This document shows positions 1 through 64,000 of a stretch of 64,000 bases of DNA, piece after piece. Position numbers and translations under genes: made by a program. The DNA comes from Lachnospiraceae bacterium (GTDB taxonomy: Bacteria > Bacillota > Clostridia > Lachnospirales > Lachnospiraceae): assembly GCA_017460885.1 (NCBI GenBank), contig JAFUAB010000008.1, positions 62,001-126,000 of the forward strand, read 5' to 3'. How positions within the stretch are numbered: the first letter of the stretch is position 1; the number at the start of each line of letters is the position of its first letter. The notes under the pieces were generated by a model. The model was not told where the DNA came from. It was given only the letters and a program-made list of their open reading frames with translations, and ran no database searches.

Positions 1-792
1 TACATGCCGTTGGGAGTTGCGTGGAGAGACTATGACAACGGATATAAGTGTGACGTGAGTTTCATCGGTTCCATGTACTCAGAGCCAAAGCACAGATTGT
101 ATGATAAGTTCGCCGATATTTCTCCATATGCCCACGGCTACTTAGACGCCATCATTGAAGCTCAGAAGCACCTCTATGGTGTGAACATCCTGGAGCGGTT
201 CATCACACCCGAAATCGAAGCCGAGATGCAAAAGGCCTACCCCACTGATCCGAACTCAGTTAATGCGATGACGCCTGCGAAGCTGTATTCGCAATTTGTC
301 TTATCCAGACAGGTTACTGCGATCGAGCGCAGGGAGATCATGGAGTTACTGGGGAAGCACTCTCTTTCAAACTGTCAGATGCAGAGTATACATACGCATT
401 TATATACTCATGACAAAGCATTATATATCTCAGGTATTGTAAACAAAGGCCCCGTAAACTACGGCGACGAGATGTACCGCATTTTCGCCACATCGAAGAT
501 CAACTTAAACATCACGCTTAGGAGCATCCTCACGGGGATCCCACTTCGTGCGCTTGATATCATGAGCTGCGGCGGTTTCCTCTTAAGCAACTATCAGGAG
601 GAGCTGTGCGAGTATTTTGTTCCCGGCGAAGATTTTGATTACTATGAAGATTATGAGGACCTGCTTAATAAGGTCGACTATTATCTGACCCATGAGAAAG
701 AGCGGCGCGATATTGCACGCTCCGCCCATAATAAGATCCGTAATGAACATTCTCTTGACTTGCGGCTTGACGCCATGGAATCATACCTTTAG
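1..792 (+). CDS. CgeB-like (DUF3880 family) glycosyltransferase, C-terminal part
   Basis: The frame is open from base 1, so the start lies outside the window; 263 codons are visible before TAG at 790-792. The visible part begins at the MPLGV motif that in this family follows the N-terminal DUF3880 domain. It contains the conserved core INLNITLRSILTGIPLRALD and the C-terminal signature SNYQEELCEYFVPGEDFDYY, typical of the GT-B-like C-terminal domain of CgeB-type proteins. Such proteins are predicted glycosyltransferases, often near flagellar or surface-glycan genes; no acceptor can be assigned. This is the least damaged of four related copies in the first 13.2 kb. It is convergent with the DUF4143 gene at 848. 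The family assignment is solid and the function is inferred. Confidence 0.75.
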   Translation, partial: YMPLGVAWRDYDNGYKCDVSFIGSMYSEPKHRLYDKFADISPYAHGYLDAIIEAQKHLYGVNILERFITPEIEAEMQKAYPTDPNSVNAMTPAKLYSQFVLSRQVTAIERREIMELLGKHSLSNCQMQSIHTHLYTHDKALYISGIVNKGPVNYGDEMYRIFATSKINLNITLRSILTGIPLRALDIMSCGGFLLSNYQEELCEYFVPGEDFDYYEDYEDLLNKVDYYLTHEKERRDIARSAHNKIRNEHSLDLRLDAMESYL

Positions 793-847
793 GAATACTA
801 ATTTCAACTCCCCCTGCGATTATATCATGATCCAAAACACCCTTTAC

Positions 848-2155
848 TCACACAAACATAGCCATATATAAAGGGATCGTTATTATTCGTCCGTCCTTAG
901 TTCCGACATTACCGTCAATGAGTTTGTACGCGCGTACGATATCTGTATTCGACTCTGTCAGTTTGATCAGTGATGTGGCTTTTGTATTGCCGCTTTTGAT
1001 TTCCAATGGGATTATCGAACCGTTTTTCTGGATCAGGATATCTATCTCTCTCTTGGTTGTTTCGTTTTTATAGAAATACAGTGAATATCCCTTTTTGATC
1101 ATTATATCTGCTATGGCGCATTCGTATATACCGCCTTTAGTGTTACCGCCAAGCGTATTCTCCACTATGTGCTGCTTCAGTGCATAATCCTTCATCGCGA
1201 TCAATAATGACAGATCGCAGGTATATGCCCTGAAGAAATCGTCTCTGGCGTAATCGTCCAGATCAAAGCGCACATCTGTGACTACTCTGCTTAACCTGAC
1301 TATATCCGCGCGCACCAGCCACTCGATACTTGAGTGGTATTTCTGCGCTCTTCCGCCATACTCAACTTCCTTATACTGGAACTTATGATTCTCTTTATCC
1401 AGAAGTTGCTTAGCAATTGACAGATAACATTTTTCCGCCTTAACCTTCTCATTGGCATCGGCATAATGCGCTATATCATACTGATATCCCTGCAGTAGCT
1501 GTCTCTGGATCTTATCAACCACATTATAATCACGGGTTTCCATGTATGCCGCAACGACTTCAGGCATTCCGCCCACAGCGGTATATTCTCTCAAAAGCTC
1601 GGTCATCCTCTCATGAACCGCTGACGGAACCGGCTTTACATCCGTAAAATATGAATTCAGTGAAAGGATCATATCTTCGCTGATATCACAGGCCCACAGG
1701 AATTCCTCAAAATCAAGTCCATACATCTGCAGGTATTCAACATATCCGACCGGATACGATGATGGCCGGTGATAATCTATACCCAGAAGCGAACCGGAAG
1801 CTATGACATCAAAGCGTCCATCATCCGTACAGAACTTAAGGGCCGTAATAGCCTCAGGGCATTCCTGGATCTCATCAAGGAATATCAATGTGTCCCCGGG
1901 GGTAATATCTGTCGTGGGATATCTGAACCTGATTCCCATGATCAGCGTATTCACATCCAGATCAGATGAGAATATCTCCTTCGCCGAGGGCGTCTCTTTA
2001 AAGTTGATCTCCAGAACAGTCTTGTAATTCTGCCGCCCAAACTCTCTTATGGCGAAAGTCTTCCCCACCTGCCTGGCTCCCTGCACTACCAGACTTTTCC
2101 GGTTTGGAGATGTTTTCCACTTATTCAGTTCAAGAATTGCTTTACGCCTCAGCAT
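848..2155 (-). CDS. DUF4143 AAA ATPase with PD-(D/E)XK-like C-terminus
   Basis: The protein has 435 residues. The N-terminal AAA domain has Walker A GARQVGKT (residues 26-33) and Walker B TLIFLDEIQE, followed by a segment matching DUF4143 ATPases. Near the C-terminus, REIDIL followed by PLEIKSG fits the nuclease-like D-(x)n-ExK pattern of this family. The biological role is unknown; such ATPases are common accessory genes in gut Firmicutes and Bacteroidetes. The ATG at 2155 follows a GGAAAG sequence almost directly, so the ribosome site is poorly spaced. The gene has its own promoter overlapping a large palindrome (2185-2226), suggesting independent regulation. The gene appears intact. Confidence 0.85.
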   Translation of the reverse strand: MLRRKAILELNKWKTSPNRKSLVVQGARQVGKTFAIREFGRQNYKTVLEINFKETPSAKEIFSSDLDVNTLIMGIRFRYPTTDITPGDTLIFLDEIQECPEAITALKFCTDDGRFDVIASGSLLGIDYHRPSSYPVGYVEYLQMYGLDFEEFLWACDISEDMILSLNSYFTDVKPVPSAVHERMTELLREYTAVGGMPEVVAAYMETRDYNVVDKIQRQLLQGYQYDIAHYADANEKVKAEKCYLSIAKQLLDKENHKFQYKEVEYGGRAQKYHSSIEWLVRADIVRLSRVVTDVRFDLDDYARDDFFRAYTCDLSLLIAMKDYALKQHIVENTLGGNTKGGIYECAIADIMIKKGYSLYFYKNETTKREIDILIQKNGSIIPLEIKSGNTKATSLIKLTESNTDIVRAYKLIDGNVGTKDGRIITIPLYMAMFV

Positions 2156-2184
2156 CTTTCCGAAATGTCATTTCTACAACAAAA

Positions 2185-2226
2185 AATTATTCCAAAATGT
2201 TGGCACATCAACATTTTGGAATAATT
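2185..2226. repeat. Perfect 18-bp inverted repeat over a promoter
   Basis: Arms AATTATTCCAAAATGTTG (2185-2202) and its exact reverse complement (2209-2226) are separated by 6 bp. The right arm overlaps the -10 box of the DUF4143 promoter, so the palindrome covers the start of transcription. It could be an operator or a 5'-UTR hairpin. It is not followed by a proper T-run in either direction that would make it a convincing terminator. Confidence 0.8.
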
Positions 2227-2252
2227 ATATACTATTACACTATCATAGTAAA
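2224..2252 (-). promoter_or_regulatory. Promoter of the DUF4143 ATPase gene
   Basis: On the minus strand there is TTTACT (2247-2252), a 17-bp spacer and a consensus TATAAT (2224-2229). The predicted transcription start falls near 2217, inside the right arm of the palindrome at 2185-2226. It lies in the gap between two minus-strand genes and points at the gene starting at 2155. Confidence 0.6.
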
Positions 2253-2273
2253 TAGGTCAGGGATTATGAAATG

Positions 2274-3911
2274 CTATGAATTTACATCTGCATAGTGATT
2301 GTCATCAATCTGATCCAAAGCTTTATTTGCTGCTTTTTCCAATTCTTCTGATAGTTCGGTTTCCGTGATGTTCTTCTGCAGTCCGGTAAGTGCTTTGACT
2401 TCAATGATATATCCTCTGTCCTCTTTTCTTCTCGGTATCAGTGCGATATCATAGCGTCCGTCTCCGGCCTCTCGGTTTGACTTGATATCATAGTACCTGT
2501 GAAGTGCAGCACTAAGTCCCAGTAGCAAACCATGATAAAAGCCTTCAGCGGATGCATCAAAATAGCTTATGGTTTCCTTCAGAAACGACTCCAAACGTTC
2601 CTGCATCCCGGCCTGATCCGCATTCATCAAAGCTTTTTGGAATCCGATGGCATCTTCACTGCTCACTATATTACCGGATCTGGCAAGGATCTCTTTTTCA
2701 AAAACATGCATGACCTCCAAATTAGGAATAACAACATCTCCCATAGTATTACCGTCATACAGCGCCTCCGAAGACTCCAGTGTGAGATAACCTCCCATAA
2801 GCAAAAAGCTGTATATACTTGAAAAGTTCTTGCCAACCTCCGGATAAACAACAGCCGTGTCAATATACACGCTCTTACTCTCTCCCATCAGCAATGAGCG
2901 AATCTCATCCACAAGCTCAGTCGAACCCATAGAAATTACTTCTCCGATGATCTCGTTGCTTCCCGTGGATTGCCAGTAGGTCTTGGTTGTACATTTTTCT
3001 GCAACATAACTTAATACAGACCACGGATTATAGATAGATGAATCACCGAAATGATACCCGTCATACCACTCTTTCACCTCTGAGAAATGCTCCGAAACAT
3101 CGTAATCTTTTAGAAGCTTTTTTACTTCCTGCTCAGTAAACCCAAAATACGAACTATAGCGATCATCTATTACTGAGTTAACCGTCAGATTATTCAGACC
3201 GCTGAAAATACTCTCTTTTGCTACTCTGAGAATTCCGGTCAAAAAAGCCATAGTAAGATGCTTATTATCCTTCAGGCCTCCTGACAGAAAGTTTCTCATA
3301 AATCCGATAACTTCATCATAAAAGCCGTTAAAATGGCCCTGCTGAATCGGCGTATCATACTCATCGATCATTATCATAGGCGCAACACCATATACCTCAT
3401 CAAGCAACTGAGTAAGTCTCCCCAATGTGCCGGGCCACAAAGATTCTTCCAGGGTTCCATCCTTAACCCTGCTTATATATGCAACATCACTGTCATCCAA
3501 GTTGCTGATCATAGAGTTGGTTAAAAGTCTGTCATATTCCCGCTGGATCGCTGCACGTATATTAGCCCACACTTCGCTCCAGGAAGAGAATTTCATATCC
3601 TTGAATGTAAAAAAGATCACCGGATATATGCCCTGGTGCCTTTTATACTTCTCCCCTTCTTTCCAGATTGCAGTCTGCTCAAAGTACTTCGAAGTATCCC
3701 GGTCACTCTTCTCAAAAAATGTCCTGATCATATCCATGTTCAGCGTTTTACCAAATCTTCTTGGACGCAGGAACAATGAAACCTGTGGCATATTATCTAT
3801 CAATTCCCTGATCAGCAAAGTCTTATCTATGTAATAGTATTCCGAAATAGCCCTCGAATAATCAGATATTCCAATAGGTAACGGCTTTTTCCGTATTTTC
3901 ACACTTCCCAC
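2274..3911 (-). CDS. AAA-ATPase-like / PD-(D/E)XK nuclease-like protein
   Basis: The protein has about 545 residues with a GTG start (a second GTG three codons later is also possible; both follow purine-rich GGGAAG sequence). The N-terminus carries the family's unusual P-loop RPRRFGKT (residues 49-56) and a Walker B-like MIMIDEYDTPIQ. This matches the 'AAA-ATPase_like' family found with a C-terminal PD-(D/E)XK domain. The C-terminal GRYDIALIPRR followed by GYIIEVKAL supplies the D and ExK elements. Function in this family is unknown. It diverges from the two copies at 5152 and 9969, which form a closer pair. Confidence 0.8.
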   Translation of the reverse strand: MGSVKIRKKPLPIGISDYSRAISEYYYIDKTLLIRELIDNMPQVSLFLRPRRFGKTLNMDMIRTFFEKSDRDTSKYFEQTAIWKEGEKYKRHQGIYPVIFFTFKDMKFSSWSEVWANIRAAIQREYDRLLTNSMISNLDDSDVAYISRVKDGTLEESLWPGTLGRLTQLLDEVYGVAPMIMIDEYDTPIQQGHFNGFYDEVIGFMRNFLSGGLKDNKHLTMAFLTGILRVAKESIFSGLNNLTVNSVIDDRYSSYFGFTEQEVKKLLKDYDVSEHFSEVKEWYDGYHFGDSSIYNPWSVLSYVAEKCTTKTYWQSTGSNEIIGEVISMGSTELVDEIRSLLMGESKSVYIDTAVVYPEVGKNFSSIYSFLLMGGYLTLESSEALYDGNTMGDVVIPNLEVMHVFEKEILARSGNIVSSEDAIGFQKALMNADQAGMQERLESFLKETISYFDASAEGFYHGLLLGLSAALHRYYDIKSNREAGDGRYDIALIPRRKEDRGYIIEVKALTGLQKNITETELSEELEKAANKALDQIDDNHYADVNS

Positions 3912-3950
3912 TTCCCACTTTTAGTATAAAAGGCCGTAAATATTTGGTGG

Positions 3951-4502
3951 CTAAACCGGAAGACCGCTTAGAACCCGGCGATATATCCCATCCGCGTCAT
4001 TCTTAGTCAATTCAATGGGAAAGTTGCGCAAACGATCGACATTGACCGTATCTGTAAGCATCCGTATCTCTTCTTCGGTTGCTGACGGCACTTCAAATCC
4101 CGCAGCCGCAAACATATCTTCGAATCTGTTACACAGTTCATTCCAACCGCTGCATTCGAATGTCTCCACAAGTTCTGTCAGCATCGATGAGAAGTATTAG
4201 CATCCTCTGCTGTCAATGCATCTGTCCCCATGCTCTGATATCCAGAGTATGAGGATGCGCATGACAAGCGCCACCGCATGTCCATGCGCACATCCATATG
4301 TACCGGTGATCTTATATGCCAAAGCATGTCCTGCGGTAGTCTGTGTTATATTGATAGCTTTTCCGGCCAGATATGCTGCCTGCTGGACCTGAGACGCCGG
4401 TTCTGCATCTATGATATCTGTCCGGACATAATCGTCGAGGTACCGCGTAATGAGTCTGATTGCATATGCTGCGTACCTCCTGCTGTCATCTGTACTGTTA
4501 AC
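3951..4502 (-). pseudogene. Iron-containing alcohol dehydrogenase, C-terminal remnant with nonsense codon
   Basis: On the minus strand a single frame reads VNSTDDSRRYAAYAIRLI, then AYLAGKAINITQTTAGHALA, YKITGTYGCAHGHAVAL and GDRCIDSRGC. It then meets TAA at 4197-4199 and continues in the same frame as YFSSMLTELVETFECSGWNE to a stop at 3951. The TTAGHAxxYK and GCAHGHA elements are the metal-ligand region of Fe-dependent alcohol dehydrogenases, closest to those associated with phosphonate pathways. The N-terminal half is missing: homology stops abruptly at about 4502, exactly where a glycosyltransferase fragment on the other strand begins. It is a dead fragment with one point nonsense mutation. 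Confidence 0.75.
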
Positions 4503-4713
4503 CGATGCTTATCAGGAAGAGCTGTGCGATCATTTCGTTCCGGGTGAAGAATTCGATTTTTACTCAGATTATGACGACCTGTGCGCCAAGGTCGACTATT
4601 ACCTTTCTCACGAAAAGGAAAGACAGGACATTGCACGCGCCGGCCAGATAAAAGTTCAACGCGATTTTTCGCTGTCAAAGAGACTGGACGAAATGCTGGA
4701 GATGGCCCTATAG
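4503..4713 (+). pseudogene. CgeB-like glycosyltransferase, C-terminal remnant
   Basis: Only the last ~68 codons remain, from AYQEELCDHFVPGEEFDF to RLDEMLEMAL and TAG. The DNA is nearly identical to the end of the copy at 9191-9832 (a handful of mismatches over about 205 bp), so the two were recently one sequence. It has no start or ribosome site of its own. Its left boundary is the junction with the iron alcohol dehydrogenase remnant at about 4502. Confidence 0.8.
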
Positions 4714-4767
4714 ACGAATTGACAACGCCATCATTTTATCTTTGGTCAGCTATGCCATATATGTCAT

Positions 4768-5010
4768 CTATTCAAGCCCTATTACCCCGACTATCTTTTT
4801 CACGTTATTTTCAATCAGATAGTATGATGATAAATGCTTCTTGCTGTATTCAGCCTGCGTTCCATGAGTATTTGATGTCAGATACTCCGTAAAGAATCTT
4901 TCCCAGCTGAAGTAATCCCTGCTCTCTATGTGATCTGACGGATTCTCCAACACGTCCGCCGGATCATTTATCTTGATTTCCCTATTGCATGTTGTTACTA
5001 CGCTTAGTTT
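4768..5010 (-). pseudogene. Unidentified C-terminal gene fragment
   Basis: An open minus-strand frame of about 80 codons begins directly after an in-frame TGA and has no ATG. It reads KLSVVTTCNREIKINDPADV then ENPSDHIESRDYFSWERFF and ends IENNVKKIVGVIGLE. The composition looks like a real protein C-terminus and the region is flanked by other remnants, so it is probably a decayed gene rather than noise. I do not recognise the family. The only possible start is a GTG at 4953. Confidence 0.4.
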
Positions 5011-5151
5011 TCAATATGTATATGCACCTCTTTTTTTCTGTTAGATGAAAGCAACGGTATAAAAATGTCAAGGAACCATGCGGCTTTACGCCGCCACCGA
5101 TTCTTTCGGTGAATAATACAGGCTAACTATGAAAATATCGCGTTTTTTATT

Positions 5152-6732
5152 TCACAGTTTTTCAATCTTACAACTATGCTTCTTAGCCCTACTATCATAA
5201 TTGATCCCGACAAGAAGCAATTCTCCGCCATAATCCCTGATACATTCAGGATAGTTTTTATCCTTTATCTGTGAAATCGCTGCATCTGCCATCTTATCCC
5301 ATTTTAATTCAATTATCATAGCAGGATTGGCAGAATTCCTCTTTGGCAGGAAAGCCACATCTGCGATTCCTTTGCCGGAAGGGAGTTCTTCAATCTTCAT
5401 ATATTGGTCCACACATGTGATATATGCAAATTTGATCACATATCTGAGTGCCTGCTCATTATTATAATATGTCGGTGCGTATTCCGATTCTCTGACACGG
5501 TCTATAGCCTCTGCCACAGCGTTTTCATCCCCATTGACGGTATCTCTCAAAAGCTGGTCAGACAGTCTTACCAATTCGGCCAGTCTTGCCTTACCCGGAT
5601 GTCTGATCAGATTATTAAACTCACTGTTTATCTCTCTGTTCGGAATCCTTACAGTACGATTGACCCTGTCATACGCCAGATATCCCAGGTGTACCATCAG
5701 AGTGAGAACATCATCGATCGATCTGAAATTGTCTATGTCGTTGCAAAACCCGCTGATATCTATTTCCGGCTCCTCACCTGATATCAGTCTGGCTATTTCA
5801 TCCTGCAAGCCATCGATATTTATACTTATCCACTCATACAGGTTGTCAGATGCAGACGTTCTCTGCCAATATGACTCATATATGCCGGAATTGGCCGCCA
5901 GCAATACAGAATTGGGATTGTATACAGCTCCGGATCTGCCGAATTCGTATCCATCGTACCAATTCTTCATATCTTCCGCAGATACTCCGTACCGCTTACA
6001 GATATTATCTACTTCGTTTTGAAGGAAACCTGTATACGGCTCCATGATCCCGGGATCAGTCATGGTATATTCTCTGAACTCAGATATGGCAGACTGTGAA
6101 CCGTCCTTCTTGATCGGCAGTATGCCGGTCATATATGCTGCAGCTACTGCATAAGGCGTAAAATTCCCGTTTTTAAACCACCCTCGCAGAAGTCCTAAAT
6201 AACTGTCCTGGGTTTGGATGTCCTTCCTGGCTTCGCGTATGACAGCATCCCATTCATCTATAATGAATATGATCTTTCTACCGGTCTTCCGGCAGTACCA
6301 GAGCAGACCATCATTTACATCCAGTTCCGGCGGGATTTCCGCATCCATCACCATCAGTTCTGCACGAATAGAATCTTTGATCCTTCTGGAGATATGCGTT
6401 ATCTCCTCTCTATCACTCTTCATCTCTGAGATGAATCCGGAAATATCCAGATATATGACATCGTATTTATTTATGTATTTATGATAGTCGGGCGACTTAG
6501 ATATCTCCAGATCATAGAAAAGGCTCTCGGAATCAACGGTTCTGTCGTAATATGCGCACAACATCTGTGCAGCCAATGATTTACCGAATCGGCGCGATCG
6601 GCTGACACAAGTCAATTTATTAAGGGTATCAATACTGTCATTGACACACTTGATCAGACCGCTTTTGTCTATATACTCACCATTTCTGATTACTTTAAAT
6701 GCTTCATTTCCGGGATTAATATATGTGCCCAT
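5152..6732 (-). CDS. AAA-ATPase-like / PD-(D/E)XK protein (copy A)
   Basis: The chosen ATG at 6732 (MGTYINPGN, about 526 residues) has AAGGA nine bases upstream and aligns with the start of the paralogue at 11558; an upstream in-frame start is less likely. The P-loop is SRSRRFGKS (residues 44-52), Walker B is IIFIIDEWDAVIREA, and the C-terminal GKGIADVAFLP followed by MIIELKWDKMADAAISQIK gives the PD-(D/E)XK D and ExK positions. It lies 113 bp downstream of the HipA-like kinase gene on the same strand, separated by a short hairpin (6765-6795). Biochemical function is unknown; an ATP-driven nuclease-like role is inference. Confidence 0.82.
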   Translation of the reverse strand: MGTYINPGNEAFKVIRNGEYIDKSGLIKCVNDSIDTLNKLTCVSRSRRFGKSLAAQMLCAYYDRTVDSESLFYDLEISKSPDYHKYINKYDVIYLDISGFISEMKSDREEITHISRRIKDSIRAELMVMDAEIPPELDVNDGLLWYCRKTGRKIIFIIDEWDAVIREARKDIQTQDSYLGLLRGWFKNGNFTPYAVAAAYMTGILPIKKDGSQSAISEFREYTMTDPGIMEPYTGFLQNEVDNICKRYGVSAEDMKNWYDGYEFGRSGAVYNPNSVLLAANSGIYESYWQRTSASDNLYEWISINIDGLQDEIARLISGEEPEIDISGFCNDIDNFRSIDDVLTLMVHLGYLAYDRVNRTVRIPNREINSEFNNLIRHPGKARLAELVRLSDQLLRDTVNGDENAVAEAIDRVRESEYAPTYYNNEQALRYVIKFAYITCVDQYMKIEELPSGKGIADVAFLPKRNSANPAMIIELKWDKMADAAISQIKDKNYPECIRDYGGELLLVGINYDSRAKKHSCKIEKL

Positions 6733-6764
6733 ATCATAAAGTCCTTGTTTGCATGTCCACAATT

Positions 6765-6795
6765 GAGGGTAAGTGTGTCACCGAACATTACCCTC
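6765..6795. repeat. Short inverted repeat between HipA-like and AAA/PD-(D/E)XK genes
   Basis: GAGGGTAA (6765-6772) and TTACCCTC (6788-6795) form a perfect 8-bp stem with a 15-base loop. Read on the minus strand there is no T-run after the stem, so an operator or attenuator-like element for the 5152-6732 gene is more likely than a terminator. A TTTGACCGATATAAAAGAG sequence just upstream (6796-6815 area) resembles the promoter segment before the ATPase at 7933-8982. Confidence 0.5.
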
Positions 6796-6845
6796 TTTTA
6801 TATCGGTCAAATATACTTTATATATTAGTATACTATTGTTAAGAA

Positions 6846-7922
6846 TCACTTATGCAAAAGAGTTCCCAGCCTCATCCCAAACATCTCCGCCAGTTCGGTC
6901 CTGTCCTCAAACCATGCGTAATCTACATCACATATCTGATTAAGACCTATAGCCTGTACTGCTTCGATCGCTGCCTGCTTCTGTGAGATATGTCTAGGCA
7001 GTAGTGTCTGGCACAGGCCACCCTCTATCGTGTCATATCCCTTAAAAGCATGGTTGAAGTCCATCAGATCATGCAGTCTGACCGGTCTTCCGTTGGAATT
7101 GTCGATCAGAAATCCCCAGTTTTCCCAATGTCTGTCAGTATTTCCCACCAGATAATCGAGGATATTCATCATATAGAAATTGTGACTGTCAAGTCCCAGT
7201 ATATATTCCAGGGGATCAATATCATTGTTCAGAGCATAGATGTCAAACGCAGCTCTGGTCGTAATGCTGTAATCAAGCCCCGTCATGATCCTGCTGACCG
7301 ACACCGGATACCCGTCATACTCGTCGGCTTCGTAGAGGACCTGATCACATTCGAAGCACCTGCATATCCGACTCGCCAGTATCTCGTTTCTTACGCTTTC
7401 CTCTTTCCCATCTTTATATAGATAGAACCCGTCTTCTCTTCTGATCCAGGCTTTGGGAGATACTCCGCTTGTCGACACATCGTCCGCTATCAGGTGAGCA
7501 TTTTCAACCGTCATGGTTCTGCCCCTGAGTGCTATATCCACGAAGGCATTATCCAAATGATTCTCATAGAGGTTAATATGCGGGAATTCTATATCTTCTT
7601 CACTGCTTTTGACCCAGTAGATATCCGTAAGATTCAGACAATGATAGGATAATGCGACAGCCGCACGCTCACGATCGGTTTTCCCCTGGGATGCACCGAT
7701 ACTGTCCAGTATCTCTTTGGCATATTCCCTGTCGAGGGTGAGCATACGTTTGGCGCACCAGTAATTGAAGTTGGTTATGTTATTAACCAGCGTATCTATG
7801 TCCGTCTCTTCATCGAACCACAGATCATATGGCATGCGATTACGATCAAGGATCCTGGCTATTCCGTTTTTCTCCAAAACGGCGACACATCTGTCACCGC
7901 ACATTATATTCCATGTTTTCAT
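6846..7922 (-). CDS. HipA-like protein kinase
   Basis: The protein has 358 residues. Kinase-fold landmarks are TSGVSPKAWI (151-160, glycine-rich/phosphate-binding segment), FYLYKDG (166-172, candidate ATP-binding lysine), the catalytic loop GNTDRHWENWG (260-270) and the metal-binding DFNHAF (288-293). HipA family members are Ser/Thr kinases, classically toxins that phosphorylate a translation factor; here the substrate is unknown. No HipB-type HTH antitoxin gene is adjacent. Instead the upstream gene, ending 10 bp before the ATG, encodes a P-loop ATPase with a winged-helix-like C-terminus, so the pair looks operonic. A truncated duplicate of the first ~37 codons is at 9843-9953. Kinase-fold membership is well supported; the toxin role is inferred. 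Confidence 0.82.
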   Translation of the reverse strand: MKTWNIMCGDRCVAVLEKNGIARILDRNRMPYDLWFDEETDIDTLVNNITNFNYWCAKRMLTLDREYAKEILDSIGASQGKTDRERAAVALSYHCLNLTDIYWVKSSEEDIEFPHINLYENHLDNAFVDIALRGRTMTVENAHLIADDVSTSGVSPKAWIRREDGFYLYKDGKEESVRNEILASRICRCFECDQVLYEADEYDGYPVSVSRIMTGLDYSITTRAAFDIYALNNDIDPLEYILGLDSHNFYMMNILDYLVGNTDRHWENWGFLIDNSNGRPVRLHDLMDFNHAFKGYDTIEGGLCQTLLPRHISQKQAAIEAVQAIGLNQICDVDYAWFEDRTELAEMFGMRLGTLLHK

Positions 7923-7932
7923 GATAATTGTC

Positions 7933-8982
7933 TTAATAGATATTTTCTCCGCTTCTTTCCGCTACATACTCTTCAAATCTGGGCAATGCCAAATTGATAT
8001 GTCCATATTGATTCGATGACAGGATGCCCTTTTTTATCAGTCTGTCACGATAAACCGAGAACTCTGACGTAGAGAAGCCTATACCCTCCCTTATATCCGT
8101 AACTTTTGTTTGGTGCGTCACTGCCATCTCCCGGACTATCTCCCTGTCTTTTCCGGACAATTCGGACCAGATCTTGTCGTATACATATTCTGCCAGATAT
8201 TGGTCGTATTCCGGCATTATCTCTTCCAAATCCGCTACACCTCTGTCCCATGCCAGATATCCTAATACCTGAAAAGCAAAAGAATAACCTTTCGTAAGCT
8301 TTGCCATATTCTCCGCTTCACGATCGTCTATATTAAACGTCTTCTTATAGTTCGCTTTTATGGCAGTAAAGTTGAGCGGTTCAAGCATCAGTTTCGGGGC
8401 TCTGTATAAAAATGTCAGTGCCTTGTCATTCTGAAGCGCATTAATATTCTCATATAGGCCAGTCATAAGCAGATATATCGGATAGTTTTTCCTTATATAT
8501 GTCTGATAAGATGCCACAAATGCCTTGATGTTTTGATTATTAGTGACTTCGTCAACCGTCACCAGCAGTTTTTTGCCGAGTTTAGCGACGTTTTCAAGCA
8601 TATGTCTTATCGCAATGTCCGTATCTATTACCGATATTCCGTTTTCCACGAACATCCCCAGCCCCAGGACCGAAAGATCGATCCTGGATTTCACCATTCT
8701 GTCTCTAATGGATATATCCGAATAAAGAGCTGCTGCCAGGCTGTGCAGCATATCTATCTCGGGATTCAGTTCAACAACCATCCAGGACTCGTCACGTGAT
8801 AGGGTTTCTGACACATTCGTCATCATTACGGTTTTGCCGCAGCCACTGACTCCGGTCAGAATGTACACTTTAGCGGACGGATTATCTGATTGAAATGTCT
8901 CAATAATCTGTGAACTCTGGGTCAATCTGTTTATATACCGGCTGGGTGTCTGTCCGAATGCTATATTAAACGGGTTATTCAT
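7933..8982 (-). CDS. P-loop ATPase with winged-helix-like C-terminus
   Basis: The protein has 349 residues. Walker A is GVSGCGKT (44-51), Walker B KKLLVTVDEVTNN, and the C-terminal ~90 residues (from about WSELSGKDREIVREMAV to FSVYRDRLIKKGIL) have the look of a winged helix. This architecture resembles AAA/STAND-like ATPases with a wHTH (archaeal-ATPase or Orc/Cdc6-like). It is paralogous to the gene at 13315-14403. The ATG at 8982 is preceded by ATAAGG. It is the first gene of an operon with the HipA-like kinase, under a repeat-rich promoter (8994-9122). It may act as regulator, antidote or sensor of the kinase, which is inference. Confidence 0.75.
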   Translation of the reverse strand: MNNPFNIAFGQTPSRYINRLTQSSQIIETFQSDNPSAKVYILTGVSGCGKTVMMTNVSETLSRDESWMVVELNPEIDMLHSLAAALYSDISIRDRMVKSRIDLSVLGLGMFVENGISVIDTDIAIRHMLENVAKLGKKLLVTVDEVTNNQNIKAFVASYQTYIRKNYPIYLLMTGLYENINALQNDKALTFLYRAPKLMLEPLNFTAIKANYKKTFNIDDREAENMAKLTKGYSFAFQVLGYLAWDRGVADLEEIMPEYDQYLAEYVYDKIWSELSGKDREIVREMAVTHQTKVTDIREGIGFSTSEFSVYRDRLIKKGILSSNQYGHINLALPRFEEYVAERSGENIY

Positions 8983-8993
8983 CCTTATAAACC

Positions 8994-9065
8994 TTTTTAT
9001 ATCTGCAAATTCTCTTTTATATCTTTTTATATCTCGAAACCGATTTTATATCTTTTTATATCTTT
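8994..9065. repeat. A/T-rich AGATATAAAA repeat cluster in the ATPase-HipA leader
   Basis: Read on the minus strand, AGATATAAAA-type units recur about five times between 9065 and 8994, two of them in back-to-back pairs. One pair supplies the -10 box of the predicted promoter, the rest lie in the 5' leader just before the ATG at 8982. They could be multiple binding sites for a regulator or slipped-strand repeats. Confidence 0.6.
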
Positions 9066-9071
9066 GGTCAA
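9043..9071 (-). promoter_or_regulatory. Promoter of the ATPase-HipA operon
   Basis: Minus-strand TTGACC (9066-9071), a 17-bp spacer and TAAAAT (9043-9048) form a good vegetative promoter. It points at the gene starting at 8982, about 55 bp downstream. The -35 box abuts two tandem 26-bp repeats (9071-9122). Confidence 0.6.
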
Positions 9072-9122
9072 CTATACTGTCTGTAAATAATCTTACACTA
9101 TACTGTCTGTAAATAATCTTAC
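9071..9122. repeat. Two exact tandem 26-bp repeats upstream of the -35 box
   Basis: The unit beginning ACTATACTGTCTGTAAATAA occurs at 9071-9096 and again, identically, at 9097-9122. It lies directly upstream of the -35 hexamer of the ATPase-HipA operon, the usual place for activator or repressor direct-repeat sites. Confidence 0.8.
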
Positions 9123-9190
9123 AAAAGGATAATGAGTACTCATACCACCACAAATTTGCTATTATATTATTAATAAAAGAGGACACCCGC

Positions 9191-9832
9191 ATGAAGATTC
9201 TCATAGCCGACTGGGACAGTTTCGGAGACAAGGACATAGAAGAGGTATTGCTTGCCGAGGGATCGGTACGGTATACCATATGCCTCTCGGGGTGAATACC
9301 GCCCGGTATAACAGACAGTGCGGTACTCCGACTGCGCATAAGAAACCCGGACATATCGACCTGACTACGGGGCCAATATCATCGACTCCCTCCTGACCGA
9401 TTGATCGGACAGACATTACCCGACAGGAAAACACTTCTTTTTACAAACGATATCAATGTACGGTTTAAAAACGTCAAAAACATCGGAGCCGTGGACTATT
9501 ATAAGGAAATGCCGGATGTCTTCCGCTCGGCACGCATAAATCTGAATGTCACGCTGCGAAGCATTCTGACCGGAATACCCCTCAGGGCACTGGACATCAT
9601 GGCCTCCGGCGGTTTCCTGCTCAGCAATTACCAGGAAGAGCTGTGCGATCATTTCGTTCCGGGTGAAGAATTTGATTTTTACTCAGATTATGACGACCTG
9701 TGCGCCAAGGTCGACTATTACCTTTCTCACGAAAAGGAAAGACAGGACATTGCCCGCGCCGGCCGGATAAAAGTTCAACGCGATTTTTCGCTGTCCAAGA
9801 GGCTGGATGAGATGCTGGAGATGGCCCTATAG
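9191..9832 (+). pseudogene. CgeB-like glycosyltransferase, internally deleted and frameshifted
   Basis: An ATG at 9191 opens MKILIADWDSFGDKDIEE, a typical start for this family. After about 18 codons the frame jumps to the VYHMPLGVN motif, normally near residue 170 or later, and then breaks. Homology resumes in another frame from about 9401 (IGQTLPDRKTLLFTNDINVR), through INLNVTLRSILTGIPLRALD, to RLDEMLEMAL and TAG at 9832. At least one large internal deletion and frameshifts are therefore present. The final ~205 bp are nearly identical to 4503-4713. Confidence 0.8.
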
Positions 9833-9842
9833 CACGGGCCGC

Positions 9843-9953
9843 TTCGAACCACAGATCATATGGCATGCGGTCCCGATCAAGGATCCTGGCTATTCCGTTT
9901 TTTCCCAGAACGGCGACACGTCTGTCACCGCACATTATATCCCATGAATTCAT
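9843..9953 (-). pseudogene. HipA-like kinase, N-terminal remnant
   Basis: Minus-strand codons from ATG at 9953 read MNSWDIMCGDRRVAVLGKNG and IARILDRDRMPYDLWF, matching residues 1-36 of the intact HipA-like kinase (6846-7922) at protein and DNA level. Homology ends abruptly at about 9843, next to the stop of the glycosyltransferase remnant. Its ATG is 15 bp downstream of the AAA/PD-(D/E)XK gene at 9969. An intact HipA gene therefore once followed that ATPase gene. Confidence 0.8.
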
Positions 9954-9968
9954 AATAAGTTTATTGTA

Positions 9969-11558
9969 TTATTGCAAAATAACCCTCTCTATTTTACATG
10001 TATGAGTCTTGGTACGTTCATCGTAATTAATCCCGACAAGAACCATTTCTCCGACGAAATCCTTTAGCACGCTGGGATACTTCCTGTTTTTTATCTGCTG
10101 CAACGCTGCTTCATCGGTTTTATTCCATTTCAATTCTATCAGCATTGCCGGAAGTGTGGTTTTTGCCTTTGGAATATAAACCACGTCTGCTATTCCCCTG
10201 CCCGATGGAAGTTCCTCTATACGTGAATATCGGTCGACGCATGAAATATAAGCAAACTTTATAACATATCTGAGAGCCTGTTCGTCATTATAATATGTAG
10301 GCGCATACGAAGACTCCCTGATTGCCTCTATCCTGTCACATACAGTTTTTTCATCACCTGCGAGCGTTTTGTCAAACAATCGATCGGATAGCCTGATCAG
10401 TTCATACAGTCCGGTTTTGCTGCCGGTTTTTAGCAGGTTCTCGAACTCCTTCTGTACTTCCTTATTGGGAATCCTCACCCTGCCGCAGTTACTGTCATAG
10501 GCCAGATATCCCAGATGGATCAGCAAGGTGATGACATCATCCTTGTTATCAAAAGATTCTATGTCGTTATCAAAGCCATCAACATTGACTTCCAGGTGTT
10601 CCCCGGCAATAAGCCGCACAATATCTTCTTTAAGTCCGTCATAGTTCATGGCGATATATGTAGACAGTGCCTCGGCAGCTGAGGTTTTCTGCCAATATGA
10701 TCCGAAACTGCCCATTCGTATCGCGGTCATGACTGAATATGGATTATATACGGATACATCTGATTTAAAAGAATATCCATCATACCATTCCTTTATGGCA
10801 TCAAAACTGACATTATGCTGATCACACAAAATGCTTACTTCATTCTCGGTGAAACCGGTATACTCCGCAAAATCGCCCGGATTCAGAATCGTATACTCCA
10901 TAAAATCCGAAATTGCAGACTCCGTGCCATCCTTTTTTATTGGCAGAATACCGGTCATATATGCCCCTGCAACAACCCTGGGCGTAAAATTGCCATTCTT
11001 AAACCATCCTCTCAAAAGATTTAAGTACGCCTCCTGCGTATTCTTATCGTTTTTTGCCTCTCTGATCACAGAATCCCATTCATCTATTATGAAAATAAAC
11101 TTTCTACCGGAACGATCCACATAATCCATTAATATATCTTCCAATTCACTTTCAGAACTTGCTCTGCTAAAACATGTGGCAATATCCTTTTTCAATGCAT
11201 CGGTTATATCTTCAACAAGCCCATTCATAGACTGCTTCCTGCGCTTAAGATTGGATATAAAGCCCGTAATATCAAGATATATGACATTATACTTATTCAG
11301 ATAATCCCGGTAATGCTCATCTTCGCTAATGGCAAGACCATCAAACAGTTCCGCAGAATCACAGGTACAGTCATAGTATGCACAGATCATCTGTGCGGCA
11401 AATGATTTGCCAAAACGTCTCGGTCGGCTTATACACGTGAGTTTCTGCGGTGTATCTATTGTGGAATTCATCAGCCCGATAATTCCAGTCTTGTCAACAT
11501 AATCACCATTTACAATCGTCGCAAATCCCACATTGCCTGGATTAATGTATACCCCCAT
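9969..11558 (-). CDS. AAA-ATPase-like / PD-(D/E)XK protein (copy B)
   Basis: The protein has 529 residues and is a close paralogue of the gene at 5152-6732, collinear along its whole length. It has P-loop SRPRRFGKS (about residues 44-52), Walker B FIFIIDEWDSVIREA and C-terminal GRGIADVVYIPKAK followed by MLIELKWNKTDEAALQQIK. The ATG at 11558 follows GAGGATGATCTG, which lies at the end of the coiled-coil gene upstream, so translation of the two may be coupled. Downstream sits the HipA-like remnant. It appears intact; function unknown. Confidence 0.82.
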   Translation of the reverse strand: MGVYINPGNVGFATIVNGDYVDKTGIIGLMNSTIDTPQKLTCISRPRRFGKSFAAQMICAYYDCTCDSAELFDGLAISEDEHYRDYLNKYNVIYLDITGFISNLKRRKQSMNGLVEDITDALKKDIATCFSRASSESELEDILMDYVDRSGRKFIFIIDEWDSVIREAKNDKNTQEAYLNLLRGWFKNGNFTPRVVAGAYMTGILPIKKDGTESAISDFMEYTILNPGDFAEYTGFTENEVSILCDQHNVSFDAIKEWYDGYSFKSDVSVYNPYSVMTAIRMGSFGSYWQKTSAAEALSTYIAMNYDGLKEDIVRLIAGEHLEVNVDGFDNDIESFDNKDDVITLLIHLGYLAYDSNCGRVRIPNKEVQKEFENLLKTGSKTGLYELIRLSDRLFDKTLAGDEKTVCDRIEAIRESSYAPTYYNDEQALRYVIKFAYISCVDRYSRIEELPSGRGIADVVYIPKAKTTLPAMLIELKWNKTDEAALQQIKNRKYPSVLKDFVGEMVLVGINYDERTKTHTCKIERVILQ

Positions 11559-11570
11559 CAGATCATCCTC

Positions 11571-12116
11571 TCATGCTGTCGCCCAGAATCTTGATCCCAC
11601 CGGTGGATTGTACGGTCTGCAAATACAGTTTATTGCTGTCATCATAAGCCTTGTCAAGTTTCGCCTGTACAGTTTCTTTTTCGGCAAGCAAAAGGATTCA
11701 TTCTCCTCGAACTCTTTAGCCCGGAATTCAAGTTTCATTTCGGAGGACTTATTCTTATATTCCTCAGACAATCGTTCATATTCACGATCATAAGAAGCTT
11801 TAACGGAATCAAAAGCTGTCTTAACCGCATCCAGGCTGTCATCAGTAATGCTTACTCCGTACAATGCTTCGATCTGAGCTTTCTTATCCTTAATGTTTTT
11901 TACAAGCTCTTCGTATTCTTTTGAAATCACAGAATTCAGGATATTAAGTTTGAGCAGTTCTCCGGCATTGTTCCTCATCTGCGCTTTCTTTTCTTTTTGT
12001 GCCTTACTCGCAGGTGTTTCCAGAAGTTCCGACTGTTCTTTCAATTTAGTCAGCACCTCCGAATATGCTTCCGACACCAATTCCATAGTGCTTTTCTCAG
12101 GATTAAAATCAACCAT
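11571..12116 (-). CDS. Coiled-coil protein with C-terminal frameshift
   Basis: The ATG at 12116 (MVDFNPEKST) is preceded by AAGGAGAACATA. The product is highly charged and helical (KLKEQSELLETPASKAQKEK, then repeated acidic/basic heptads), so a coiled coil is likely; the family is unknown. As read, the last ~32 residues (CLPKKKLYRRNLTRL to FWATA) are out of character. One frame over, the same DNA encodes LAEKETVQAKLDKAYDD, then LYLQTVQSTGGIKILGDS, ending MRG-stop at 11563-11565, five bases before the ATG of the next gene. That continues the helix perfectly, so a one-base loss in the T-run near 11688-11695 is very likely. It would be a partner of the 9969-11558 protein in an operon. Confidence 0.65.
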   Translation of the reverse strand: MVDFNPEKSTMELVSEAYSEVLTKLKEQSELLETPASKAQKEKKAQMRNNAGELLKLNILNSVISKEYEELVKNIKDKKAQIEALYGVSITDDSLDAVKTAFDSVKASYDREYERLSEEYKNKSSEMKLEFRAKEFEENESFCLPKKKLYRRNLTRLMMTAINCICRPYNPPVGSRFWATA

Positions 12117-12197
12117 TATGTTCTCCTTCCTTTTTGACTTGACACGCAAGCCTCCCTAACCTCACACCACCGCCTCGATCAGCCGCTTGTCTCCATA

Positions 12198-12299
12198 TCA
12201 ATACTTGAAATCAACTGTCAAACTGCCATCTGGTATTTTCAAACGATATAGCTGTAAACTCTTTTCCAATTCATTCATAATCTCTGTTGGATCCAGCAT
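12198..12299 (-). CDS. Possible small ORF or gene remnant (33 aa)
   Basis: ATG at 12299 opens MLDPTEIMNELEKSLQLYRL then KIPDGSLTVDFKY and a stop. The amino-acid makeup is protein-like, but no good ribosome site precedes it. It may be the tail of a decayed gene upstream of the coiled-coil gene. The rest of 12117-12436 shows nothing else recognisable. Confidence 0.3.
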   Translation of the reverse strand: MLDPTEIMNELEKSLQLYRLKIPDGSLTVDFKY

Positions 12300-12436
12300 T
12301 TACATGCTTATAATTCTACCATAGAACAGTACTATCGTCACATTATGTATCACCTTTTGTCCAGGCTATTTCTACTAAACTGCTTAAATAATGGTTACAT
12401 TTTGTCTATTGAAAGCATCAGCTGCGCGCACGGGAT

Positions 12437-12787
12437 ATGAAACAACAGAAGCGCTTATGGCAGCCTACGTCATTTTATGATAGCGTGGTAAAACTTGCAT
12501 TCTTTGTATACGGGGACTATTATGCAAAATTCGAAGATCTGCCGGGAGGCCTCGGCTACGCTGACATAGTATACCTGCCAAAACCCAGCATTCCAATGCC
12601 TGCACTGATCATCGAACTCAAATGGAATGATTCCACAGAAACGGCCATATCGCAGATTAAACAACGTAAGTATCCCGAAGCGATCCAAGGGCTAAATGTC
12701 GACGTCCTGTTGGTCGGCATAAGCTATGACAAGGATGATCCGACCAAAAGGCATCATTGTATCATAGAGAAGCTATATGGTATTTAG
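12437..12787 (+). pseudogene. AAA/PD-(D/E)XK protein, C-terminal remnant on + strand
   Basis: From about residue 15 the frame reads SVVKLAFFVYGDYYAKFEDL, GGLGYADIVYLPK and LIIELKWNDSTETAISQIKQ, ending CIIEKLYGI. This is the nuclease-like C-terminal ~110 residues of the family seen at 5152, 9969 and 2274. The N-terminal ATPase part is absent. It is in the opposite orientation from the intact copies and diverged from them, so it is a separate decayed insertion. Confidence 0.75.
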
Positions 12788-12884
12788 AAGTAAAACCGGT
12801 TAATGGCAGATACGGAATACGTTGATAATATGCGTCTGATACACCCCACTGCATATTTTATTATGTCCTCCTCATAGTCAAGTA

Positions 12885-13213
12885 TTGTTGCGTTGTGAGG
12901 TCACTTCTTCGGCACGGCCGGAGTTCGTGTTTTCGTATCATTATTTCCCGGATATTTCTAACATATGTCAGGAATTGCAGATCAGGTATATCTCATGGAT
13001 CTATGACTCACCGGCCTTTGACTTGTATTCTCCCACGATACTTAATGACGTCAACAGGATATTCGTGTTCGACCGCGGCGTGAGCGACATGTTTCAGGCG
13101 CAGGGGATAACCACGGTGTTCCACATGCCGCTTGGGGTTTACGTTGGGAATATGCAGGGACGGTTCTCTGATGCGCGTCAACCTGAACGTCACCCTCCGA
13201 AGCATCCTGACCG
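12885..13213 (+). pseudogene. CgeB-like glycosyltransferase, DUF3880-domain remnant
   Basis: It begins CEVTSSARPEFVFSYHYFPD and runs through ISNICQELQIRYISWIYDSP and a VFHMPLGV motif. This is the middle of the N-terminal DUF3880 domain, the part missing from the other two remnants. After PLGV there is a deletion: the next recognisable codons, in another frame, are RVNLNVTLRSILT, which end abruptly at about 13213 at the DUF4869 fragment. The deletion point lies near an AGGGACGGTTCTC sequence (about 13158-13170). Confidence 0.72.
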
Positions 13214-13322
13214 AAATATCATCCCTGATCCACTTGTCCTGATATGTGTTCTTAAAGAAACCCGCAGTATTATAAATTGCTTCCGGCATGTCGCCAAAAT
13301 ATATGTTTAGCATTTCAGTCAT
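13214..13322 (-). pseudogene. DUF4869-like protein, N-terminal remnant
   Basis: The minus-strand ATG at 13322 overlaps the TGA of the ATPase gene (13315-13317). The frame reads MTEMLNIYFGDMPEAIYNTA then GFFKNTYQDKWIRDDIS before it runs into antisense of the glycosyltransferase remnant at about 13213. The segment resembles the start of DUF4869 proteins, from memory. The stop/start overlap shows it was the translationally coupled next gene after the ATPase at 13315. Confidence 0.55.
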
Positions 13323-14403
13323 CTCCCCATACTTCCACAAACCTGTCAAAGCTTGGCAATCGAATGCTCAGATACCCCCTCGAATCAGCGTTTGCCAGAT
13401 GCTTGTTGATCAGGCGGCTCCTGTAGACGGGGTAGGTGTTCGGATTGCTCATTAATGCCCTGATCTCATCCGTTCTGCCGTGTGGAGCTTTTAAGATGCA
13501 CCTCACTACTTCCTTTTCGCCTTTGGACAGGGATCGCCATATGAGTTCATATGAATCCCGAAACAATATGCGCTCGAAATCCGGGATGACGTCATCAATG
13601 GTCTCATTCTCTGCCTTAGCAAAGTACAATGATCCCAAAACCTGATATGCATATGCATATCCCCGCGAAATCTCCTCCAGCTGCCTGGCCTCCTGCAAGT
13701 CAATCCCAAGCAGTTTCTGGTACATGTACGTGACGTCATACTTGTTCAGTTCGCTGACTTCCCGTGAATCTGCCCTCTTGAAAAATGAGAGGTTTTCCTC
13801 GCCGGAGAAATCTTCTATGTTCTCAGACAGTCCGGTAACCACCAGATATACCCGGAGTCCCTCCAGGATCATTGAGCCTATGATCGAGAGCAGGCGCACC
13901 ATGTCCGGAGTTTTCGAAATGTCGTCCACCCCAACCAAAACCTTATACTTCTTTTTATTTGCGATGCTGATCATGTTTGTCAGGGTTGCTTCCTCGGAAT
14001 ACAACCGCTCGTTATCACTTATGGTCTTTTGAACGTTTATCGTCTCATTCCCGGATACTACCAGTGCACCTCCTGAGACTGAAGTGGCCGAGCCGGTCAC
14101 GGTCGTAACGGTCTTGTCATCTATGAAGCTCTCCATGCTCAATTTGGAAATGAGCGTACGTACCGCCTCGCCCGATGCTGACAAAGGATATACCAGCCAA
14201 TTCTTCTCATCTTTAAGCTCTCTGATGATCCGACCGTATTCAACGGATTTTCCGGATCCGCGAAGTCCCGTAATCTTGAAGACAAATTTGGCAGATTCTT
14301 CATCCAAAAAGCATTTTATTATCTCATCCGCTATGCCGTTGTCTATATATGCCCTGCCCGCGATGCCGGGAGTTCTGGTAAAAGGATCTGTCTTTAATGT
14401 CAT
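13315..14403 (-). CDS. P-loop ATPase with winged-helix-like C-terminus
   Basis: The protein has 362 residues and is paralogous to the gene at 7933-8982. Walker A is GLRGSGKS (46-53), Walker B KVLVGVDDIS, and the C-terminal ~80 residues (WRSLSKGEKEVVRCILKAP through YRSRLINKHL) look like a winged helix. ATG at 14403 has a strong AGGAGG six bases upstream. Its partner was a DUF4869-type gene rather than the HipA-like kinase, so the ATPase family is combined with different effectors. Function unknown. Confidence 0.75.
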   Translation of the reverse strand: MTLKTDPFTRTPGIAGRAYIDNGIADEIIKCFLDEESAKFVFKITGLRGSGKSVEYGRIIRELKDEKNWLVYPLSASGEAVRTLISKLSMESFIDDKTVTTVTGSATSVSGGALVVSGNETINVQKTISDNERLYSEEATLTNMISIANKKKYKVLVGVDDISKTPDMVRLLSIIGSMILEGLRVYLVVTGLSENIEDFSGEENLSFFKRADSREVSELNKYDVTYMYQKLLGIDLQEARQLEEISRGYAYAYQVLGSLYFAKAENETIDDVIPDFERILFRDSYELIWRSLSKGEKEVVRCILKAPHGRTDEIRALMSNPNTYPVYRSRLINKHLANADSRGYLSIRLPSFDRFVEVWGDD

Positions 14404-14542
14404 TGCCGGCCTCCTGTAAATCTATGGGTGTTCGTCTTAAGCATATATGGATATTTTATGCTTAAACTGTACTATTTATTTTGTGTTATTTTATCGTCCG
14501 ATATTTTATCTTTTGTTATGATTCTATTCTTTCTTTTATCCG

Positions 14543-14680
14543 TAGTCAACGTAAAATGTATCAAACCAATAGAAGGTTATAATGTTGCGGCGGACTATGG
14601 TCATAAACCACTACAACCGGATCATTCTCGGTGGCTTCTGTAAGTAGCCCGCCGGAGGCAATTACTAAATTCGTTGACTA
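14543..14680. repeat. Small intergenic element with 9-bp terminal inverted repeats
   Basis: TAGTCAACG (14543-14551) and CGTTGACTA (14672-14680) bound a 138-bp stretch. The right 24 bp, GGCAATTACTAAATTCGTTG plus ACTA (14657-14680), are identical to 35395-35418 upstream of mscL, where they form the end of a palindromic element. The rest of the 498-bp gap 14404-14901 contains no convincing gene, only this element and the terminator at 14842. Confidence 0.55.
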
Positions 14681-14841
14681 TAAATATCAGAAAAAGCTCA
14701 CGTGACTAACTATATTTTAGCTGACAATTAGAAAACATCAAGATGATAGTCATATATGTTTATGCCATACCTGCTTTCAAGGAGATTGGGGCATATGCAC
14801 ATTCAGCACGGGTTCGGTTCTTAAGCCTGACGGATAAATAC

Positions 14842-14879
14842 AAAAGGGACGGTTCTCCCGCGAAGAACCGTCCCCTTTT
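14842..14879 (-). terminator. Terminator after the lipoprotein gene
   Basis: AGGGACGGTTCT and AGAACCGTCCCCT pair in a near-perfect 12-bp stem with a short loop. It is flanked by A4 and T4, so it can act in both directions. It sits 23 bp beyond the stop of the lipoprotein at 14902. Confidence 0.85.
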
Positions 14880-14901
14880 AATGTCATAAGATCGTATCGA
14901 C

Positions 14902-15714
14902 TTACTTTACCGTAACTGAAGTGATGTGAGGCTGTGCTCCCTCATACCAGTAAAGGAATCCCTCCAGATCAACGGTATCGCCGACCTTCCAGCCTTCGAT
15001 AGTCTTATATACGTCCGTGTCTGCTCCGCAGAGATATGACTCTACGCAGAAGGTGTAGGTGTTTCCGTTGGATGATACATTGAAGTACAGATCATCACCC
15101 TGGGAACCCGAACCGTCCCAGTTATACATATATGCATCGCCTGCATCATTGGCCGCTTCTACGGTCATGCCCTTGAACGAAACCAGTCTGTTCATGTAGT
15201 CAGCCAGTCCGTCAGTACCCAGCTTATCGGTAACATCAACAGCTTCGGCTACATAATTGCCATCCTCGATCTCATAGGTTGCATCTGTGATCTCAACCTC
15301 TCCGGACCACTCGGACTTGAAGCCCTTTACCTTGATCTTGGTACCGGGAGTCAGCTTCTTGTAATCATCCTCGGATATAGGCATGCTGTAAAGGAAATAT
15401 CCGCCCTCTCCGTCCTGTGTGTAGAATGTACCGGTGTTGTCCCACCAGCTCTGAGCTGCCTGTACATATGTCTCAACCGTTACCTCGGAATCAACCGGTG
15501 CTGCGACATACTCAGCGTAGGTCATGACTCCCTCTGATTTGGCGTTGACATCCTCGGTTGCTGCAGCCGCAACTGCCGACTCTTCAGCAGCGGCGTTCTC
15601 AACAGCGCCCATGGCTTCCTGAACATCAGCGCTTACTTCCTCTGTCTTGCCGCATGCGGCCAGACTCAGTACAACCGTAGATGCGAGTAAAATTGATAAT
15701 ACCTGCTTTTTCAT
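14902..15714 (-). CDS. Lipoprotein with OB-fold-like C-terminal region
   Basis: The ATG at 15714 is chosen because GAGGGAGA precedes it and a lipoprotein signal follows: MKKQVLSILLASTVVLSLAA then the lipobox cysteine. The ~270-residue product has an Ala/Glu-rich linker (about residues 30-65) and a C-terminal domain with AEYVAAPVDSEVTVETYVQA, GTKIKVKGFKSEWSGEVEI and WKVGDTVDLEGFLYWYEG, reminiscent of OB-fold secreted proteins. It should be anchored outside the membrane; the ligand is unknown. It is monocistronic, ending in the strong terminator at 14842. Export and anchoring are clear, function is not. Confidence 0.8.
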   Translation of the reverse strand: MKKQVLSILLASTVVLSLAACGKTEEVSADVQEAMGAVENAAAEESAVAAAATEDVNAKSEGVMTYAEYVAAPVDSEVTVETYVQAAQSWWDNTGTFYTQDGEGGYFLYSMPISEDDYKKLTPGTKIKVKGFKSEWSGEVEITDATYEIEDGNYVAEAVDVTDKLGTDGLADYMNRLVSFKGMTVEAANDAGDAYMYNWDGSGSQGDDLYFNVSSNGNTYTFCVESYLCGADTDVYKTIEGWKVGDTVDLEGFLYWYEGAQPHITSVTVK

Positions 15715-15958
15715 ATTTTTCTCCCTCAAATTCACATGCCGACACTTTCGGCTACTATGTGACAAAAGCTTCAACGAATTCGGTAATTGCCTTATGTCGG
15801 CCCATGATGCCTGCATCTGTGCCCCGGCAAATCACATATATATACCTGATCCGTTTACTATAATTCTCGGCCAGCATGAATGGGAATACAATAGTCGCAT
15901 TATATAAAATCCATATAAAATCAGCCAAAAAGTTGGGTAAATATGTTATGATATAAGG

Positions 15959-16050
15959 GTTCAAAGAGAGTTTCGGAACGAAACGGAGCAATTCGTTATC
16001 AGGTTCATATGTGTTCAAAGATAGTTCCGGAACAGATCGGAGCAATTCGT
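15959..16050. repeat. Two 38-bp direct repeats upstream of a GT2-TPR gene
   Basis: GTTCAAAGAGAGTTTCGGAA... (15959-15996) and GTTCAAAGATAGTTCCGGAA... (16013-16050) match at most positions, both ending GGAGCAATTCGT; the period is 54 bp. They fill the last part of the 368-bp gap 15715-16082 and end 32 bp before the ATG at 16083. The rest of the gap is A/T-rich, with a possible -10 (TATGAT) near 15946 and no gene. Confidence 0.7.
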
Positions 16051-16082
16051 AGTCAAACAAAACAAGGAGACCCGCAGCCGAC

Positions 16083-17150
16083 ATGGACTCAATATCCGTA
16101 TGCATCATAGCCAGAAACGAAGACAACCACATCGAAGAATGCTTAAAGAGGCTTCGTCCCTGCAAGTTCGAGATGATCGTGGTTGACACCGGATCAATTG
16201 ACCGTACCATGGAACTGGCGCGTAATTATACAGACAGAATATACCAGTTCGAATGGTGCAGTGATTTCTCGGCCGCACGCAATTTCAGCATCGAAAAGGC
16301 CACAAACGACTGGATTCTGGTCATTGACTGTGACGAATATCTGGAAAATGTTAATCTCCTGGAGATATCCAGAATGTGCAGGGACAACCCGGACAAGGTC
16401 GGTCTTATACAGCGCAATAATCCGTACACCATACAGGGCGTCAAGTCCATCATGAACGAGCGGATCGGCAGGTTTTTCAACCGCAATTACTGCCACTACG
16501 AGGGTTCGATCCACGAGCGCGTGACTCGTTTGGACGGCTCGACTCCCGAATATTTCGAGGTTCCGCTGACCATTTATCATGAGGGCTATGTCACCGAATC
16601 CGACAAGCGTACCCGTGCCACGCGTAATCTCGAGATGCTGATGTCGGATATCCGCGAGAACGGCGGCAACTCCTATAAATACTATCAGCTCGGCCGCAAC
16701 TATGTCTTTATGAACGATTTTGCCAAAGCGATAACATACTACGAAAAGGGTCTGATGATGCCCGATGTCAATCCAAAGGACTCATACGTATCCAGTATGC
16801 TGGAATCCTATGGCTATTGTCTGATGGAGCTTGACGAAACCTACAACGCCCTGGAGATCATCGACAGATATTATAACGCCTACTCTTTCCGCGCCGATTT
16901 TCTGTATCTGGCCGGAGTTATCTGTGCCCGCAGCGGCTTAAACGAGCGGGCCTATAAGGAATTCGAAAAGGCCACTACGGTACGTATCTTCAACAGAGGC
17001 GGAACGAGTGACTATCGTGCTTATTATCAGATGGGAAAGCTTTTAGAGATCATGGGCGATCTCGAAGGTGCCAAAGCATTATTTGAAAAATGCGGCGCCT
17101 ACGCTCCCGCCCTTGCCAAACTCGAAAGTATGGATTATAAAAAGTGTTAA
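16083..17150 (+). CDS. GT2 glycosyltransferase with TPR-like C-terminus
   Basis: The protein has 355 residues. The N-terminal GT-A domain starts SISVCIIARNEDNHIEECLK, has the FSAARNFSIEKA segment and the DxD-like VIDCDEYLEN. This matches the SunS/WaaE-like GT2 group that starts with CxIxxRNE. The C-terminal half (from about residue 200) has helical repeats, KYYQLGRNYVFMNDFAKAIT and YYQMGKLLEIMGDLEGAKAL, typical of TPRs. The target is unknown; flagellin or a surface protein is possible given the neighbourhood. AAGGAG lies 13 bp upstream of the ATG, rather far. It overlaps the small gene on the other strand by 4 bp at its stop. Confidence 0.85.
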   Translation: MDSISVCIIARNEDNHIEECLKRLRPCKFEMIVVDTGSIDRTMELARNYTDRIYQFEWCSDFSAARNFSIEKATNDWILVIDCDEYLENVNLLEISRMCRDNPDKVGLIQRNNPYTIQGVKSIMNERIGRFFNRNYCHYEGSIHERVTRLDGSTPEYFEVPLTIYHEGYVTESDKRTRATRNLEMLMSDIRENGGNSYKYYQLGRNYVFMNDFAKAITYYEKGLMMPDVNPKDSYVSSMLESYGYCLMELDETYNALEIIDRYYNAYSFRADFLYLAGVICARSGLNERAYKEFEKATTVRIFNRGGTSDYRAYYQMGKLLEIMGDLEGAKALFEKCGAYAPALAKLESMDYKKC

Positions 17151-17320
17151 AGTATCATTTTCTCGATCGCAGCCGTATCAATGCTGTACGATGTTAGCTT
17201 GATCTTTGCAACCTCCAACTGTATGTCCAGTTCCTTGTTTATACCCTGTTCAGCAGCTTTAATGCGTAACAGATTGATATACAGATCTATGAGATTCTGT
17301 TTTACTTCCTGTTCTGTCAT
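17147..17320 (-). CDS. Small hypothetical protein (57 aa)
   Basis: ATG at 17320 (MTEQEVKQNLIDLYINLLRI) is preceded by AAAGGAGG at ideal spacing, which argues for a real gene; a GTG at 17329 is an alternative start. The product is probably all-helical and charged, ending DTAAIEKMIL. It sits alone, convergent with the GT2-TPR gene, tail to tail with a 4-bp overlap. Family and function are unknown. Confidence 0.6.
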   Translation of the reverse strand: MTEQEVKQNLIDLYINLLRIKAAEQGINKELDIQLEVAKIKLTSYSIDTAAIEKMIL

Positions 17321-17395
17321 CTCAACCACCTCCTTTACAAATCACGTACTGTATATCTGCTTACATAATACCATATATTCAGTAATATGTGTTAA

Positions 17396-17419
17396 GGAAA
17401 CGCTGATTAAAGCGTTTCC
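17396..17419. terminator. Hairpin after purC
   Basis: GGAAACGCT (17396-17404) and AGCGTTTCC (17411-17419) form a perfect 9-bp stem with a 6-base loop, about 45 bp beyond the purC stop. The following T-run is weak. A related GAAATGCTGATTAAATC sequence lies at 17436-17452, so the hairpin arm is partly duplicated. Confidence 0.5.
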
Positions 17420-17461
17420 CACCGTGGGTGCTAAAGAAATGCTGATTAAATCAATCTTTCC

Positions 17462-18331
17462 TTAAAGATCCCTTCCGGTGATCAGATGATATGCCTGTAA
17501 ATACTTTTCCGTAGTCTTTTTTACGATCTCTTCCGGAAGTGTCCAGTCGTGCTCCCCCTCGTGAGAGGTCAGATAATCACGTGCAAACTGCTTATCAAAC
17601 GAGCTCTGCGTCCTGCCGGGCTCGTATTCGTCTGCAGGCCAGAATCTTGACGAATCGGGAGTCAGGATCTCATCTCCGAGAACCATCTCTCCGTTTTCAT
17701 CCAATCCGAATTCCAATTTTGTATCGGCTATGATTATACCCCTGGTCAGAGCATAGTCAGCGCACTTTTTATAGATCGCCAGGGTATAATCCCTGAGCTT
17801 GGACGCATACTCCTCGCCCTTGCCGGGAAATTCCTTTTCAAGGACTTCTATGGACCTCTCATACGAGATGTTCTCATCATGATCGCCGATCTCGGCCTTG
17901 GTGCTGGGAGTGTAGATCGCCTCCGGCAGCTTATCGGACTCGATCAGACCCTCGGGGAGCCTGATCCCGCATACCGTACCGTCCTTTTTGTAGCTCTTGA
18001 GACCGCTTCCGGTGATGTAACCCCTGACGATGCACTCTATCGGCAGCATCTTCAGTTTCCTGCACATCATGCTCCGTCCCTCGAATTCCTCCGTTCTGAA
18101 TTCCTCGGGCATATCTGCGGTATCTGTCGAGATCATATGATTCGGTATGATGTCCTTCGTCAGATTAAACCAGAATCTGGACATCTGTGTCAGCACGGCG
18201 CCCTTACAGGGCACCGTGTTATGCAGGATCACGTCGAAACAGCTGATGCGGTCAGTCGCAACCATGATCAGCGTATTTCCGTTATCGTATATCTCTCTTA
18301 CCTTGCCTTCTTTGATCGGTGTCAAACTCAT
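17462..18331 (-). CDS. purC: Phosphoribosylaminoimidazole-succinocarboxamide synthase
   Basis: The protein has 289 residues. SAICAR synthetase joins CAIR and aspartate with ATP in purine biosynthesis. Signatures are [20 protein letters not shown] near the start, then [20 protein letters not shown], and [20 protein letters not shown]. The long form, with [20 protein letters not shown], is the type found in yeast and many Firmicutes. Its ATG overlaps the stop of ppdK as ATGA, so the two are translationally coupled, an unusual pairing of purine synthesis with pyruvate metabolism. Confidence 0.96.
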
Positions 18332-20985
18332 TTCTTTGCTGCTCCTGTCTGCTTCTTTGCGATAGCTGCCTGTGCTGCCGCAAGTCTTGCGATCGGCACA
18401 CGGAAAGGCGAGCAGGATACATAGTCAAGTCCGATCTCGTTGCAGAACTCTACGGACGAAGGATCTCCGCCGTGCTCTCCACAGATACCTACATGCAGGC
18501 TCGGATTGGCGGGCTTGCCCAGATCCATCGACATCTTCATCAGCTTGCCTACGCCGTTTCTGTCAAGCTTGGCAAAAGGATCGTTCTCAAAGATCTTGGC
18601 ATCATAATACGCGCTGAGGAACTTGCCTGCGTCATCTCTCGAGAAGCCGTATGTCATCTGGGTCAGATCGTTGGTTCCGAAGCAGAAGAAGTCTGCGTGC
18701 CTGGCGATCTCATCAGCCGTAAGAGCAGCTCTCGGGATCTCGATCATGGTACCTACTTCATACTCAAGTTTGTAGTTAGCTGCCTTGATCTCTTCTTCGG
18801 CGGTCTCTACCACGAACTTCTTGACGTAATCAAACTCCTTGACATCGCCGATAAGAGGGATCATGATCTCGGGCTTAACCTTCCAGTTGGAATGCTTCCT
18901 GGAAACATTGATGGCTGCCCTGATCACGGCTCTTGTCTGCATCTTGGCGATCTCGGGATATGTAACGGCCAGACGGCATCCGCGGTGTCCCATCATAGGG
19001 TTGAACTCATGCAGTGAGTTGATGATGGTCTTGATCTCCTCAACGGTCTTGCCCTGTGTCTTAGCCAGCTTTTCGATATCGGCCTCCTCTGTGGGAACGA
19101 ACTCGTGAAGCGGGGGATCCAGGAATCTGATGGTGACCGGATATCCCTCCAGAGCCTCGTAAAGCTTCTCGAAGTCGCCCTGCTGGTAAGGAAGGATCTT
19201 CTCGAGTGCTTTCTCTCTGTCCTCTACATTGTCAGAGCAGATCATCTCTCTGAATGCATCTATCCTGTTACCCTCAAAGAACATATGCTCCGTACGGCAG
19301 AGACCGATTCCCTCCGCACCGAGCTCACGGGCCTTGCGTGCATCGGCGGGAGTATCGGCATTGGTACGAACCTTCATGGTGCGGTACTTGTCTGCCCATC
19401 CCATGATACGTCCGAACTCGCCTGCTATCGTAGCATCGACCGTAGGAATGATACCGTCGTAGATATTACCGGTCGATCCGTCTATTGATATAAAGTCGCC
19501 CTCTTTGTAGGTCTTGCCCGCAAGGGTGAATTTCTTGTTTGCCTCGTCCATTGCGATATCGCCGCATCCGGATACACAGCACTTACCCATACCTCTGGCA
19601 ACAACGGCTGCATGGCTTGTCATACCGCCGCGGACTGTCAGGATACCCTGTGCAGCCTTCATACCGGTGATATCCTCGGGTGAAGTCTCGAGACGTACAA
19701 GAACGACCTTCTCTCCTCTGTCATGCCAGCTTTCGGCATCCTCTGCCGAGAACACGATCTTGCCTGCTGCCGCACCGGGTGATGCCCCAAGACCTCTGCC
19801 GATAGGAGTTGCCTTCTGGATAGCCTTGATATCGAACTGGGGATGAAGAAGCGTATCCAGGTTACGGGGATCGATCATGGCTACCGCTTCTTCCTCGGTC
19901 TTGCGTCCCTCATCAACCAGGTCGCATGCGATCTTGAGAGCTGCCTGGGCGGTACGCTTGCCGTTGCGGCACTGCAGCATGTACAGCTTGCCGTTTTCTA
20001 CGGTGAACTCCATATCCTGCATATCGCGGTAGTGCTTCTCAAGGATCTTGCAGACCTTGGTGAACTGGTTGTATGCCTCGGGGAACTTCTGCTCCATCTC
20101 GCTGATATGCATGGGAGTACGGATACCTGCCACAACGTCCTCGCCCTGTGCGTTAACCAGGAACTCACCCATCAGCTTCTTCTCGCCTGTAGCGGGATCA
20201 CGGGTAAATGCAACACCTGTACCGGAGTTGTTATTCAGGTTACCGAATACCATGGGCATAACGGAAACCGCGGTACCCCAGCTGTAGGGGATATCATTAT
20301 CACGACGGTAAACGTTGGCTCTCGGGTTATCCCATGATCTGAATACGGCCTTGATGGCCTCCTTCAGCTGTACGATGGGATCGGAAGGGAAATCCTCGCC
20401 AAGCTCGTTCTTATACTCAGCCTTGAACTGCTCCGCCAGATTCTTGAGATCCTCTGCGGTCAGGTCAACGTCAAATTCAACGCCCTTTTTCTTCTTCATC
20501 TCATCGATGAGCTCTTCAAAATGCTTCTTGCCGACGCCCATAACAACATCAGAGAACATCTGGATGAATCTGCGATAAGAGTCATATACGAATCTTTCGA
20601 ACTTGGGATCGGGGTTTCTGGAGATCATAGCCTCGACAACTTCCTCATTAAGACCCAGATTCAGGATCGTATCCATCATACCGGGCATGGAAGCCCTCGC
20701 ACCCGAACGAACGGAAACCAGAAGCGGCTTGTCGGGATCTCCGAAATACTTGTCGTTGATCATCTCGATACGGCCCACGAACTCCATGATGGCGCTCATG
20801 ATCTCGTCGTTGATCTGACGACCGTCCTCATAATACTGATTACAGGCCTCGGTCGTAACAGTGAAGCCCTGAGGAACCGGCAGGCCGATGTTTGTCATTT
20901 CAGCCAGATTCGCTCCTTTACCGCCGAGGAGCTCACGCATGTTGGCGTTACCCTCGGTAAACAGGTATACCCATTTTTTTGCCAT
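18328..20985 (-). CDS. ppdK: Pyruvate phosphate dikinase
   Basis: The protein has 885 residues, full length for the family. It interconverts pyruvate + ATP + Pi and PEP + AMP + PPi. The N-terminal nucleotide-binding part begins [20 protein letters not shown]. The phosphohistidine domain has [20 protein letters not shown] with its catalytic His, and the C-terminal PEP/pyruvate barrel ends with [17 protein letters not shown]. The ATG follows an AGGGGG ribosome site. Upstream lies a perfect 20-bp palindrome (21021-21040). In anaerobic clostridia this enzyme usually serves PPi-dependent glycolysis. purC follows in the same operon. Confidence 0.97.
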
Positions 20986-21020
20986 AGATTTAACCCCCTG
21001 TTAAGAATTTAATGATATCA

Positions 21021-21040
21021 AATGTCATAAATATGACATT
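21021..21040. promoter_or_regulatory. 20-bp palindromic operator-like site upstream of ppdK
   Basis: AATGTCATAAATATGACATT is a perfect palindrome with 9-bp arms. Its core TGTCA-N6-TGACA matches the spacing of Crp/Fnr-superfamily sites (CooA-type). It lies 36 bp upstream of the ppdK start, so a bound protein would be placed at or just downstream of the promoter. A second small inverted repeat, GTCTGA-AAA-TCAGAC, is at 21055-21069. Confidence 0.55.
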
Positions 21041-21116
21041 GACTGATGAATTTTGTCTGAAAATCAGACGTCACAAAGATTATTTTACTACATTTCCGGT
21101 AAGAATACCATAGAAA

Positions 21117-22058
21117 CTATCTGTCCGACAGCTCCCTGTAAAAGATATACTGCTGCATAACGCCCGCATATCCCGAATATCTGTCGAACGGGAAGGTTGA
21201 GAGAGACCTGATATCCATTGATTTCTTTTTCCTTGAACCGCCTTTTCGCCCGGAAGCCTTTTTCTCTGCGGCGGTATCTGTTCCGGCATCTGAACCGGCG
21301 ACATGCAGTGCATACTCCCTCTCCAGAACCTGCTTAATATGTGTATCCACCGGAAAGGCATCCAGGTGATGCAGTCCGAAAAGGCATATACAGTCTGCGA
21401 CCTTTGCTCCGACGCCGTATATCTGAAGCAGCGCATTCCGTGCATCCTCATAGTTCATTTTTCTGATCTCATTCAGATCAATATCTCCGCCTGCCACAGA
21501 TTGTGCAGTCCTGACCACATATTTGCTGCGGTAACCGAGATTACAGGGCATCAGGTCATCCTCGTTAAGACCCGCCATGCTCTCCGGAGTCGGAAAGGCA
21601 TAATATACGCCGCCTCCCTCAGCTATGACCTTTTCACCGTATTTCATGCATATATTATCGATACACTTATGGATCCTCGGGATATTGTTCTGCTGGGAGA
21701 TCAGGAATGTCACGATCATCTCCCACAGGTCCTGACGGAGGATACGGATGCCGGAGCCTTCCCTGACTGCGGCCGTCAGATATACATCCTCAGGATCGAC
21801 CATTGACCTGATCATATCATAGTCCGTGTCGGTATCTATGTCAAAATATCCCCGCCAGAAATCGGAATATTCCTGTTCTTCACAGGCAAAGCAAATACGC
21901 CCGGAGTTCTCAGAGTCCTGGTGCCACACCTCAACTCTTCTATCCCGGGCAATTATTTCAAAATGACCGTTATTCAGTTTCTTCATTCTGAAGCACTGAC
22001 CGGAATCACATATCTGCGCCAGACTCAGACTCCCTGTTTTTATATTCTGAATCGTCAT
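21117..22058 (-). CDS. 8-oxoguanine DNA glycosylase (Ogg1 type)
   Basis: The protein has 313 residues. It removes 8-oxoguanine from DNA in base excision repair. The helix-hairpin-helix is YGVGAKVADCICLFGLHHLD with the catalytic Lys219, followed by FPVDTHI with the catalytic Asp238; the N-terminal OGG_N-like domain includes CFRMKKLNNGHFEI. A KKASGRKGGSRKKKS basic, low-complexity insertion lies near residues 265-280, before the final helix. The first 53 bp overlap the end of the small ORF at 22006-22182. Confidence 0.93.
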   Translation of the reverse strand: MTIQNIKTGSLSLAQICDSGQCFRMKKLNNGHFEIIARDRRVEVWHQDSENSGRICFACEEQEYSDFWRGYFDIDTDTDYDMIRSMVDPEDVYLTAAVREGSGIRILRQDLWEMIVTFLISQQNNIPRIHKCIDNICMKYGEKVIAEGGGVYYAFPTPESMAGLNEDDLMPCNLGYRSKYVVRTAQSVAGGDIDLNEIRKMNYEDARNALLQIYGVGAKVADCICLFGLHHLDAFPVDTHIKQVLEREYALHVAGSDAGTDTAAEKKASGRKGGSRKKKSMDIRSLSTFPFDRYSGYAGVMQQYIFYRELSDR

Positions 22059-22182
22059 TTCTTTTAAGCGACTTTATCTTTTTCTTCGCTTCCGCCAGAT
22101 CCTTGCATCCGTCAAGTATCATGTCAATCATATCTATAATTAAATCAAATTGATGATCTGTCGTTAACATACTCCCTTCCAT
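22006..22182 (-). CDS. Small hypothetical protein (58 aa)
   Basis: ATG at 22182 (MEGSMLTTDHQFDLIIDMID) is preceded by AGGAGAAAT at good spacing. It continues MILDGCKDLAEAKKKIKSLK and ends at TGA 22006-22008, inside the first codons of the glycosylase gene in another frame. The first ~43 codons look protein-like, while the last 15 are fixed by the overlapping gene. It is probably a leader cistron coupled to the DNA glycosylase; no family recognised. Confidence 0.55.
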   Translation of the reverse strand: MEGSMLTTDHQFDLIIDMIDMILDGCKDLAEAKKKIKSLKRNDDSEYKNRESESGADM

Positions 22183-22224
22183 ATATTTCTCCTATAACAA
22201 ACCATCTGCATCACATGTATTTTT

Positions 22225-22836
22225 TCAGATAACTCCGATTTCTTCAAGCCGGCATACTGCGTCCTCATAGCCTTTAAACACTATGGCCTCCATGCCGTTT
22301 TCTCTTGCGGCCTGCACATTTGCCTCCACATCATCGATAAAGACGCACTCGGCAGCGCTCAGGCCATATCGGCTAAGCACGGTCTGATATATCTCCGGCT
22401 CCGGCTTCACATGGTGTATCTCATACGAACGGACCGCACCGTCAACCAGATCCATGAAGTTGATGGCACCGAGCTCGACCGCCCGGTTCCAGGCATATTC
22501 GCCGAAATTGGACAGGATATATACGTGCAGTCCCGCATTCTTCAGATCCGTGATCCACTCTCTGGAATATTCCATGGGAGTGACCGAGATCGTGGCGTCG
22601 GCGTAAAACCTGCGGATCAGATCCTCAAGTTCCGGGGCAAAGGATACCAGGAAATCGCTCATTTCCTCCCTGGTCTTAACCCCGCGATCCTCCTCGTTCC
22701 ATATTTTTTTGTCGGTAAAAATGGCCTTCATGACGGCTGTGATCTCGGATTCGTCAAAGCCTATCATCCGCATGCTGAGTGCGGGATCCCAGCCTATCAG
22801 GACCTTGCCTACATCAAAGATTATGTTTTTTATCAT
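22225..22836 (-). CDS. HAD-superfamily phosphatase (YihX-like)
   Basis: The protein has 203 residues. Motif I is IIFDVGKVLIGWD, with Gly in place of the second Asp as in YihX-type subfamily IA members. Motif II is VYILSNFGEYAW, the motif III lysine is in HHVKPEPEIYQ and motif IV is CVFIDDVEANVQAA. The substrate is unknown; sugar phosphates are typical. It stands alone between the glycosylase leader and the ABC transporter operon, all on the minus strand. Confidence 0.9.
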   Translation of the reverse strand: MIKNIIFDVGKVLIGWDPALSMRMIGFDESEITAVMKAIFTDKKIWNEEDRGVKTREEMSDFLVSFAPELEDLIRRFYADATISVTPMEYSREWITDLKNAGLHVYILSNFGEYAWNRAVELGAINFMDLVDGAVRSYEIHHVKPEPEIYQTVLSRYGLSAAECVFIDDVEANVQAARENGMEAIVFKGYEDAVCRLEEIGVI

Positions 22837-22925
22837 AACTGTTCCTGCTGCTTAATGTGGTTAACATAATGTTGTGCAACGAACCTTCCCGGTGCATCTG
22901 CGGTGCGCGAAGCATTTTTTCATCG

Positions 22926-23666
22926 CTACGTTCCCGTGCGGTTCAAAAACTCCCTTGTTCTCTCCTCTGAGGGATTTTCAAAGAATTCCTCTGCAAGTCC
23001 ATCCTCCACGATCTCTCCGTCCTCGATAAACACGATACGGCTCGCTGCTTCTTTTGCAAAGCTCATCTCGTGAGTGACCACGATCATGGTGGTCCCCTCT
23101 TTCGCCAGCTTTCGCACCGTGTCCAGAACCTCGATGGTCAGTTCGGGATCCAGTGCACTTGTAGGTTCGTCCAACAGGATCAGGTCGGGATCGAGCGACA
23201 GTGCTCTGGCTATTGCCACCCTCTGCTGCTGGCCTCCCGACAGTTCATCGGGATAGTGGTTCATCCTGTCGGAGAGTCCGACCTTCTCAAGCATGGCACG
23301 GGCTTTGTCCTCCGCCTCTTCCTTTTTCATGTGACGGGCAGTGACCAGACCCTCCATGCAATTGCCGAGAGCGGTCATGTTTTTGAACAGATTAAAGCTC
23401 TGGAATACAAATCCCATATGCCTTCGCACACTTCTGATCTCTGCATGCGAAGCGCTATGCATATCGTATTCCTCTCCGGTTTCGTCTATGACGATCCTGC
23501 CGGAGTCAGCCTTTTCCAAAAAGGATAAACAGCGCAGGAGTGTTGTCTTGCCCGAGCCGGAGGGGCCGATCACGGCGACGACCTCACCTTTGTCTATATG
23601 AAAGTCTATGTCGTTTAAGACTTTGTTTGTGTCATATGATTTGTTTAAGCCTTTTATACTGAACAT
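22926..23666 (-). CDS. Polar amino-acid ABC transporter, ATP-binding protein
   Basis: The protein has 246 residues. Walker A is GPSGSGKTTLL, the signature is LSGGQQQRVAIARAL, Walker B is LILLDEPTSALDPEL and the switch His is in VVTHEMSFA. This is the GlnQ/ArtP-type import ATPase. It lies 7 bp downstream of the permease gene and is third in the operon with the binding protein and permease. Substrate specificity cannot be read from the ATPase. Confidence 0.95.
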   Translation of the reverse strand: MFSIKGLNKSYDTNKVLNDIDFHIDKGEVVAVIGPSGSGKTTLLRCLSFLEKADSGRIVIDETGEEYDMHSASHAEIRSVRRHMGFVFQSFNLFKNMTALGNCMEGLVTARHMKKEEAEDKARAMLEKVGLSDRMNHYPDELSGGQQQRVAIARALSLDPDLILLDEPTSALDPELTIEVLDTVRKLAKEGTTMIVVTHEMSFAKEAASRIVFIEDGEIVEDGLAEEFFENPSEERTREFLNRTGT

Positions 23667-23673
23667 TTGTCAT

Positions 23674-24348
23674 TTAGTGTTTATTGCGGGAGGTCCATAC
23701 AAATCTCTTTTCGAGCCGGGTCTGGAGCCAGGTCAGCGCAGTCGAAAAGATCAGGTATATGAGCGCTGCCTCACAGTAAAGCGCAAAGGGCTCATAGGTC
23801 CTTGCGGCGATCTGCTGCGAAACGGTGAAAAGCTCTATGACCGTGATCGAGGATGCCAGCGAAGTATCCTTCAGCAGGCTGATAAGGTTGTTAAACAGGC
23901 TGGGAAAAGCGATCTTGAAGGCCTGGGGAAGCACCACTCTCCTGTAAGTCTGACTGTAGCTTAAGCCCACCATATACGCAGCCTCGGTCTGTCCCTTCGG
24001 AATAGCTTCGATCGCCGACCGGAAAACCTCCGCATTATAGGCCGCAAGATTTAACCCGAAAGCCAGCACCGCAGCCGGGAAAGCATCTATCATTATTCCA
24101 AGTCCGGGCAGACCGAAAAAGATGATAAACAACTGAACCAGAAGCGGCGTGCCCCTGAATATCCAGATGTAGATAAAAGCGATCTGTTTAAGAACCTTGA
24201 TATTTGCGATCTCTACAAGTGCAAGGATCAGACCCAGGATCAGACTGACCGCAAACGAGATTATCGTAAGCGGTATGGTCACCTTGATCCCGGGAATGAG
24301 GATTTTGGTAAAAGAAGATAATAGTATCTGTATCAGTCTGTCTGTCAT
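23674..24348 (-). CDS. Polar amino-acid ABC transporter, permease
   Basis: The protein has 224 residues with about five membrane segments. The His/Glu/Gln/Arg family EAA loop is AYMVGLSYSQTYRRVVLPQA, and the N-terminal part has IWIFRGTPLLVQLFII. The ATG follows GAGGTAA. It forms a homodimeric channel with the neighbouring ATPase and receives substrate from the lipoprotein at 24381-25193. Confidence 0.95.
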   Translation of the reverse strand: MTDRLIQILLSSFTKILIPGIKVTIPLTIISFAVSLILGLILALVEIANIKVLKQIAFIYIWIFRGTPLLVQLFIIFFGLPGLGIMIDAFPAAVLAFGLNLAAYNAEVFRSAIEAIPKGQTEAAYMVGLSYSQTYRRVVLPQAFKIAFPSLFNNLISLLKDTSLASSITVIELFTVSQQIAARTYEPFALYCEAALIYLIFSTALTWLQTRLEKRFVWTSRNKH

Positions 24349-24380
24349 GTGAACTGTTACCTCGTCATCTCAAAAAATGA

Positions 24381-25193
24381 TCACTTGGATGAGATATCGG
24401 TTCCAAAGTATTTTTCAGACAGTTTCCCAAGCGTACCGTCGGCGCGCAGCTCATCGATCGCCTTGTCGATCTCCGCACGAAGCGTATCGTTATCGGTTCC
24501 TTTGACAAGGGGGATCGATACATGTGACGCTTCGTCAGTCATATCTACGATCTTGATCGCGGCATCGGGATGTTCCGACAGATAATCATAAAAAGAAACC
24601 TCGGCGTTGAGCGTAGCGTCCGCTCTGCCGGAAATAACCATGCTTACGGTTTCGGACAATGTATCTACATTTGCGACCTCGGCTCCGTATCCGGCAGCCA
24701 GATCGGCATAGGTTGATCCGAGGGAATTGCTGGTGGTATGCCCCGCCAGATCTTCAAAAGAAGAAATATCCGTATTGTCACTCGCTACAGCGAGTGCTGT
24801 TTTGATATATGCATAAGGGGTAGTGAAGTCATATTTCTGACTTCTTTCCTCAGTGATTTCAACTCCGTTGATGATGCAGTCATACCGGCCGCCATCGAGT
24901 CCTGCGAAGAGTCCGTCCCACTCTCCTTCTATAAATTCGGCTTTTACACCGAGCTTATCTGCTATTGCCTGCCCGACCTCGGTATCATATCCCACGAGGT
25001 CTCCTGATTCGTCATGATAAGTCCATGGAGCCCACTGTCCCTCCATGGCGATGATTATTTTGCCGGAGCTCTGAATCCGGCCAAGGTGATCCGCATCCGG
25101 TGATGCGCTTTCCGAATTTCCTCCACACCCGGTCAGCATAAGACTGTTAGCGAGAGTGAATGCCATGAGTAAACCTATGATCCTTTTTTTCAT
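24381..25193 (-). CDS. Polar amino-acid ABC transporter, substrate-binding lipoprotein
   Basis: The protein has 270 residues. A lipoprotein signal MKKRIIGLLMAFTLANSLML ends at TGC with the lipobox Cys. The mature part has the family's GYDTEVGQAIADKLGVKAEF, GRYDCIINGVEITEERSQKY and VLGKLSEKYFG-like C-terminus (GTLGKLSEKYFGTDI). Resemblance is to cystine/glutamine-type binders; exact ligand unknown. First gene of the three-gene operon. Confidence 0.93.
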   Translation of the reverse strand: MKKRIIGLLMAFTLANSLMLTGCGGNSESASPDADHLGRIQSSGKIIIAMEGQWAPWTYHDESGDLVGYDTEVGQAIADKLGVKAEFIEGEWDGLFAGLDGGRYDCIINGVEITEERSQKYDFTTPYAYIKTALAVASDNTDISSFEDLAGHTTSNSLGSTYADLAAGYGAEVANVDTLSETVSMVISGRADATLNAEVSFYDYLSEHPDAAIKIVDMTDEASHVSIPLVKGTDNDTLRAEIDKAIDELRADGTLGKLSEKYFGTDISSK

Positions 25194-25254
25194 GTTCTCT
25201 TCCTTTCCTTTTCATAAACATTTAACAACTGTAAACGGATCGCTCCGTTAAAGA

Positions 25255-25275
25255 AATGCCGGACAACCCGGTATT
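25255..25275 (-). terminator. Possible terminator after the antiporter gene
   Basis: On the minus strand AATACCGG and CCGGCATT form a short stem with one mismatch, followed by TTTCTTTAA. A second mini-hairpin, AACGGA-TCGC-TCCGTT, follows at 25234-25249. It lies 12 bp beyond the stop of the antiporter and before the transporter operon. Confidence 0.4.
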
Positions 25276-25286
25276 CCTTATCTTTA

Positions 25287-26519
25287 TCAGAAAAGCTGGA
25301 ATGCCACATATGCCACGTAGATCCCGAGCAGACAGAGCCCCTGGGCTCTGTATATCCTGCCCTTGATCAGTGCGGGCAGACACATGATCAGCATTACGGC
25401 GATCATTACCGGAATATCCACAACCAATGACGCGTTTACACCGGCGATGGTCTTTTCAACCGGGATATGGAAGGGTTTGAGCGTGATCGCCAGACCGCTT
25501 ACCAGCACCAGGTTAAAGAGATTGGCACCGATAACATTGCCGAGGCTTAAGTCGCTGTGTCCCTTTACCAATGATGTGATAGCGGTAACAAGCTCCGGCA
25601 GTGAGGTACCAAGTGCCACAAAAGTAAGGGCGATAACGGACTGAGGTACTCCGAAGGCTTCCGCTATCAGGGTACCGTTATCGACCAGCAGATCCGCACC
25701 GACAGCTATCAGTGCGGCACCCAATATCAGAAATGCTATAAACCTTATGAGATCCTTTTTTCCCTGATCCGCACCGGACGACTGACATGCCGGAGATGAT
25801 CCGGATGCTTTTGAATCGCCTCCGGAACTGTTTTCGTCAAAGACAAAGGACTTTACGTTCTCTCCGTCCTCACCGTATCGGTTGATCACATTCTCGATAT
25901 ATTCGTCGGTCATCCGGCTTTCTTCGGGAGCAACGGGAGTCTGAACGGGAGCGAACGCCTCTGCCGCGGGAAGCGATGTACCGGACATACTGCGTGCTGT
26001 CTCCGTACCGCCTGCGGAAGACTCTCCGCCCGGAGCGGCTGCTTTGACCGAACCGTGAGCTTTGGCATCCTTAACGGCCGTTATCATATATGCGATAAAT
26101 ACAGCCAGCAGGATGATCCCCACCGGTCTTGAAAAGTATCCCGAGATATATGAGACCGCCACATAAAAGGCAGCCGCACAGAAGAAAAATATGATCGGTT
26201 TCTTAAGGCTCTCCTTCTCCACGGGAGCGGGACGGAAGGTCATCGTGACGGCTGCGATCAAAGCTGTGTTGCATATGATCGAACCGATCGCGTTACCGTA
26301 TGCCATATCGCTTGCTCCGTCTGTCAGGGCAGCCGTGGATGAAACCATGACCTCGGGTATCGTGGTTCCGATCGAAACCACGGTAGCACCGATCAGGACC
26401 TCAGGCATATTAAATCTGTGAGCTATCCCGGTAGCTCCGTCCACAAACCAGTCTCCTCCTTTGACCAGGCATGCAAGACCGACTATAAAAAGCAGTATTT
26501 CAATAAGCAATGGTGACAT
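25287..26519 (-). CDS. Calcium/sodium antiporter (CaCA family, YrbG-like)
   Basis: The protein has 410 residues and two homologous membrane halves. The alpha-repeats are ATVVSIGTTIPEVMVSST (about residues 45-62) and LTFVALGTSLPELVTAIT in the second half, with the ion-binding GTT/SxPE glutamates. The central cytosolic loop (about residues 155-265) is unusually long and rich in Ser, Gly, Glu and Ala, whereas YrbG itself is about 325 residues. Cation exchange is expected; which cations is not determined by sequence. Confidence 0.93.
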   Translation of the reverse strand: MSPLLIEILLFIVGLACLVKGGDWFVDGATGIAHRFNMPEVLIGATVVSIGTTIPEVMVSSTAALTDGASDMAYGNAIGSIICNTALIAAVTMTFRPAPVEKESLKKPIIFFFCAAAFYVAVSYISGYFSRPVGIILLAVFIAYMITAVKDAKAHGSVKAAAPGGESSAGGTETARSMSGTSLPAAEAFAPVQTPVAPEESRMTDEYIENVINRYGEDGENVKSFVFDENSSGGDSKASGSSPACQSSGADQGKKDLIRFIAFLILGAALIAVGADLLVDNGTLIAEAFGVPQSVIALTFVALGTSLPELVTAITSLVKGHSDLSLGNVIGANLFNLVLVSGLAITLKPFHIPVEKTIAGVNASLVVDIPVMIAVMLIMCLPALIKGRIYRAQGLCLLGIYVAYVAFQLF

Positions 26520-26612
26520 TTCGAATCATCTCCTTGGTTAACATAACAAAACGTGAGGTCGCCCCGGCGGGTGGTTTACATAACACATCACAGGGCTGCC
26601 CCGATTCATCAC

Positions 26613-27605
26613 TTATTCCAGTGTGGCTTTCATCACGGCCTTGATGGTGTGCATACGGTTCTCGGCTTCATCGAAGACCACGCTTCTGGGACCCTCGAAG
26701 ACCTCATCGGTAACCTCGATCTCGGACATCCCGAATTTCTCGTATACCTGCTTGCCGATGGATGTACCCAGATCGTGGAATGCGGGCAGGCAATGCATGA
26801 AGATTGCACGGTCGCTGGCGTATTCAAAGCACTTTTCGTTGACCTGATAGGGCCTGAGGACATTGATCCTCTCTGCCCATACTTCCTCGGGCTCTCCCAT
26901 GGAAACCCACACATCGGTATATATGACGTCCGCTCCGCTGCATGCCTCTTGTACATCGGAGGTCAGAGTAATGCTTCCGCCGCTCCTCACAGCTTCCTTC
27001 CTGGCATAATCCACCAGTTCCTGCCCCGGGAAATATGAAGGATCCGTACAGGCCACAAAATCAAGCCCCAGCTTGGCGCAGGTTATCATCAGCGAATTGC
27101 CCATATTGTAACGGGCATCACCCATGTATACGAATTTAACGCCTTTGATCTCCCCGAGATGCTCCCTGAGAGTCAGCATATCCGCCAGCATCTGGGTAGG
27201 GTGGAATTCATTGGTCAGTCCGTTCCACACCGGAACTCCGGCGTATTTTGCCAGTGCTTCGACTATCTCCTGACCGTATCCCCTGTACTCTATACCGTCA
27301 TACATACGCCCCAGCACTCTGGCCGTATCCGCTATACTCTCCTTCTTGCCGATCTGAGAGCATGACGGATCCAGATAAGTCACGTTCATTCCCAGATCAT
27401 ATGCAGCCGTTTCAAAGGAACAGCGTGTACGTGTACTGGTCTTTTCGAATATCAGCACGATATTTTTGCCGTGAAGCGTATCGTGTGCTATACCCCTTTT
27501 CTTTTTATCCTTGAGATCCGCCGCCAGATCCACCAGATACAGGATCTCTTCGGGGGTATAATCCATTAATTTCAGAAAATTGCGTCCTTTCAGGTTAATA
27601 CTCAT
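26613..27605 (-). CDS. argF: Ornithine carbamoyltransferase
   Basis: The protein has 330 residues, normal length. It makes citrulline from ornithine and carbamoyl phosphate in arginine synthesis (or runs in reverse in the deiminase pathway). Carbamoyl-phosphate loop STRTR is at 57-61, the ornithine loop is [10 protein letters not shown] and the catalytic HCLPAFHD lies near residue 270. No other arginine gene is adjacent, so biosynthetic versus catabolic use (argF versus arcB) is not settled. Confidence 0.95.
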
Positions 27606-27631
27606 ATGCTCTTCCTTTCTGCGGGCTGGTT

Positions 27632-28105
27632 TTATTTCTTTCGATCCACAAATATCGACCGGGGGCGTGTCGTTTTGTTCATAACGTTGTTATATTTTCG
27701 CGCCGCATCAGCACGCGCCGGTTTAAAGGATGTCTGTGTCGTGCTGAGCGCGGCCAGTTTATCGATCCTGGCTCTGGTCCTCAGCTCGCGAGCCTGGATC
27801 AGCGCAGTCCTGGACGACGCATCCGTAACCAGTGCCTTCAGCTCCTTAAGCTTGCCGGCATACAGACCGGCATTTTCCCTAAGCCCCGGTGAGACCCGTT
27901 CATAGAGTGCCACGAAGCCGTCATCCAGCTGCGTCATCTTATCGATCAGGCTTTTCTTTTCACGCATAAGCTCATTGTAACGGTCTATATCCGGTATTTC
28001 CGATGCAAGACAGCGGTCAAGCTCATCGCACTTAGCCATTATTTCGTCGAGCAGCCCAAGCTTTTTATGTTGCGAATCGATCAGAATATTTAATATTTTA
28101 TCCAT
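27632..28105 (-). CDS. Coiled-coil protein next to flagellar genes (FliT/FlgN-like)
   Basis: The start [20 protein letters not shown] at 28105 is chosen because a longer frame would run back through the csrA terminator; the ribosome site is weak. The ~157-residue product is helical, with [10 protein letters not shown]-like heptads ([16 protein letters not shown]) and a basic tail ending [11 protein letters not shown]. Size, helicity and position after fliW-csrA resemble small flagellar chaperones. Homology is not certain. Confidence 0.65.
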
Positions 28106-28150
28106 AACAGAAGTTAGTATAACATAGTTACAGGAAATGAACAAAATATA

Positions 28151-28190
28151 ATCCCTGCAGCTGTTACCGGCTGCAGGGATCTTTAACATA
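28151..28190 (-). terminator. Terminator of the flagellar operon
   Basis: CTGCAGGGAT (28171-28180) and ATCCCTGCAG (28151-28160) form a perfect 10-bp stem with a 10-base loop, followed on the minus strand by TATATTTTGT. It lies 27 bp after the csrA stop and closes the flgM-to-csrA operon. Confidence 0.85.
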
Positions 28191-28207
28191 CTGTTATCGA
28201 AATATCA

Positions 28208-28429
28208 TCACAGTCCAAGGTTTTTGAGTGCATCCACGGTGCCGGCCACGTCGGAAGAAGCCTTGTTTGCCTCCTGGATCTGTAAATATACTTCCTTACG
28301 GTATACCGGGATCTCACGGGGTGCTTCGATCCCAACCTTTACCTGATCTCCCTTGACTTCGAGGATCGTGATCTCCACATTGTTGTTGATGATCAGCGCC
28401 TCATTCTTTTTACGTGATAACGCGAGCAT
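28208..28429 (-). CDS. csrA: Carbon storage regulator CsrA
   Basis: The protein has 73 residues. CsrA is an mRNA-binding translational repressor; in Gram-positive bacteria it represses flagellin translation. Hallmarks are MLALSRKKNEALIINNNVEI and the RNA-binding VKVGIEAPREIPVYRKEVY. Its start overlaps the fliW stop (ATG shares a base at 28429), fitting the FliW-CsrA partner switch in which FliW sequesters CsrA. Confidence 0.97.
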   Translation of the reverse strand: MLALSRKKNEALIINNNVEITILEVKGDQVKVGIEAPREIPVYRKEVYLQIQEANKASSDVAGTVDALKNLGL

Positions 28430-28899
28430 TACTGATCACCGCCTTCCCTTGCCTTCTTGGCCTCTGCCAGCTTATCGTAAATAGGGTATTTTACCTTATA
28501 CTCATCACTGTCGATGATGATCTGGCAGCCCTTATGTGTGGCAGAATTGATAATGATAGGGCCTCTTAAGTTAACTGTCATCTTTTCTATCTCGTGAGGT
28601 ACCGTCATGGTGACAAGAACAACCATATCCTCATCGGACATATCTCCCAGAGGCTTAAGAAGCTCATCGTCAACCGCAGGGTTATAATCCTCTTTAACTA
28701 TAAGCGGATTAAGTACCGGCATGGCAAATCCGGGTTCCTCTACCGACTGAAGCCACTTCACGGTGTTGCTTCCCTGTTCCTCATCATACAGCAGAACAAA
28801 ATTCTGAAGATCCGGGAATCCTATGATACCGCCCGGAAAGGATATGACCTTGGATTCATCGATCTCGATCTCCCCAAAAGCTCTTGTAAGCATCTGCAT
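28429..28899 (-). CDS. fliW: Flagellar assembly factor FliW
   Basis: The protein has 156 residues. FliW binds either flagellin or CsrA and so couples flagellin level to CsrA repression. Signatures are VISFPGGIIGFPDLQNFVLL near residues 18-37, and INLRGPIIIN-like VNLRGPIIINSATHKGCQII. AAGGAGG precedes the ATG at 28899. It overlaps csrA by one base and is downstream of flgL in the same operon. Confidence 0.97.
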   Translation of the reverse strand: MQMLTRAFGEIEIDESKVISFPGGIIGFPDLQNFVLLYDEEQGSNTVKWLQSVEEPGFAMPVLNPLIVKEDYNPAVDDELLKPLGDMSDEDMVVLVTMTVPHEIEKMTVNLRGPIIINSATHKGCQIIIDSDEYKVKYPIYDKLAEAKKAREGGDQ

Positions 28900-28925
28900 T
28901 GCACTACCTCCTTATACATCCATTA

Positions 28926-30503
28926 TTAAATGTAATTGATCAGACTATTCTGCATGATCTTGCTGGTGGCCATAAGCGCCGCATCATATGTGGTCTCAGC
29001 CGCTGTCAGATGTATGGCGACCTCGGTCATATCGATACCTTCGTTGCTTTCCTGGAGTTCTTTAAATGTAGCCTTCTGACTCTCAAGTCTCTCGGTAATA
29101 AGATCCAGCCTTGTACGTCTGGTACCGTTTTTGGTGATCGCCACATTGGTCTCATCCATATACTGCTGGTATCTGGATATCTGGTCACCGAAGCGTTTGC
29201 TGACCGCGTCTCTTATATAGGTATAAGCCTTGTCGGCCGCATCAAACTGCTTTTTGCATCTGATATAATCGGCGGTACCCTCAACATATCCGGCAAGCTC
29301 CTCTTTATAAGACTCTCTGAGAGTTTCTATCTTCTCGAAGTGCTTCACCAGATTCTCCAGGTCGTCCTGATCTCTCTTGATGGAGGGATTAAAAACCTCG
29401 GACGCATTGGTATTCACCTGAATAGTCTGATTATATCCTACATCATAACTGATCTCCGTGTCTACACTTCCGTTCTTTAAATATTCCTCGTTGTATTTGA
29501 TAGGAGTGGCATAGGTCTTATCGACATCGGCTTTCTTTTCACAATAGAAGTAATGCTCGGGATTGAGATCATCTACCAGCCAGTCCTTCTTGGTATAGGT
29601 TGTGGAAATGGTACCTCCGTCCGCAACGGCTTCCGTCATGGTATCATAAAGCTCCTTACCAAAAAGCAATTCCCCCGATGAGGGCACATATATCGCCCCG
29701 AAGCTGCTGCCGGTATAAGTATTGTTCGCAACCTCCGTCATGATCTTATATGCCTCCTCCGCGGAAGAGACCTGGATGATCGGAGTCACATCATGAACCG
29801 TGGAAACCGCCGGGGAGACGGAATTGTTAACGGTAGTATAACTGAGCGAAGCCATTTCATCATCAGAAAGCGATTTATAGGAAAGCCTGATCCTGTGGAT
29901 GTCCGCATTGGTGATCTGAAGCTCTGTGGCCGTAGATGCCGAAGCCGTAGTATCAAACACGCTGTAATCCGTGTAATTAAATACATCCAGCTGAACGGGA
30001 TCGATATATTCGGTTATCTTGTACTCCGGAACCTGCCTCGACGCGTCGATCTGGGACTTGTCAAAGGTAAGCGCGGTATCCGTTCTGTATCCGGTAAAGA
30101 TATATCTGCCAGCGTAATCCTGATTTCCCGTGGCAAACACTTCATGTGTATTCTGCTGGATCTGTGTCAGAAGAACGCGCATATCCGAAGCCGTATAGTC
30201 CTTGTTAACACCTGTCTCTACCTGCTTATACAGATCTGTGAGCACAGATGTGATCGTATTCATGGACTCTGCTGTAACGGTCAGCCATTTATCGGCATCG
30301 GGAGCGTTCTTGGAATAATACTGGTCCGCTGTGGTCACATTGCTTCTGAGTCTCAGGGCTCTGATCGCAACCACGGGATCATCCGAAGGCCTGGTGATCT
30401 TGGACTGACTGGTCAGCTGGGTATTGTATTTATCTTCCTGTACTTTGGTCTGATTGATATTATACAGAGAGTTGGTCTGCATAATCTTGTTTGTCATTCT
30501 CAT
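28926..30503 (-). CDS. flgL: Flagellar hook-filament junction protein FlgL
   Basis: The protein has 525 residues. It links the hook to the flagellin filament. The N-terminal D0/D1 begins MRMTNKIMQTNSLYNINQTK and continues KITRPSDDPVVAIRALRLRS; the C-terminal helix is ITERLESQKATFKELQESNE followed by EVAIHLTAAETTYDAAL. It is much longer than enterobacterial FlgL (about 317), owing to a large variable middle (about residues 180-400) that would be surface-exposed. GAGGAGG lies before the ATG. Confidence 0.94.
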   Translation of the reverse strand: MRMTNKIMQTNSLYNINQTKVQEDKYNTQLTSQSKITRPSDDPVVAIRALRLRSNVTTADQYYSKNAPDADKWLTVTAESMNTITSVLTDLYKQVETGVNKDYTASDMRVLLTQIQQNTHEVFATGNQDYAGRYIFTGYRTDTALTFDKSQIDASRQVPEYKITEYIDPVQLDVFNYTDYSVFDTTASASTATELQITNADIHRIRLSYKSLSDDEMASLSYTTVNNSVSPAVSTVHDVTPIIQVSSAEEAYKIMTEVANNTYTGSSFGAIYVPSSGELLFGKELYDTMTEAVADGGTISTTYTKKDWLVDDLNPEHYFYCEKKADVDKTYATPIKYNEEYLKNGSVDTEISYDVGYNQTIQVNTNASEVFNPSIKRDQDDLENLVKHFEKIETLRESYKEELAGYVEGTADYIRCKKQFDAADKAYTYIRDAVSKRFGDQISRYQQYMDETNVAITKNGTRRTRLDLITERLESQKATFKELQESNEGIDMTEVAIHLTAAETTYDAALMATSKIMQNSLINYI

Positions 30504-30588
30504 ACGTGGTACCTCCTCATAATGCTCAGGTTATGGGGTTTTTAAGGAGAGACCGGTCTGATCGGCGTTTCCTTAACTGCAAAGCTCT

Positions 30589-32556
30589 TTATACTCCCGT
30601 CTGAAGTATCAGTCTGTCGTAGATCTCCTGGAAGGTCTGGATCATCTTGGACGCCAGGGTATATGCATTCTCATATTTGACCAGATTGACCGCCTCTTCG
30701 TCACTGTCCACACCGGAAATGGATGTACGCTGGTTGTCCAGTACGGTATGCAGGCTGGTGTAGGTGTCGTTAAAGACTCTGGCATTGCTGGTATTCAGCG
30801 CAACATCCGAAAGGACCGCCTCGAGGAATCCGCTTGCATTATATCCGCGGAAGCTCAGCTTTTCCTTATCTCTGAGGGTATCGATCGCTTCAAAGATATT
30901 GTCACACTCCTCGACACCGTAGGATGAATCCCTCCTGGTTCCCAGAAGATCAGCATCCAGATTGACTTCGTCGGCTACCGAAAAATTAAATGCAGTTATG
31001 TGATAGTATCTTCTGTTGTCGATATATTTGGTGCTGTCTGTCATACCGGCCATTATATCGGCTTTGGTATACGCTTCATAGGTATCATCCATGGGATCCG
31101 TTGCGGATTTTACGAACTTTGTGCCTGTCAGCTCCTCATAACCAAACTGTGAATCATCCGTGGTCTTGTTTGCGGTGACCAGTATGCCCGCACGTTCTCC
31201 GTTTGCGGTATATGCCTGGCTGTCCTTTCCGGTCCATGCGAATATCTCGTTCATCGCCAATGCATAATTCCTGACCCACTCGTTCATCTGGGACATATAG
31301 TATGGGATGCCCTGATATTTGGAATAGCTGCCGAGCATGGTCTCCCTGCCTATCTTGCTGCTGTCAACCACCTGATCGCACTTGTCGTCATCCATGGTAA
31401 ATATATAGGATTCAACTGTGCCGTCGTCATTGTAGGTCACATTCCAGTCCTTGTAGTAATATTCCTGTGCACCGATTATGATACGTCCGCCCGAATCCGA
31501 CAGGTTGCACTGATGAAGGTTGAGCATATCATCATCTCTGCTGGTTATCGTGACGGTGTGATCCATATGACCGTCGGCATCGGTAGTAATACCGATATCC
31601 CTGACCGTACCGTTGAAGTAATTACCGTTATTGCCGTCTCTCAGATCCGCCAGTCCCTTAAGGGATCCGCCCATTGCCGCATTATCGAGTCTGAACAGTT
31701 CGGCATCGTTCCAGTATATGTCATAGAGTCCGTCGGCATCGGTCTGATATACCTTTTCGTATGAATTCCTGGCCACACAGGTCAGAGTCTTAAATTCATT
31801 GGCATCTACCAGTGTCTGTCCGCCCGCTATCTGGACTATGCATCTCATGGCCCCGGTCTCTTCATTCTGTGAATTGTAGATCGGTGTCTCGGTAACCTTG
31901 ACATCCACATACTGTGAAAGCTTGTCTATCAGCAGATCTCTCTTGTCGCGAAGTTCATTCGCCGTAGTACCCGTCAGTTCGATAACGTTGATCTGCTTGT
32001 TCATGGTGGCGATCTCTTCGGCTATGGAATTGATACGTCCGACCTGAACCTTGATCTCGTCATTTATATCCTTCTGCAGATCCTGCAGATCTCCGGCCAT
32101 ATTGTTGAAATAATCGGCCATGCTCTTCACTTCGGCCACAAAAGTGGATTTTGTGGAGGTGGAACTGGAGTTTTTGGATACTTCCTCAAGGGATTTGACA
32201 ATATTGTCAAAAATGGACTTAAACCCGGTCTTGTTATCATCGGTAAAATATGTCTCGACTATGGACATATAATAATCCTTGCGCTCATATTCCCCGAGCC
32301 TGGTCTCATTGTCTCTGAATTTTTCATCATAAAACAGGTCACGGACTCTCTCGATCGCAAGGGTATCAACGCCGGCTCCCGCACATCCGTAGGTTGCAAA
32401 CACTCTCATGGACTCGGATGCCGCAGTCTTGACCTGCTGACGGCTGAAGCCCTCTGTTTCCACATTCGCCACGTTGTTGGCGGTTGTATTGAGTGCGGCA
32501 TTGGCTGCTTTAAGTCCGGAATATGCTATTTGTAATCCAAAAAAGGTTGAAGGCAT
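30589..32556 (-). CDS. flgK: Flagellar hook-associated protein FlgK (second paralogue)
   Basis: The protein has 655 residues. The N-terminus has FFGLQIAYSGLKAANAALNT and NNVANVETEGFSRQQV, the FlgK/FlgE rod-type helix with the family ANNVANV motif. The C-terminus ends GVDSDEEAVNLVKYENAYTL then ASKMIQTFQEIYDRLI. A long variable insertion occupies about residues 250-500. It lies 19 bp after another flgK-type gene (32576-34315); the two are clearly paralogous at both ends but differ in the middle. Which is the true FlgK cannot be told from sequence. Confidence 0.92.
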   Translation of the reverse strand: MPSTFFGLQIAYSGLKAANAALNTTANNVANVETEGFSRQQVKTAASESMRVFATYGCAGAGVDTLAIERVRDLFYDEKFRDNETRLGEYERKDYYMSIVETYFTDDNKTGFKSIFDNIVKSLEEVSKNSSSTSTKSTFVAEVKSMADYFNNMAGDLQDLQKDINDEIKVQVGRINSIAEEIATMNKQINVIELTGTTANELRDKRDLLIDKLSQYVDVKVTETPIYNSQNEETGAMRCIVQIAGGQTLVDANEFKTLTCVARNSYEKVYQTDADGLYDIYWNDAELFRLDNAAMGGSLKGLADLRDGNNGNYFNGTVRDIGITTDADGHMDHTVTITSRDDDMLNLHQCNLSDSGGRIIIGAQEYYYKDWNVTYNDDGTVESYIFTMDDDKCDQVVDSSKIGRETMLGSYSKYQGIPYYMSQMNEWVRNYALAMNEIFAWTGKDSQAYTANGERAGILVTANKTTDDSQFGYEELTGTKFVKSATDPMDDTYEAYTKADIMAGMTDSTKYIDNRRYYHITAFNFSVADEVNLDADLLGTRRDSSYGVEECDNIFEAIDTLRDKEKLSFRGYNASGFLEAVLSDVALNTSNARVFNDTYTSLHTVLDNQRTSISGVDSDEEAVNLVKYENAYTLASKMIQTFQEIYDRLILQTGV

Positions 32557-32575
32557 AAGTCTCTCCTTTCTACGG

Positions 32576-34315
32576 TCAGCCGAGGGATGTCAGCAGATGC
32601 TCAAGCATCTCATCCACCACATTGATATATCTGCTGGCCGCGTTATAGGCGTTCTGAAACTGGATCATAAAGGTCAGTTCCTCATCCGTATTGACACCCA
32701 GGATCTGCTGTCTCGCATTTTCGATGGAGTTGATCGTCTGATCCTGTGCATCCTTGATCGTGTTGTATACTTCACCTGATGAAGCCACCTGTGAAACCAT
32801 CGAATTATAGAAGGTCGTAAAGCTCACCGGAGTTGTAACCTTGGGATTCAGGGTATAGACTTCCTCCGTAAAGGCTGTCGACAGTCTCTCCATCGTGGCC
32901 CTGTCCTCATTTCCGTCAGCGAGTCTGAAGCCGAGAGCGGAAGGTGACTGCCTGAGTTCCATATTTATCATGATATTGGAAACCGTAAAGCCGTCTGTAG
33001 GATATACATTTCTCCCATCCTCGGATACGTAATAATTCGTACCGTTCCAATAGTCATACAGCTTGTAATCATTGATCGAATCAGTGTCGGGAGTCCTGTC
33101 GGCTGCGAAAACATTGTTGTCTCCGACCTTCAGCTGGAAAAGCTGAAGATATGTCCCGTCCGCATTCTTGAGGTAATTGTCGGCTCCCGGGAAAGACACC
33201 TCCGACTTGTCGGCAGCATCCATAAGTATTGAATTGATGCTTGTCGTGATATTGTGGATCAGGGAGTCGAATTCGGCCTCCACGTTCATAAGTACCGACT
33301 GTGATATCTCCCTGTCATATACTATGGGATCGTTCAGATCCTTAAAGGTAGCGTTGTGATCTCCCCTGGCATACAGTGCAGCCTTCAGCGAACCCACATC
33401 CGTACAGAGCTCCGAAGAAATAGGTCTCTTCAGATCAAACACGTATGCTTCGGGAACGGTAGAGGGGATAACGACCCTGTCGCCGTCGGAGTTACGTGTA
33501 TACTCGGCATTCTGAGCCCAGTAAACATGATAGAAATCGGTCTGGGGATCCTGATAGAGCGCCATCTGGTTAACGATCCCGCCCTTGACCAGATCCGTTC
33601 CTTCGAATTTGACCGACACATATCCCTCAAGGTTCTCATCCCAGGTGATATTGCCATACTGCCCCAGCTTATCGATTATATGATTGCGTTCGTCACGCAG
33701 ATCGTTGGCATTCTCTACGCCCGACTCTATCTGAACTATCGCATTGTTCAGCTCTTCGAGTCTGGCCGCCATATCGTTGATATCGTTAACGCTGTCCCTG
33801 ATATCTATATTCAGGTTAAGCTGGTAATCCGCAAGTGAATTGTATACGTCTCCCGCACGGGTGATAAACTCATAGCTCCTGGTAACAAGCAGGTTCTGGT
33901 TTACCTCATTGCAGGGATCCTTGATAAGCTCCTGAGCGGCCTCCCACAGATTGTTCATAGCCTGTGTAAAGGTGGTGCCTCCCGTGGACTCGCCCAGGAT
34001 ATCCTCAACCTGATGCAGTGCATCCACGCTTGTTTCGTAGAATTCGCTGCGTCCGGATTCTCTTCTGTAATTTACATCCAGGAAATAATCTCTGACCTGT
34101 CTGGTTTCGGCATAGTTGACACCGAGCCCCAGCTGGGAATATCCGATGGCATATTCCTTTGAGATAGTCACATAAGGACTTGTAGACAAAGAGACCTGCT
34201 GGCGTGTATAGCCATCAGTGTCTGTATTTGTGACGTTGTGTGCAGTTGTATTAAGTGAATTTGATGCAATCCGGAGTCCGGTATTGCCCAAATATAAGTT
34301 ACTCATCAATGACAT
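32576..34315 (-). CDS. flgK: Flagellar hook-associated protein FlgK (first paralogue)
   Basis: The protein has 579 residues. It begins SLMSNLYLGNTGLRIASNSL and has NTTAHNVTNTDTDGYTRQQV; the C-terminal helix is GVNTDEELTFMIQFQNAYNA then ASRYINVVDEMLEHLL. Both terminal helices mark FlgK, which caps the hook and joins it to FlgL. It follows flgN by 10 bp, the usual chaperone-client order. The tandem arrangement with the longer paralogue is noteworthy. Confidence 0.93.
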   Translation of the reverse strand: MSLMSNLYLGNTGLRIASNSLNTTAHNVTNTDTDGYTRQQVSLSTSPYVTISKEYAIGYSQLGLGVNYAETRQVRDYFLDVNYRRESGRSEFYETSVDALHQVEDILGESTGGTTFTQAMNNLWEAAQELIKDPCNEVNQNLLVTRSYEFITRAGDVYNSLADYQLNLNIDIRDSVNDINDMAARLEELNNAIVQIESGVENANDLRDERNHIIDKLGQYGNITWDENLEGYVSVKFEGTDLVKGGIVNQMALYQDPQTDFYHVYWAQNAEYTRNSDGDRVVIPSTVPEAYVFDLKRPISSELCTDVGSLKAALYARGDHNATFKDLNDPIVYDREISQSVLMNVEAEFDSLIHNITTSINSILMDAADKSEVSFPGADNYLKNADGTYLQLFQLKVGDNNVFAADRTPDTDSINDYKLYDYWNGTNYYVSEDGRNVYPTDGFTVSNIMINMELRQSPSALGFRLADGNEDRATMERLSTAFTEEVYTLNPKVTTPVSFTTFYNSMVSQVASSGEVYNTIKDAQDQTINSIENARQQILGVNTDEELTFMIQFQNAYNAASRYINVVDEMLEHLLTSLG

Positions 34316-34325
34316 ATCGAATCAC

Positions 34326-34844
34326 CTACTGCTTTGCATCAAAGGACTGTCTGTCGATCCCCAGCGAAGCGCCCGCACTGTATGCTCCTCTGTTGTAATT
34401 TGCACTCTCCGGTGCGGCTTTGGCCGACTGGAGCATATTCATATTGAAATGAACCATATCGAGTGCGCTCTGTATCAGTTCGCTGTTGCGGGCATTTACC
34501 ATCTCGACCTGTCTGGCGGCGGCTATCAGCCTGTCATACGAATTGGCCAATGCCCTCTGCTCCGAGGGCCTCCCCGCCATGATCTTTATAAGCTTCCTGA
34601 GATTAAGTGTGTTAACGTCCCTGTTAAGTACGCTGGCTATGTCCTTAAGAGCCTCGTCACGTTTCCTGTCGAGGTTCTGGATCACAGACAGCTGCAGCTG
34701 CTCATCATCCGTGATTCGAGCCAGTTCGTTCAGATCTTCGGAGACTATGACAGGTGTCTTGGCGAGCGTGAGCTTTAGCAGCTTTTCATATTCCGCACAC
34801 TCCGCATCCAGGATAACGATAAGGTTTTCCATCAAAGACGCCAT
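34326..34844 (-). CDS. flgN: Flagellar export chaperone FlgN
   Basis: The protein has 172 residues, helical throughout. FlgN escorts FlgK and FlgL to the flagellar export gate. It has the FlgN-family pattern ENLIVILDAECAEYEKLLKL near the start and LRKLIKIMAGRPSEQRALAN in the middle. TAGGAG precedes the ATG. It sits between flgM and two flgK genes, which fits the role. Confidence 0.88.
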   Translation of the reverse strand: MASLMENLIVILDAECAEYEKLLKLTLAKTPVIVSEDLNELARITDDEQLQLSVIQNLDRKRDEALKDIASVLNRDVNTLNLRKLIKIMAGRPSEQRALANSYDRLIAAARQVEMVNARNSELIQSALDMVHFNMNMLQSAKAAPESANYNRGAYSAGASLGIDRQSFDAKQ

Positions 34845-34866
34845 GTCAATCTCCTAAATCCAAACT

Positions 34867-35148
34867 TTAGATCACCGAAGCCTGAAACTTCTCAAGTAAT
34901 TTGTCGGCAAAGCTCTCGGTGCTCACCGAATAAGTGCCGTTAGCGATGCCCGCCTTAATAGGAGCAACAATGTCCGCTCTGACATCGGGAGACTGTGCTA
35001 CCGCCTGCTTGGCTGTCTGGATATCCTTACCCATACTGGATATCTGAAGATTATCCATGAAACTCCCTGTTTTGGCTGTCGGAGCAGTTCTCTGTGCAGC
35101 CTTGGGCTGATAGATCGACTGAATCTGACTGTACGCTTCTATACGCAT
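34867..35148 (-). CDS. flgM: Anti-sigma-28 factor FlgM
   Basis: The ATG at 35148 (MRIEAYSQIQSIYQ) has GAAAGGAG nine bases upstream; a TTG three codons earlier is less likely. The 93-residue product has a disordered Ser/Thr/Ala-rich N-terminus and the sigma-binding C-terminus DVRADIVAPIKAGIANGTYS then FADKLLEKFQ. FlgM holds sigma-28 until hook completion. It is the first gene of the operon, downstream of a sigma-28 promoter (35199-35226), giving negative feedback. Confidence 0.93.
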   Translation of the reverse strand: MRIEAYSQIQSIYQPKAAQRTAPTAKTGSFMDNLQISSMGKDIQTAKQAVAQSPDVRADIVAPIKAGIANGTYSVSTESFADKLLEKFQASVI

Positions 35149-35198
35149 TACGCTCAACTCCTTTCAAAAACAATCTGAGCATTAAAATCTCTGCTTAG

Positions 35199-35226
35199 TA
35201 TATCGGATTTTTCCCCCGGTACTTAA
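35199..35226 (-). promoter_or_regulatory. Sigma-28 (flagellar class III) promoter upstream of flgM
   Basis: On the minus strand TTAA (35223-35226), 16 bp, then CCGATATA (35199-35206). This matches the SigD/FliA consensus TAAA-N15-GCCGATAA closely in both box and spacing. It lies 51 bp upstream of the flgM ATG and would drive the whole flgM-to-csrA operon. Confidence 0.75.
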
Positions 35227-35258
35227 TAGCTGATCCGAAAAAAACATATTTTTTTGTC

Positions 35259-35287
35259 TTGCCTGTATATGGTATATCTTGTAAAAT
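35259..35287 (+). promoter_or_regulatory. mscL promoter
   Basis: TTGCCT (35259-35264), 17 bp, and TAAAAT (35282-35287) preceded by TTG. It points to mscL across a ~170-base leader that contains the palindromic element at 35321-35418. It is divergent from the sigma-28 promoter 32 bp away. Confidence 0.55.
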
Positions 35288-35320
35288 TATATTGCTACGC
35301 CACAAGATATGGGATATTTA

Positions 35321-35418
35321 TAGTAAACGAATTAATTAATTGCACTTTGGCGAGCCATAACTGCCATAAATTCCAGCATTATGGCTCGCCATACGGCAAT
35401 TACTAAATTCGTTGACTA
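35321..35418. repeat. 98-bp palindromic element in the mscL leader
   Basis: Outer arms 35321-35343 and 35396-35418 match as inverted repeats at 20 of 23 positions. Inside them GGCGAGCCATAA (35349-35360) and TTATGGCTCGCC (35379-35390) form a perfect 12-bp stem. The right end is identical over 24 bp to 14657-14680. It looks like a MITE- or REP-like mobile hairpin. No terminator T-run follows, so read-through into mscL is plausible. It accounts for much of the gap 35149-35466. Confidence 0.7.
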
Positions 35419-35466
35419 CATATTGTGGCAGACCCAAAATCCATTAGCAAAAGGAGAATCATCATT

Positions 35467-35871
35467 ATGAAAAGTTTTTTTGCCGAATTTAAGAAATTCA
35501 TACTCAGGGGCAATGTGATCGACCTGGCTGTCGGTGTTATCATCGGTGCGGCCTTTCAGGCGATCGTAAACAGTCTCGTTGACGACATCATCTCACCCAT
35601 CATCGGACTTATCGCAGACACGGACTTAAGCGACATGGTAGCAACTGTAGGCGGTGTGGATATCCGCTGGGGAGCCTTCGTAACAGCCATTATCAACTTC
35701 CTGATCATGTCCTTCGTGATCTTCCTTATAGTCAAGGCTATCAACAAGGCTTCCGAGCTTGCAAAAAAGAAAGAGAAAGCCGCAGCTCCCACCACCAAGA
35801 TCTGTCCTCATTGCCAGAGCGAGATCAATATCAAGGCCACAAAGTGCCCTCATTGTACTTCAGATCTGTAA
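35467..35871 (+). CDS. mscL: Large-conductance mechanosensitive channel MscL with C-terminal zinc ribbon
   Basis: ATG at 35467 follows AAAGGAG; a longer frame starts in the palindromic element and is rejected. The 134-residue protein has the MscL start FFAEFKKFILRGNVIDLAVG, TM1 (about 18-46) and TM2 (about 70-92). Unusually the cytoplasmic tail carries CPHC (113-116) and CPHC (127-130), a short zinc-ribbon-like module. MscL releases osmolytes on hypo-osmotic shock; the role of the ribbon is unknown. Confidence 0.95.
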   Translation: MKSFFAEFKKFILRGNVIDLAVGVIIGAAFQAIVNSLVDDIISPIIGLIADTDLSDMVATVGGVDIRWGAFVTAIINFLIMSFVIFLIVKAINKASELAKKKEKAAAPTTKICPHCQSEINIKATKCPHCTSDL

Positions 35872-35919
35872 AGGAACCACCGGATCAACCGGCTTTTCCA
35901 AAACATAATATGAAGTTTT

Positions 35920-35962
35920 CCTCCCGCAAACGGACATGCCTCCGGAATGCGGGAGGTTTTTT
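35920..35962 (+). terminator. mscL terminator
   Basis: CCTCCCGCA (35920-35928) and TGCGGGAGG (35948-35956) form a perfect 9-bp stem followed by six T. It ends 15 bp before the stop of the convergent glycosyltransferase gene. Confidence 0.88.
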
Positions 35963-35976
35963 ATCCGTAATCACGG

Positions 35977-36948
35977 TCAGGCACCTATCCTGCGTACCGT
36001 ATTGATCCAGAGTTCAAGCTGGATAACGATATACCTGAACAGGTTTTTCATTTCAAAAGAAACCTTATGCCTGTGCCCGTTTCCCATATCCCGTCCGCAT
36101 TTGGCAAATCCGCGGAGCAAACCCCGTATATATGTAAATCCCATTCCCTTTAATATAAAGAAGAACGTCTTGATAGCGAAGCCGGCGAGAAGAAACGGCA
36201 GATTCAGTATGATCTGCGGGACCGGCATGTTCTTGTATATCAGATAAATACTGTTCTGCGCGGAAAGATCCACCTTGAAACGGTTATATCTCGATCCCGA
36301 TGTTGCACTTCCGGCATGATAAATGACGGAGCCGGGTTCATATACATTGGTATATCCGCCTATCCTCGCACGGTATCCGAGATCTATATCCTCCAGATAG
36401 GCAAAATGCTCCTCGTCAAAATACCCGATATCGCCAAATACGGACATTCTGTACATTACCGCCGCTCCGCAGCAGGCAAACACACTGTCGGGGGCAGTGT
36501 AGCGTCCGTTTGCCGGTTTGCCCTTTCCGCGGGCAAAGGCCCAGCCCAAAGCACAGTACAGATCCCCGCAGTCGTCGATCAGCTCAGGATCCTTCAGGCT
36601 CAGTATCCTGGACTGGGCCGAAAAAATGCGGCTATCCGATCCCATGCGATTTTCCAGAGCTTCAATGGCCGAGGGACTGACAGTGGTGTCGTTATTCAGA
36701 AGAAACACATAGTCGGTCTCCGTCTTCTCCAGTCCCACATTGACGCCATGACAGAACCCGGTATTTTCGGGAAGCCTTATCAGCCGTACCCCGGGATATC
36801 TCGAAGCTATAAGCTCGGCGGAGCCGTCACAGGATCCGTTATCGACAATGATCACCGGATAATCCCCTGCGGCCGCGATGCTGTCAAGGCAGGCGGCTAT
36901 ATAGTCTTTTCCGTTGTAATTTGGTATCAATACTGTTGTTTTATGCAT
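35977..36948 (-). CDS. GT2 glycosyltransferase (rhamnosyltransferase-like)
   Basis: The protein has 323 residues. The GT-A domain opens TTVLIPNYNGKDYIAACLDS, with nucleotide-sugar motif FLLNNDTTVSP and the acceptor-side LEDIDLGYRARIGG. The C-terminal 70 residues contain an amphipathic or membrane segment (IILNLPFLLAGFAIKTFFFI). This fits the WcaA/RfbF-like group that often transfers rhamnose. It starts 2 bp after the GT2 gene upstream, so the two form an operon. Donor and acceptor are inferred. Confidence 0.9.
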   Translation of the reverse strand: MHKTTVLIPNYNGKDYIAACLDSIAAAGDYPVIIVDNGSCDGSAELIASRYPGVRLIRLPENTGFCHGVNVGLEKTETDYVFLLNNDTTVSPSAIEALENRMGSDSRIFSAQSRILSLKDPELIDDCGDLYCALGWAFARGKGKPANGRYTAPDSVFACCGAAVMYRMSVFGDIGYFDEEHFAYLEDIDLGYRARIGGYTNVYEPGSVIYHAGSATSGSRYNRFKVDLSAQNSIYLIYKNMPVPQIILNLPFLLAGFAIKTFFFILKGMGFTYIRGLLRGFAKCGRDMGNGHRHKVSFEMKNLFRYIVIQLELWINTVRRIGA

Positions 36949-36950
36949 GT

Positions 36951-38468
36951 TTATACCGGAATATACATGATCATATATCCGTTTTCCTTTATTTTCTCAG
37001 CAAATTCGCGGCTTATGCTGACGTGATCGCCGGTTTCCCGGATCCTGTCCATATACTCCCGGTGCAGATCCATAAGTTCCGGTCTTACCCTTATATATCT
37101 TATATCGGCAAAAGCCACATCCTGGGCGCAGTCAAATCTGTTGAACCTGCCGGCATAATGCTTAAAGGTACCCGAATACAGCCAGTTGCCGTTTTCGTCC
37201 GCTATACATTCCGACATCCGTCCGTGTCTGTCAAATACCCTGACGGCCACGGCTCCTATATCGGAGCGGATCGCAAAAATCCCGGAAATATACGTATCTA
37301 TATCCTCTTTTGACGGATTTCCGGACTTTTGACGGTCTGAAGCAGCGACAGCGCTTCCGGATCTTTCCGGCTTCGCCTGGCCGGTGTCGCCGGCTGAAGA
37401 CTGTCCCCAGACTATATTGTAAAATCCCAGGTGCCTGCTGTGGCGAACATCACCGGCGTTTTCGCCGTACATGACCCTGATATGTTCCCGAAGAGCCTCC
37501 CGTCCCGCCTCGTAAGCATAATACTTGCTGGCAGTGTTGGTCGCCGTACTGCCCGCATGACTTCTCCAGTGATAAAGGACACGGGTTACGTGAACGATCT
37601 GATTATCCAGCTCCGTGACCGGTATGGGATCTGAAACGGGCTCGTCACCATGTCCGCACAGCAGTCGGATCGTACTCAGAACAAGATCATAATCCTGTGC
37701 CCCGTCATATTCGGATCTGAAGCGGATCTTTGCAGCAATATCGCGGCGTATCAGCATCAGATGGCAGATATAATTATTGGATAAAATTAAATCGTAATTG
37801 AATTTATATTTGATATGATCATCGAAATACATGACTGACCCCGAAGCTTCATCAGCGGTCATCTTGTCTTCGTCTGAGTATAGCAGGGCAGGTTTTTGAT
37901 CCGGATCACGGAGACGGTTCTTTTGATCCGGATCACGGGGACGGTTTTTTTGATCCGGATCCATGATCGCCATCGCCATATGATACAACGCATCGGGAGT
38001 GAGTACATCATCATGATCCAGCAGTGCGATATAGTCACACGCCCTTCCGTTCACACTTTTAAGTGCCTCCGTTACACCTTCGTTGGTATTGGCCGATATC
38101 CCCCTGTTTTCATTCAGTTTAAGATAGATTATGCGCGGATCGCCGGAATACTCACCAGCGATCCTTTCCACGCAGTCTTGGTCGGAAGCGTCGCTGATCA
38201 CAAGTCTCCAATCCGGATAGGACTGGCGGACGACCGAATCCACGGCCTCTCTCAGGAAGCCGGCAGGAGTATTATAGGCGGGCATGACCACTCCTATAAG
38301 AGGCCGCTCCTGCAGTCCCTCAGACTCCCCCCTCTGCCTCTCAAGCTCCGCTGCACCGGGTGAAACGTAGCTGTAAGCAGGACCTCTCCGTAGTTTAAGT
38401 CGCTCCTTTACGGCATAATATGTATCGGAAATCCCGTTTCTTTTGAGATAATTCAAATACCGGTTCAT
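36951..38468 (-). CDS. GT2 glycosyltransferase with internal 9-residue repeats
   Basis: The start MNRYLNYLKRNGIS at 38468 is preferred because a longer frame would run through the hairpin at 38491-38526. About 505 residues; the GT2 domain starts IGVVMPAYNTPAGFLREAVD, with YIALLDHDDVLTPDALY and LYSDEDKM. Between the HDD and SDEDK motifs is an insertion of tandem DPDQKNRPR/DPDQKNRLR/DPDQK, encoded by 27-bp repeats (37894-37960). A C-terminal ~130-residue extension of unknown fold follows. It probably builds surface polysaccharide with the following gene. Confidence 0.88.
   Translation of the reverse strand: MNRYLNYLKRNGISDTYYAVKERLKLRRGPAYSYVSPGAAELERQRGESEGLQERPLIGVVMPAYNTPAGFLREAVDSVVRQSYPDWRLVISDASDQDCVERIAGEYSGDPRIIYLKLNENRGISANTNEGVTEALKSVNGRACDYIALLDHDDVLTPDALYHMAMAIMDPDQKNRPRDPDQKNRLRDPDQKPALLYSDEDKMTADEASGSVMYFDDHIKYKFNYDLILSNNYICHLMLIRRDIAAKIRFRSEYDGAQDYDLVLSTIRLLCGHGDEPVSDPIPVTELDNQIVHVTRVLYHWRSHAGSTATNTASKYYAYEAGREALREHIRVMYGENAGDVRHSRHLGFYNIVWGQSSAGDTGQAKPERSGSAVAASDRQKSGNPSKEDIDTYISGIFAIRSDIGAVAVRVFDRHGRMSECIADENGNWLYSGTFKHYAGRFNRFDCAQDVAFADIRYIRVRPELMDLHREYMDRIRETGDHVSISREFAEKIKENGYMIMYIPV
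37894..37960. repeat. In-frame 27-bp tandem repeat inside a GT2 gene
   Basis: About 2.5 copies of a unit starting TTTTGATCCGGATCACGG and containing GGA/GGACGGTT (37894-37920, 37921-37947, 37948-37960). Length is a multiple of three, so the frame is kept and each copy adds nine residues. The unit carries a GGGGACGGTT core like that of the terminator at 14842. Confidence 0.85.
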
Positions 38469-38490
38469 CCGGCGATTCTCCAAAATACAG

Positions 38491-38526
38491 GCAAATGCCA
38501 CAACTCCCGGGAGCCATGGCATTTGC
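38491..38526 (-). terminator. Hairpin after the phosphoglucomutase gene
   Basis: GCAAATGCCA (38491-38500) and TGGCATTTGC (38517-38526) form a perfect 10-bp stem, 18 bp beyond the stop of the gene at 38544. The following sequence, TGTATTTTGG on the minus strand, is only moderately T-rich. Confidence 0.65.
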
Positions 38527-38543
38527 ATAAAAGAACTTATTAA

Positions 38544-40271
38544 TCAGATATTGGCTTTAACCGCTTCTGTCAGAGCTTCAAGTCTCGCCGCCGCGTCATC
38601 AAGGCTTGTGCCCTTTACTCCCATGTAGAATTTGATCTTGGGTTCGGTACCCGAGGGTCTTGCACAGCACCAGTTGTTATCCGGCAGTTCAAAATAGAGC
38701 ACATTTGATGTGGGAAGTCCTGTTTCGGACTTTGCCCCCGTCTCCATGTCAAGTACTACTCCGGTCTTGTAATCCCTGAATTTAAGCACCTTCAGATCTC
38801 CGAACGCCTTGGGAGGATCATTGCGAAGCTTGTCCATGGTTGCCTGGATCTGCTTGGCTCCGTCGGCGCCCTTCATAGTGATCGTATACTGCGTCTCCTT
38901 GAAGTATCCGTATTTCTCATACATCTCGTTCATCATATCGCAGAGAGTCTTGCCATTCTTCTTGCAGTAGGAGGCCACTTCGCAGAGCATCATAACTGCC
39001 ACAATGGCGTCCTTGTCCCTGGCATGTGTGCCGGCAAGGCATCCGTAAGATTCCTCAAGGCCGAATACGTAGTTGTTATCCTTATTACCGGCCTGCTCAA
39101 AAAGCTTGATCTGCTCGCCGATATATTTGAATCCGGTCAGAACCTCAATGAGCTTCACACCGTAGCTCTCGGTGATCGGGAAAGTCATGTTGGTCGTAAC
39201 AATGGTGGTAACGAGAGTCGGATTTGCGGGCATCGTTCCTGCTGCCTTGCGCTCCCTGAGGATATACTCGGCGATCAGCATGCCGGACATATTACCCGTG
39301 AAGCCCATATATTCGCCGGTTTTGGAATCCCTGGCATATACGCCGAGTCTGTCGGCATCGGGGTCGGTCGCAAGCACGATATCGGCGTCCTTTTCCTTAG
39401 CCAGATTAAGTGCATAAGTAAATGCCTTGGGATCCTCGGGATTGGGATAATCCAGGGTGGTAAAGTCGGGATCGGGACCTGTCTGCTCGGGTACAACATA
39501 TACATTCTCAAACCCGAGCTCACTGAGGATCCTGCGGGTAGATTTGTTTCCCGCTCCGCAAAGAGGCGTATAAACGATCCTGATATCCTTTGCAACTGCC
39601 TCTATAACCTCGGGATGAATGATCTGCTTCTTAAGCTCGGACATATATCTGTCATCTATTTTGGAACCGATCTCCTCATAGAGTCCGGCCGCTATGGCTT
39701 CATCCTTTGTCATCTTTTTGCAGTCGCTGAAATTGGATATGGCCTGAACCTCACCGATTATGCCGGTATCATTGGGCGGTGTAACCTGGGCTCCGTCCTC
39801 CCAGTAAACCTTATATCCGTTATATTCAGGCGGATTATGGCTGGCGGTAACGTTAATTCCCGCCGTACATCCAAGTTCCCTTACCGCAAAGGAAAGCTCG
39901 GGAGTAGGTCTGAGTTCATCAAAAACATAAGCCTTGATCCCGTTTGCAGCCAGACACGTAGCTGCCACATCGGCAAATTCACGTCCCATCCTCCGGCAGT
40001 CATAAGCGATCGCCACACCTTTGGACTGGGTTCCGGCCTTGATTATATAATTGGCCAGGCCCTGGGTTGCCTTGTGAACGGTATAAATGTTCATTCTGTT
40101 GGTTCCGGCTCCGATAACGCCTCGCAAACCGCCGGTACCGAATTCAAGCTCTCTGTAGAATCTGTCCTCGATCTCCTTGTCGTCGCCCTCAATTGCCTTC
40201 AGTTCGGCCTTGGTATCCTCATCAAACCAGGGATCCTCAAGCCATTTGCGATACTCGTCCTGATAACTCAT
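38544..40271 (-). CDS. pgcA: Phosphoglucomutase / phosphomannomutase
   Basis: The protein has 575 residues. It interconverts hexose 1- and 6-phosphates. The active-site serine is in TASHNPPEYNGYKVYWEDGA, the Mg-binding loop is DPDADRLGVY, the sugar-binding loop GLEESYG and the phosphate-binding loop RPSGTEPKIKFYMG. Length and motifs fit the PgcA/PGM2-like group. It supplies glucose-1-phosphate for nucleotide sugars, in line with the surrounding glycan genes. The symbol is by analogy with Bacillus. Confidence 0.93.
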   Translation of the reverse strand: MSYQDEYRKWLEDPWFDEDTKAELKAIEGDDKEIEDRFYRELEFGTGGLRGVIGAGTNRMNIYTVHKATQGLANYIIKAGTQSKGVAIAYDCRRMGREFADVAATCLAANGIKAYVFDELRPTPELSFAVRELGCTAGINVTASHNPPEYNGYKVYWEDGAQVTPPNDTGIIGEVQAISNFSDCKKMTKDEAIAAGLYEEIGSKIDDRYMSELKKQIIHPEVIEAVAKDIRIVYTPLCGAGNKSTRRILSELGFENVYVVPEQTGPDPDFTTLDYPNPEDPKAFTYALNLAKEKDADIVLATDPDADRLGVYARDSKTGEYMGFTGNMSGMLIAEYILRERKAAGTMPANPTLVTTIVTTNMTFPITESYGVKLIEVLTGFKYIGEQIKLFEQAGNKDNNYVFGLEESYGCLAGTHARDKDAIVAVMMLCEVASYCKKNGKTLCDMMNEMYEKYGYFKETQYTITMKGADGAKQIQATMDKLRNDPPKAFGDLKVLKFRDYKTGVVLDMETGAKSETGLPTSNVLYFELPDNNWCCARPSGTEPKIKFYMGVKGTSLDDAAARLEALTEAVKANI

Positions 40272-40372
40272 TTTGTAACCTCCTGTAATACTTTTTATTT
40301 TCTTTTGATATACCTCAGTTTAGCAGATTGCCAATAATGCCTCACTCCTACCAAGTATACCATAACCTTCAT

Positions 40373-42343
40373 CTATTTGGCGGGCAGAATTGTATAATCG
40401 CTTCTGTCCAGACTGAAATTGGGATTATAATAGGGATCCCCCGCCTCCAGATCTTCCTTCCATTTGGTTCTGAAATGTTCGGATTCTTCATTATATCTTG
40501 CGGCCGAAGCCCCCTCGGCATCCGAACCGCGGGATACGGACTCATAATGATAAAGCTCCGCAAAAGGCGTAAACACATTAAGGTAGCCGGCATGTCTGCA
40601 CTTCAGGCAGAAATCCACGTCGTTAAGCGACACTCTGAAGCTTTCGTCCAGTCCCCCGACCTGATCGTAGATCTCCCTTGATACCATCAGACATGCACCC
40701 GTAACCGCAGTCACATCCTGCGCATAGCAAAGCCTTCCCATATATCCGAGATTTGTTACCGGCATCCGGTAGTGTGTATGGCCTGCCGTCCGATGCGCGC
40801 CCAGTCCTATCACAACCCCGGCGTGCTGGATCGTCATGTCGGGATAATACAGCTTTGCTCCCGAGCACGCCACATCGTCCCGCTGCGCATACATTAACAG
40901 CTCTTCGATCCAGTCAAGCGTGATCACCTCTGTATCATTATTCAGGAGCAGTATATACTCTCCCCCGGAAGCCCTCACACCGGCATTGCATACCGCCGAA
41001 AAGTTGAATTCATCCTCGTATCTGACCACTTTGATGTCCGCATCCGAGGCCTCCAGCTTTTTGTAATACTCAAAGATCTCATCCGTAACGGAGTTGTTTT
41101 CCACGACAATGATCTCATAATTATCATATGTGCTCTTCTCAATAATGGAATTGATGCACCTCGTCAGATCCTCCGTATGATCCTTGTTAGGGATCACGAT
41201 CGAAACCTTCGGATCCCCCTGTATCTCATATCTGATCCGGAATATTGTCTCAAAAGCACGTGTGGATGTGATCTCAAAGTTCTCGTATCCGCAGGATCTC
41301 AGATGATCGGCCACGGCTCCTTTGGCCGCATCGATGGCGTAGCTTTTGGCACCGATGTCCCTGGCCACGGATGCCTTGTGTGAACGCCAGTAATACATTA
41401 GTTTGGGCACATGTACCACGTGCCTTGCCCTTGAGGTAAGCCTCAGTATCATGTCATGATCCTGACTGCCGTCAAATTCGCTGCGGAACAGCTCCATTCC
41501 CTCCAGCAGATCCCGTGAAAAAGCGCTGAAATGACAGATATAGTTATTTGCTCTCAGATTGTCTATTGCATAATCCGGTTTAAAATGCAAAGTGATCATA
41601 TTGTCCACGCTGTTTCCCTTAAACGTGGTCTCATCACAATATATATAATCGGCATCCTGCTCGCAGATTGCCTTCATGTACTCATACAGTACCGAGGGAT
41701 GCAGAATATCGTCATGGTCAAAAAGCGCGATGTAATTGCCGGTCGCCATCTCCAGACACGCATTTGTATTACCGGAGATACCCAGATTCGACTCAAGCTT
41801 CTTATATACAATTCGTGAATCCCTGACCCTGTAGCCCTCAACGACCTCTTCGACATAGCCGTGCTCCGCATCGGAACCGTCAGCCAGACACAGTTCCCAG
41901 CATCCGTATGTCTGTGCGATCACCGAATCGATCATATCGGTAAGAAACCCCTTCGGCGTATTGTACAGCGGAACCAGTATCGAAAATACGATATTCCTGT
42001 TAAAAACTGTCTCCGATTCCAGCCTGCGTCGCGTTTCGTCCGGGAATGATCCGGTGCCGTGACTCGTTCTCGCACGTCTCTCCTGAGACTTGGAATCAAT
42101 CTTGCGCAGGATCCCCCGAACAGATCCGTATGCCCCGAGTCTCTGTCTTGTTCTCTGCAAAAGGTGGATAAGGTCTCGCGCAGGCTTGCTGGCTTTCCAC
42201 AAAGCGGAATCCTTGATCCTGCTCACACGCTCCGAAACGGCATTCATCTGTGCGGTTGCCTCGGATAATCGTGTTTCCAGTGCGGCTGTGCGTTGTTTCT
42301 CAGCCTTATATTCCTTTTTCAGACGTTCAAGCTCTTCTTTCAT
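40373..42343 (-). CDS. Two-domain GT2 glycosyltransferase with N-terminal coiled coil
   Basis: The protein has 656 residues. Residues 1-60 are heptad-like (KEELERLKKEYKAEKQRTAA). The first GT2 domain starts FSILVPLYNTPKGFLTDMID and has YIALFDHDDILHPSVLYEYM; the second starts VSIVIPNKDHTEDLTRCINS and has YILLLNNDTEVI and SLNDVDFCLKCRHAGY. Tandem GT2 proteins of this kind build repeat units of rhamnose-rich or similar surface polysaccharides. It is the last gene of the long minus-strand glycan run. Confidence 0.9.
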   Translation of the reverse strand: MKEELERLKKEYKAEKQRTAALETRLSEATAQMNAVSERVSRIKDSALWKASKPARDLIHLLQRTRQRLGAYGSVRGILRKIDSKSQERRARTSHGTGSFPDETRRRLESETVFNRNIVFSILVPLYNTPKGFLTDMIDSVIAQTYGCWELCLADGSDAEHGYVEEVVEGYRVRDSRIVYKKLESNLGISGNTNACLEMATGNYIALFDHDDILHPSVLYEYMKAICEQDADYIYCDETTFKGNSVDNMITLHFKPDYAIDNLRANNYICHFSAFSRDLLEGMELFRSEFDGSQDHDMILRLTSRARHVVHVPKLMYYWRSHKASVARDIGAKSYAIDAAKGAVADHLRSCGYENFEITSTRAFETIFRIRYEIQGDPKVSIVIPNKDHTEDLTRCINSIIEKSTYDNYEIIVVENNSVTDEIFEYYKKLEASDADIKVVRYEDEFNFSAVCNAGVRASGGEYILLLNNDTEVITLDWIEELLMYAQRDDVACSGAKLYYPDMTIQHAGVVIGLGAHRTAGHTHYRMPVTNLGYMGRLCYAQDVTAVTGACLMVSREIYDQVGGLDESFRVSLNDVDFCLKCRHAGYLNVFTPFAELYHYESVSRGSDAEGASAARYNEESEHFRTKWKEDLEAGDPYYNPNFSLDRSDYTILPAK

Positions 42344-42394
42344 CTGTCCTGTTCCGTTTCTGTTTCAAAAGTGGATAACTTTCGTGCCCGCAGA

Positions 42395-44770
42395 TCAAAC
42401 GGTAATCGTATTTGCCGTAAATATCACGTTTTTCGATGTTTCCCACTCGATTAAATCATGTTTTAGCCGCTTGGGTTTTATGCCGATCCGATATTTCCCC
42501 GCCGTTAAATCATCCTTAAGTGCACGTCCGACGAAGCCGCATAAGCCGATATTTCTTTCGTTTGGAAAAGCAGCCTCCAGATCTTGTCTGGGCATTGCAT
42601 AACTTTTTAGCTCATAAACAATTCCACTCGTTATGTTTTTGAGGACCGGATCGCATCCCAGCAGTCCGTTATCCCTTCCGGGCATATACAGCCAGCCTCG
42701 GATTTCAATGATTTCGGGCTCTTCCAGGTTCAGTTTTGAATGAAGCCCTGCAAAATCCACCGAAATCCGGTACTCATCACCCGGTATTTCTGCAAGATTT
42801 CTTTCATCATTTTGTCTGATTACTTCACACCGGGTTGATTTATTGTATCCGAAATCGCAATTACTCAGATAATTGGATTCGTTGCCGATAAGATTACAGT
42901 TGTAATATGGATCGTATCCATAAAATTCAGGATGGATTTGATACAGTCTTTTCTTTTCATTTAAAAGCCTGTCCCATTTATCTCCGTCACCTTCATCCTT
43001 TCCGCGGGTCAGAGACTCGTGATGATAGAGCAAGGCTCCGTTGCACTGCAGGTTCACAAATCCGGCCCCGGTGATCCTGAAGGAAAGCTCAACATCGTTA
43101 TATGCGACCGGAAAGCTTTCATCAAACCCTCCGACCTGTCTGAACTTCTGTGCAGAGATCATAAGACAGGCAGCGGTCACGCCGAGCACATCCGTCTGAA
43201 AAACGTTCTTCCCATAATAATACTGTACATCATCCGGGAAGATCACAAGCTTGTGCGAGGGACCTATCTCCATAGAAGTTATGCCGACATGCTGGATCAG
43301 ATCCGTGTCCGCATACAGCAGCTTGGCTCCGACCGCTCCGATATGAGGCTGCACGGCATATCCCGCCATCAGGCGCAGCCAGTCCTTCTGCACGACTTCG
43401 ATATCATCATTCATGAACAGAAGCAGATCACCTGCCGCATGAGAGGCGGCTGTGTTGCATAGCGCCGAAAAATTAAAATCCCTCGGTTCGTATATATATT
43501 TATGCGGGAACTCCGAAAGGATCCTGTCCGTAAGATTCTCATAATCCGTTCTGTGCTCTGCCGTAGATCCGTTATCCACTATCACAAATTCCAGATTCGT
43601 ATAATCCGTGCGCTCCGCGAAGCTGAACAGCAGCTTTTCAAGCACCTCCGGATGATCCCTGGTCAGGATCAGAACCGATACGAGCGGTTCAACGTCCGTT
43701 TTATATAAAATATGCTTTGTTATTCCATCCTGGGAATCGATAAAGCCTGCTTTAACCTGTCGACGATCGAAGCTGCGCCGCTTGATCCCGTTGTATTTGG
43801 CCTCAGCTCCCCATGTGAGACGACCGTTCTCCAAATCTTCCTTTAATCGTGTACAAGTACTCTTCCACAATGAATAACAGTCGTTTCTGCCGCTATCCGC
43901 ATCTCCGAACCTGCTCGTATCCACGTATTTATTTCCGTCATTATGATACAGTACCTGTGAAATATGCAGGACTCCGGGTTCGGTTATATGCTTCCCGAGG
44001 CTGTCGGAAGCCTGCAGAAACAGATCATAGATATTGGCATAGGGATCCGATGAGCCAAGCCAGTGGGCGCGGACCGCAAAATCGGTTCTTATCAATGCGA
44101 TATTTCCAAAATAAAAAAAGCTGTCGAGAGTATCGGGAGACCAATCCGGTTTGAAGTTCGGTTCGATCCGATGGATGCCTCCGGATACGTTATAATACCA
44201 GTCCTCATCGGCATAAGCGATCACCGCACCCGGATGCTCCGCAAGTTCGGCACCGATCCTGTCAGCGTATCCCGTGGCAAGCTGTCCCGCCGCGGATACA
44301 AAAAGAAGCCATTTCGAAGCCTCTTCTAAGTCAAAAGGAACCTTTATTCCTTTACAGTCTTCTATATTGATGATGTGAAAGCCCGATTCCCTGATACGGG
44401 TCATCCCTGAGTTCCGATATGAGGTATAGTTATTCTCCGTATCGTCTTTTGCGATCCAGCCGGCATAATAATCCTCGAAATGCCACTTTCTTTCTTCATA
44501 CAGAGTCGAAAGATCCTCATCTGCCGTATCAACCGAAGCATCCGGCTGCGGGATCTGTTTGCCCGTACCCTTCAGTCCGGAATACAGTTTGCGCACCGGA
44601 GCCAGCAGCTTCCAATAGGTACTGCCGGTCACCCTGTCAAGCTGCGCCTGCAATTCGGCGGTCTTTGAATCCTTTTCACCGATCTGAACAGCCAGATTAT
44701 TGTTGTATTTCTTCTGCCTGCGGAAGATATCCTCGTAATACCGCTCCCAGGTGTATTCTTCGAAAGCCAT
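42395..44770 (-). CDS. Multi-domain GT2 glycosyltransferase with C-terminal beta domain
   Basis: The protein has 791 residues. A short coiled coil near the N-terminus is followed by a degenerate GT2 domain (AVIAYADEDWYYNVSGG and PNFKPDWSPDTLDSFFYFGN, but no clear first nucleotide-binding motif). A full GT2 domain then starts VSVLILTRDHPEVLEKLLFS and contains LLLFMNDDIEVV and AYNDVELSFRITGAGF. The last ~120 residues (YRISVDFAGLHSKLNLEEPE onward) look like a beta-sandwich. The pairing of degenerate and intact GT domains suggests one domain is non-catalytic. Starts 2 bp after the methyltransferase-kinase gene. Confidence 0.87.
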   Translation of the reverse strand: MAFEEYTWERYYEDIFRRQKKYNNNLAVQIGEKDSKTAELQAQLDRVTGSTYWKLLAPVRKLYSGLKGTGKQIPQPDASVDTADEDLSTLYEERKWHFEDYYAGWIAKDDTENNYTSYRNSGMTRIRESGFHIINIEDCKGIKVPFDLEEASKWLLFVSAAGQLATGYADRIGAELAEHPGAVIAYADEDWYYNVSGGIHRIEPNFKPDWSPDTLDSFFYFGNIALIRTDFAVRAHWLGSSDPYANIYDLFLQASDSLGKHITEPGVLHISQVLYHNDGNKYVDTSRFGDADSGRNDCYSLWKSTCTRLKEDLENGRLTWGAEAKYNGIKRRSFDRRQVKAGFIDSQDGITKHILYKTDVEPLVSVLILTRDHPEVLEKLLFSFAERTDYTNLEFVIVDNGSTAEHRTDYENLTDRILSEFPHKYIYEPRDFNFSALCNTAASHAAGDLLLFMNDDIEVVQKDWLRLMAGYAVQPHIGAVGAKLLYADTDLIQHVGITSMEIGPSHKLVIFPDDVQYYYGKNVFQTDVLGVTAACLMISAQKFRQVGGFDESFPVAYNDVELSFRITGAGFVNLQCNGALLYHHESLTRGKDEGDGDKWDRLLNEKKRLYQIHPEFYGYDPYYNCNLIGNESNYLSNCDFGYNKSTRCEVIRQNDERNLAEIPGDEYRISVDFAGLHSKLNLEEPEIIEIRGWLYMPGRDNGLLGCDPVLKNITSGIVYELKSYAMPRQDLEAAFPNERNIGLCGFVGRALKDDLTAGKYRIGIKPKRLKHDLIEWETSKNVIFTANTITV

Positions 44771-44772
44771 AT

Positions 44773-46809
44773 CTACCGTCCGATCCGTCCTGCCGTTTCC
44801 GCATCCAATACGGTCACGGTCATTTCTACCCGCAATTCATTCTCAGTCCTGTCCGTATGATTCCTGAGTGATAATGTAAAACCGGGATCCGATGTCGCAA
44901 ACGCATAGGTATCCGCCCCGATGCGTTTCCCGTTGGTCTTAAATCCCAAACCGGAAAGCTTCATACGTTCTCCGTTCCAGAAGATCCCTCCTATCGAAAC
45001 TATGCAGAATTCGCTGCAGGGATCGATCCGGATTGTCCTTACCCCGGCCGGTATGACCGCGGTAAAGGGAAGTTCTTCCTCAAAAAAAGATTCCTGTTCA
45101 CTGAATCCGCGTCCGGAATCCAGATAAACCTGGGGCCTTAGAGACAACGATCCGGAATCCGAGCACGATTGATCCCCGGGGACGATCACACGGTTGCCTA
45201 TCCTCTCGCGGATCTCGTCCAGTGATCTGTGATTACCGGTAACGTTTTTCTGAAACCTCATCTCATCTTCCCGATACTCCTCCGCCTGTTTATCGGAGAT
45301 GTTCAGTTTGCCTAAAATTAAATCCAGATCTAATTTCTGCCGTTTTTCATCCTCGAGAATATAGCAATAAACCGCCCTGAATCCAAGCTGTCCCGCAGTC
45401 CAGCTTTCCTTTACCGTCCACTCATAATCGATTACAGTCCACTCATCCCCGTTGATCAGTATATTGGAGAAGATAAGATCGATATCCGTAATCTTCGCTG
45501 TATCGCTTCCATATGAGATCCTGTCAAGATAATCATCAAAAAGCCTGACAAATCCTTCGGTATCATTATCAAACAGAAGAGAATCCAACCGGGATTCCAG
45601 GGTTTCACCCTCCACATACTCTATCTCGAGAGCGTTGCCGCCGCCGGTCATTACCGCTCTGTTTATCCTCAATCTGCTGTCTTTATATCTCTCCGTCAGC
45701 ATTCGGCAGTTTTCGGCATATCTCTCCAGATGCGCACGGGCACGGGGATCAAGTGCTCTTTTGATCACACGCTTTTTGCCGTGTTTTTCGGTTATCTCCG
45801 TACATATCGCACATTCAGGTGCGCGGTCGTTGGAATATCTCACATAATCCGTATCCGGGCAGCTGCCCAGGATCAGCATATATGAATTGGAATACAGATG
45901 ATACAGTCCCTCATCGAGGATCGAATCATAGACATTCTTTTCATTGAACAGAAGATATCTGTCACGATCCATGTTCCGGATATTCAGCTTAAGTTCCCCC
46001 TTCTGCGGAAGACGTCTGTCGGAATACAGATTTGTCATGAATTTATAATCGGGATAGGGATAATACATCCTGTGTTCCCCGAAACCGCATTCCTCCGCTA
46101 TCCCGATCAGGGCTTTGTCGGTAAAGGTCCTGACCACTCCTCCGTCGGGATAGTTCTCAAGCGAACTGAAATACGTGCCCAGATGGTCTTCCGCGCAGCC
46201 TGCCCAGTATTTGAGCCCGAATCTGTTCTCTATCGCTATGGCTATGGAACCACCGGGCTTTAAATGGCTGCCGATCGTCCTGAGGAAATCCCCATACGGA
46301 TCTGCGGAATCGATATAGCTCTGGGCATATTCAAAAACTCCTATCAGCAGAATATAGTCATAGTCACGTGCGAGCCCCTTTTCCACATCAGTAAAATTCC
46401 CGACATGGATAGTCACATTTTCCGAATCCATATGTCTGTATGCGTTGATCCTGCTGCGTTTAAACGAAAGATCGACGCAATCCACACGGCCGGCCTTGCG
46501 GGACAGTACACCCGTGATCGCACCACAGCCGGCTCCGATCTCCAGGACCTTCATATTTTTGTCAATCGGAAGCCACTCAACGATATTCTCCCTGAGGGGA
46601 GACAGATGATAGAGTATCGGCCAGCTTCCGGACTCCTCTATGATGCCGGGATACTCAGCCTCCGATCTGTCTCTGGCTATCTCCAGCAATTCATCCTCTA
46701 CACTGCCGTCGCAATAGAGATCCTCTCCGGAATATACGCTCAGATCAAGTGTGACCCTGCCGATGATCTCTTTATCTTTTTTTGTTCCCGTCTCGAAAGG
46801 AAGTTGCAT
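44773..46809 (-). CDS. Methyltransferase-kinase fusion resembling chain terminator WbdD
   Basis: The protein has 678 residues. The N-terminal SAM domain contains VLEIGAGCGAITGVLSRKAG (about residues 88-107) and YILLIGVFEYAQSYI. After a linker, a kinase-fold segment has ALEIEYVEGETLESRLDSLL, then ITDIDLIFSNILINGDEWTV and IDYEWT, i.e. the catalytic Asp, Asn and metal-binding Asp pattern. A C-terminal ~130-residue beta domain follows. In E. coli O9a, WbdD phosphorylates and methylates the chain end and its product is recognised by the exporter; here the neighbour is a Wzt with a C-terminal extension, so a capping role is inferred. Homology to WbdD itself is not shown. Confidence 0.75.
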   Translation of the reverse strand: MQLPFETGTKKDKEIIGRVTLDLSVYSGEDLYCDGSVEDELLEIARDRSEAEYPGIIEESGSWPILYHLSPLRENIVEWLPIDKNMKVLEIGAGCGAITGVLSRKAGRVDCVDLSFKRSRINAYRHMDSENVTIHVGNFTDVEKGLARDYDYILLIGVFEYAQSYIDSADPYGDFLRTIGSHLKPGGSIAIAIENRFGLKYWAGCAEDHLGTYFSSLENYPDGGVVRTFTDKALIGIAEECGFGEHRMYYPYPDYKFMTNLYSDRRLPQKGELKLNIRNMDRDRYLLFNEKNVYDSILDEGLYHLYSNSYMLILGSCPDTDYVRYSNDRAPECAICTEITEKHGKKRVIKRALDPRARAHLERYAENCRMLTERYKDSRLRINRAVMTGGGNALEIEYVEGETLESRLDSLLFDNDTEGFVRLFDDYLDRISYGSDTAKITDIDLIFSNILINGDEWTVIDYEWTVKESWTAGQLGFRAVYCYILEDEKRQKLDLDLILGKLNISDKQAEEYREDEMRFQKNVTGNHRSLDEIRERIGNRVIVPGDQSCSDSGSLSLRPQVYLDSGRGFSEQESFFEEELPFTAVIPAGVRTIRIDPCSEFCIVSIGGIFWNGERMKLSGLGFKTNGKRIGADTYAFATSDPGFTLSLRNHTDRTENELRVEMTVTVLDAETAGRIGR

Positions 46810-46820
46810 AAATTATATCC

Positions 46821-48104
46821 TTATTTAACAATAACGGTCGATTCGCTATCGTAATATCCCACAGTATCCTTATCCGACACCACTGTAAGGCCCATAACAT
46901 CATACAGTCTGTGATAAACGGTAAATACATCTTCCTCAAAGCCCGTACACCCGAGACTGATCAGATATTCTCCTCCCTGCAGATTCATATGCTGTGTAAA
47001 ATCTATTTCCTTAATATCACCCGCATGGACAGGTTCAAGGAAGCTTTTCTCTATCATTGTATTGGTTCCGGTGATCTCCGTCCCGCGTATGTTTTTGATG
47101 GTAAAGGCGAAGATCGGTCCGGGAATATCCTCTCTGATCTCAACCTTCATATGTATCGTATAGTTGCTGCCTTTGATTATGGCCGATGATCTGGTTCCGT
47201 TTTCGTCAAGGATGCTGTATTCGGTGATAACAGCCTTCTGCGAACCGTATTCTATCAGGTCGGGGTTTACATTAACACCGTCCGCCGCAGCAGCTGCCGC
47301 CTTACGTATTTCCTCGTCATCCAGCAGATGGATCCCGGATGCTTCATCGGTCCCGGGCAGCTCATACTGGCCAACCAGAACCTTTTTATAGGCGTCTATC
47401 ATCTCCTTCGGACCGCCCTCACCGAGCTTTATACCCTGATTGAGCAGAATCACTCTGTCACAGTACTTGGCTATGGAACTCAGATCATGACTGACAAACA
47501 GGATCGTCCTGCCCATCTCCTTGAATTCTTCAAATTTGTGATAACACTTGGCCTGAAAGAAAACGTCTCCGACCGAGAGTGCCTCATCGACTATCAGTAT
47601 CTCGGGATCGATATTGATCGCTACCGCAAATGCCAGTCTGACAAACATTCCGCTTGAATACGTTTTGACAGGCTGGTAGATATATTCCCCGATATCGGCA
47701 AACTCAAGTATGGAACCAAGTTTTTCATCTATTTCCTTCTCGGAGAAGCCGATCATGGTCCCGTTAAGATAGATATTATCTATTCCGTTGTATTCCATGT
47801 TAAAACCGGCACCAAGCTCCAGAAGTGCGGAAATGCGTCCATTCACGGTAACCGTACCCGCAGTGGGCGAAAGAACTCCTGTGATTATCTTCAAAATGGT
47901 GGACTTACCGGATCCGTTCGTGCCGATGATCCCGACTGTCTCACCCTTTCGGATAGTCATATTGACATCCTTAAGAGCACTGTGATCGGTATGACGGCAC
48001 CTGGAAAGTCCCAAAGCCTCCCTCAGTCTGTCAGATGGTTTCTCGTAGAGCTTATAGACCTTGTCTACATGTTCAACTTTGATGGCAAAATCGGAATCAG
48101 GCAT
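46821..48104 (-). CDS. Polysaccharide ABC exporter ATPase (Wzt-like) with C-terminal binding domain
   Basis: ATG at 48104 (MPDSDFAIKVEHVDKVYKLY) is preceded by GAGGAAAG and is preferred over a GTG at 48128. About 427 residues: NBD with Walker A GTNGSGKST, signature YSSGMFVRLAFAVAI and Walker B LIVDEALSVGDVFF. The ~190 residues after residue ~240 form a beta-rich region (SILDENGTRSSAIIKGSNYT, YLISLGCTGFEED), the position of the Wzt carbohydrate-recognition domain. It pairs with the permease immediately upstream. It exports a finished polysaccharide across the membrane. Confidence 0.92.
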   Translation of the reverse strand: MPDSDFAIKVEHVDKVYKLYEKPSDRLREALGLSRCRHTDHSALKDVNMTIRKGETVGIIGTNGSGKSTILKIITGVLSPTAGTVTVNGRISALLELGAGFNMEYNGIDNIYLNGTMIGFSEKEIDEKLGSILEFADIGEYIYQPVKTYSSGMFVRLAFAVAINIDPEILIVDEALSVGDVFFQAKCYHKFEEFKEMGRTILFVSHDLSSIAKYCDRVILLNQGIKLGEGGPKEMIDAYKKVLVGQYELPGTDEASGIHLLDDEEIRKAAAAAADGVNVNPDLIEYGSQKAVITEYSILDENGTRSSAIIKGSNYTIHMKVEIREDIPGPIFAFTIKNIRGTEITGTNTMIEKSFLEPVHAGDIKEIDFTQHMNLQGGEYLISLGCTGFEEDVFTVYHRLYDVMGLTVVSDKDTVGYYDSESTVIVK

Positions 48105-48124
48105 TTCTTTCCTCGTCAGGCTGA

Positions 48125-49138
48125 TCACAGCACATCCGCAAAATGTACTTTGAGTTTCTTAAACATCATACCGCCAACGGTATATAGCAGGAACAGCAGT
48201 ATCCAGAAATATGCACTGGAATAAAAATGCTGCCAGAACCATTCGTCTCCATATACCGAAAATCTGAATCCGTTGACGATATAAACCATAGGATTAAGTT
48301 TAAATATCGGCTTTAACGGATCGGGAACCATATGTATATCCCAGAGAATGGGAGTTGCCCACATGCCTATCTGAAGCATGATAGCCACGATCTGCTGAAG
48401 ATCCCTGAAGAAAACAACTATTGCGCAATTAATATAGCTCAGCGCAAGAACCAGCAGGAAAAGACAGAGGCTGTAATAAATGATCTGGATCGTATAGACC
48501 GTGGGATAATATCCGTAAAATGAAGCCACTGTCAGAAGGATCATCGTAAAGAACGCATGCGTGAACCAGGCACCGATCACCTTGATGATAGGCAGTACAG
48601 AGATATTAAAGACTACCTTTTTGACCAGATAATTGTACTCTATCATGGCCATCATCCCGTGATTCATTGCTTCCTGGAAAAAGAACCAGGGAACCAGTCC
48701 CGCGGTCAGAAACAACACATACGGAACCTCCACGCCGCTGGCTACCATCTGGGATCTGGTATTAAAGACCTTATCAAACACTATCCAGTACATGAGTACC
48801 GTGACAACCGGCTGTGCAAGCGCCCATACCGCTCCAAGATATGAACCCGCGTATCTTTTCTTAAAGTCATTCTTTGCCAGCTTCCAGATGAGCTTGCGGC
48901 TCTGCAGGAGTTCCACCGGAATGACCTTGAGCTGGTCAAAAAAGATACAGAAGAGAACGCACGAAACAGTGATCAGCGATATCCCGCTGATCTTTTTGAG
49001 CCTGGCCGTGCCCGGATCATCCAACGGATTGTTATGAAAGAACACCAAAACGGCCAGCGTAATGCACAGAAGCACTACTACGGTTATAACGACTCTTTTA
49101 ACGGTATGCGGTTTATCGTCTGATCTGCGCCCCGTCAT
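48125..49138 (-). CDS. Polysaccharide ABC exporter permease (Wzm/TagG-like)
   Basis: The ATG at 49138 overlaps the rfbC stop in TAATG, so the two are coupled; a longer upstream start is unlikely. About 337 residues. Two N-terminal TM segments (VVITVVVLLCITLAVLVFF and ISLITVSCVLFCIFFDQL) come before the ABC-2 permease core, IWKLAKNDFKKRYAGSYLGA and WALAQPVVTVLMYWIVF. The N-terminal pair is an extension relative to minimal Wzm. It forms the channel with the ATPase at 46821. Confidence 0.92.
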   Translation of the reverse strand: MTGRRSDDKPHTVKRVVITVVVLLCITLAVLVFFHNNPLDDPGTARLKKISGISLITVSCVLFCIFFDQLKVIPVELLQSRKLIWKLAKNDFKKRYAGSYLGAVWALAQPVVTVLMYWIVFDKVFNTRSQMVASGVEVPYVLFLTAGLVPWFFFQEAMNHGMMAMIEYNYLVKKVVFNISVLPIIKVIGAWFTHAFFTMILLTVASFYGYYPTVYTIQIIYYSLCLFLLVLALSYINCAIVVFFRDLQQIVAIMLQIGMWATPILWDIHMVPDPLKPIFKLNPMVYIVNGFRFSVYGDEWFWQHFYSSAYFWILLFLLYTVGGMMFKKLKVHFADVL

Positions 49139-49689
49139 TACCTGTTCAAGTCCCTGATCCCGCCCCATCCGGTATCCTTTTCGGAAAGAATAAGAACCAT
49201 ATTCTCCGGGATCGGCCATTCCACTCCGATATCGGGATCGTTGTAAATAATTCCGCCTTCATCGTCAGGATGATAGAAATCGGTTACCTTATAGAAAAAC
49301 TCGGCATAATCCGACAGCACCAGAAATCCGTGAGCAAAATCCTCCGGAATAAAGAACTGCTTTTTGTTATCTGCGGACAATATCACTCCGTACCACTGAC
49401 CATAGGTCGGAGAGCCCTTACGCATATCGACCGCCACGTCAAAAACCTCGCCCGAAACTACCCTCACAAGCTTAGCCTGCGGATGATTGATCTGGAAATG
49501 CAGCCCTCTCAGAACCCCATATCTGGATGCAGACTGATTATCCTGTACGAATTCCGCGTCGATACCCGCTTCCGCATATGCCTGTTTATGATATGTTTCC
49601 ACAAAATATCCCCTCGAATCCCCGAAAACCTGAGGTGTGATTACCTTCAGTCCATCGATATGGCATGTTTCAACCGTGATCCTGCCCAT
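49138..49689 (-). CDS. rfbC: dTDP-4-dehydrorhamnose 3,5-epimerase
   Basis: The protein has 183 residues. RmlC/RfbC makes dTDP-4-keto-L-rhamnose. Signatures are SRGYFVETYHKQAYAEAGID, the substrate/active-site QDNQSASRYGVLRGLHFQ and the catalytic LVRVVSGEVFDVAVDMRKGS. ATG follows AGGAGG. No rfbA, rfbB or rfbD is in the window, so the other dTDP-rhamnose genes lie elsewhere. It indicates that L-rhamnose is part of the glycan. Confidence 0.96.
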   Translation of the reverse strand: MGRITVETCHIDGLKVITPQVFGDSRGYFVETYHKQAYAEAGIDAEFVQDNQSASRYGVLRGLHFQINHPQAKLVRVVSGEVFDVAVDMRKGSPTYGQWYGVILSADNKKQFFIPEDFAHGFLVLSDYAEFFYKVTDFYHPDDEGGIIYNDPDIGVEWPIPENMVLILSEKDTGWGGIRDLNR

Positions 49690-49734
49690 GTTTAAACCTC
49701 CTGTAACATATATAAGTATTGTATATCTACTACG

Positions 49735-50985
49735 TCATCTGTATCGGACGTTTAAGTCAACTCTGGTCTCTATACCCTTTACCGTACCCTTGGAGGTGTA
49801 CTGCCAGTAGTCATAATAGCCATCATACCCGGGTTCGTCCGTATATTCCGCAAGCCAGGCATGATAAGCCGTAAGCTTATCGGCATCCAGCCTCTTGTTC
49901 CACCAGTTTCGGGAGGCATAGACCCCCGCTTCGTAACCCGAATTGGTTATAGTCTCGCAAAAAGCCTTCGTAACCGCAGTTCTGTCATCCTTACTCAGAT
50001 TATCTGCCCTGCCCCTGCCACCGGCCGATTCGGAATCAATAAATATCGGCAGGTCTATCTTGTACAGCTTGCATTCCTCGATGACCATGCTGGCCTCTTC
50101 TATGGCTTCGGTCTCATTTACGGCCTGGGAAAAGAAATATACGCCAATCGGGATCCCGGCCTTGATAGCCCCGAGACAATTGTCCTTAAAATACGAATCA
50201 AGGACCAGCGATCCTGAGGATGAGCCTCTGTACCCGCATCGGATGATCGCATACTCTATACCGTCGTCGGCGACCTTTTCCCAGTCGATCTCCTTATTAT
50301 ATCTGGAAACGTCTATACCGATCTTTCCGGCGGCATCGTAATAATCGACTGCCGTATGCTCCGTACCGTCCGCCTCCGCAAGTGCGGTATTTGTCTCGGT
50401 ATCATCGGCGGTGATATCCACCTCATCCTCGGTCAGTATCAGATAAGCTATGTCGCTGAGAGCCTTGTACTCCAGAGTCTTACTGATCTTGATCATCGTC
50501 TTGGTCTGAGGGACTATATAACCCTCACGCTCTGATAATCTGACGTAATACTCACCCTCTCTCAGGTGTTCCACATATATGATACCGTCACGATCCTCAT
50601 CAACATATCGTCCAGTATTCTCTATCTCCGCTTCAAACGGCGCACCTATCGCGAGATTCCCCAGGGCATCTATGACCATGATCCGCAGGTCCTGCCCCAC
50701 TGAATCCATCATCACATTGACCTTGATACCGTTCTCAACCCTGACTCCCGGTGTATACTGCTTTTTATCAAAAAAGTTCTCGTCCTTCATGAACGCGGTA
50801 AGGTCATCACCAACCTGTCCGCCAGTAAACTCCGGATCCTCAGCCGCTACCGTGACCTCATTCCTGCTCCGGATACCGAGCTTGCGCTTCACGGTATCCC
50901 AGTTGGTCAGGACCACAACGGCCATGATCAGAGCGAACATCGTTATTCCCATGATAATTGAGTGCTTGACGATTCGGGAATTCAT
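49735..50985 (-). CDS. Membrane-anchored GH25 muramidase-like protein
   Basis: The protein has 416 residues. A single TM (about residues 8-26: HSIIMGITMFALIMAVVVL) is followed by a ~190-residue linker with beta repeats and then the GH25 domain (about 222-416). GH25 landmarks are IGIDVSRYNKEIDW (first catalytic Asp) and LPIFIDSESAGG (DxE). GH25 enzymes cut muramic-acid glycosidic bonds in peptidoglycan. It is paralogous to the C-terminal domain of the 54408 gene. Residues match an active enzyme; no assay is implied. Confidence 0.9.
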   Translation of the reverse strand: MNSRIVKHSIIMGITMFALIMAVVVLTNWDTVKRKLGIRSRNEVTVAAEDPEFTGGQVGDDLTAFMKDENFFDKKQYTPGVRVENGIKVNVMMDSVGQDLRIMVIDALGNLAIGAPFEAEIENTGRYVDEDRDGIIYVEHLREGEYYVRLSEREGYIVPQTKTMIKISKTLEYKALSDIAYLILTEDEVDITADDTETNTALAEADGTEHTAVDYYDAAGKIGIDVSRYNKEIDWEKVADDGIEYAIIRCGYRGSSSGSLVLDSYFKDNCLGAIKAGIPIGVYFFSQAVNETEAIEEASMVIEECKLYKIDLPIFIDSESAGGRGRADNLSKDDRTAVTKAFCETITNSGYEAGVYASRNWWNKRLDADKLTAYHAWLAEYTDEPGYDGYYDYWQYTSKGTVKGIETRVDLNVRYR

Positions 50986-51035
50986 CTGCTACAGGCCTTC
51001 AGCCACCTCCACGTACACATAGATAATTTATTTTA

Positions 51036-52394
51036 TCATTTATTCACGGAAAATAACAGACTTCGGGCATAAGTAAGATCTATCAGTTTACGGCTTTCGA
51101 ACAGACCATAATAAGCCACGGACAGACATCCGGCAAGAGCCACGCAAAACCTGAAGTACCGGTTCCTCCAGATGGTACGCGCACGTCCTCCCAGGAAGCA
51201 TGTGATCAGAGCGATCGGAAGCAGATATCTCCCCTGAGGCTGGATCTCATACTCATACGAAAAAGTAAATGATGCCGCAATAAGAAACAGATTGAGAGCA
51301 GTACCGCCGATAAACAGTACAGAATCTCCCGACCGGCACAGGGATATGCCTATCCACACGTATATGACCGCGTAGAGAACAGCCATTACAATATAATATA
51401 TATTCTCTCCAGAGGCAGTGATCCGCGCTCCCGCAAACGATCTGTATGTTTTAAGAAACCAGTGCGGCTCAAGTTCAAAAACGCGGCCGGCAGGGTATCC
51501 CTTGCTCTTGATCCTCCAGCTTATCTGCTGTTCTTCTATGGGAGTCGACGGTTTCTTGTCATAATCGCACCACTTCTCTTCCATTTCCAGACTGACGGAA
51601 TCCTTATCGAAACCATAGTAATAGAGATCGAGGGAAAACCTCGCACCGAATATCGCAAACGCAACCCCGAGAATGATAAGATATTTAACCAGTAATTGCT
51701 TGTGAATATTAATTTCTGATTTAATTAAATGCGTCACCAGTGTGATAAATGTCATTCCCAAAACAGCGTAATAGCCCCATTTCGAAAGCATTATCACGCC
51801 ATACATCACTCCCAGCAGTACACAGGGAACAGCATATTTATGTTCTCGCTTAAGTGTCTTCCACAGAAAGCTTTCCTCATCCGCGAGCATGACCATACTT
51901 ATAAAGCCCAGGAAATAGTCCTCTGCATCGTAAGTAAGATATGAAAAAATATACCATGCCTGTACCACTATACCGAATCCAAGCATCATATAGTTACGAC
52001 GTTTAAGATTTTTTAGTATATAAACGGTCATGATCAGCATGAGCAGAAGATCCGGCATTCGATAATACGGAAAAACATGCATGAACTGTCTGAATATAAA
52101 AGAAATCTTGCTAAATATCAGAAAATAGGGAGTATTATTGCATACCTTGGTAAATCCGTACCCGCTGTATGTATCGCCCAGGCCCTCACCCTCAAGCCTC
52201 ATATCCGGCCAGATCCATCTGCTTTCGCACCAGTCCAGGCACGCCTTTACATCATACTCATCGGGATGCATCCCAAACTCCGAAAGCATTCCTACTGTGC
52301 AGGACACAATAAAAGCACCGATGATCACCAATGCTGATATATATACAAACCGGTTTTCCCTGAACTTATTTACGAATTTAGAGTTCATTATCAT
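51036..52394 (-). CDS. Multi-pass membrane glycosyltransferase-like protein (GT-C fold)
   Basis: ATG at 52394 overlaps the stop of the acyltransferase gene as ATGA; a longer frame has no support. About 452 residues with around ten membrane segments. After TM1 an external loop contains EFGMHPDEYDVKACLDW, the kind of acidic motif found in GT-C transferases using polyprenyl-phosphate sugars. The upstream genes encode a polyprenol-phosphate sugar transferase and an acyltransferase. It probably adds a lipid-linked sugar to a surface polymer; family certainty is moderate. Confidence 0.68.
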   Translation of the reverse strand: MIMNSKFVNKFRENRFVYISALVIIGAFIVSCTVGMLSEFGMHPDEYDVKACLDWCESRWIWPDMRLEGEGLGDTYSGYGFTKVCNNTPYFLIFSKISFIFRQFMHVFPYYRMPDLLLMLIMTVYILKNLKRRNYMMLGFGIVVQAWYIFSYLTYDAEDYFLGFISMVMLADEESFLWKTLKREHKYAVPCVLLGVMYGVIMLSKWGYYAVLGMTFITLVTHLIKSEINIHKQLLVKYLIILGVAFAIFGARFSLDLYYYGFDKDSVSLEMEEKWCDYDKKPSTPIEEQQISWRIKSKGYPAGRVFELEPHWFLKTYRSFAGARITASGENIYYIVMAVLYAVIYVWIGISLCRSGDSVLFIGGTALNLFLIAASFTFSYEYEIQPQGRYLLPIALITCFLGGRARTIWRNRYFRFCVALAGCLSVAYYGLFESRKLIDLTYARSLLFSVNK

Positions 52395-53458
52395 ATCCAC
52401 CCTTTCACCGTCGGTATCAATCTGACCAGATACACGATAACAAAGGCAGCCGCAAGAGCTGCGACATCCTGTATCGCTACGGCAGCAAGCCTGTTCATGT
52501 GCGCACACAGACTGTAATATACCATATGTGTCGTCGAGCACATAAAATCGCCGATCAGATATACGCCGAATGTAAGCGGAGCCAGTACTCCGACTGTCTT
52601 TTCGATAACAGGGTACAGCGATCCGCATCGGAACATTACCATAGCGAATGATACGCTGCAGGCAATTATACCGGGACTGTGGATCTCGGACTGTGACAAA
52701 AAGGCCGATCCGTCAGACATATTATACTCCATATGCATAAAGCACATGTTTAATGCAAATCCGGCCGCAAATATGAGGCATTGAAGCCATACTCCGGCAC
52801 CTTTTACGTCCCTGTACAGATACATTAGGTGTCCCGCAAACAGATAAAAAACTGCTGTTGTAACTCCGGGAAGCACAAAATATTCAGACAGATTAAATCC
52901 CCGGACAAACAATCCGGCTGTGGGGATCAGAGAAAGGGGTACGCTCATGATCATCATTACGGTAAAGATGGTCCTGCCCTCTGCCGCAGCTGCTATATGC
53001 TGTAATACGGGAAGTACGATAAGAATGCCGAGATAAGTATACATATACCAATATGAGTCGGTAACGGTATCCCTGAACAGCACCCTTATATAGCCAAGAG
53101 CAAAGCCGGCAACCGGATTTCCGCTTTCGCCGGGATCATATACCCCTATCAGACATTTCCACACGAAGTAAGCCAGAGTAAATACGGCAAGAATCACCGA
53201 CATCCTGACTATTCTCGCAAAATATGCCCTTCGGTCATCGATGCGGTGCAGAAGATTATATCCCGTGATCATAAAAAAGACAGGAACCGCTATCTTGGTC
53301 AGATATACAACGGCCACTGTCACATACCAGGCCATCGATCCGGGGATCACCTGCAGCATGACCTTAGAATTATTGTGGTTGATAATGACCAGGGCGCAGG
53401 CTATGATCCTGCATATATCAAGACCTCTGTTCCTGCTTTTGTCCATAGCACTACTCAC
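52391..53458 (-). CDS. Acyltransferase 3 family membrane protein
   Basis: The protein has 355 residues and about ten TM segments. The N-terminal RNRGLDICRIIACALVIINH has the family's arginine and (here) NH-type catalytic His, and PVFFMITGYNLLHR follows. OafA/acyltransferase-3 enzymes transfer acetyl or other acyl groups to external sugars. It overlaps the GT2 gene upstream by 8 bp (53451-53458) and the membrane gene downstream by 4 bp, so the three are co-translated. It likely modifies the surface glycan. Confidence 0.9.
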   Translation of the reverse strand: MSSAMDKSRNRGLDICRIIACALVIINHNNSKVMLQVIPGSMAWYVTVAVVYLTKIAVPVFFMITGYNLLHRIDDRRAYFARIVRMSVILAVFTLAYFVWKCLIGVYDPGESGNPVAGFALGYIRVLFRDTVTDSYWYMYTYLGILIVLPVLQHIAAAAEGRTIFTVMMIMSVPLSLIPTAGLFVRGFNLSEYFVLPGVTTAVFYLFAGHLMYLYRDVKGAGVWLQCLIFAAGFALNMCFMHMEYNMSDGSAFLSQSEIHSPGIIACSVSFAMVMFRCGSLYPVIEKTVGVLAPLTFGVYLIGDFMCSTTHMVYYSLCAHMNRLAAVAIQDVAALAAAFVIVYLVRLIPTVKGWI

Positions 53459-54386
53459 TTCGGGATTCTCTTGCCTTGAGTGTGGTCAGATTAAATTCAA
53501 ATTCCCGCCTGTTTGCCAATGCCAGATTAGACAGGATCATGCCCGAAAAAACAGACTGTATGGCGGCCATATATACGAAGCAGCACACTATCAGAGTAGG
53601 AAATCTGGCAACCTGCCCCGTTTGCACATATTCAACCAATACCGGTATCAGAAACGCCGTAGAAATAAGCGTAAGCACCAAAGCCTGCAGGCTGAAAAAA
53701 GACATGGGCTTATAATCCTTGTACAGCTTGAGTATCGTAAACAGAACCCTGATCCCGTCGGAATACGTATTCAGCTTGGATTCCGACCCCTCGGGACGGT
53801 CACGATAATCTACGATAACATTGTCGATCTGCATATGATTGTAAACCGCGTGGATCGTCATCTCGGTCTCAATCTCAAAGCCCCGCGATAACACAGGAAA
53901 CGTCTTGACAAAATTATAGCTGAATGCCCTGAATCCGGTCATGATATCCTTTACGTCACAGTCAAACAGACGGTTGATGGTGCCGCGTACTATTGAGTTG
54001 CCAAAATTATGAAACGGCCTCTTGTTTTCCGTAAAATACGTGGATGAAAGCCTGTCTCCCACCACCATATCTGAATTATGCTCTTCCACCAGCCTGACCA
54101 TTTCGGGGGCATTTTCCATCGGGTAGGTATCATCCGCGTCAACCATTATATAGCATTCGGCTTCGATCTCTCTGAACATCCGCCGGATAACTGCGCCCTT
54201 ACCCTGCACATACTCGTGCCTGACTATAGCGCCGGCCTCCTGTGCCAGCCTGACCGAGGCATCCGACGAATTATTGTCATATACATATACTGTCGCCTCC
54301 GGAAGGATCCTTCTGGCGTCTGTCACAACCTTGGTTATTGTTTTTTCTTCATTATAGCATGGTATAAGTACCGCTATTTTGTCCAA
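53451..54386 (-). CDS. Polyprenol-phosphate sugar transferase (DPM1-like GT2)
   Basis: The protein has 311 residues. GT2 domain with IAVLIPCYNEEKTITKVVTD, CYIMVDADDTYPMENAPEMV (DxD) and VKDIMTGFRAFSYNFVKTFP; two C-terminal TM helices (about 232-250 and 265-290). This is the layout of enzymes that load a sugar onto undecaprenyl phosphate for a GT-C enzyme. The GT-C-like gene two positions downstream is the likely user. Confidence 0.92.
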   Translation of the reverse strand: MDKIAVLIPCYNEEKTITKVVTDARRILPEATVYVYDNNSSDASVRLAQEAGAIVRHEYVQGKGAVIRRMFREIEAECYIMVDADDTYPMENAPEMVRLVEEHNSDMVVGDRLSSTYFTENKRPFHNFGNSIVRGTINRLFDCDVKDIMTGFRAFSYNFVKTFPVLSRGFEIETEMTIHAVYNHMQIDNVIVDYRDRPEGSESKLNTYSDGIRVLFTILKLYKDYKPMSFFSLQALVLTLISTAFLIPVLVEYVQTGQVARFPTLIVCCFVYMAAIQSVFSGMILSNLALANRREFEFNLTTLKARESRSE

Positions 54387-54407
54387 CTTGTAATACCTCT
54401 CCTGTAA

Positions 54408-57305
54408 CTAATATCTTATGTTCAGATCCACATTTCCGCTGATACCCGAGATCTTGCCCTTGGACGAGTACTGCCAGTAGTCGTACCGGGAAGCGGTATA
54501 AGTTGGCGAAGCCGCATACTGGGCAAGCCATATCTTATATGACGTAAGCTGTGAAATATGCATCTTTTCGGTAAACCAGGTCTTATTGGCATAAACGCCT
54601 GCCGCATAGCCGGAGTTCCTGACGGTCTGGCAAAAGGCCTTGACCACTGCCGTCCTCATATCCGCCCCTATAGAATCTCCTCTGCCTCCGGAGCTTTCTA
54701 CATCCAGGAAGATCGGCAGTGAAAGACCGTAGCCTCCGCAAAGGCTCGCTGCCATGGACGCCTCTTCCACGGCCTCTACCTCATTAACGGCCTGAGTAAA
54801 GAAATACGCTCCGACTGCAAGTCCGGCTGCTTTTGCTCCGGATATATTGGCTCTGAATTTGGGATCCTCGATCAGAGCTCCGGTACTGGATCCCCTGTAT
54901 CCGCAACGGATAATAACATACGAGACACCCGCATTTTTGACCGCATTCCAGTCTATGGATCCGTTCCACTTGGATACATCTATACCCATAGTACCACTGC
55001 CGGTTGAGAGATGTCCATCGGAGTTAAACGTATAACGCGCTCCCTGAATGATCTGTTCCCCGGTCACGTAATTTCCGTTTTTATCAAAAAAGTATGTATT
55101 GCCGTCAATGGTCTGCCATCCGGTGTACATATACACGGCGTTATCACCGGTGGTTTTGATATAGAACTTATCGGCGCTGTCATAGTCCGCCTGAGTCGCA
55201 GGTACATACTCACCGGAGGAATTTTTTATATAAACCTGGTTTCCGCTGCTGTCTTTCAGTTTCGGGGAATCGATATTCACATTTTCGTTGTCCGTCTTTT
55301 CATCCGGATCCGAAACCGTAACCTTACAGCTTGCGGATTTGCTCCCGTCCATATCACTTATGGCAGTAATGGTCGCAGTTCCCTTGCTTACCGCAGTTAC
55401 CGTTCCGTCCGAAACGGTAGCTATACTCTCATCGGACGACCACCAGGAAACTGTTCCCCCGTCATCTCCGTTTTCTCTCCTGGCGCTCGCCTTCAGGCCG
55501 TATGTATCACCGACCTTCAGACTGATGCTGTTGCTGCTTATCGATACCGATGAAATATGGTTATCATCCGACACGACCTCAGCGTCACCGCCCGACTCCT
55601 CGTCATCCTTTTTTTCTTCTTCGGTTTTCGAGCTGTCCCCGCTTTCATCCTCCTCGTTTGTATTCTGATCGGTATTCTCGGAGGTACTGTCATCACCGCC
55701 GGGTTTAATCGTCTCTCCGCTTTCTTCTCCCTCCGCCATCAGTTTGACAACGGTAGTTTCGGGTTCGGCACTCATAACCGGCATCTGCCAGATTCCCGTT
55801 TCCACGACCAGGTCTCTTTCCTGTACTGTCACCCTTGAAGTAGTCAGGCTTATACTGCCTTTATCTATCTCCATATATCCATCATCCGAGCCACTGATCA
55901 GGGTCTTGGTAGATTCCACCCATTCCACCGTATCTGCAAGCTGGGATTCTATTGCCGTATCCTGGACGGCGGTATCCTCGGCCGCAACGTTTACTTCAGC
56001 CTCGGATTTAACCTCATCGGCCACATCGACCTTTTTATACTCTATCTTGTCGGTTACCTTGACCCCGGATACGTTGGACGGAAGCAGATAATTATCCTTT
56101 TCCTCTTCGGGAAGTTCCTCCATCACCACGCTGTATGTCCCGTTCGGAACGTCTGTATGGTAGATCAGTCCGTCCTTATTATCATCGCTCCACTTATACT
56201 CCTTACCTGCATCGGAAGTGACGGTAACCGCAAATGCCACACCTGATATCAGCTTCCCCGTATCCTTATTCGAGAACTTGATCTTGAGGTCAGACTGAAC
56301 CGAAGCGACTTTCATCACTATCTGAACGACTTTATCCTCTATGACTATCTCTTCAACAATCTCCGGCTCCTCTTCGGGAAGCTGTTCAAGCTCGCTGACG
56401 GCTAAATAATCCGCTCTGGCCGAAACCGCCGCGTTCAATCCGCTCTCACCCACAACGTAAATACCGGCTGTCTGACCGCCGATAGTTCCGAATTCAGCCA
56501 CCTGTTTCTGAATGGTACGGGCATTGACAAATATAGAACCGCTGATGATCGCCACTATCAGGACGCATATCCCCGTTACCACTATAAGTCTGTCTGTCAC
56601 AGACATATCCGTCAGGAAGGATGCGATCCCACCGACAAGAGGAGTATCTTCCTCTTCTTTGGCAGGCTTTTTTCGCTTGCGTGAGTTTACGCGCTTCGAT
56701 CCGGATCCCGATACCGATTTTAATCTTGATTTGGTCCCGGACGACTTTCTGCGTGTTGCCATTTCGGCCTCGGCTATCGCAGCCGCCTCTTCTGCCTCTG
56801 CCATAGCGGCGACTGCCGCGGGAATCTCATCCGTATAGAAATCGGAATCCTCGTCATCCTCTTCCTCCGGCAGGTCCCCGGATTCTTCCGTTTCCGTTCC
56901 GACTGTCACAGACACTGCCGCTTCATCTTCCGCCGCCGGTATCTCATCCGTATAGAAGTCGGAATCCTCATCGTTCTCTTCGACACCATCCCCGGACATC
57001 TCTGTCGCAAGTGCGGACAACTGGGCTGCGATTATCTCATCCGCAATGATCGCGGTTGTATTGCCTATTCCGGAATCGTCCGGAGTCAGATCCCGCTCAT
57101 TCCCGGTCCGATCCTCCATATCCGGATCATCCCCGACGGCCGGTTCCACCCCGGGATCAGTATCCTCTCCATACTCTATATCAACGGTTTCATCCTCCTC
57201 ATCAACGCCGAAAAGGAATTCGTCACGTCCGAATTCCTTCTCCTGCCGTTTATGCCGGTCTCTTACCCGTTTTTCAAACGCTGTAAGCTTATTCTTCTTT
57301 TTCAT
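54408..57305 (-). CDS. Large membrane-anchored GH25 protein with acidic N-terminus, Big_2 and wall-binding repeats
   Basis: The protein has 965 residues. Residues 1-185 are cytoplasmic and acidic, with the block DEDSDFYTDEIPAA repeated twice, then a basic stretch (SRLKSVSGSGSKRVNSRKRK) and a TM (about 238-262). Outside follow two beta domains, an acidic linker, a Big_2 domain (SISSNSISLKVGDTYGLKAS to GTATITAISDMDGSKSASCK), a choline-binding-like repeat (GWQTIDGNTYFFDKNGNYVT) and GH25 (MGIDVSKWNGSIDW; LPIFLDVESSGG). It is a cell-wall hydrolase; the large acidic cytoplasmic region is unusual and may link to a cytoplasmic partner. Its GH25 domain resembles that of the 49735 gene. Confidence 0.9.
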   Translation of the reverse strand: MKKKNKLTAFEKRVRDRHKRQEKEFGRDEFLFGVDEEDETVDIEYGEDTDPGVEPAVGDDPDMEDRTGNERDLTPDDSGIGNTTAIIADEIIAAQLSALATEMSGDGVEENDEDSDFYTDEIPAAEDEAAVSVTVGTETEESGDLPEEEDDEDSDFYTDEIPAAVAAMAEAEEAAAIAEAEMATRRKSSGTKSRLKSVSGSGSKRVNSRKRKKPAKEEEDTPLVGGIASFLTDMSVTDRLIVVTGICVLIVAIISGSIFVNARTIQKQVAEFGTIGGQTAGIYVVGESGLNAAVSARADYLAVSELEQLPEEEPEIVEEIVIEDKVVQIVMKVASVQSDLKIKFSNKDTGKLISGVAFAVTVTSDAGKEYKWSDDNKDGLIYHTDVPNGTYSVVMEELPEEEKDNYLLPSNVSGVKVTDKIEYKKVDVADEVKSEAEVNVAAEDTAVQDTAIESQLADTVEWVESTKTLISGSDDGYMEIDKGSISLTTSRVTVQERDLVVETGIWQMPVMSAEPETTVVKLMAEGEESGETIKPGGDDSTSENTDQNTNEEDESGDSSKTEEEKKDDEESGGDAEVVSDDNHISSVSISSNSISLKVGDTYGLKASARRENGDDGGTVSWWSSDESIATVSDGTVTAVSKGTATITAISDMDGSKSASCKVTVSDPDEKTDNENVNIDSPKLKDSSGNQVYIKNSSGEYVPATQADYDSADKFYIKTTGDNAVYMYTGWQTIDGNTYFFDKNGNYVTGEQIIQGARYTFNSDGHLSTGSGTMGIDVSKWNGSIDWNAVKNAGVSYVIIRCGYRGSSTGALIEDPKFRANISGAKAAGLAVGAYFFTQAVNEVEAVEEASMAASLCGGYGLSLPIFLDVESSGGRGDSIGADMRTAVVKAFCQTVRNSGYAAGVYANKTWFTEKMHISQLTSYKIWLAQYAASPTYTASRYDYWQYSSKGKISGISGNVDLNIRY

Positions 57306-57350
57306 AAAACCTCATATCACATTGATTCAGATCCGACACCGGGAAACGTA

Positions 57351-58337
57351 TTATTTGTCATGCTGATATTTGTTTATGGCATATGCTATACGTCTTGCCA
57401 GCACTTCCCTGCCGGCATCCGTCAGCCTGATATAATCCGCATCCGTGTCTGTATCTATATAATCCCTATAGTTATCCTGATTGATCGTCCCGTAGAAGTT
57501 ATCCACAAATGAAACCGACAGATCCACGCAGGTATTGAGTTCGTTATAGAAATAATTGGAGATCGTTCCGTTACCCGCATCCACGACATCAGGATCATAA
57601 ACCGAGCCGTCGGAATTTCTGCCTTCGGTATAGTATAAGCTGGAAACTATGATACGTATGTACGGGTATGTCTCACGAAGTCTGCGAATGGAATAATTCA
57701 GCGACCCCACTATCGTACATCTCTCCTCATCATCCTTCGGATTCTCTATGGCTCTTCCTTCAAAATAATCGGAAGCATCATACATGATAACGATCACATC
57801 CAGATTATCATAATCGATCTGCTTCAGTATCTTAGCCGAATCCTGCGTGAAATTACCGTCTCCGTGGTATGTGGAAGTCACACGGTCGATCTCCGAAAAA
57901 TCTCCGCTGCATATGGCGTCCGTCAGATAAGTCAGCGAATAAATATCATCTGGATAATTCTGTTCTATCATGGCCAGGTTTCTGGTGGCCAGAGTAGGAT
58001 ACGGAAATGACGCATTATAGACCTTCACTCCCGCATAATCCGCTATCAGCGCTCCCAGGCCGTCCTTGTCATCACGGGTAAACGAGAGAGAACCGTTTCC
58101 CAAAAGAAGGACAGTGGTTTCATCATCAAAGGTATGTCCGGCGTACTCCGCGGGATTCATGGGAACTATCTCATCCAGGATCTCAACATCGAATTCCGAT
58201 GTATCCTCATCAGGGTCAAAAGCCAGCTGCTCTCCGTGATTCCACGAAAGCAGTTCATACGCTGCAATGCCCAAAACAATTATTATGGCTATTATCAGAA
58301 TAATATGAATATTAAGCTTAAAACGCTTTTCATTCAT
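57351..58337 (-). CDS. Membrane-anchored SGNH-like protein, catalytic residues degenerate
   Basis: ATG at 58337 (MNEKRFKLNIHIILI) lies inside the end of the preceding SGNH gene (8-bp overlap). About 328 residues: one TM near residues 8-28, then an SGNH-like fold. The usual GDS block is LLLGNGSLSF and the usual DxxH block is DYIRLTDAGREVLA, with Arg where the catalytic His is expected. VIVIMYDASDYFEG takes the place of block III. So it is likely an inactive or altered partner of the intact SGNH lipoprotein encoded directly upstream. Confidence 0.78.
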   Translation of the reverse strand: MNEKRFKLNIHIILIIAIIIVLGIAAYELLSWNHGEQLAFDPDEDTSEFDVEILDEIVPMNPAEYAGHTFDDETTVLLLGNGSLSFTRDDKDGLGALIADYAGVKVYNASFPYPTLATRNLAMIEQNYPDDIYSLTYLTDAICSGDFSEIDRVTSTYHGDGNFTQDSAKILKQIDYDNLDVIVIMYDASDYFEGRAIENPKDDEERCTIVGSLNYSIRRLRETYPYIRIIVSSLYYTEGRNSDGSVYDPDVVDAGNGTISNYFYNELNTCVDLSVSFVDNFYGTINQDNYRDYIDTDTDADYIRLTDAGREVLARRIAYAINKYQHDK

Positions 58338-59418
58338 CCGTTTCCTGCTCCAGTTCATTGATCTTGTCTATCAGAAGCCCGGCGTACTTACGTCTGGCCT
58401 CCTCGTTGGGATGGATCCCGTCGACCGTCATCTTATCCACGCTGTATGTATCTATCTCCATCAGATTATACATATTAAGGCAGCTGACATTATTATCTGA
58501 GGCCGTACTCTCTATTACTCCAACGTAATCCAGAAGTGTTCCGAATCCGTTGTTCACCGTATGAACATCTCCGATAAATCTTGTCCTGTCGGCCGACCAG
58601 AACTGCTCATAATATGGTGTGCAAAGGATTATCCGGGCATTGGGATAGCTGTTTTTGAGCTCGGTAATACCCATCGTCAGTGTAGTGGAAAAATAATAAA
58701 AATACTGCCCGTTGATATTTTCGGATCCTATGGGGATATAACTCAGAAAATCATTGGTTCCGTATTCTATGATAAAGTAATCGGTTTTGGACGGGTCAAG
58801 AGTCTCTATCACCTCTCCGGCCTTATATCCGTCCATGACATCATTGGCCAATACTCCCTGCATGGTATATATGACACCCAGCAGAGAGGGCTCGGTCCAG
58901 GTCTTTTTGTCGGTCGGCTTCCCCCAGCGGATAGCTGCGGACGTGCCACCGATCGAGAGATTATAGATATCGGCATCCAGCGCATCACCCACGAGATGCG
59001 CTATACCGGTCTCATCTCTGACCGAATCAAAGATGGAATCTCCTATAAAAACTATCTGAAAGGGATCCGGTGCAGGCTTCTCCGCAACCGGTTCGATATT
59101 GCCTTCGCCGTCTGCCTCCGAAGCAAGCATCTCAACCACGTCTGCATCCAATGCTTCTTCGGTCATCACGGTCGGATCCGGTGCCAGATCCTCCGGCTGA
59201 TCCATCTCCGTCGCTGTATCAGGCCCGGTCTTGTCCGCTTCCTGTTTTTGTTCGTCCGGTTTCTCTTCGGTTTCGGGTTCGGTTTCGGATACAGGCTCCT
59301 GTTCGGACAAAATGGCCTCCGTTACCTCGTCCTCGATATTTACGCCATCCAGGCTGCAGCCTGCCAGCATGACGATCGATGCGGCGGCTATGATTACAGA
59401 AACGATCTTCTTTTTCAT
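58330..59418 (-). CDS. SGNH/GDSL hydrolase lipoprotein
   Basis: The protein has 362 residues. Lipoprotein signal MKKKIVSVIIAAASIVMLAG with the Cys at 21, a Glu/Pro/Asp-rich linker to about residue 118, then the hydrolase domain: block I QIVFIGDSIFDSV, block III IIEYGTNDFLSY, block V VDGIHPNEEARRK. All catalytic elements (Ser, Asp, His) are visible. Family members are esterases; on surface polysaccharides they remove or transfer acyl groups. GAAGGAG precedes the ATG. It is followed by a degenerate paralogue. Confidence 0.9.
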   Translation of the reverse strand: MKKKIVSVIIAAASIVMLAGCSLDGVNIEDEVTEAILSEQEPVSETEPETEEKPDEQKQEADKTGPDTATEMDQPEDLAPDPTVMTEEALDADVVEMLASEADGEGNIEPVAEKPAPDPFQIVFIGDSIFDSVRDETGIAHLVGDALDADIYNLSIGGTSAAIRWGKPTDKKTWTEPSLLGVIYTMQGVLANDVMDGYKAGEVIETLDPSKTDYFIIEYGTNDFLSYIPIGSENINGQYFYYFSTTLTMGITELKNSYPNARIILCTPYYEQFWSADRTRFIGDVHTVNNGFGTLLDYVGVIESTASDNNVSCLNMYNLMEIDTYSVDKMTVDGIHPNEEARRKYAGLLIDKINELEQETDE

Positions 59419-59532
59419 GATCTCACACTCCTTCTGACAAACACGTCATATCAGAGTATGTAACTCCTTTTTAAATATTTTTATCCCAATTTCTTAAGAT
59501 TTCCTTAAAGCTGCGTATGAATGCGCACCGGA

Positions 59533-60540
59533 TCACAGCCGGTAATAATCCCGATACCACGCAGCAAAACGGCCGAGTCCCTGCCTGAGAGATGTGGCCG
59601 GTTTAAACCCGAAATCGCGAATAAGATCGTCAACATCGGCAAAGGTCTGATATACATCTCCGGGTTGCATGGGAAGATATTCCCTGACTGCCTTCATCCC
59701 CAGTTCCTCTTCCAGGATATCTATAAAATCAAGCAGTTTCTCGGGAGTATTATTCCCGATATTATATATTCTGCAGGGCGCCTGTCCGTCCGACCCGGGA
59801 GGATTGCAAAGCATCCTTTCGAGGCCGGTGACAATATCATCCACATAGGTGAAATCCCTCAGCATATCACCGTTGTTATATATCTGTATAGGTTCGCCAC
59901 GGCGCATCTTGTCGGCAAACTTAAAATACGCCATATCCGGACGCCCATAGGGTCCGTATACGGTAAAGAACCTGACCCCTGTCATCGGGATTCCGTACAG
60001 ATGGGAATAGGAATATCCCATAAGCTCATTTGATTTCTTGGTCGCTGCATACAGACTGATCGGATGATCAACGGGATCACTGACAGAAAAAGGAGTTTTC
60101 ATCTGATTGCCGTACACTGAGGAAGACGACGCAAATATCAGATGCTTAACACCACTGTTGCCGCTGTAGCTATGGCGACATGCCTCCAGAATATTGAAAA
60201 AACCTACAAGATTACTGTCTATATAACTGCGCGGATTGTCAATTGAATATCTGACCCCGGCCTGAGCGGCCAGATTGACAACGATATCCGGATGATGGTC
60301 CTCGAATACGAAGTCAACCAGCTCATCATTGGATATGGAACCTCTGACGAAAGTGAACCTTTCATATTCATCAAGGATCTCCAGGCGGTTCTCCTTAAGA
60401 GCGACATCATAATAGTCATTCATATTGTCTATGCCTATTACTTCCGCCCCCTCGGACAGCAGGAGACGGGACAGGTGAAAACCTATAAATCCCGCCGCTC
60501 CTGTGACCAATATCTTGTTATTGCTGTCAAATGGTATCAC
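59533..60540 (-). CDS. NAD-dependent sugar epimerase (UDP-glucuronate 4-epimerase-like)
   Basis: The protein has 335 residues, GTG start sharing GTGA with the DUF4342 stop. Rossmann motif VTGAAGFIGFHLSRLLLSEG, then NAAQAGVRYSIDNP-type NLAAQAGVRYSIDNPRSYID, and the catalytic YAATKKSNELMGYSY. The arrangement matches the CapI/UDP-GlcA 4-epimerase group of short-chain dehydrogenases. It would supply a nucleotide uronic acid or galactose-type sugar to the glycan; substrate inferred. Confidence 0.88.
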   Translation of the reverse strand: MIPFDSNNKILVTGAAGFIGFHLSRLLLSEGAEVIGIDNMNDYYDVALKENRLEILDEYERFTFVRGSISNDELVDFVFEDHHPDIVVNLAAQAGVRYSIDNPRSYIDSNLVGFFNILEACRHSYSGNSGVKHLIFASSSSVYGNQMKTPFSVSDPVDHPISLYAATKKSNELMGYSYSHLYGIPMTGVRFFTVYGPYGRPDMAYFKFADKMRRGEPIQIYNNGDMLRDFTYVDDIVTGLERMLCNPPGSDGQAPCRIYNIGNNTPEKLLDFIDILEEELGMKAVREYLPMQPGDVYQTFADVDDLIRDFGFKPATSLRQGLGRFAAWYRDYYRL

Positions 60541-60965
60541 TTATCAGTCTCGTCCGTCTGTTTGGTATCATCTGCCTGCCTGATCTCGTCGGTTGTGCCG
60601 TCCTTTTTAACCACCTCGAGTTTGCACCCGAATCCGAAAGCGGCTACCGCACCTGCGATCAGTGCCCACGGAGCAGCTGCAAGTCCCAGAATACCTCCGA
60701 CAATACCTACATTTACGGGAACGCTGAGCATTATCTCATCTCCCCTGCGGATCTGGATCCTGTCAACATTGCCGTCTTCAACGACCTTTTTCAGCTTATC
60801 TACGGTTTCATTGACCTTGGCATCAAAATCCCTGGTCTCGGGTCTGATAGCCTTGATGGCTGCGTCAGCATCTCCGTCCGCGTTTACAAGAGCCTCCTTA
60901 GCGGTAGCGAACTCAACGCCTGTTTCCTCCATTACTTTTTCAACAGCTTCCAATGTGATTTCCAT
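60537..60965 (-). CDS. DUF4342 protein with UBA-like N-terminus
   Basis: The protein has 142 residues. Residues 1-42 (MEITLEAVEKVMEETGVEFA then KEALVNADGDADAAIKAI) look like a UBA/TS-N helical bundle. The middle has IQIRRGDEIMLSVPVNVGIV and a hydrophobic glycine-rich helix (about 95-115), matching DUF4342. GGAGGTAACTGATA precedes the ATG. It overlaps the epimerase gene. Function is unknown; membrane association of the C-terminal half is inferred. Confidence 0.85.
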   Translation of the reverse strand: MEITLEAVEKVMEETGVEFATAKEALVNADGDADAAIKAIRPETRDFDAKVNETVDKLKKVVEDGNVDRIQIRRGDEIMLSVPVNVGIVGGILGLAAAPWALIAGAVAAFGFGCKLEVVKKDGTTDEIRQADDTKQTDETDK

Positions 60966-61006
60966 TATCAGTTACCTCCATTTCAGAAAACAATAATCAA
61001 AGGGCA

Positions 61007-61771
61007 CTAACGCAGATTTATCGATGCCCCAAGAAACCCGTCAAGATACTCCTTAAAATCCTTACACTCATCATCTATCGAATGAATCGTTTCGATATAC
61101 TTCTCATGTATCAGGGCTTTGTAATTATCGTGATTATCATAGCCCTCCGCGCACCAGGCAAAAGGATGCGTCAGTATCTGAACCCGTCGGTGATTCAGAA
61201 TATTATCCCTGTCGGGATAACCGTACCTCCAGATATGGTTAGCATCCGACATATATTTAACCTTAAGCTCGGTACCCTCCGTGATCTCCTCCGCGAACGT
61301 AAAAAAATCGTCCTGATATGCATTGATAAGTCCGGGATATTTGAAATTGCATCTGAGGGCCTCGACCGGCGGCCGGTGAATGCTGAACTGATCGACCTTA
61401 AATCCCAGCATCTCGGACATTATACGCATATGGCGCGGTATCTGCTCACGAACCTTTTCCATATCCGTTTCACCGTCAAGCGCATAATGCAGACCGATCG
61501 TATGTCCGGCATCGCGCATCCGTCCGATCATTCCGACAGATCTGCGTGAAAACGGATTATAGGTGTTGTTGGTGATCTGGAAAAACCATGTGCTGGCAAA
61601 ACCCAGATCGGATTCAACATTGGAAAGCTCATAGGCCCTTTCAACACTGTATTCCACGTCATGTCTCATAATGACAAAGGAATCCGCATTTAACGCCTCG
61701 GGATATTTCATCCCGCGTCCGCTCTCCCGTATGATTTTGATGATCTCTCTGTAATCGTCGTAAGAAAACAT
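61007..61771 (-). CDS. Polysaccharide deacetylase-like protein
   Basis: ATG at 61771 (MFSYDDYREIIKII) follows GCGGAAAG; an upstream TTG is rejected. About 254 residues. FVIMRHDVEYSVERAYELSN, the TIGLHYALDGETD segment and ILTHPFAWCAEGYD recall a NodB-like fold with metal-binding Asp/His positions, but the family match is weak. It is divergent from the FkbH-like gene, with 70 bp between the starts. Confidence 0.6.
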   Translation of the reverse strand: MFSYDDYREIIKIIRESGRGMKYPEALNADSFVIMRHDVEYSVERAYELSNVESDLGFASTWFFQITNNTYNPFSRRSVGMIGRMRDAGHTIGLHYALDGETDMEKVREQIPRHMRIMSEMLGFKVDQFSIHRPPVEALRCNFKYPGLINAYQDDFFTFAEEITEGTELKVKYMSDANHIWRYGYPDRDNILNHRRVQILTHPFAWCAEGYDNHDNYKALIHEKYIETIHSIDDECKDFKEYLDGFLGASINLR

Positions 61772-61805
61772 AATCTTTCCGCTCTGTTTCGCTTTTTTCA
61801 ACCAT

Positions 61806-61835
61806 TTGCTATTGTACCACGATATATGCTAAAAT
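61806..61835 (+). promoter_or_regulatory. Promoter of the FkbH-ACP operon, probable leaderless start
   Basis: TTGCTA (61806-61811), an 18-bp spacer and TAAAAT (61830-61835). Transcription should begin about 7 bp after the -10, i.e. at the ATG at 61842, and there is no ribosome site before that ATG. The N-terminus fits the FkbH family, so a leaderless mRNA is likely. Confidence 0.55.
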
Positions 61836-61841
61836 TACAGT

Positions 61842-63680
61842 ATGAATATTCTGGAGTACCCCTTTGACGGGGATTATATACTTAAAAAATCCAAATCAAT
61901 ACGACGCGAACTTCTTTCCGACACTACCCAAAGGGCGGATCGACGTATAGCCGTACTGGGCGGATCAACAACCCACGATTATCTTCGGATCCTCGAGCTT
62001 TTCCTCTTAAACTACGGAATAAAGCCGTCTTTTTACGAATCCGAATATGCCCAATACTATCAGGATGCCATGTTCGATCCCGAGGAGCTGGTATCGTTTG
62101 CTCCGGAGCTGATTTATATACACACCGGATACCGCAACATCCTAAATCTTCCTTCGCCGGGCATGTCGGGCGAACAGACGGATGCATTACTTAATGCCGA
62201 ATTTGACCGCTTCGTATCCATGTGGGAGCATCTGGCCGATAAATACAGGTGTCCGATCATTCAGAATAACTTTGAATATCCCTATTACCGTGTTATGGGC
62301 AACTACGAGGCAGTAGATGCATCCGGCACGGTCCGGTTTGTCAACAGACTCAATGAGAGATTTGCCGGTTATGCAGCAGGACATCGCAGCTTCTATATCC
62401 ATGATATCAACTATCTCTCCGCTTCATACGGCCTGGATAAATGGACAGATCCGGCTTTTTGGAATATGTACAAGTACATGTGCTCCATGCAGGCGATCCC
62501 CGGATTCGCATTCAGTCTTTCGCATATCTGCAAGGCCATATGGGGATATAATAAAAAGGCATTTGCCCTGGATCTGGATAATACCCTGTGGGGCGGTATA
62601 GTCGGTGACGACGGTCCCGAAGGACTTGAGATCGGTCAGGAAACGGCCATTGCCGAAACCTATACGGAATTTCAGGAATACCTCAGGAAGCATAAGGATA
62701 TCGGGGTTCTTCTGAACGTCGACTCCAAGAATGAAGAGGAAAACGCCATCGCAGGTCTGAATCATCCCTCGGGAGTACTTCGTCCCGATGACTTCATCGA
62801 GATCAGGGCCAACTGGGATCCCAAGGACAGGAATCTGACCGACATAGCCGCATCTATCAATATCACGCCCGATTCATTCGTATTTGTGGATGACAATCCC
62901 GCTGAGCGTATGATAGTCGCAGACCGGATACCCGGAGCGGCGGTTCCGGATATCGGTAAACCCGAAGAATACATCCGAAACCTGGATAAAAACGGGTATT
63001 TTGAGGTGATCGGACTGTCCGAGGATGACCGCAAACGCAATTCCATGTATAAGGCAAATGCCGAACGCGCACACGCGCAAAATGCTTATGCTGATTATCA
63101 TGAATACCTGCTCAGTCTGGACATGAGTGCCGTGATCGCACCTTTTGATCCGATGTATTTCGGACGTATTTCACAGCTGACGGGCAAGTCCAACCAGTTT
63201 AACCTGACGACTCTCAGATGCAGCGAATCCGATGTCAAAAGATTCTCCGAATCCGATGAATATATCACTTTGTACGGGCAGCTTTCAGACAGATTCGGCG
63301 ACAACGGTATCGTCTCGCTGCTGATCGGACGCAAGGATACGGATCAGGGCATACTGCATATGGATTTATGGCTTATGAGCTGCAGGGTTCTGAAACGTGA
63401 TACGGAATTTGCCATGCTTGATGCTATAATAGAGAAAGCTGCCGATGCAGGCCTAAACCGGATCAGGGGTTACTACTATCCCACCGCCAAGAACGGTATG
63501 GTAAGGGAATTCTATAAGACAATGGGGTTTGCGCTGCTTGACGGCTGCACCGAATGGCCGCCGGAGCGTAATGACATCCCCGAAGGATCCACAATATGGG
63601 AGCTGGACATATCTAAGCCCCGGGAACGCCGCAATACCGTGATAAAAGTACAAAATACGGCATCGCCGAAAGATAATTGA
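61842..63680 (+). CDS. FkbH-like HAD-IIIC protein
   Basis: The protein has 612 residues. It begins MNILEYPFDGDYILKKSKSI, the usual start. The N-terminal SGNH-like part has RRIAVLGGSTTHDYLRILEL; the HAD domain has KAFALDLDNTLWGGIVGDDG with the nucleophile Asp and DSFVFVDDNPAER; the C-terminal domain is GNAT-like (TGKSNQFNLTTLRCSESDVK, MLDAIIEKAADAGLNRI). FkbH proteins load a glyceryl or similar three-carbon unit onto an acyl carrier protein. An ACP gene follows 22 bp after its stop, so the pair makes an acyl-ACP, probably for glycan decoration by an acyltransferase. Confidence 0.9.
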   Translation: MNILEYPFDGDYILKKSKSIRRELLSDTTQRADRRIAVLGGSTTHDYLRILELFLLNYGIKPSFYESEYAQYYQDAMFDPEELVSFAPELIYIHTGYRNILNLPSPGMSGEQTDALLNAEFDRFVSMWEHLADKYRCPIIQNNFEYPYYRVMGNYEAVDASGTVRFVNRLNERFAGYAAGHRSFYIHDINYLSASYGLDKWTDPAFWNMYKYMCSMQAIPGFAFSLSHICKAIWGYNKKAFALDLDNTLWGGIVGDDGPEGLEIGQETAIAETYTEFQEYLRKHKDIGVLLNVDSKNEEENAIAGLNHPSGVLRPDDFIEIRANWDPKDRNLTDIAASINITPDSFVFVDDNPAERMIVADRIPGAAVPDIGKPEEYIRNLDKNGYFEVIGLSEDDRKRNSMYKANAERAHAQNAYADYHEYLLSLDMSAVIAPFDPMYFGRISQLTGKSNQFNLTTLRCSESDVKRFSESDEYITLYGQLSDRFGDNGIVSLLIGRKDTDQGILHMDLWLMSCRVLKRDTEFAMLDAIIEKAADAGLNRIRGYYYPTAKNGMVREFYKTMGFALLDGCTEWPPERNDIPEGSTIWELDISKPRERRNTVIKVQNTASPKDN

Positions 63681-63702
63681 ACGTTAACGAGAGGAGCTAT
63701 CA

Positions 63703-63948
63703 ATGACAAGAGAAGAGATTTACGCCGACTTGAACGAGGTATTCAGGGATGTATTCGATGACGAATCCATTACCGTTAATGACGAGACCACATCGGATGA
63801 TATCGAAGACTGGGATTCTCTGGAGCATATCAATCTGATCGCTGCCGTTGAACAGCAGTTTGGCATCAAATTCAATATGGGACAGATCGTGACCATGAAG
63901 AATGTCGGTGAGATGGTGAATATCATAGAAGAATTAATTCTCCAATAA
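63703..63948 (+). CDS. Acyl carrier protein
   Basis: The protein has 81 residues, helical, acidic. The phosphopantetheine serine lies in EDWDSLEHINLIAAVEQQFG. GAGAGGAG precedes the ATG. It is the partner of the FkbH-like protein upstream. It resembles the dedicated ACPs of polysaccharide clusters more than fatty-acid ACP; which acyl group it carries is unknown. Confidence 0.9.
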   Translation: MTREEIYADLNEVFRDVFDDESITVNDETTSDDIEDWDSLEHINLIAAVEQQFGIKFNMGQIVTMKNVGEMVNIIEELILQ

Positions 63949-63999
63949 CTCGATCATTCCCGAATAACGACCCATCAGAAACTGTACTCTGCGGCCCTT
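63934..63999 (-). CDS. Possible C-terminal end of a convergent gene
   Basis: A minus-strand frame open to the right edge reads KGRRVQFLMGRYSGMIELLE then Asn and TAA at 63934-63936, overlapping the ACP end by 15 bp. It reads like a protein C-terminus but is only 21 codons long. It may be the end of a gene beyond the window. Confidence 0.35.
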   Translation of the reverse strand, partial: KGRRVQFLMGRYSGMIELLEN

Positions 64000-64000
64000 T

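Follow-up and report, generated by a model that had tools for sequence, protein, structure and literature searches.

A minimal NLR/Apaf-1/Orc1-core ATPase of Lachnospiraceae with a private repeat array on its own promoter: a probable autoregulator with a HipA-like kinase placed behind it

In this work, the gene of a small ATPase (A) in the 64-kb stretch of DNA analysed (the window) was found to carry an array of short sites over its own promoter, and the letters of such sites covary across a large protein family with the recognition helix of the encoded winged helix. Because the site letters match the DNA-reading helix of A, a self-controlling gene is suggested. We hypothesize, with a probability of about three in four, that A is a minimal NLR/Apaf-1/Orc1-core ATPase which reads this private array and autoregulates, and that a HipA/CtkA-like kinase (K) stands under the same promoter. 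On this view, what was presumed to be a three-part defence system of A, K and an AAA/PD-(D/E)XK protein (N) would instead be a gene under its own control that is followed by a kinase gene.

The ATPase gene, its promoter and its surroundings

The three open reading frames of the initial annotation were reproduced with their coordinates and strands (Table 1), including the start of K 10 bp behind the stop of A, on account of which K presumably forms one transcription unit with A. Likewise, K is without a HipB-type partner, as had been proposed: its 5' neighbour is A, and no HipB-type gene was seen at that spot. The AAA and PD-(D/E)XK nature ascribed to N agrees with Pfam, where PF09820 (94.6 bits) and PF08011 (32.5 bits) both exceeded the cut-off. 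The listed TTG start of N is probably too early; MGxYxNPGN is the N-terminus in most relatives, which places the start at the ATG at 6732 and makes the K–N gap about 113 bp. Another AAA/PDDEXK gene (9969-11558) ends 15 bp before a remnant of a second K gene, and the leader of K and the stretch ahead of the remnant share a loose likeness only. The two glycosyltransferase fragments are a duplication around the cassette.

Table 1. Features of the window around the ATPase gene.
Feature	Position	Strand	Remarks
ATPase A	7933-8982	-	349 aa; NBD, helical domain and winged helix in minimal form; residues 305-318 form the recognition helix
HipA/CtkA-like kinase K	6846-7922	-	358 aa; start 10 bp behind A stop
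AAA-ATPase_like + PDDEXK_9 protein N	5152-6732	-	probable start 6732, listed 6762 (536 aa); multicopy family
Array over A promoter	8985-9062	-	five GATATAAAA sites (9054-9062, 9044-9052, 9025-9033, 9015-9023, 8995-9003) and a degenerate sixth (8985-8993)
Sigma-70-like promoter of A	9043-9071	-	TTGACC, 17 bp, TAAAAT
Perfect tandem repeat	9071-9123		2.0 x 26 bp, immediately ahead of the -35 hexamer
TTGACC followed directly by GATATAAAA	6796-6810	-	ahead of N
K remnant	9828-9953	-	first 42 codons of a second K gene, 74% identical
Glycosyltransferase 3'-end fragment	4509-4713	+	96% identical to 9628-9832
Second, divergent A-type ATPase	13315-14403	-	own looser array behind TTGACT; GATAAAA at 14534-14540, 14504-14510, 14489-14495

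The tandem repeats reported ahead of the operon are real and consist of the array (8993-9063, repeat period 29 bp) and the perfect repeat next to it. The sites of the array follow each other at 10, 19, 10, 20 and 10 bp, and the first pair lies between and over the -35/-10 hexamers of the A promoter. Outside the array, the exact site occurs in the 64-kb window only at the N promoter; by this lone extra copy, A, K and N may share control here. In the upstream stretches of other N genes, the exact site with TTGACC was found in 0 of 36.

The Walker A motif of A is GVSGCGKT. The ATPase_2, AAA and nSTAND models of Pfam matched A only below threshold (24.3 bits for ATPase_2, PF01637, with a gathering score of 33.2), and the Orc1/Cdc6 model TIGR02928 gave 12.8 bits at a cut-off of 181.3. 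The structure model (pLDDT 92.7) bears out the C-terminal winged helix of the initial annotation, and structures with a matching fold are found among archaeal ATPases, Orc/Cdc6 and the NLR/CED-4 cores of immune and cell-death switches in plants and animals. A has the NBD, helical and winged-helix domains and the P-loop of the NOD fold that defines STAND/NLR proteins, and the match spans all 349 residues, with no fused effector or repeat sensor domain. To our knowledge, no role has been assigned to 'ATP-binding protein' genes of this class.

Arrays across the ATPase family

The A family is large, with at least 552 relatives, and belongs for the most part to Lachnospiraceae. By computation, the array is conserved in presence, position and phasing: at least four copies of a ~10-bp site were found within 200 bp of the start in 111 of 114 members, spaced by 10 or 19 bp and often directly behind a TTGACA-like -35 hexamer. 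A close array is absent in the remaining three (L158, L196, L197); at L196, a lone lattice lies 957 bp before A, with no A remnant beside that lattice. The linkage to A is near-exclusive in the DNA scanned, with 93 of 95 lattices in 1.39 Mb located at an A start. The letters of the sites vary from one member to another, and they do so together with the recognition helix, best with positions V310 and S309; the covarying residues form the recognition helix and wing of the winged helix. P310, for instance, is associated with AGTAAA sites (21 of 31, compared with 1 of 80).

That the arrays are merely neutral AT-rich promoter repeats, with a covariation due to shared ancestry only, is very improbable. 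The sites are indeed AT-rich, related proteins have common sites, and the scoring positions include some that are not in the helix, such as R93 and R335; judged from the sequences, part of the covariation is shared ancestry. However, arrays were present at 77 of 80 A loci against 32 of 314 control ORFs of the same loci, genes of the N, DUF4143 and K types have no such arrays ahead of them (four copies reached in 2 of 32), and when overall protein distance is conditioned out, the partial correlation is still highest at the recognition helix. The idea that the paralogues of one genome are selected to have different sites found no support: 5 of 35 paralogue pairs have the same 6-bp core where 1.9 are expected, so the sites of paralogues within a genome are, if anything, more alike.

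The arrays inspected have sense orientation and extend into the 5' leader, with many copies between promoter and start codon, as would suit an A that acts on its own mRNA, binding the leader repeats as RNA and regulating translation. We consider this very improbable, because the promoter already contains the first copies, over the -35/-10 region, the spacing of ~10 bp is that of a DNA helix turn, and the residues that covary belong to the recognition helix and wing of a winged helix.

A further possibility is an initiator of the Orc1/Cdc6 kind: the array would then be the iteron-type origin or the partition site of a replicon, integrated or former, and autoregulation by A would be secondary. 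Its fold would fit, origin-linked initiators also bear private repeats beside their own gene, and distant relatives of A occur on 19 plasmids. The distant copy of Lactobacillus crispatus has a clear six-copy array; among eight loci of distant plasmid relatives (L237-L244), arrays were clear at two (L238 and L244), and the remaining six, with 3 or 4 copies that are short or scattered, are at the level of control genes. On the other hand, the arrays begin at a sigma-70-like promoter and reach close to the start codon, one genome holds eight full-length A-type genes (10 match rows, including one duplicate and one fragment), no relatives were found in viral contigs and only two weak records among phages. 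Moreover, the downstream neighbours resemble, by eye, ordinary chromosomal or polysaccharide genes. Among 119 A genes no conserved downstream partner was found; in 29, an ORF on the same strand follows within 30 bp, with mixed functions (named by eye). Among these ORFs, six sugar-transferase-like proteins form one cluster, with five members from Butyrivibrio loci, and five proteins similar to the DUF4143 protein of the window form another. An initiator is an unlikely identity of A.

For the autoregulator that we favour, the following mechanism can be outlined. The winged helix of A would bind directly to the helically phased ~10-bp sites over and behind its own promoter, and A would most likely be a nucleotide-dependent, cooperative autorepressor. 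We infer that A represses and does not activate, that ATP/ADP controls it and that it assembles as an oligomer on the array. K should share the A promoter and be co-transcribed, and N is possibly touched by A via its one stray site. A bolder generalization, which we offer tentatively, is that A may represent a large bacterial family of minimal NLR/Apaf-1/Orc-type cores in which the winged helix, which is regulatory in NLRs, is a sequence-specific DNA reader, and assembly on a 10/19-bp promoter lattice depends on the nucleotide. The result would be a molecular switch templated by DNA, with a specificity code made up of residues 303-311 and the wing, under which local genes could be captured, in this case K and N.

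The kinase and the nuclease-like protein as neighbours

K scored 21.3 bits against Pfam HipA_C, below the gathering score of 30.5, and a PF07804 search of its own genome returned three other places, none over the cut-off, and not K. It has the motifs of the HipA/CtkA superfamily: K157, K170, N261, D263, R264, H265, N268 and D288 are invariant among 20 aligned sequences (window and 19 relatives) and also in a broad set of 19. K has the Gly-rich loop, the Lys, the catalytic NxDRHxxN and the Mg-binding Asp of HipA-type kinases. A K profile search finds CtkA (3akj; E 3.9e-6), the nearest solved relative by sequence. PADLOC model PDC-M03A matched K with E 3.1e-10, its best stretch covering only 24 residues of the catalytic loop. 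The structure model of K (alignment of 6, pLDDT 38.4) was discarded. Of the 33 K loci, at most 5 have any one neighbour family in common, hence no adjacent HTH antitoxin characterizes them. Pairing of K with DUF6864 was rejected as a general rule, as only 4 among 20 close relatives have a DUF6864-like gene upstream, an assignment checked with Pfam for two of them; in its own genome no DUF6864 was found, in a search without a positive control.

The initial annotation regarded A, K and N as a three-part system and took rare adjacency of homologues as its refutation. Homologues are rarely adjacent: A or N was near K homologues in 0 of 33 loci, and a conserved A-K-N unit was rejected on these counts. 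A true toxin or defence operon, in which A senses a trigger and represses and/or neutralises the kinase and N is the nuclease effector, would be consistent with the 10-bp gap, the complete kinase motifs of K and the exact A site behind TTGACC at the N promoter, unique outside the array in 64 kb and seen at none of 36 other N genes. HipA-like genes also occur in the flanks examined of 4 of 113 other A loci, albeit of different kinds and in different arrangements, with a fifth, marginal ORF at L119 (E 0.0027). Average density predicts ~0.3, from about 113 matches in 100 genomes, some with up to 8; since this expectation depends on the genomes chosen and the fifth ORF is marginal, we claim no enrichment of K-like genes. 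At L080, a second HipA-like gene of this genome is followed about 75 bp on by an N gene. Two places in this genome (the window and L080) hint at a K + N pair, yet in other genomes a K-like gene was in the 1.5-kb flanks of 0 of 29 N loci, and the pair was rejected. N is a multicopy family, with 32 match rows in this genome, and N-type genes were near A in 2 of 5 other A regions of the same genome (L082 and L084) and in 2 of 80 named loci (L154 and L197). The truncated second K start in the window stands behind a different gene, so K-type genes are placed behind more than one neighbour. PADLOC recognized no system from A, K and N together, with no match for N and weak ATPase matches for A. By these counts, such an operon is unlikely. 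The proposal that A stands in the place of HipB as a sensor-antidote holds in part: as far as sequences can tell, A very probably binds DNA and autoregulates as HipB does in hipBA, whereas the antidote role is not general, because relatives of K occur without A.

Implications and comparison with known systems

With a private array on each promoter, the A family becomes a testable class, every member of which points to the site that it probably binds. The covariation amounts to a predicted specificity code that can be checked by exchanging single residues, and the arrays could supply promoter-regulator pairs for anaerobic Firmicutes. The finding also bears on whether the winged helix of the NLR/Apaf type derives from, or can still act as, a DNA reader like that of Orc1/Cdc6. 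In the literature searched, mostly titles and abstract openings, no link between an ATPase of this kind and promoter arrays was found. By comparison with hipBA, hipBST and CtkA, K has the HipA-type kinase motifs but stands without HipB and under the HipA_C cut-off. The fold of A is similar to that of the archaeal ATPases PABY2304 (PDB 2qen) and SSO1545 (PDB 2fna), at 14 and 13% identity, respectively; we know of no function for either. Orc1/Cdc6 also has its fold in common with A. The winged helix of Orc1/Cdc6 binds DNA repeats, and these repeats are linked to the initiator gene, whereas the arrays of A lie on the ATPase's own promoter. The NOD core of NLR/Apaf-1/CED-4 proteins (STAND; NRC4, RPP1, CED-4) is likewise similar in fold, but A stops at the winged helix, without effector or repeat sensor, and the covarying residues are located in its own winged helix. 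For the NB-ARC of Rx1, the part of the report consulted describes DNA binding and bending and mentions no private operators (PMC4599002). RepA (ParA-type) of repABC plasmids is reported to be an ATPase that represses the operon encoding it through an operator of its own, with specificity in the presence of ADP (PMC4492784). RepA, however, is a member of the ParA family that acts on an operator of imperfect palindromes in a plasmid partition operon.

Repeat arrays upstream of A genes

In the upstream DNA of the homologues of A, the ATPase with a C-terminal winged helix, rows of short direct repeats were found in nearly all cases, with letters that differ from member to member. At least 552 relatives of A were confirmed in the catalogued genomes and 80 of these were examined. 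A 10-mer is present in at least four copies within 160 bp upstream of 77 of the 80. Among the other ORFs at these loci, which were called mechanically and have uncorrected starts, 32 of 314 reach that number. After the sets had been merged and duplicates removed, arrays were present within 200 bp of 111 of 114 A members. Among the members without a close array, L158 has its array ~260 bp upstream of the start, only one AGTAAA-type pair is present in L197, and the lattice of L196 (sites spaced 10 or 19 bp) is 957 bp off. The copy spacing was 10 bp in 337 and 19 bp in 174 of 624 intervals, 585 of which differ from a multiple of ten by at most one base. Furthermore, 82 of the 111 arrays have a TTGACA-like hexamer at most 40 bp on their 5' side, compared with 449 of 2220 for the shuffles; in 51 arrays the hexamer directly adjoins the first copy (distance -2 to 3). 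The tandem repeats that the initial annotation reported in the promoter of A are present in the window. A perfect 26-bp tandem repeat of 2.0 copies, immediately upstream of the -35 element of A, has a sequence unlike that of the array; a 27-bp repeat of 2.5 copies elsewhere in the window overlaps ORFs on both strands (36951-38528 and 37896-38363).

A search of 1.386 Mb of locus DNA for TAWA cores on the 10/19-bp lattice gave 95 clusters, 93 of them at -120 to +300 bp of an A start, and three first-order Markov copies gave 0, 1 and 0; the loci were chosen for A or K, and the test lies in the near absence of clusters from the rest of that DNA. Under a stricter strand rule, the lattice is present at 92 of 109 A genes. 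Arrays are lacking upstream of K-, N- and DUF4143-type genes, where four copies are reached in 2 of 32 cases. When the window's own genome was searched with a 20-mer covering two sites (up to three mismatches), three places were found, all in the promoter of A, and one stray with three mismatches.

Features of the window
Feature	Position	Strand	Remark
N, AAA-ATPase_like/PDDEXK_9 protein	5152-6762	-	ORF call; probable start 6732
K, HipA/CtkA-like kinase	6846-7922	-	
A, winged-helix ATPase	7933-8982	-	349 aa
Promoter of A	9066-9071; 9043-9048		TTGACC; TAAAAT
Array sites (starts)	9062, 9052, 9033, 9023, 9003, 8993		8993 degenerate; ending just before start codon
TTGACC followed by the single site in front of N	6796-6810		
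26-bp tandem repeat	9071-9123		
27-bp tandem repeat	37894-37961		
Repeat of K start	9828-9953		
Glyco_trans_1_2-type glycosyltransferase 3' end, copy 1	591-795		61%
Glyco_trans_1_2-type glycosyltransferase 3' end, copy 2	4509-4713		reference
Glyco_trans_1_2-type glycosyltransferase 3' end, copy 3	9628-9832		96%

Covariation of protein and array, and reach of the family

Scored against the array consensus, the best protein positions were V310 and S309. A second scoring used a partial correlation to take out overall protein distance and worked in windows of 8 residues. Its seven top windows begin at 303-309, followed by 302 and then by the wing (323, 330), and none of 500 permutations reached the observed value. 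The third HTH helix, which is the recognition helix, spans residues 305-318 in the model of A (pLDDT 92.7). AGTAAA accompanies 21 of the 31 proteins with P310 and 1 of 80 others, TATAAA, TATAAC or TATATA 48 of the 57 with V310, and TATAG, TATTA or TATGA 8 of the 9 with T310. Ancestry adds to the covariation, because positions outside the recognition helix score too, R93 and R335 ranking third and fourth. Within a genome, paralogues are not separated by site: 5 of 35 pairs share the core, where 1.9 would be expected. We hypothesize that the sites, which cover the -35/-10 region as well as the leader and are phased on one DNA face, would suit cooperative binding and autorepression by A. The ATPase presumably determines the state of oligomerisation or of binding, and the K gene, 10 bp behind A, should come under the same control.

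Relatives of A were found in 38 of 299 genomes of the family at E 1e-40 and in 4 of 398 genomes across the phylum at E 1e-15, namely the window's genome and three of its family. The 10 match rows in the window's genome (3.6 Mb) reduce to eight full-length A-type genes once one duplicate and one fragment are set aside. On contigs C32 and C38 of this genome (~176000-194000), several genes occur twice with equal scores, which together with 6.64% contamination suggests assembly redundancy. By record title, Streptococcus, Coriobacteriaceae, Atopobiaceae, Erysipelotrichaceae and Oscillospiraceae account for a small number of the 80 named loci. Relatives are also found on 19 plasmids, with 24.6-38.0% identity among the 15 matches listed, and arrays are clear at 2 of 8 plasmid loci examined, one from Lactobacillus crispatus. 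Phages gave two weak records, and two peptide patterns detected no relatives in viral contigs. In five Butyrivibrio loci (L139, L140, L142, L143 and L144), a sugar-transferase-like gene, named by eye, lies at most 10 bp behind A or overlaps it; A may control sugar-transferase-like operons there.

The A-K-N arrangement

The ATPase with its winged-helix end, the HipA-like kinase behind it and the AAA/PD-(D/E)XK protein are all there in the window, as the initial annotation described. Its proposal that they form a three-part defence or toxin system was not borne out as a conserved one: neither A nor N lies in the stretch examined at any of the 33 K-homologue loci of other genomes (20 are close relatives, one of these frame-broken, and two of the 33 start at a contig edge, without upstream DNA). 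The window is alone among 39 A regions compared in having a K label near A, and the 1.5-kb flanks of 29 N loci of other genomes contain no K-like gene. With a broader kinase profile and flanks of ~1.5 to 6 kb, HipA-like genes were found near four (L154, L161, L176 and L109) of 113 A loci, a set with 107 different A proteins; by sequence they fall into three or more kinds, and their arrangements differ. A fifth, near A at L119, is a marginal match. Summed over 100 genomes, a family-wide profile search gave ~113 HipA-like matches; ~0.3 such genes would be expected from this density in 0.77 Mb, and more in genomes with up to 8. These occurrences hint at a shared habitat rather than a system. A ~275-aa HipA-like family stands beside A at L161 and L176 (upstream on the same strand, and divergent).

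The N family gives 32 match rows in the window's genome and, at E 1e-40, has matches in 67 of the 299 family genomes. Of the five other A regions of the window's genome, two (L082 and L084) have an N-type gene close by, as do 2 of the 80 named loci (L154 and L197). L080, also from this genome, carries at 7742-10650 a second, distant HipA-like gene and, ~75 bp behind it, an N-type gene. Outside the array, exact GATATAAAA occurs once in 64 kb, directly behind a TTGACC in front of N; about one such 9-mer is expected per window by chance, but seldom in that place, and the site is absent from all 36 other stretches examined upstream of N genes. Thus, the suggestion that the three genes run together may hold locally, as joint control through the DNA site of A rather than by way of an antidote.

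The A-K junction itself was probably produced by local rearrangement, since a second K start stands behind a different gene and a glycosyltransferase fragment is duplicated. The first 42 codons of K recur with 74% identity after another AAA/PDDEXK gene, 15 bp past its stop codon, and the glycosyltransferase fragment, of 205 nt, is duplicated around the cassette. The three glycosyltransferase 3'-end copies flank clusters of AAA-type genes, marking a duplication hotspot.

Kinase K and known HipA organisations

All HipA-type kinase motifs are present in K. A PDB search with its profile matched CtkA (E 3.9e-6) and, at just E 0.26, HipT. Full-length relatives occur in five viral-contig records. As to a conserved neighbour, no family is common to more than five of the 33 K loci. 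A DUF6864-like gene (~120 aa; assigned by a Pfam run on two of four) lies upstream of K in four of the 20 close relatives (L060, L061, L064 and L069), within 34 bp in three of them, and its product is a possible partner of the K family. Ten gene organisations of HipA homologues were described in a kinase survey (Gerdes et al., PMC8262856). An ATPase partner was not met among the organisations in the part of that survey considered here.
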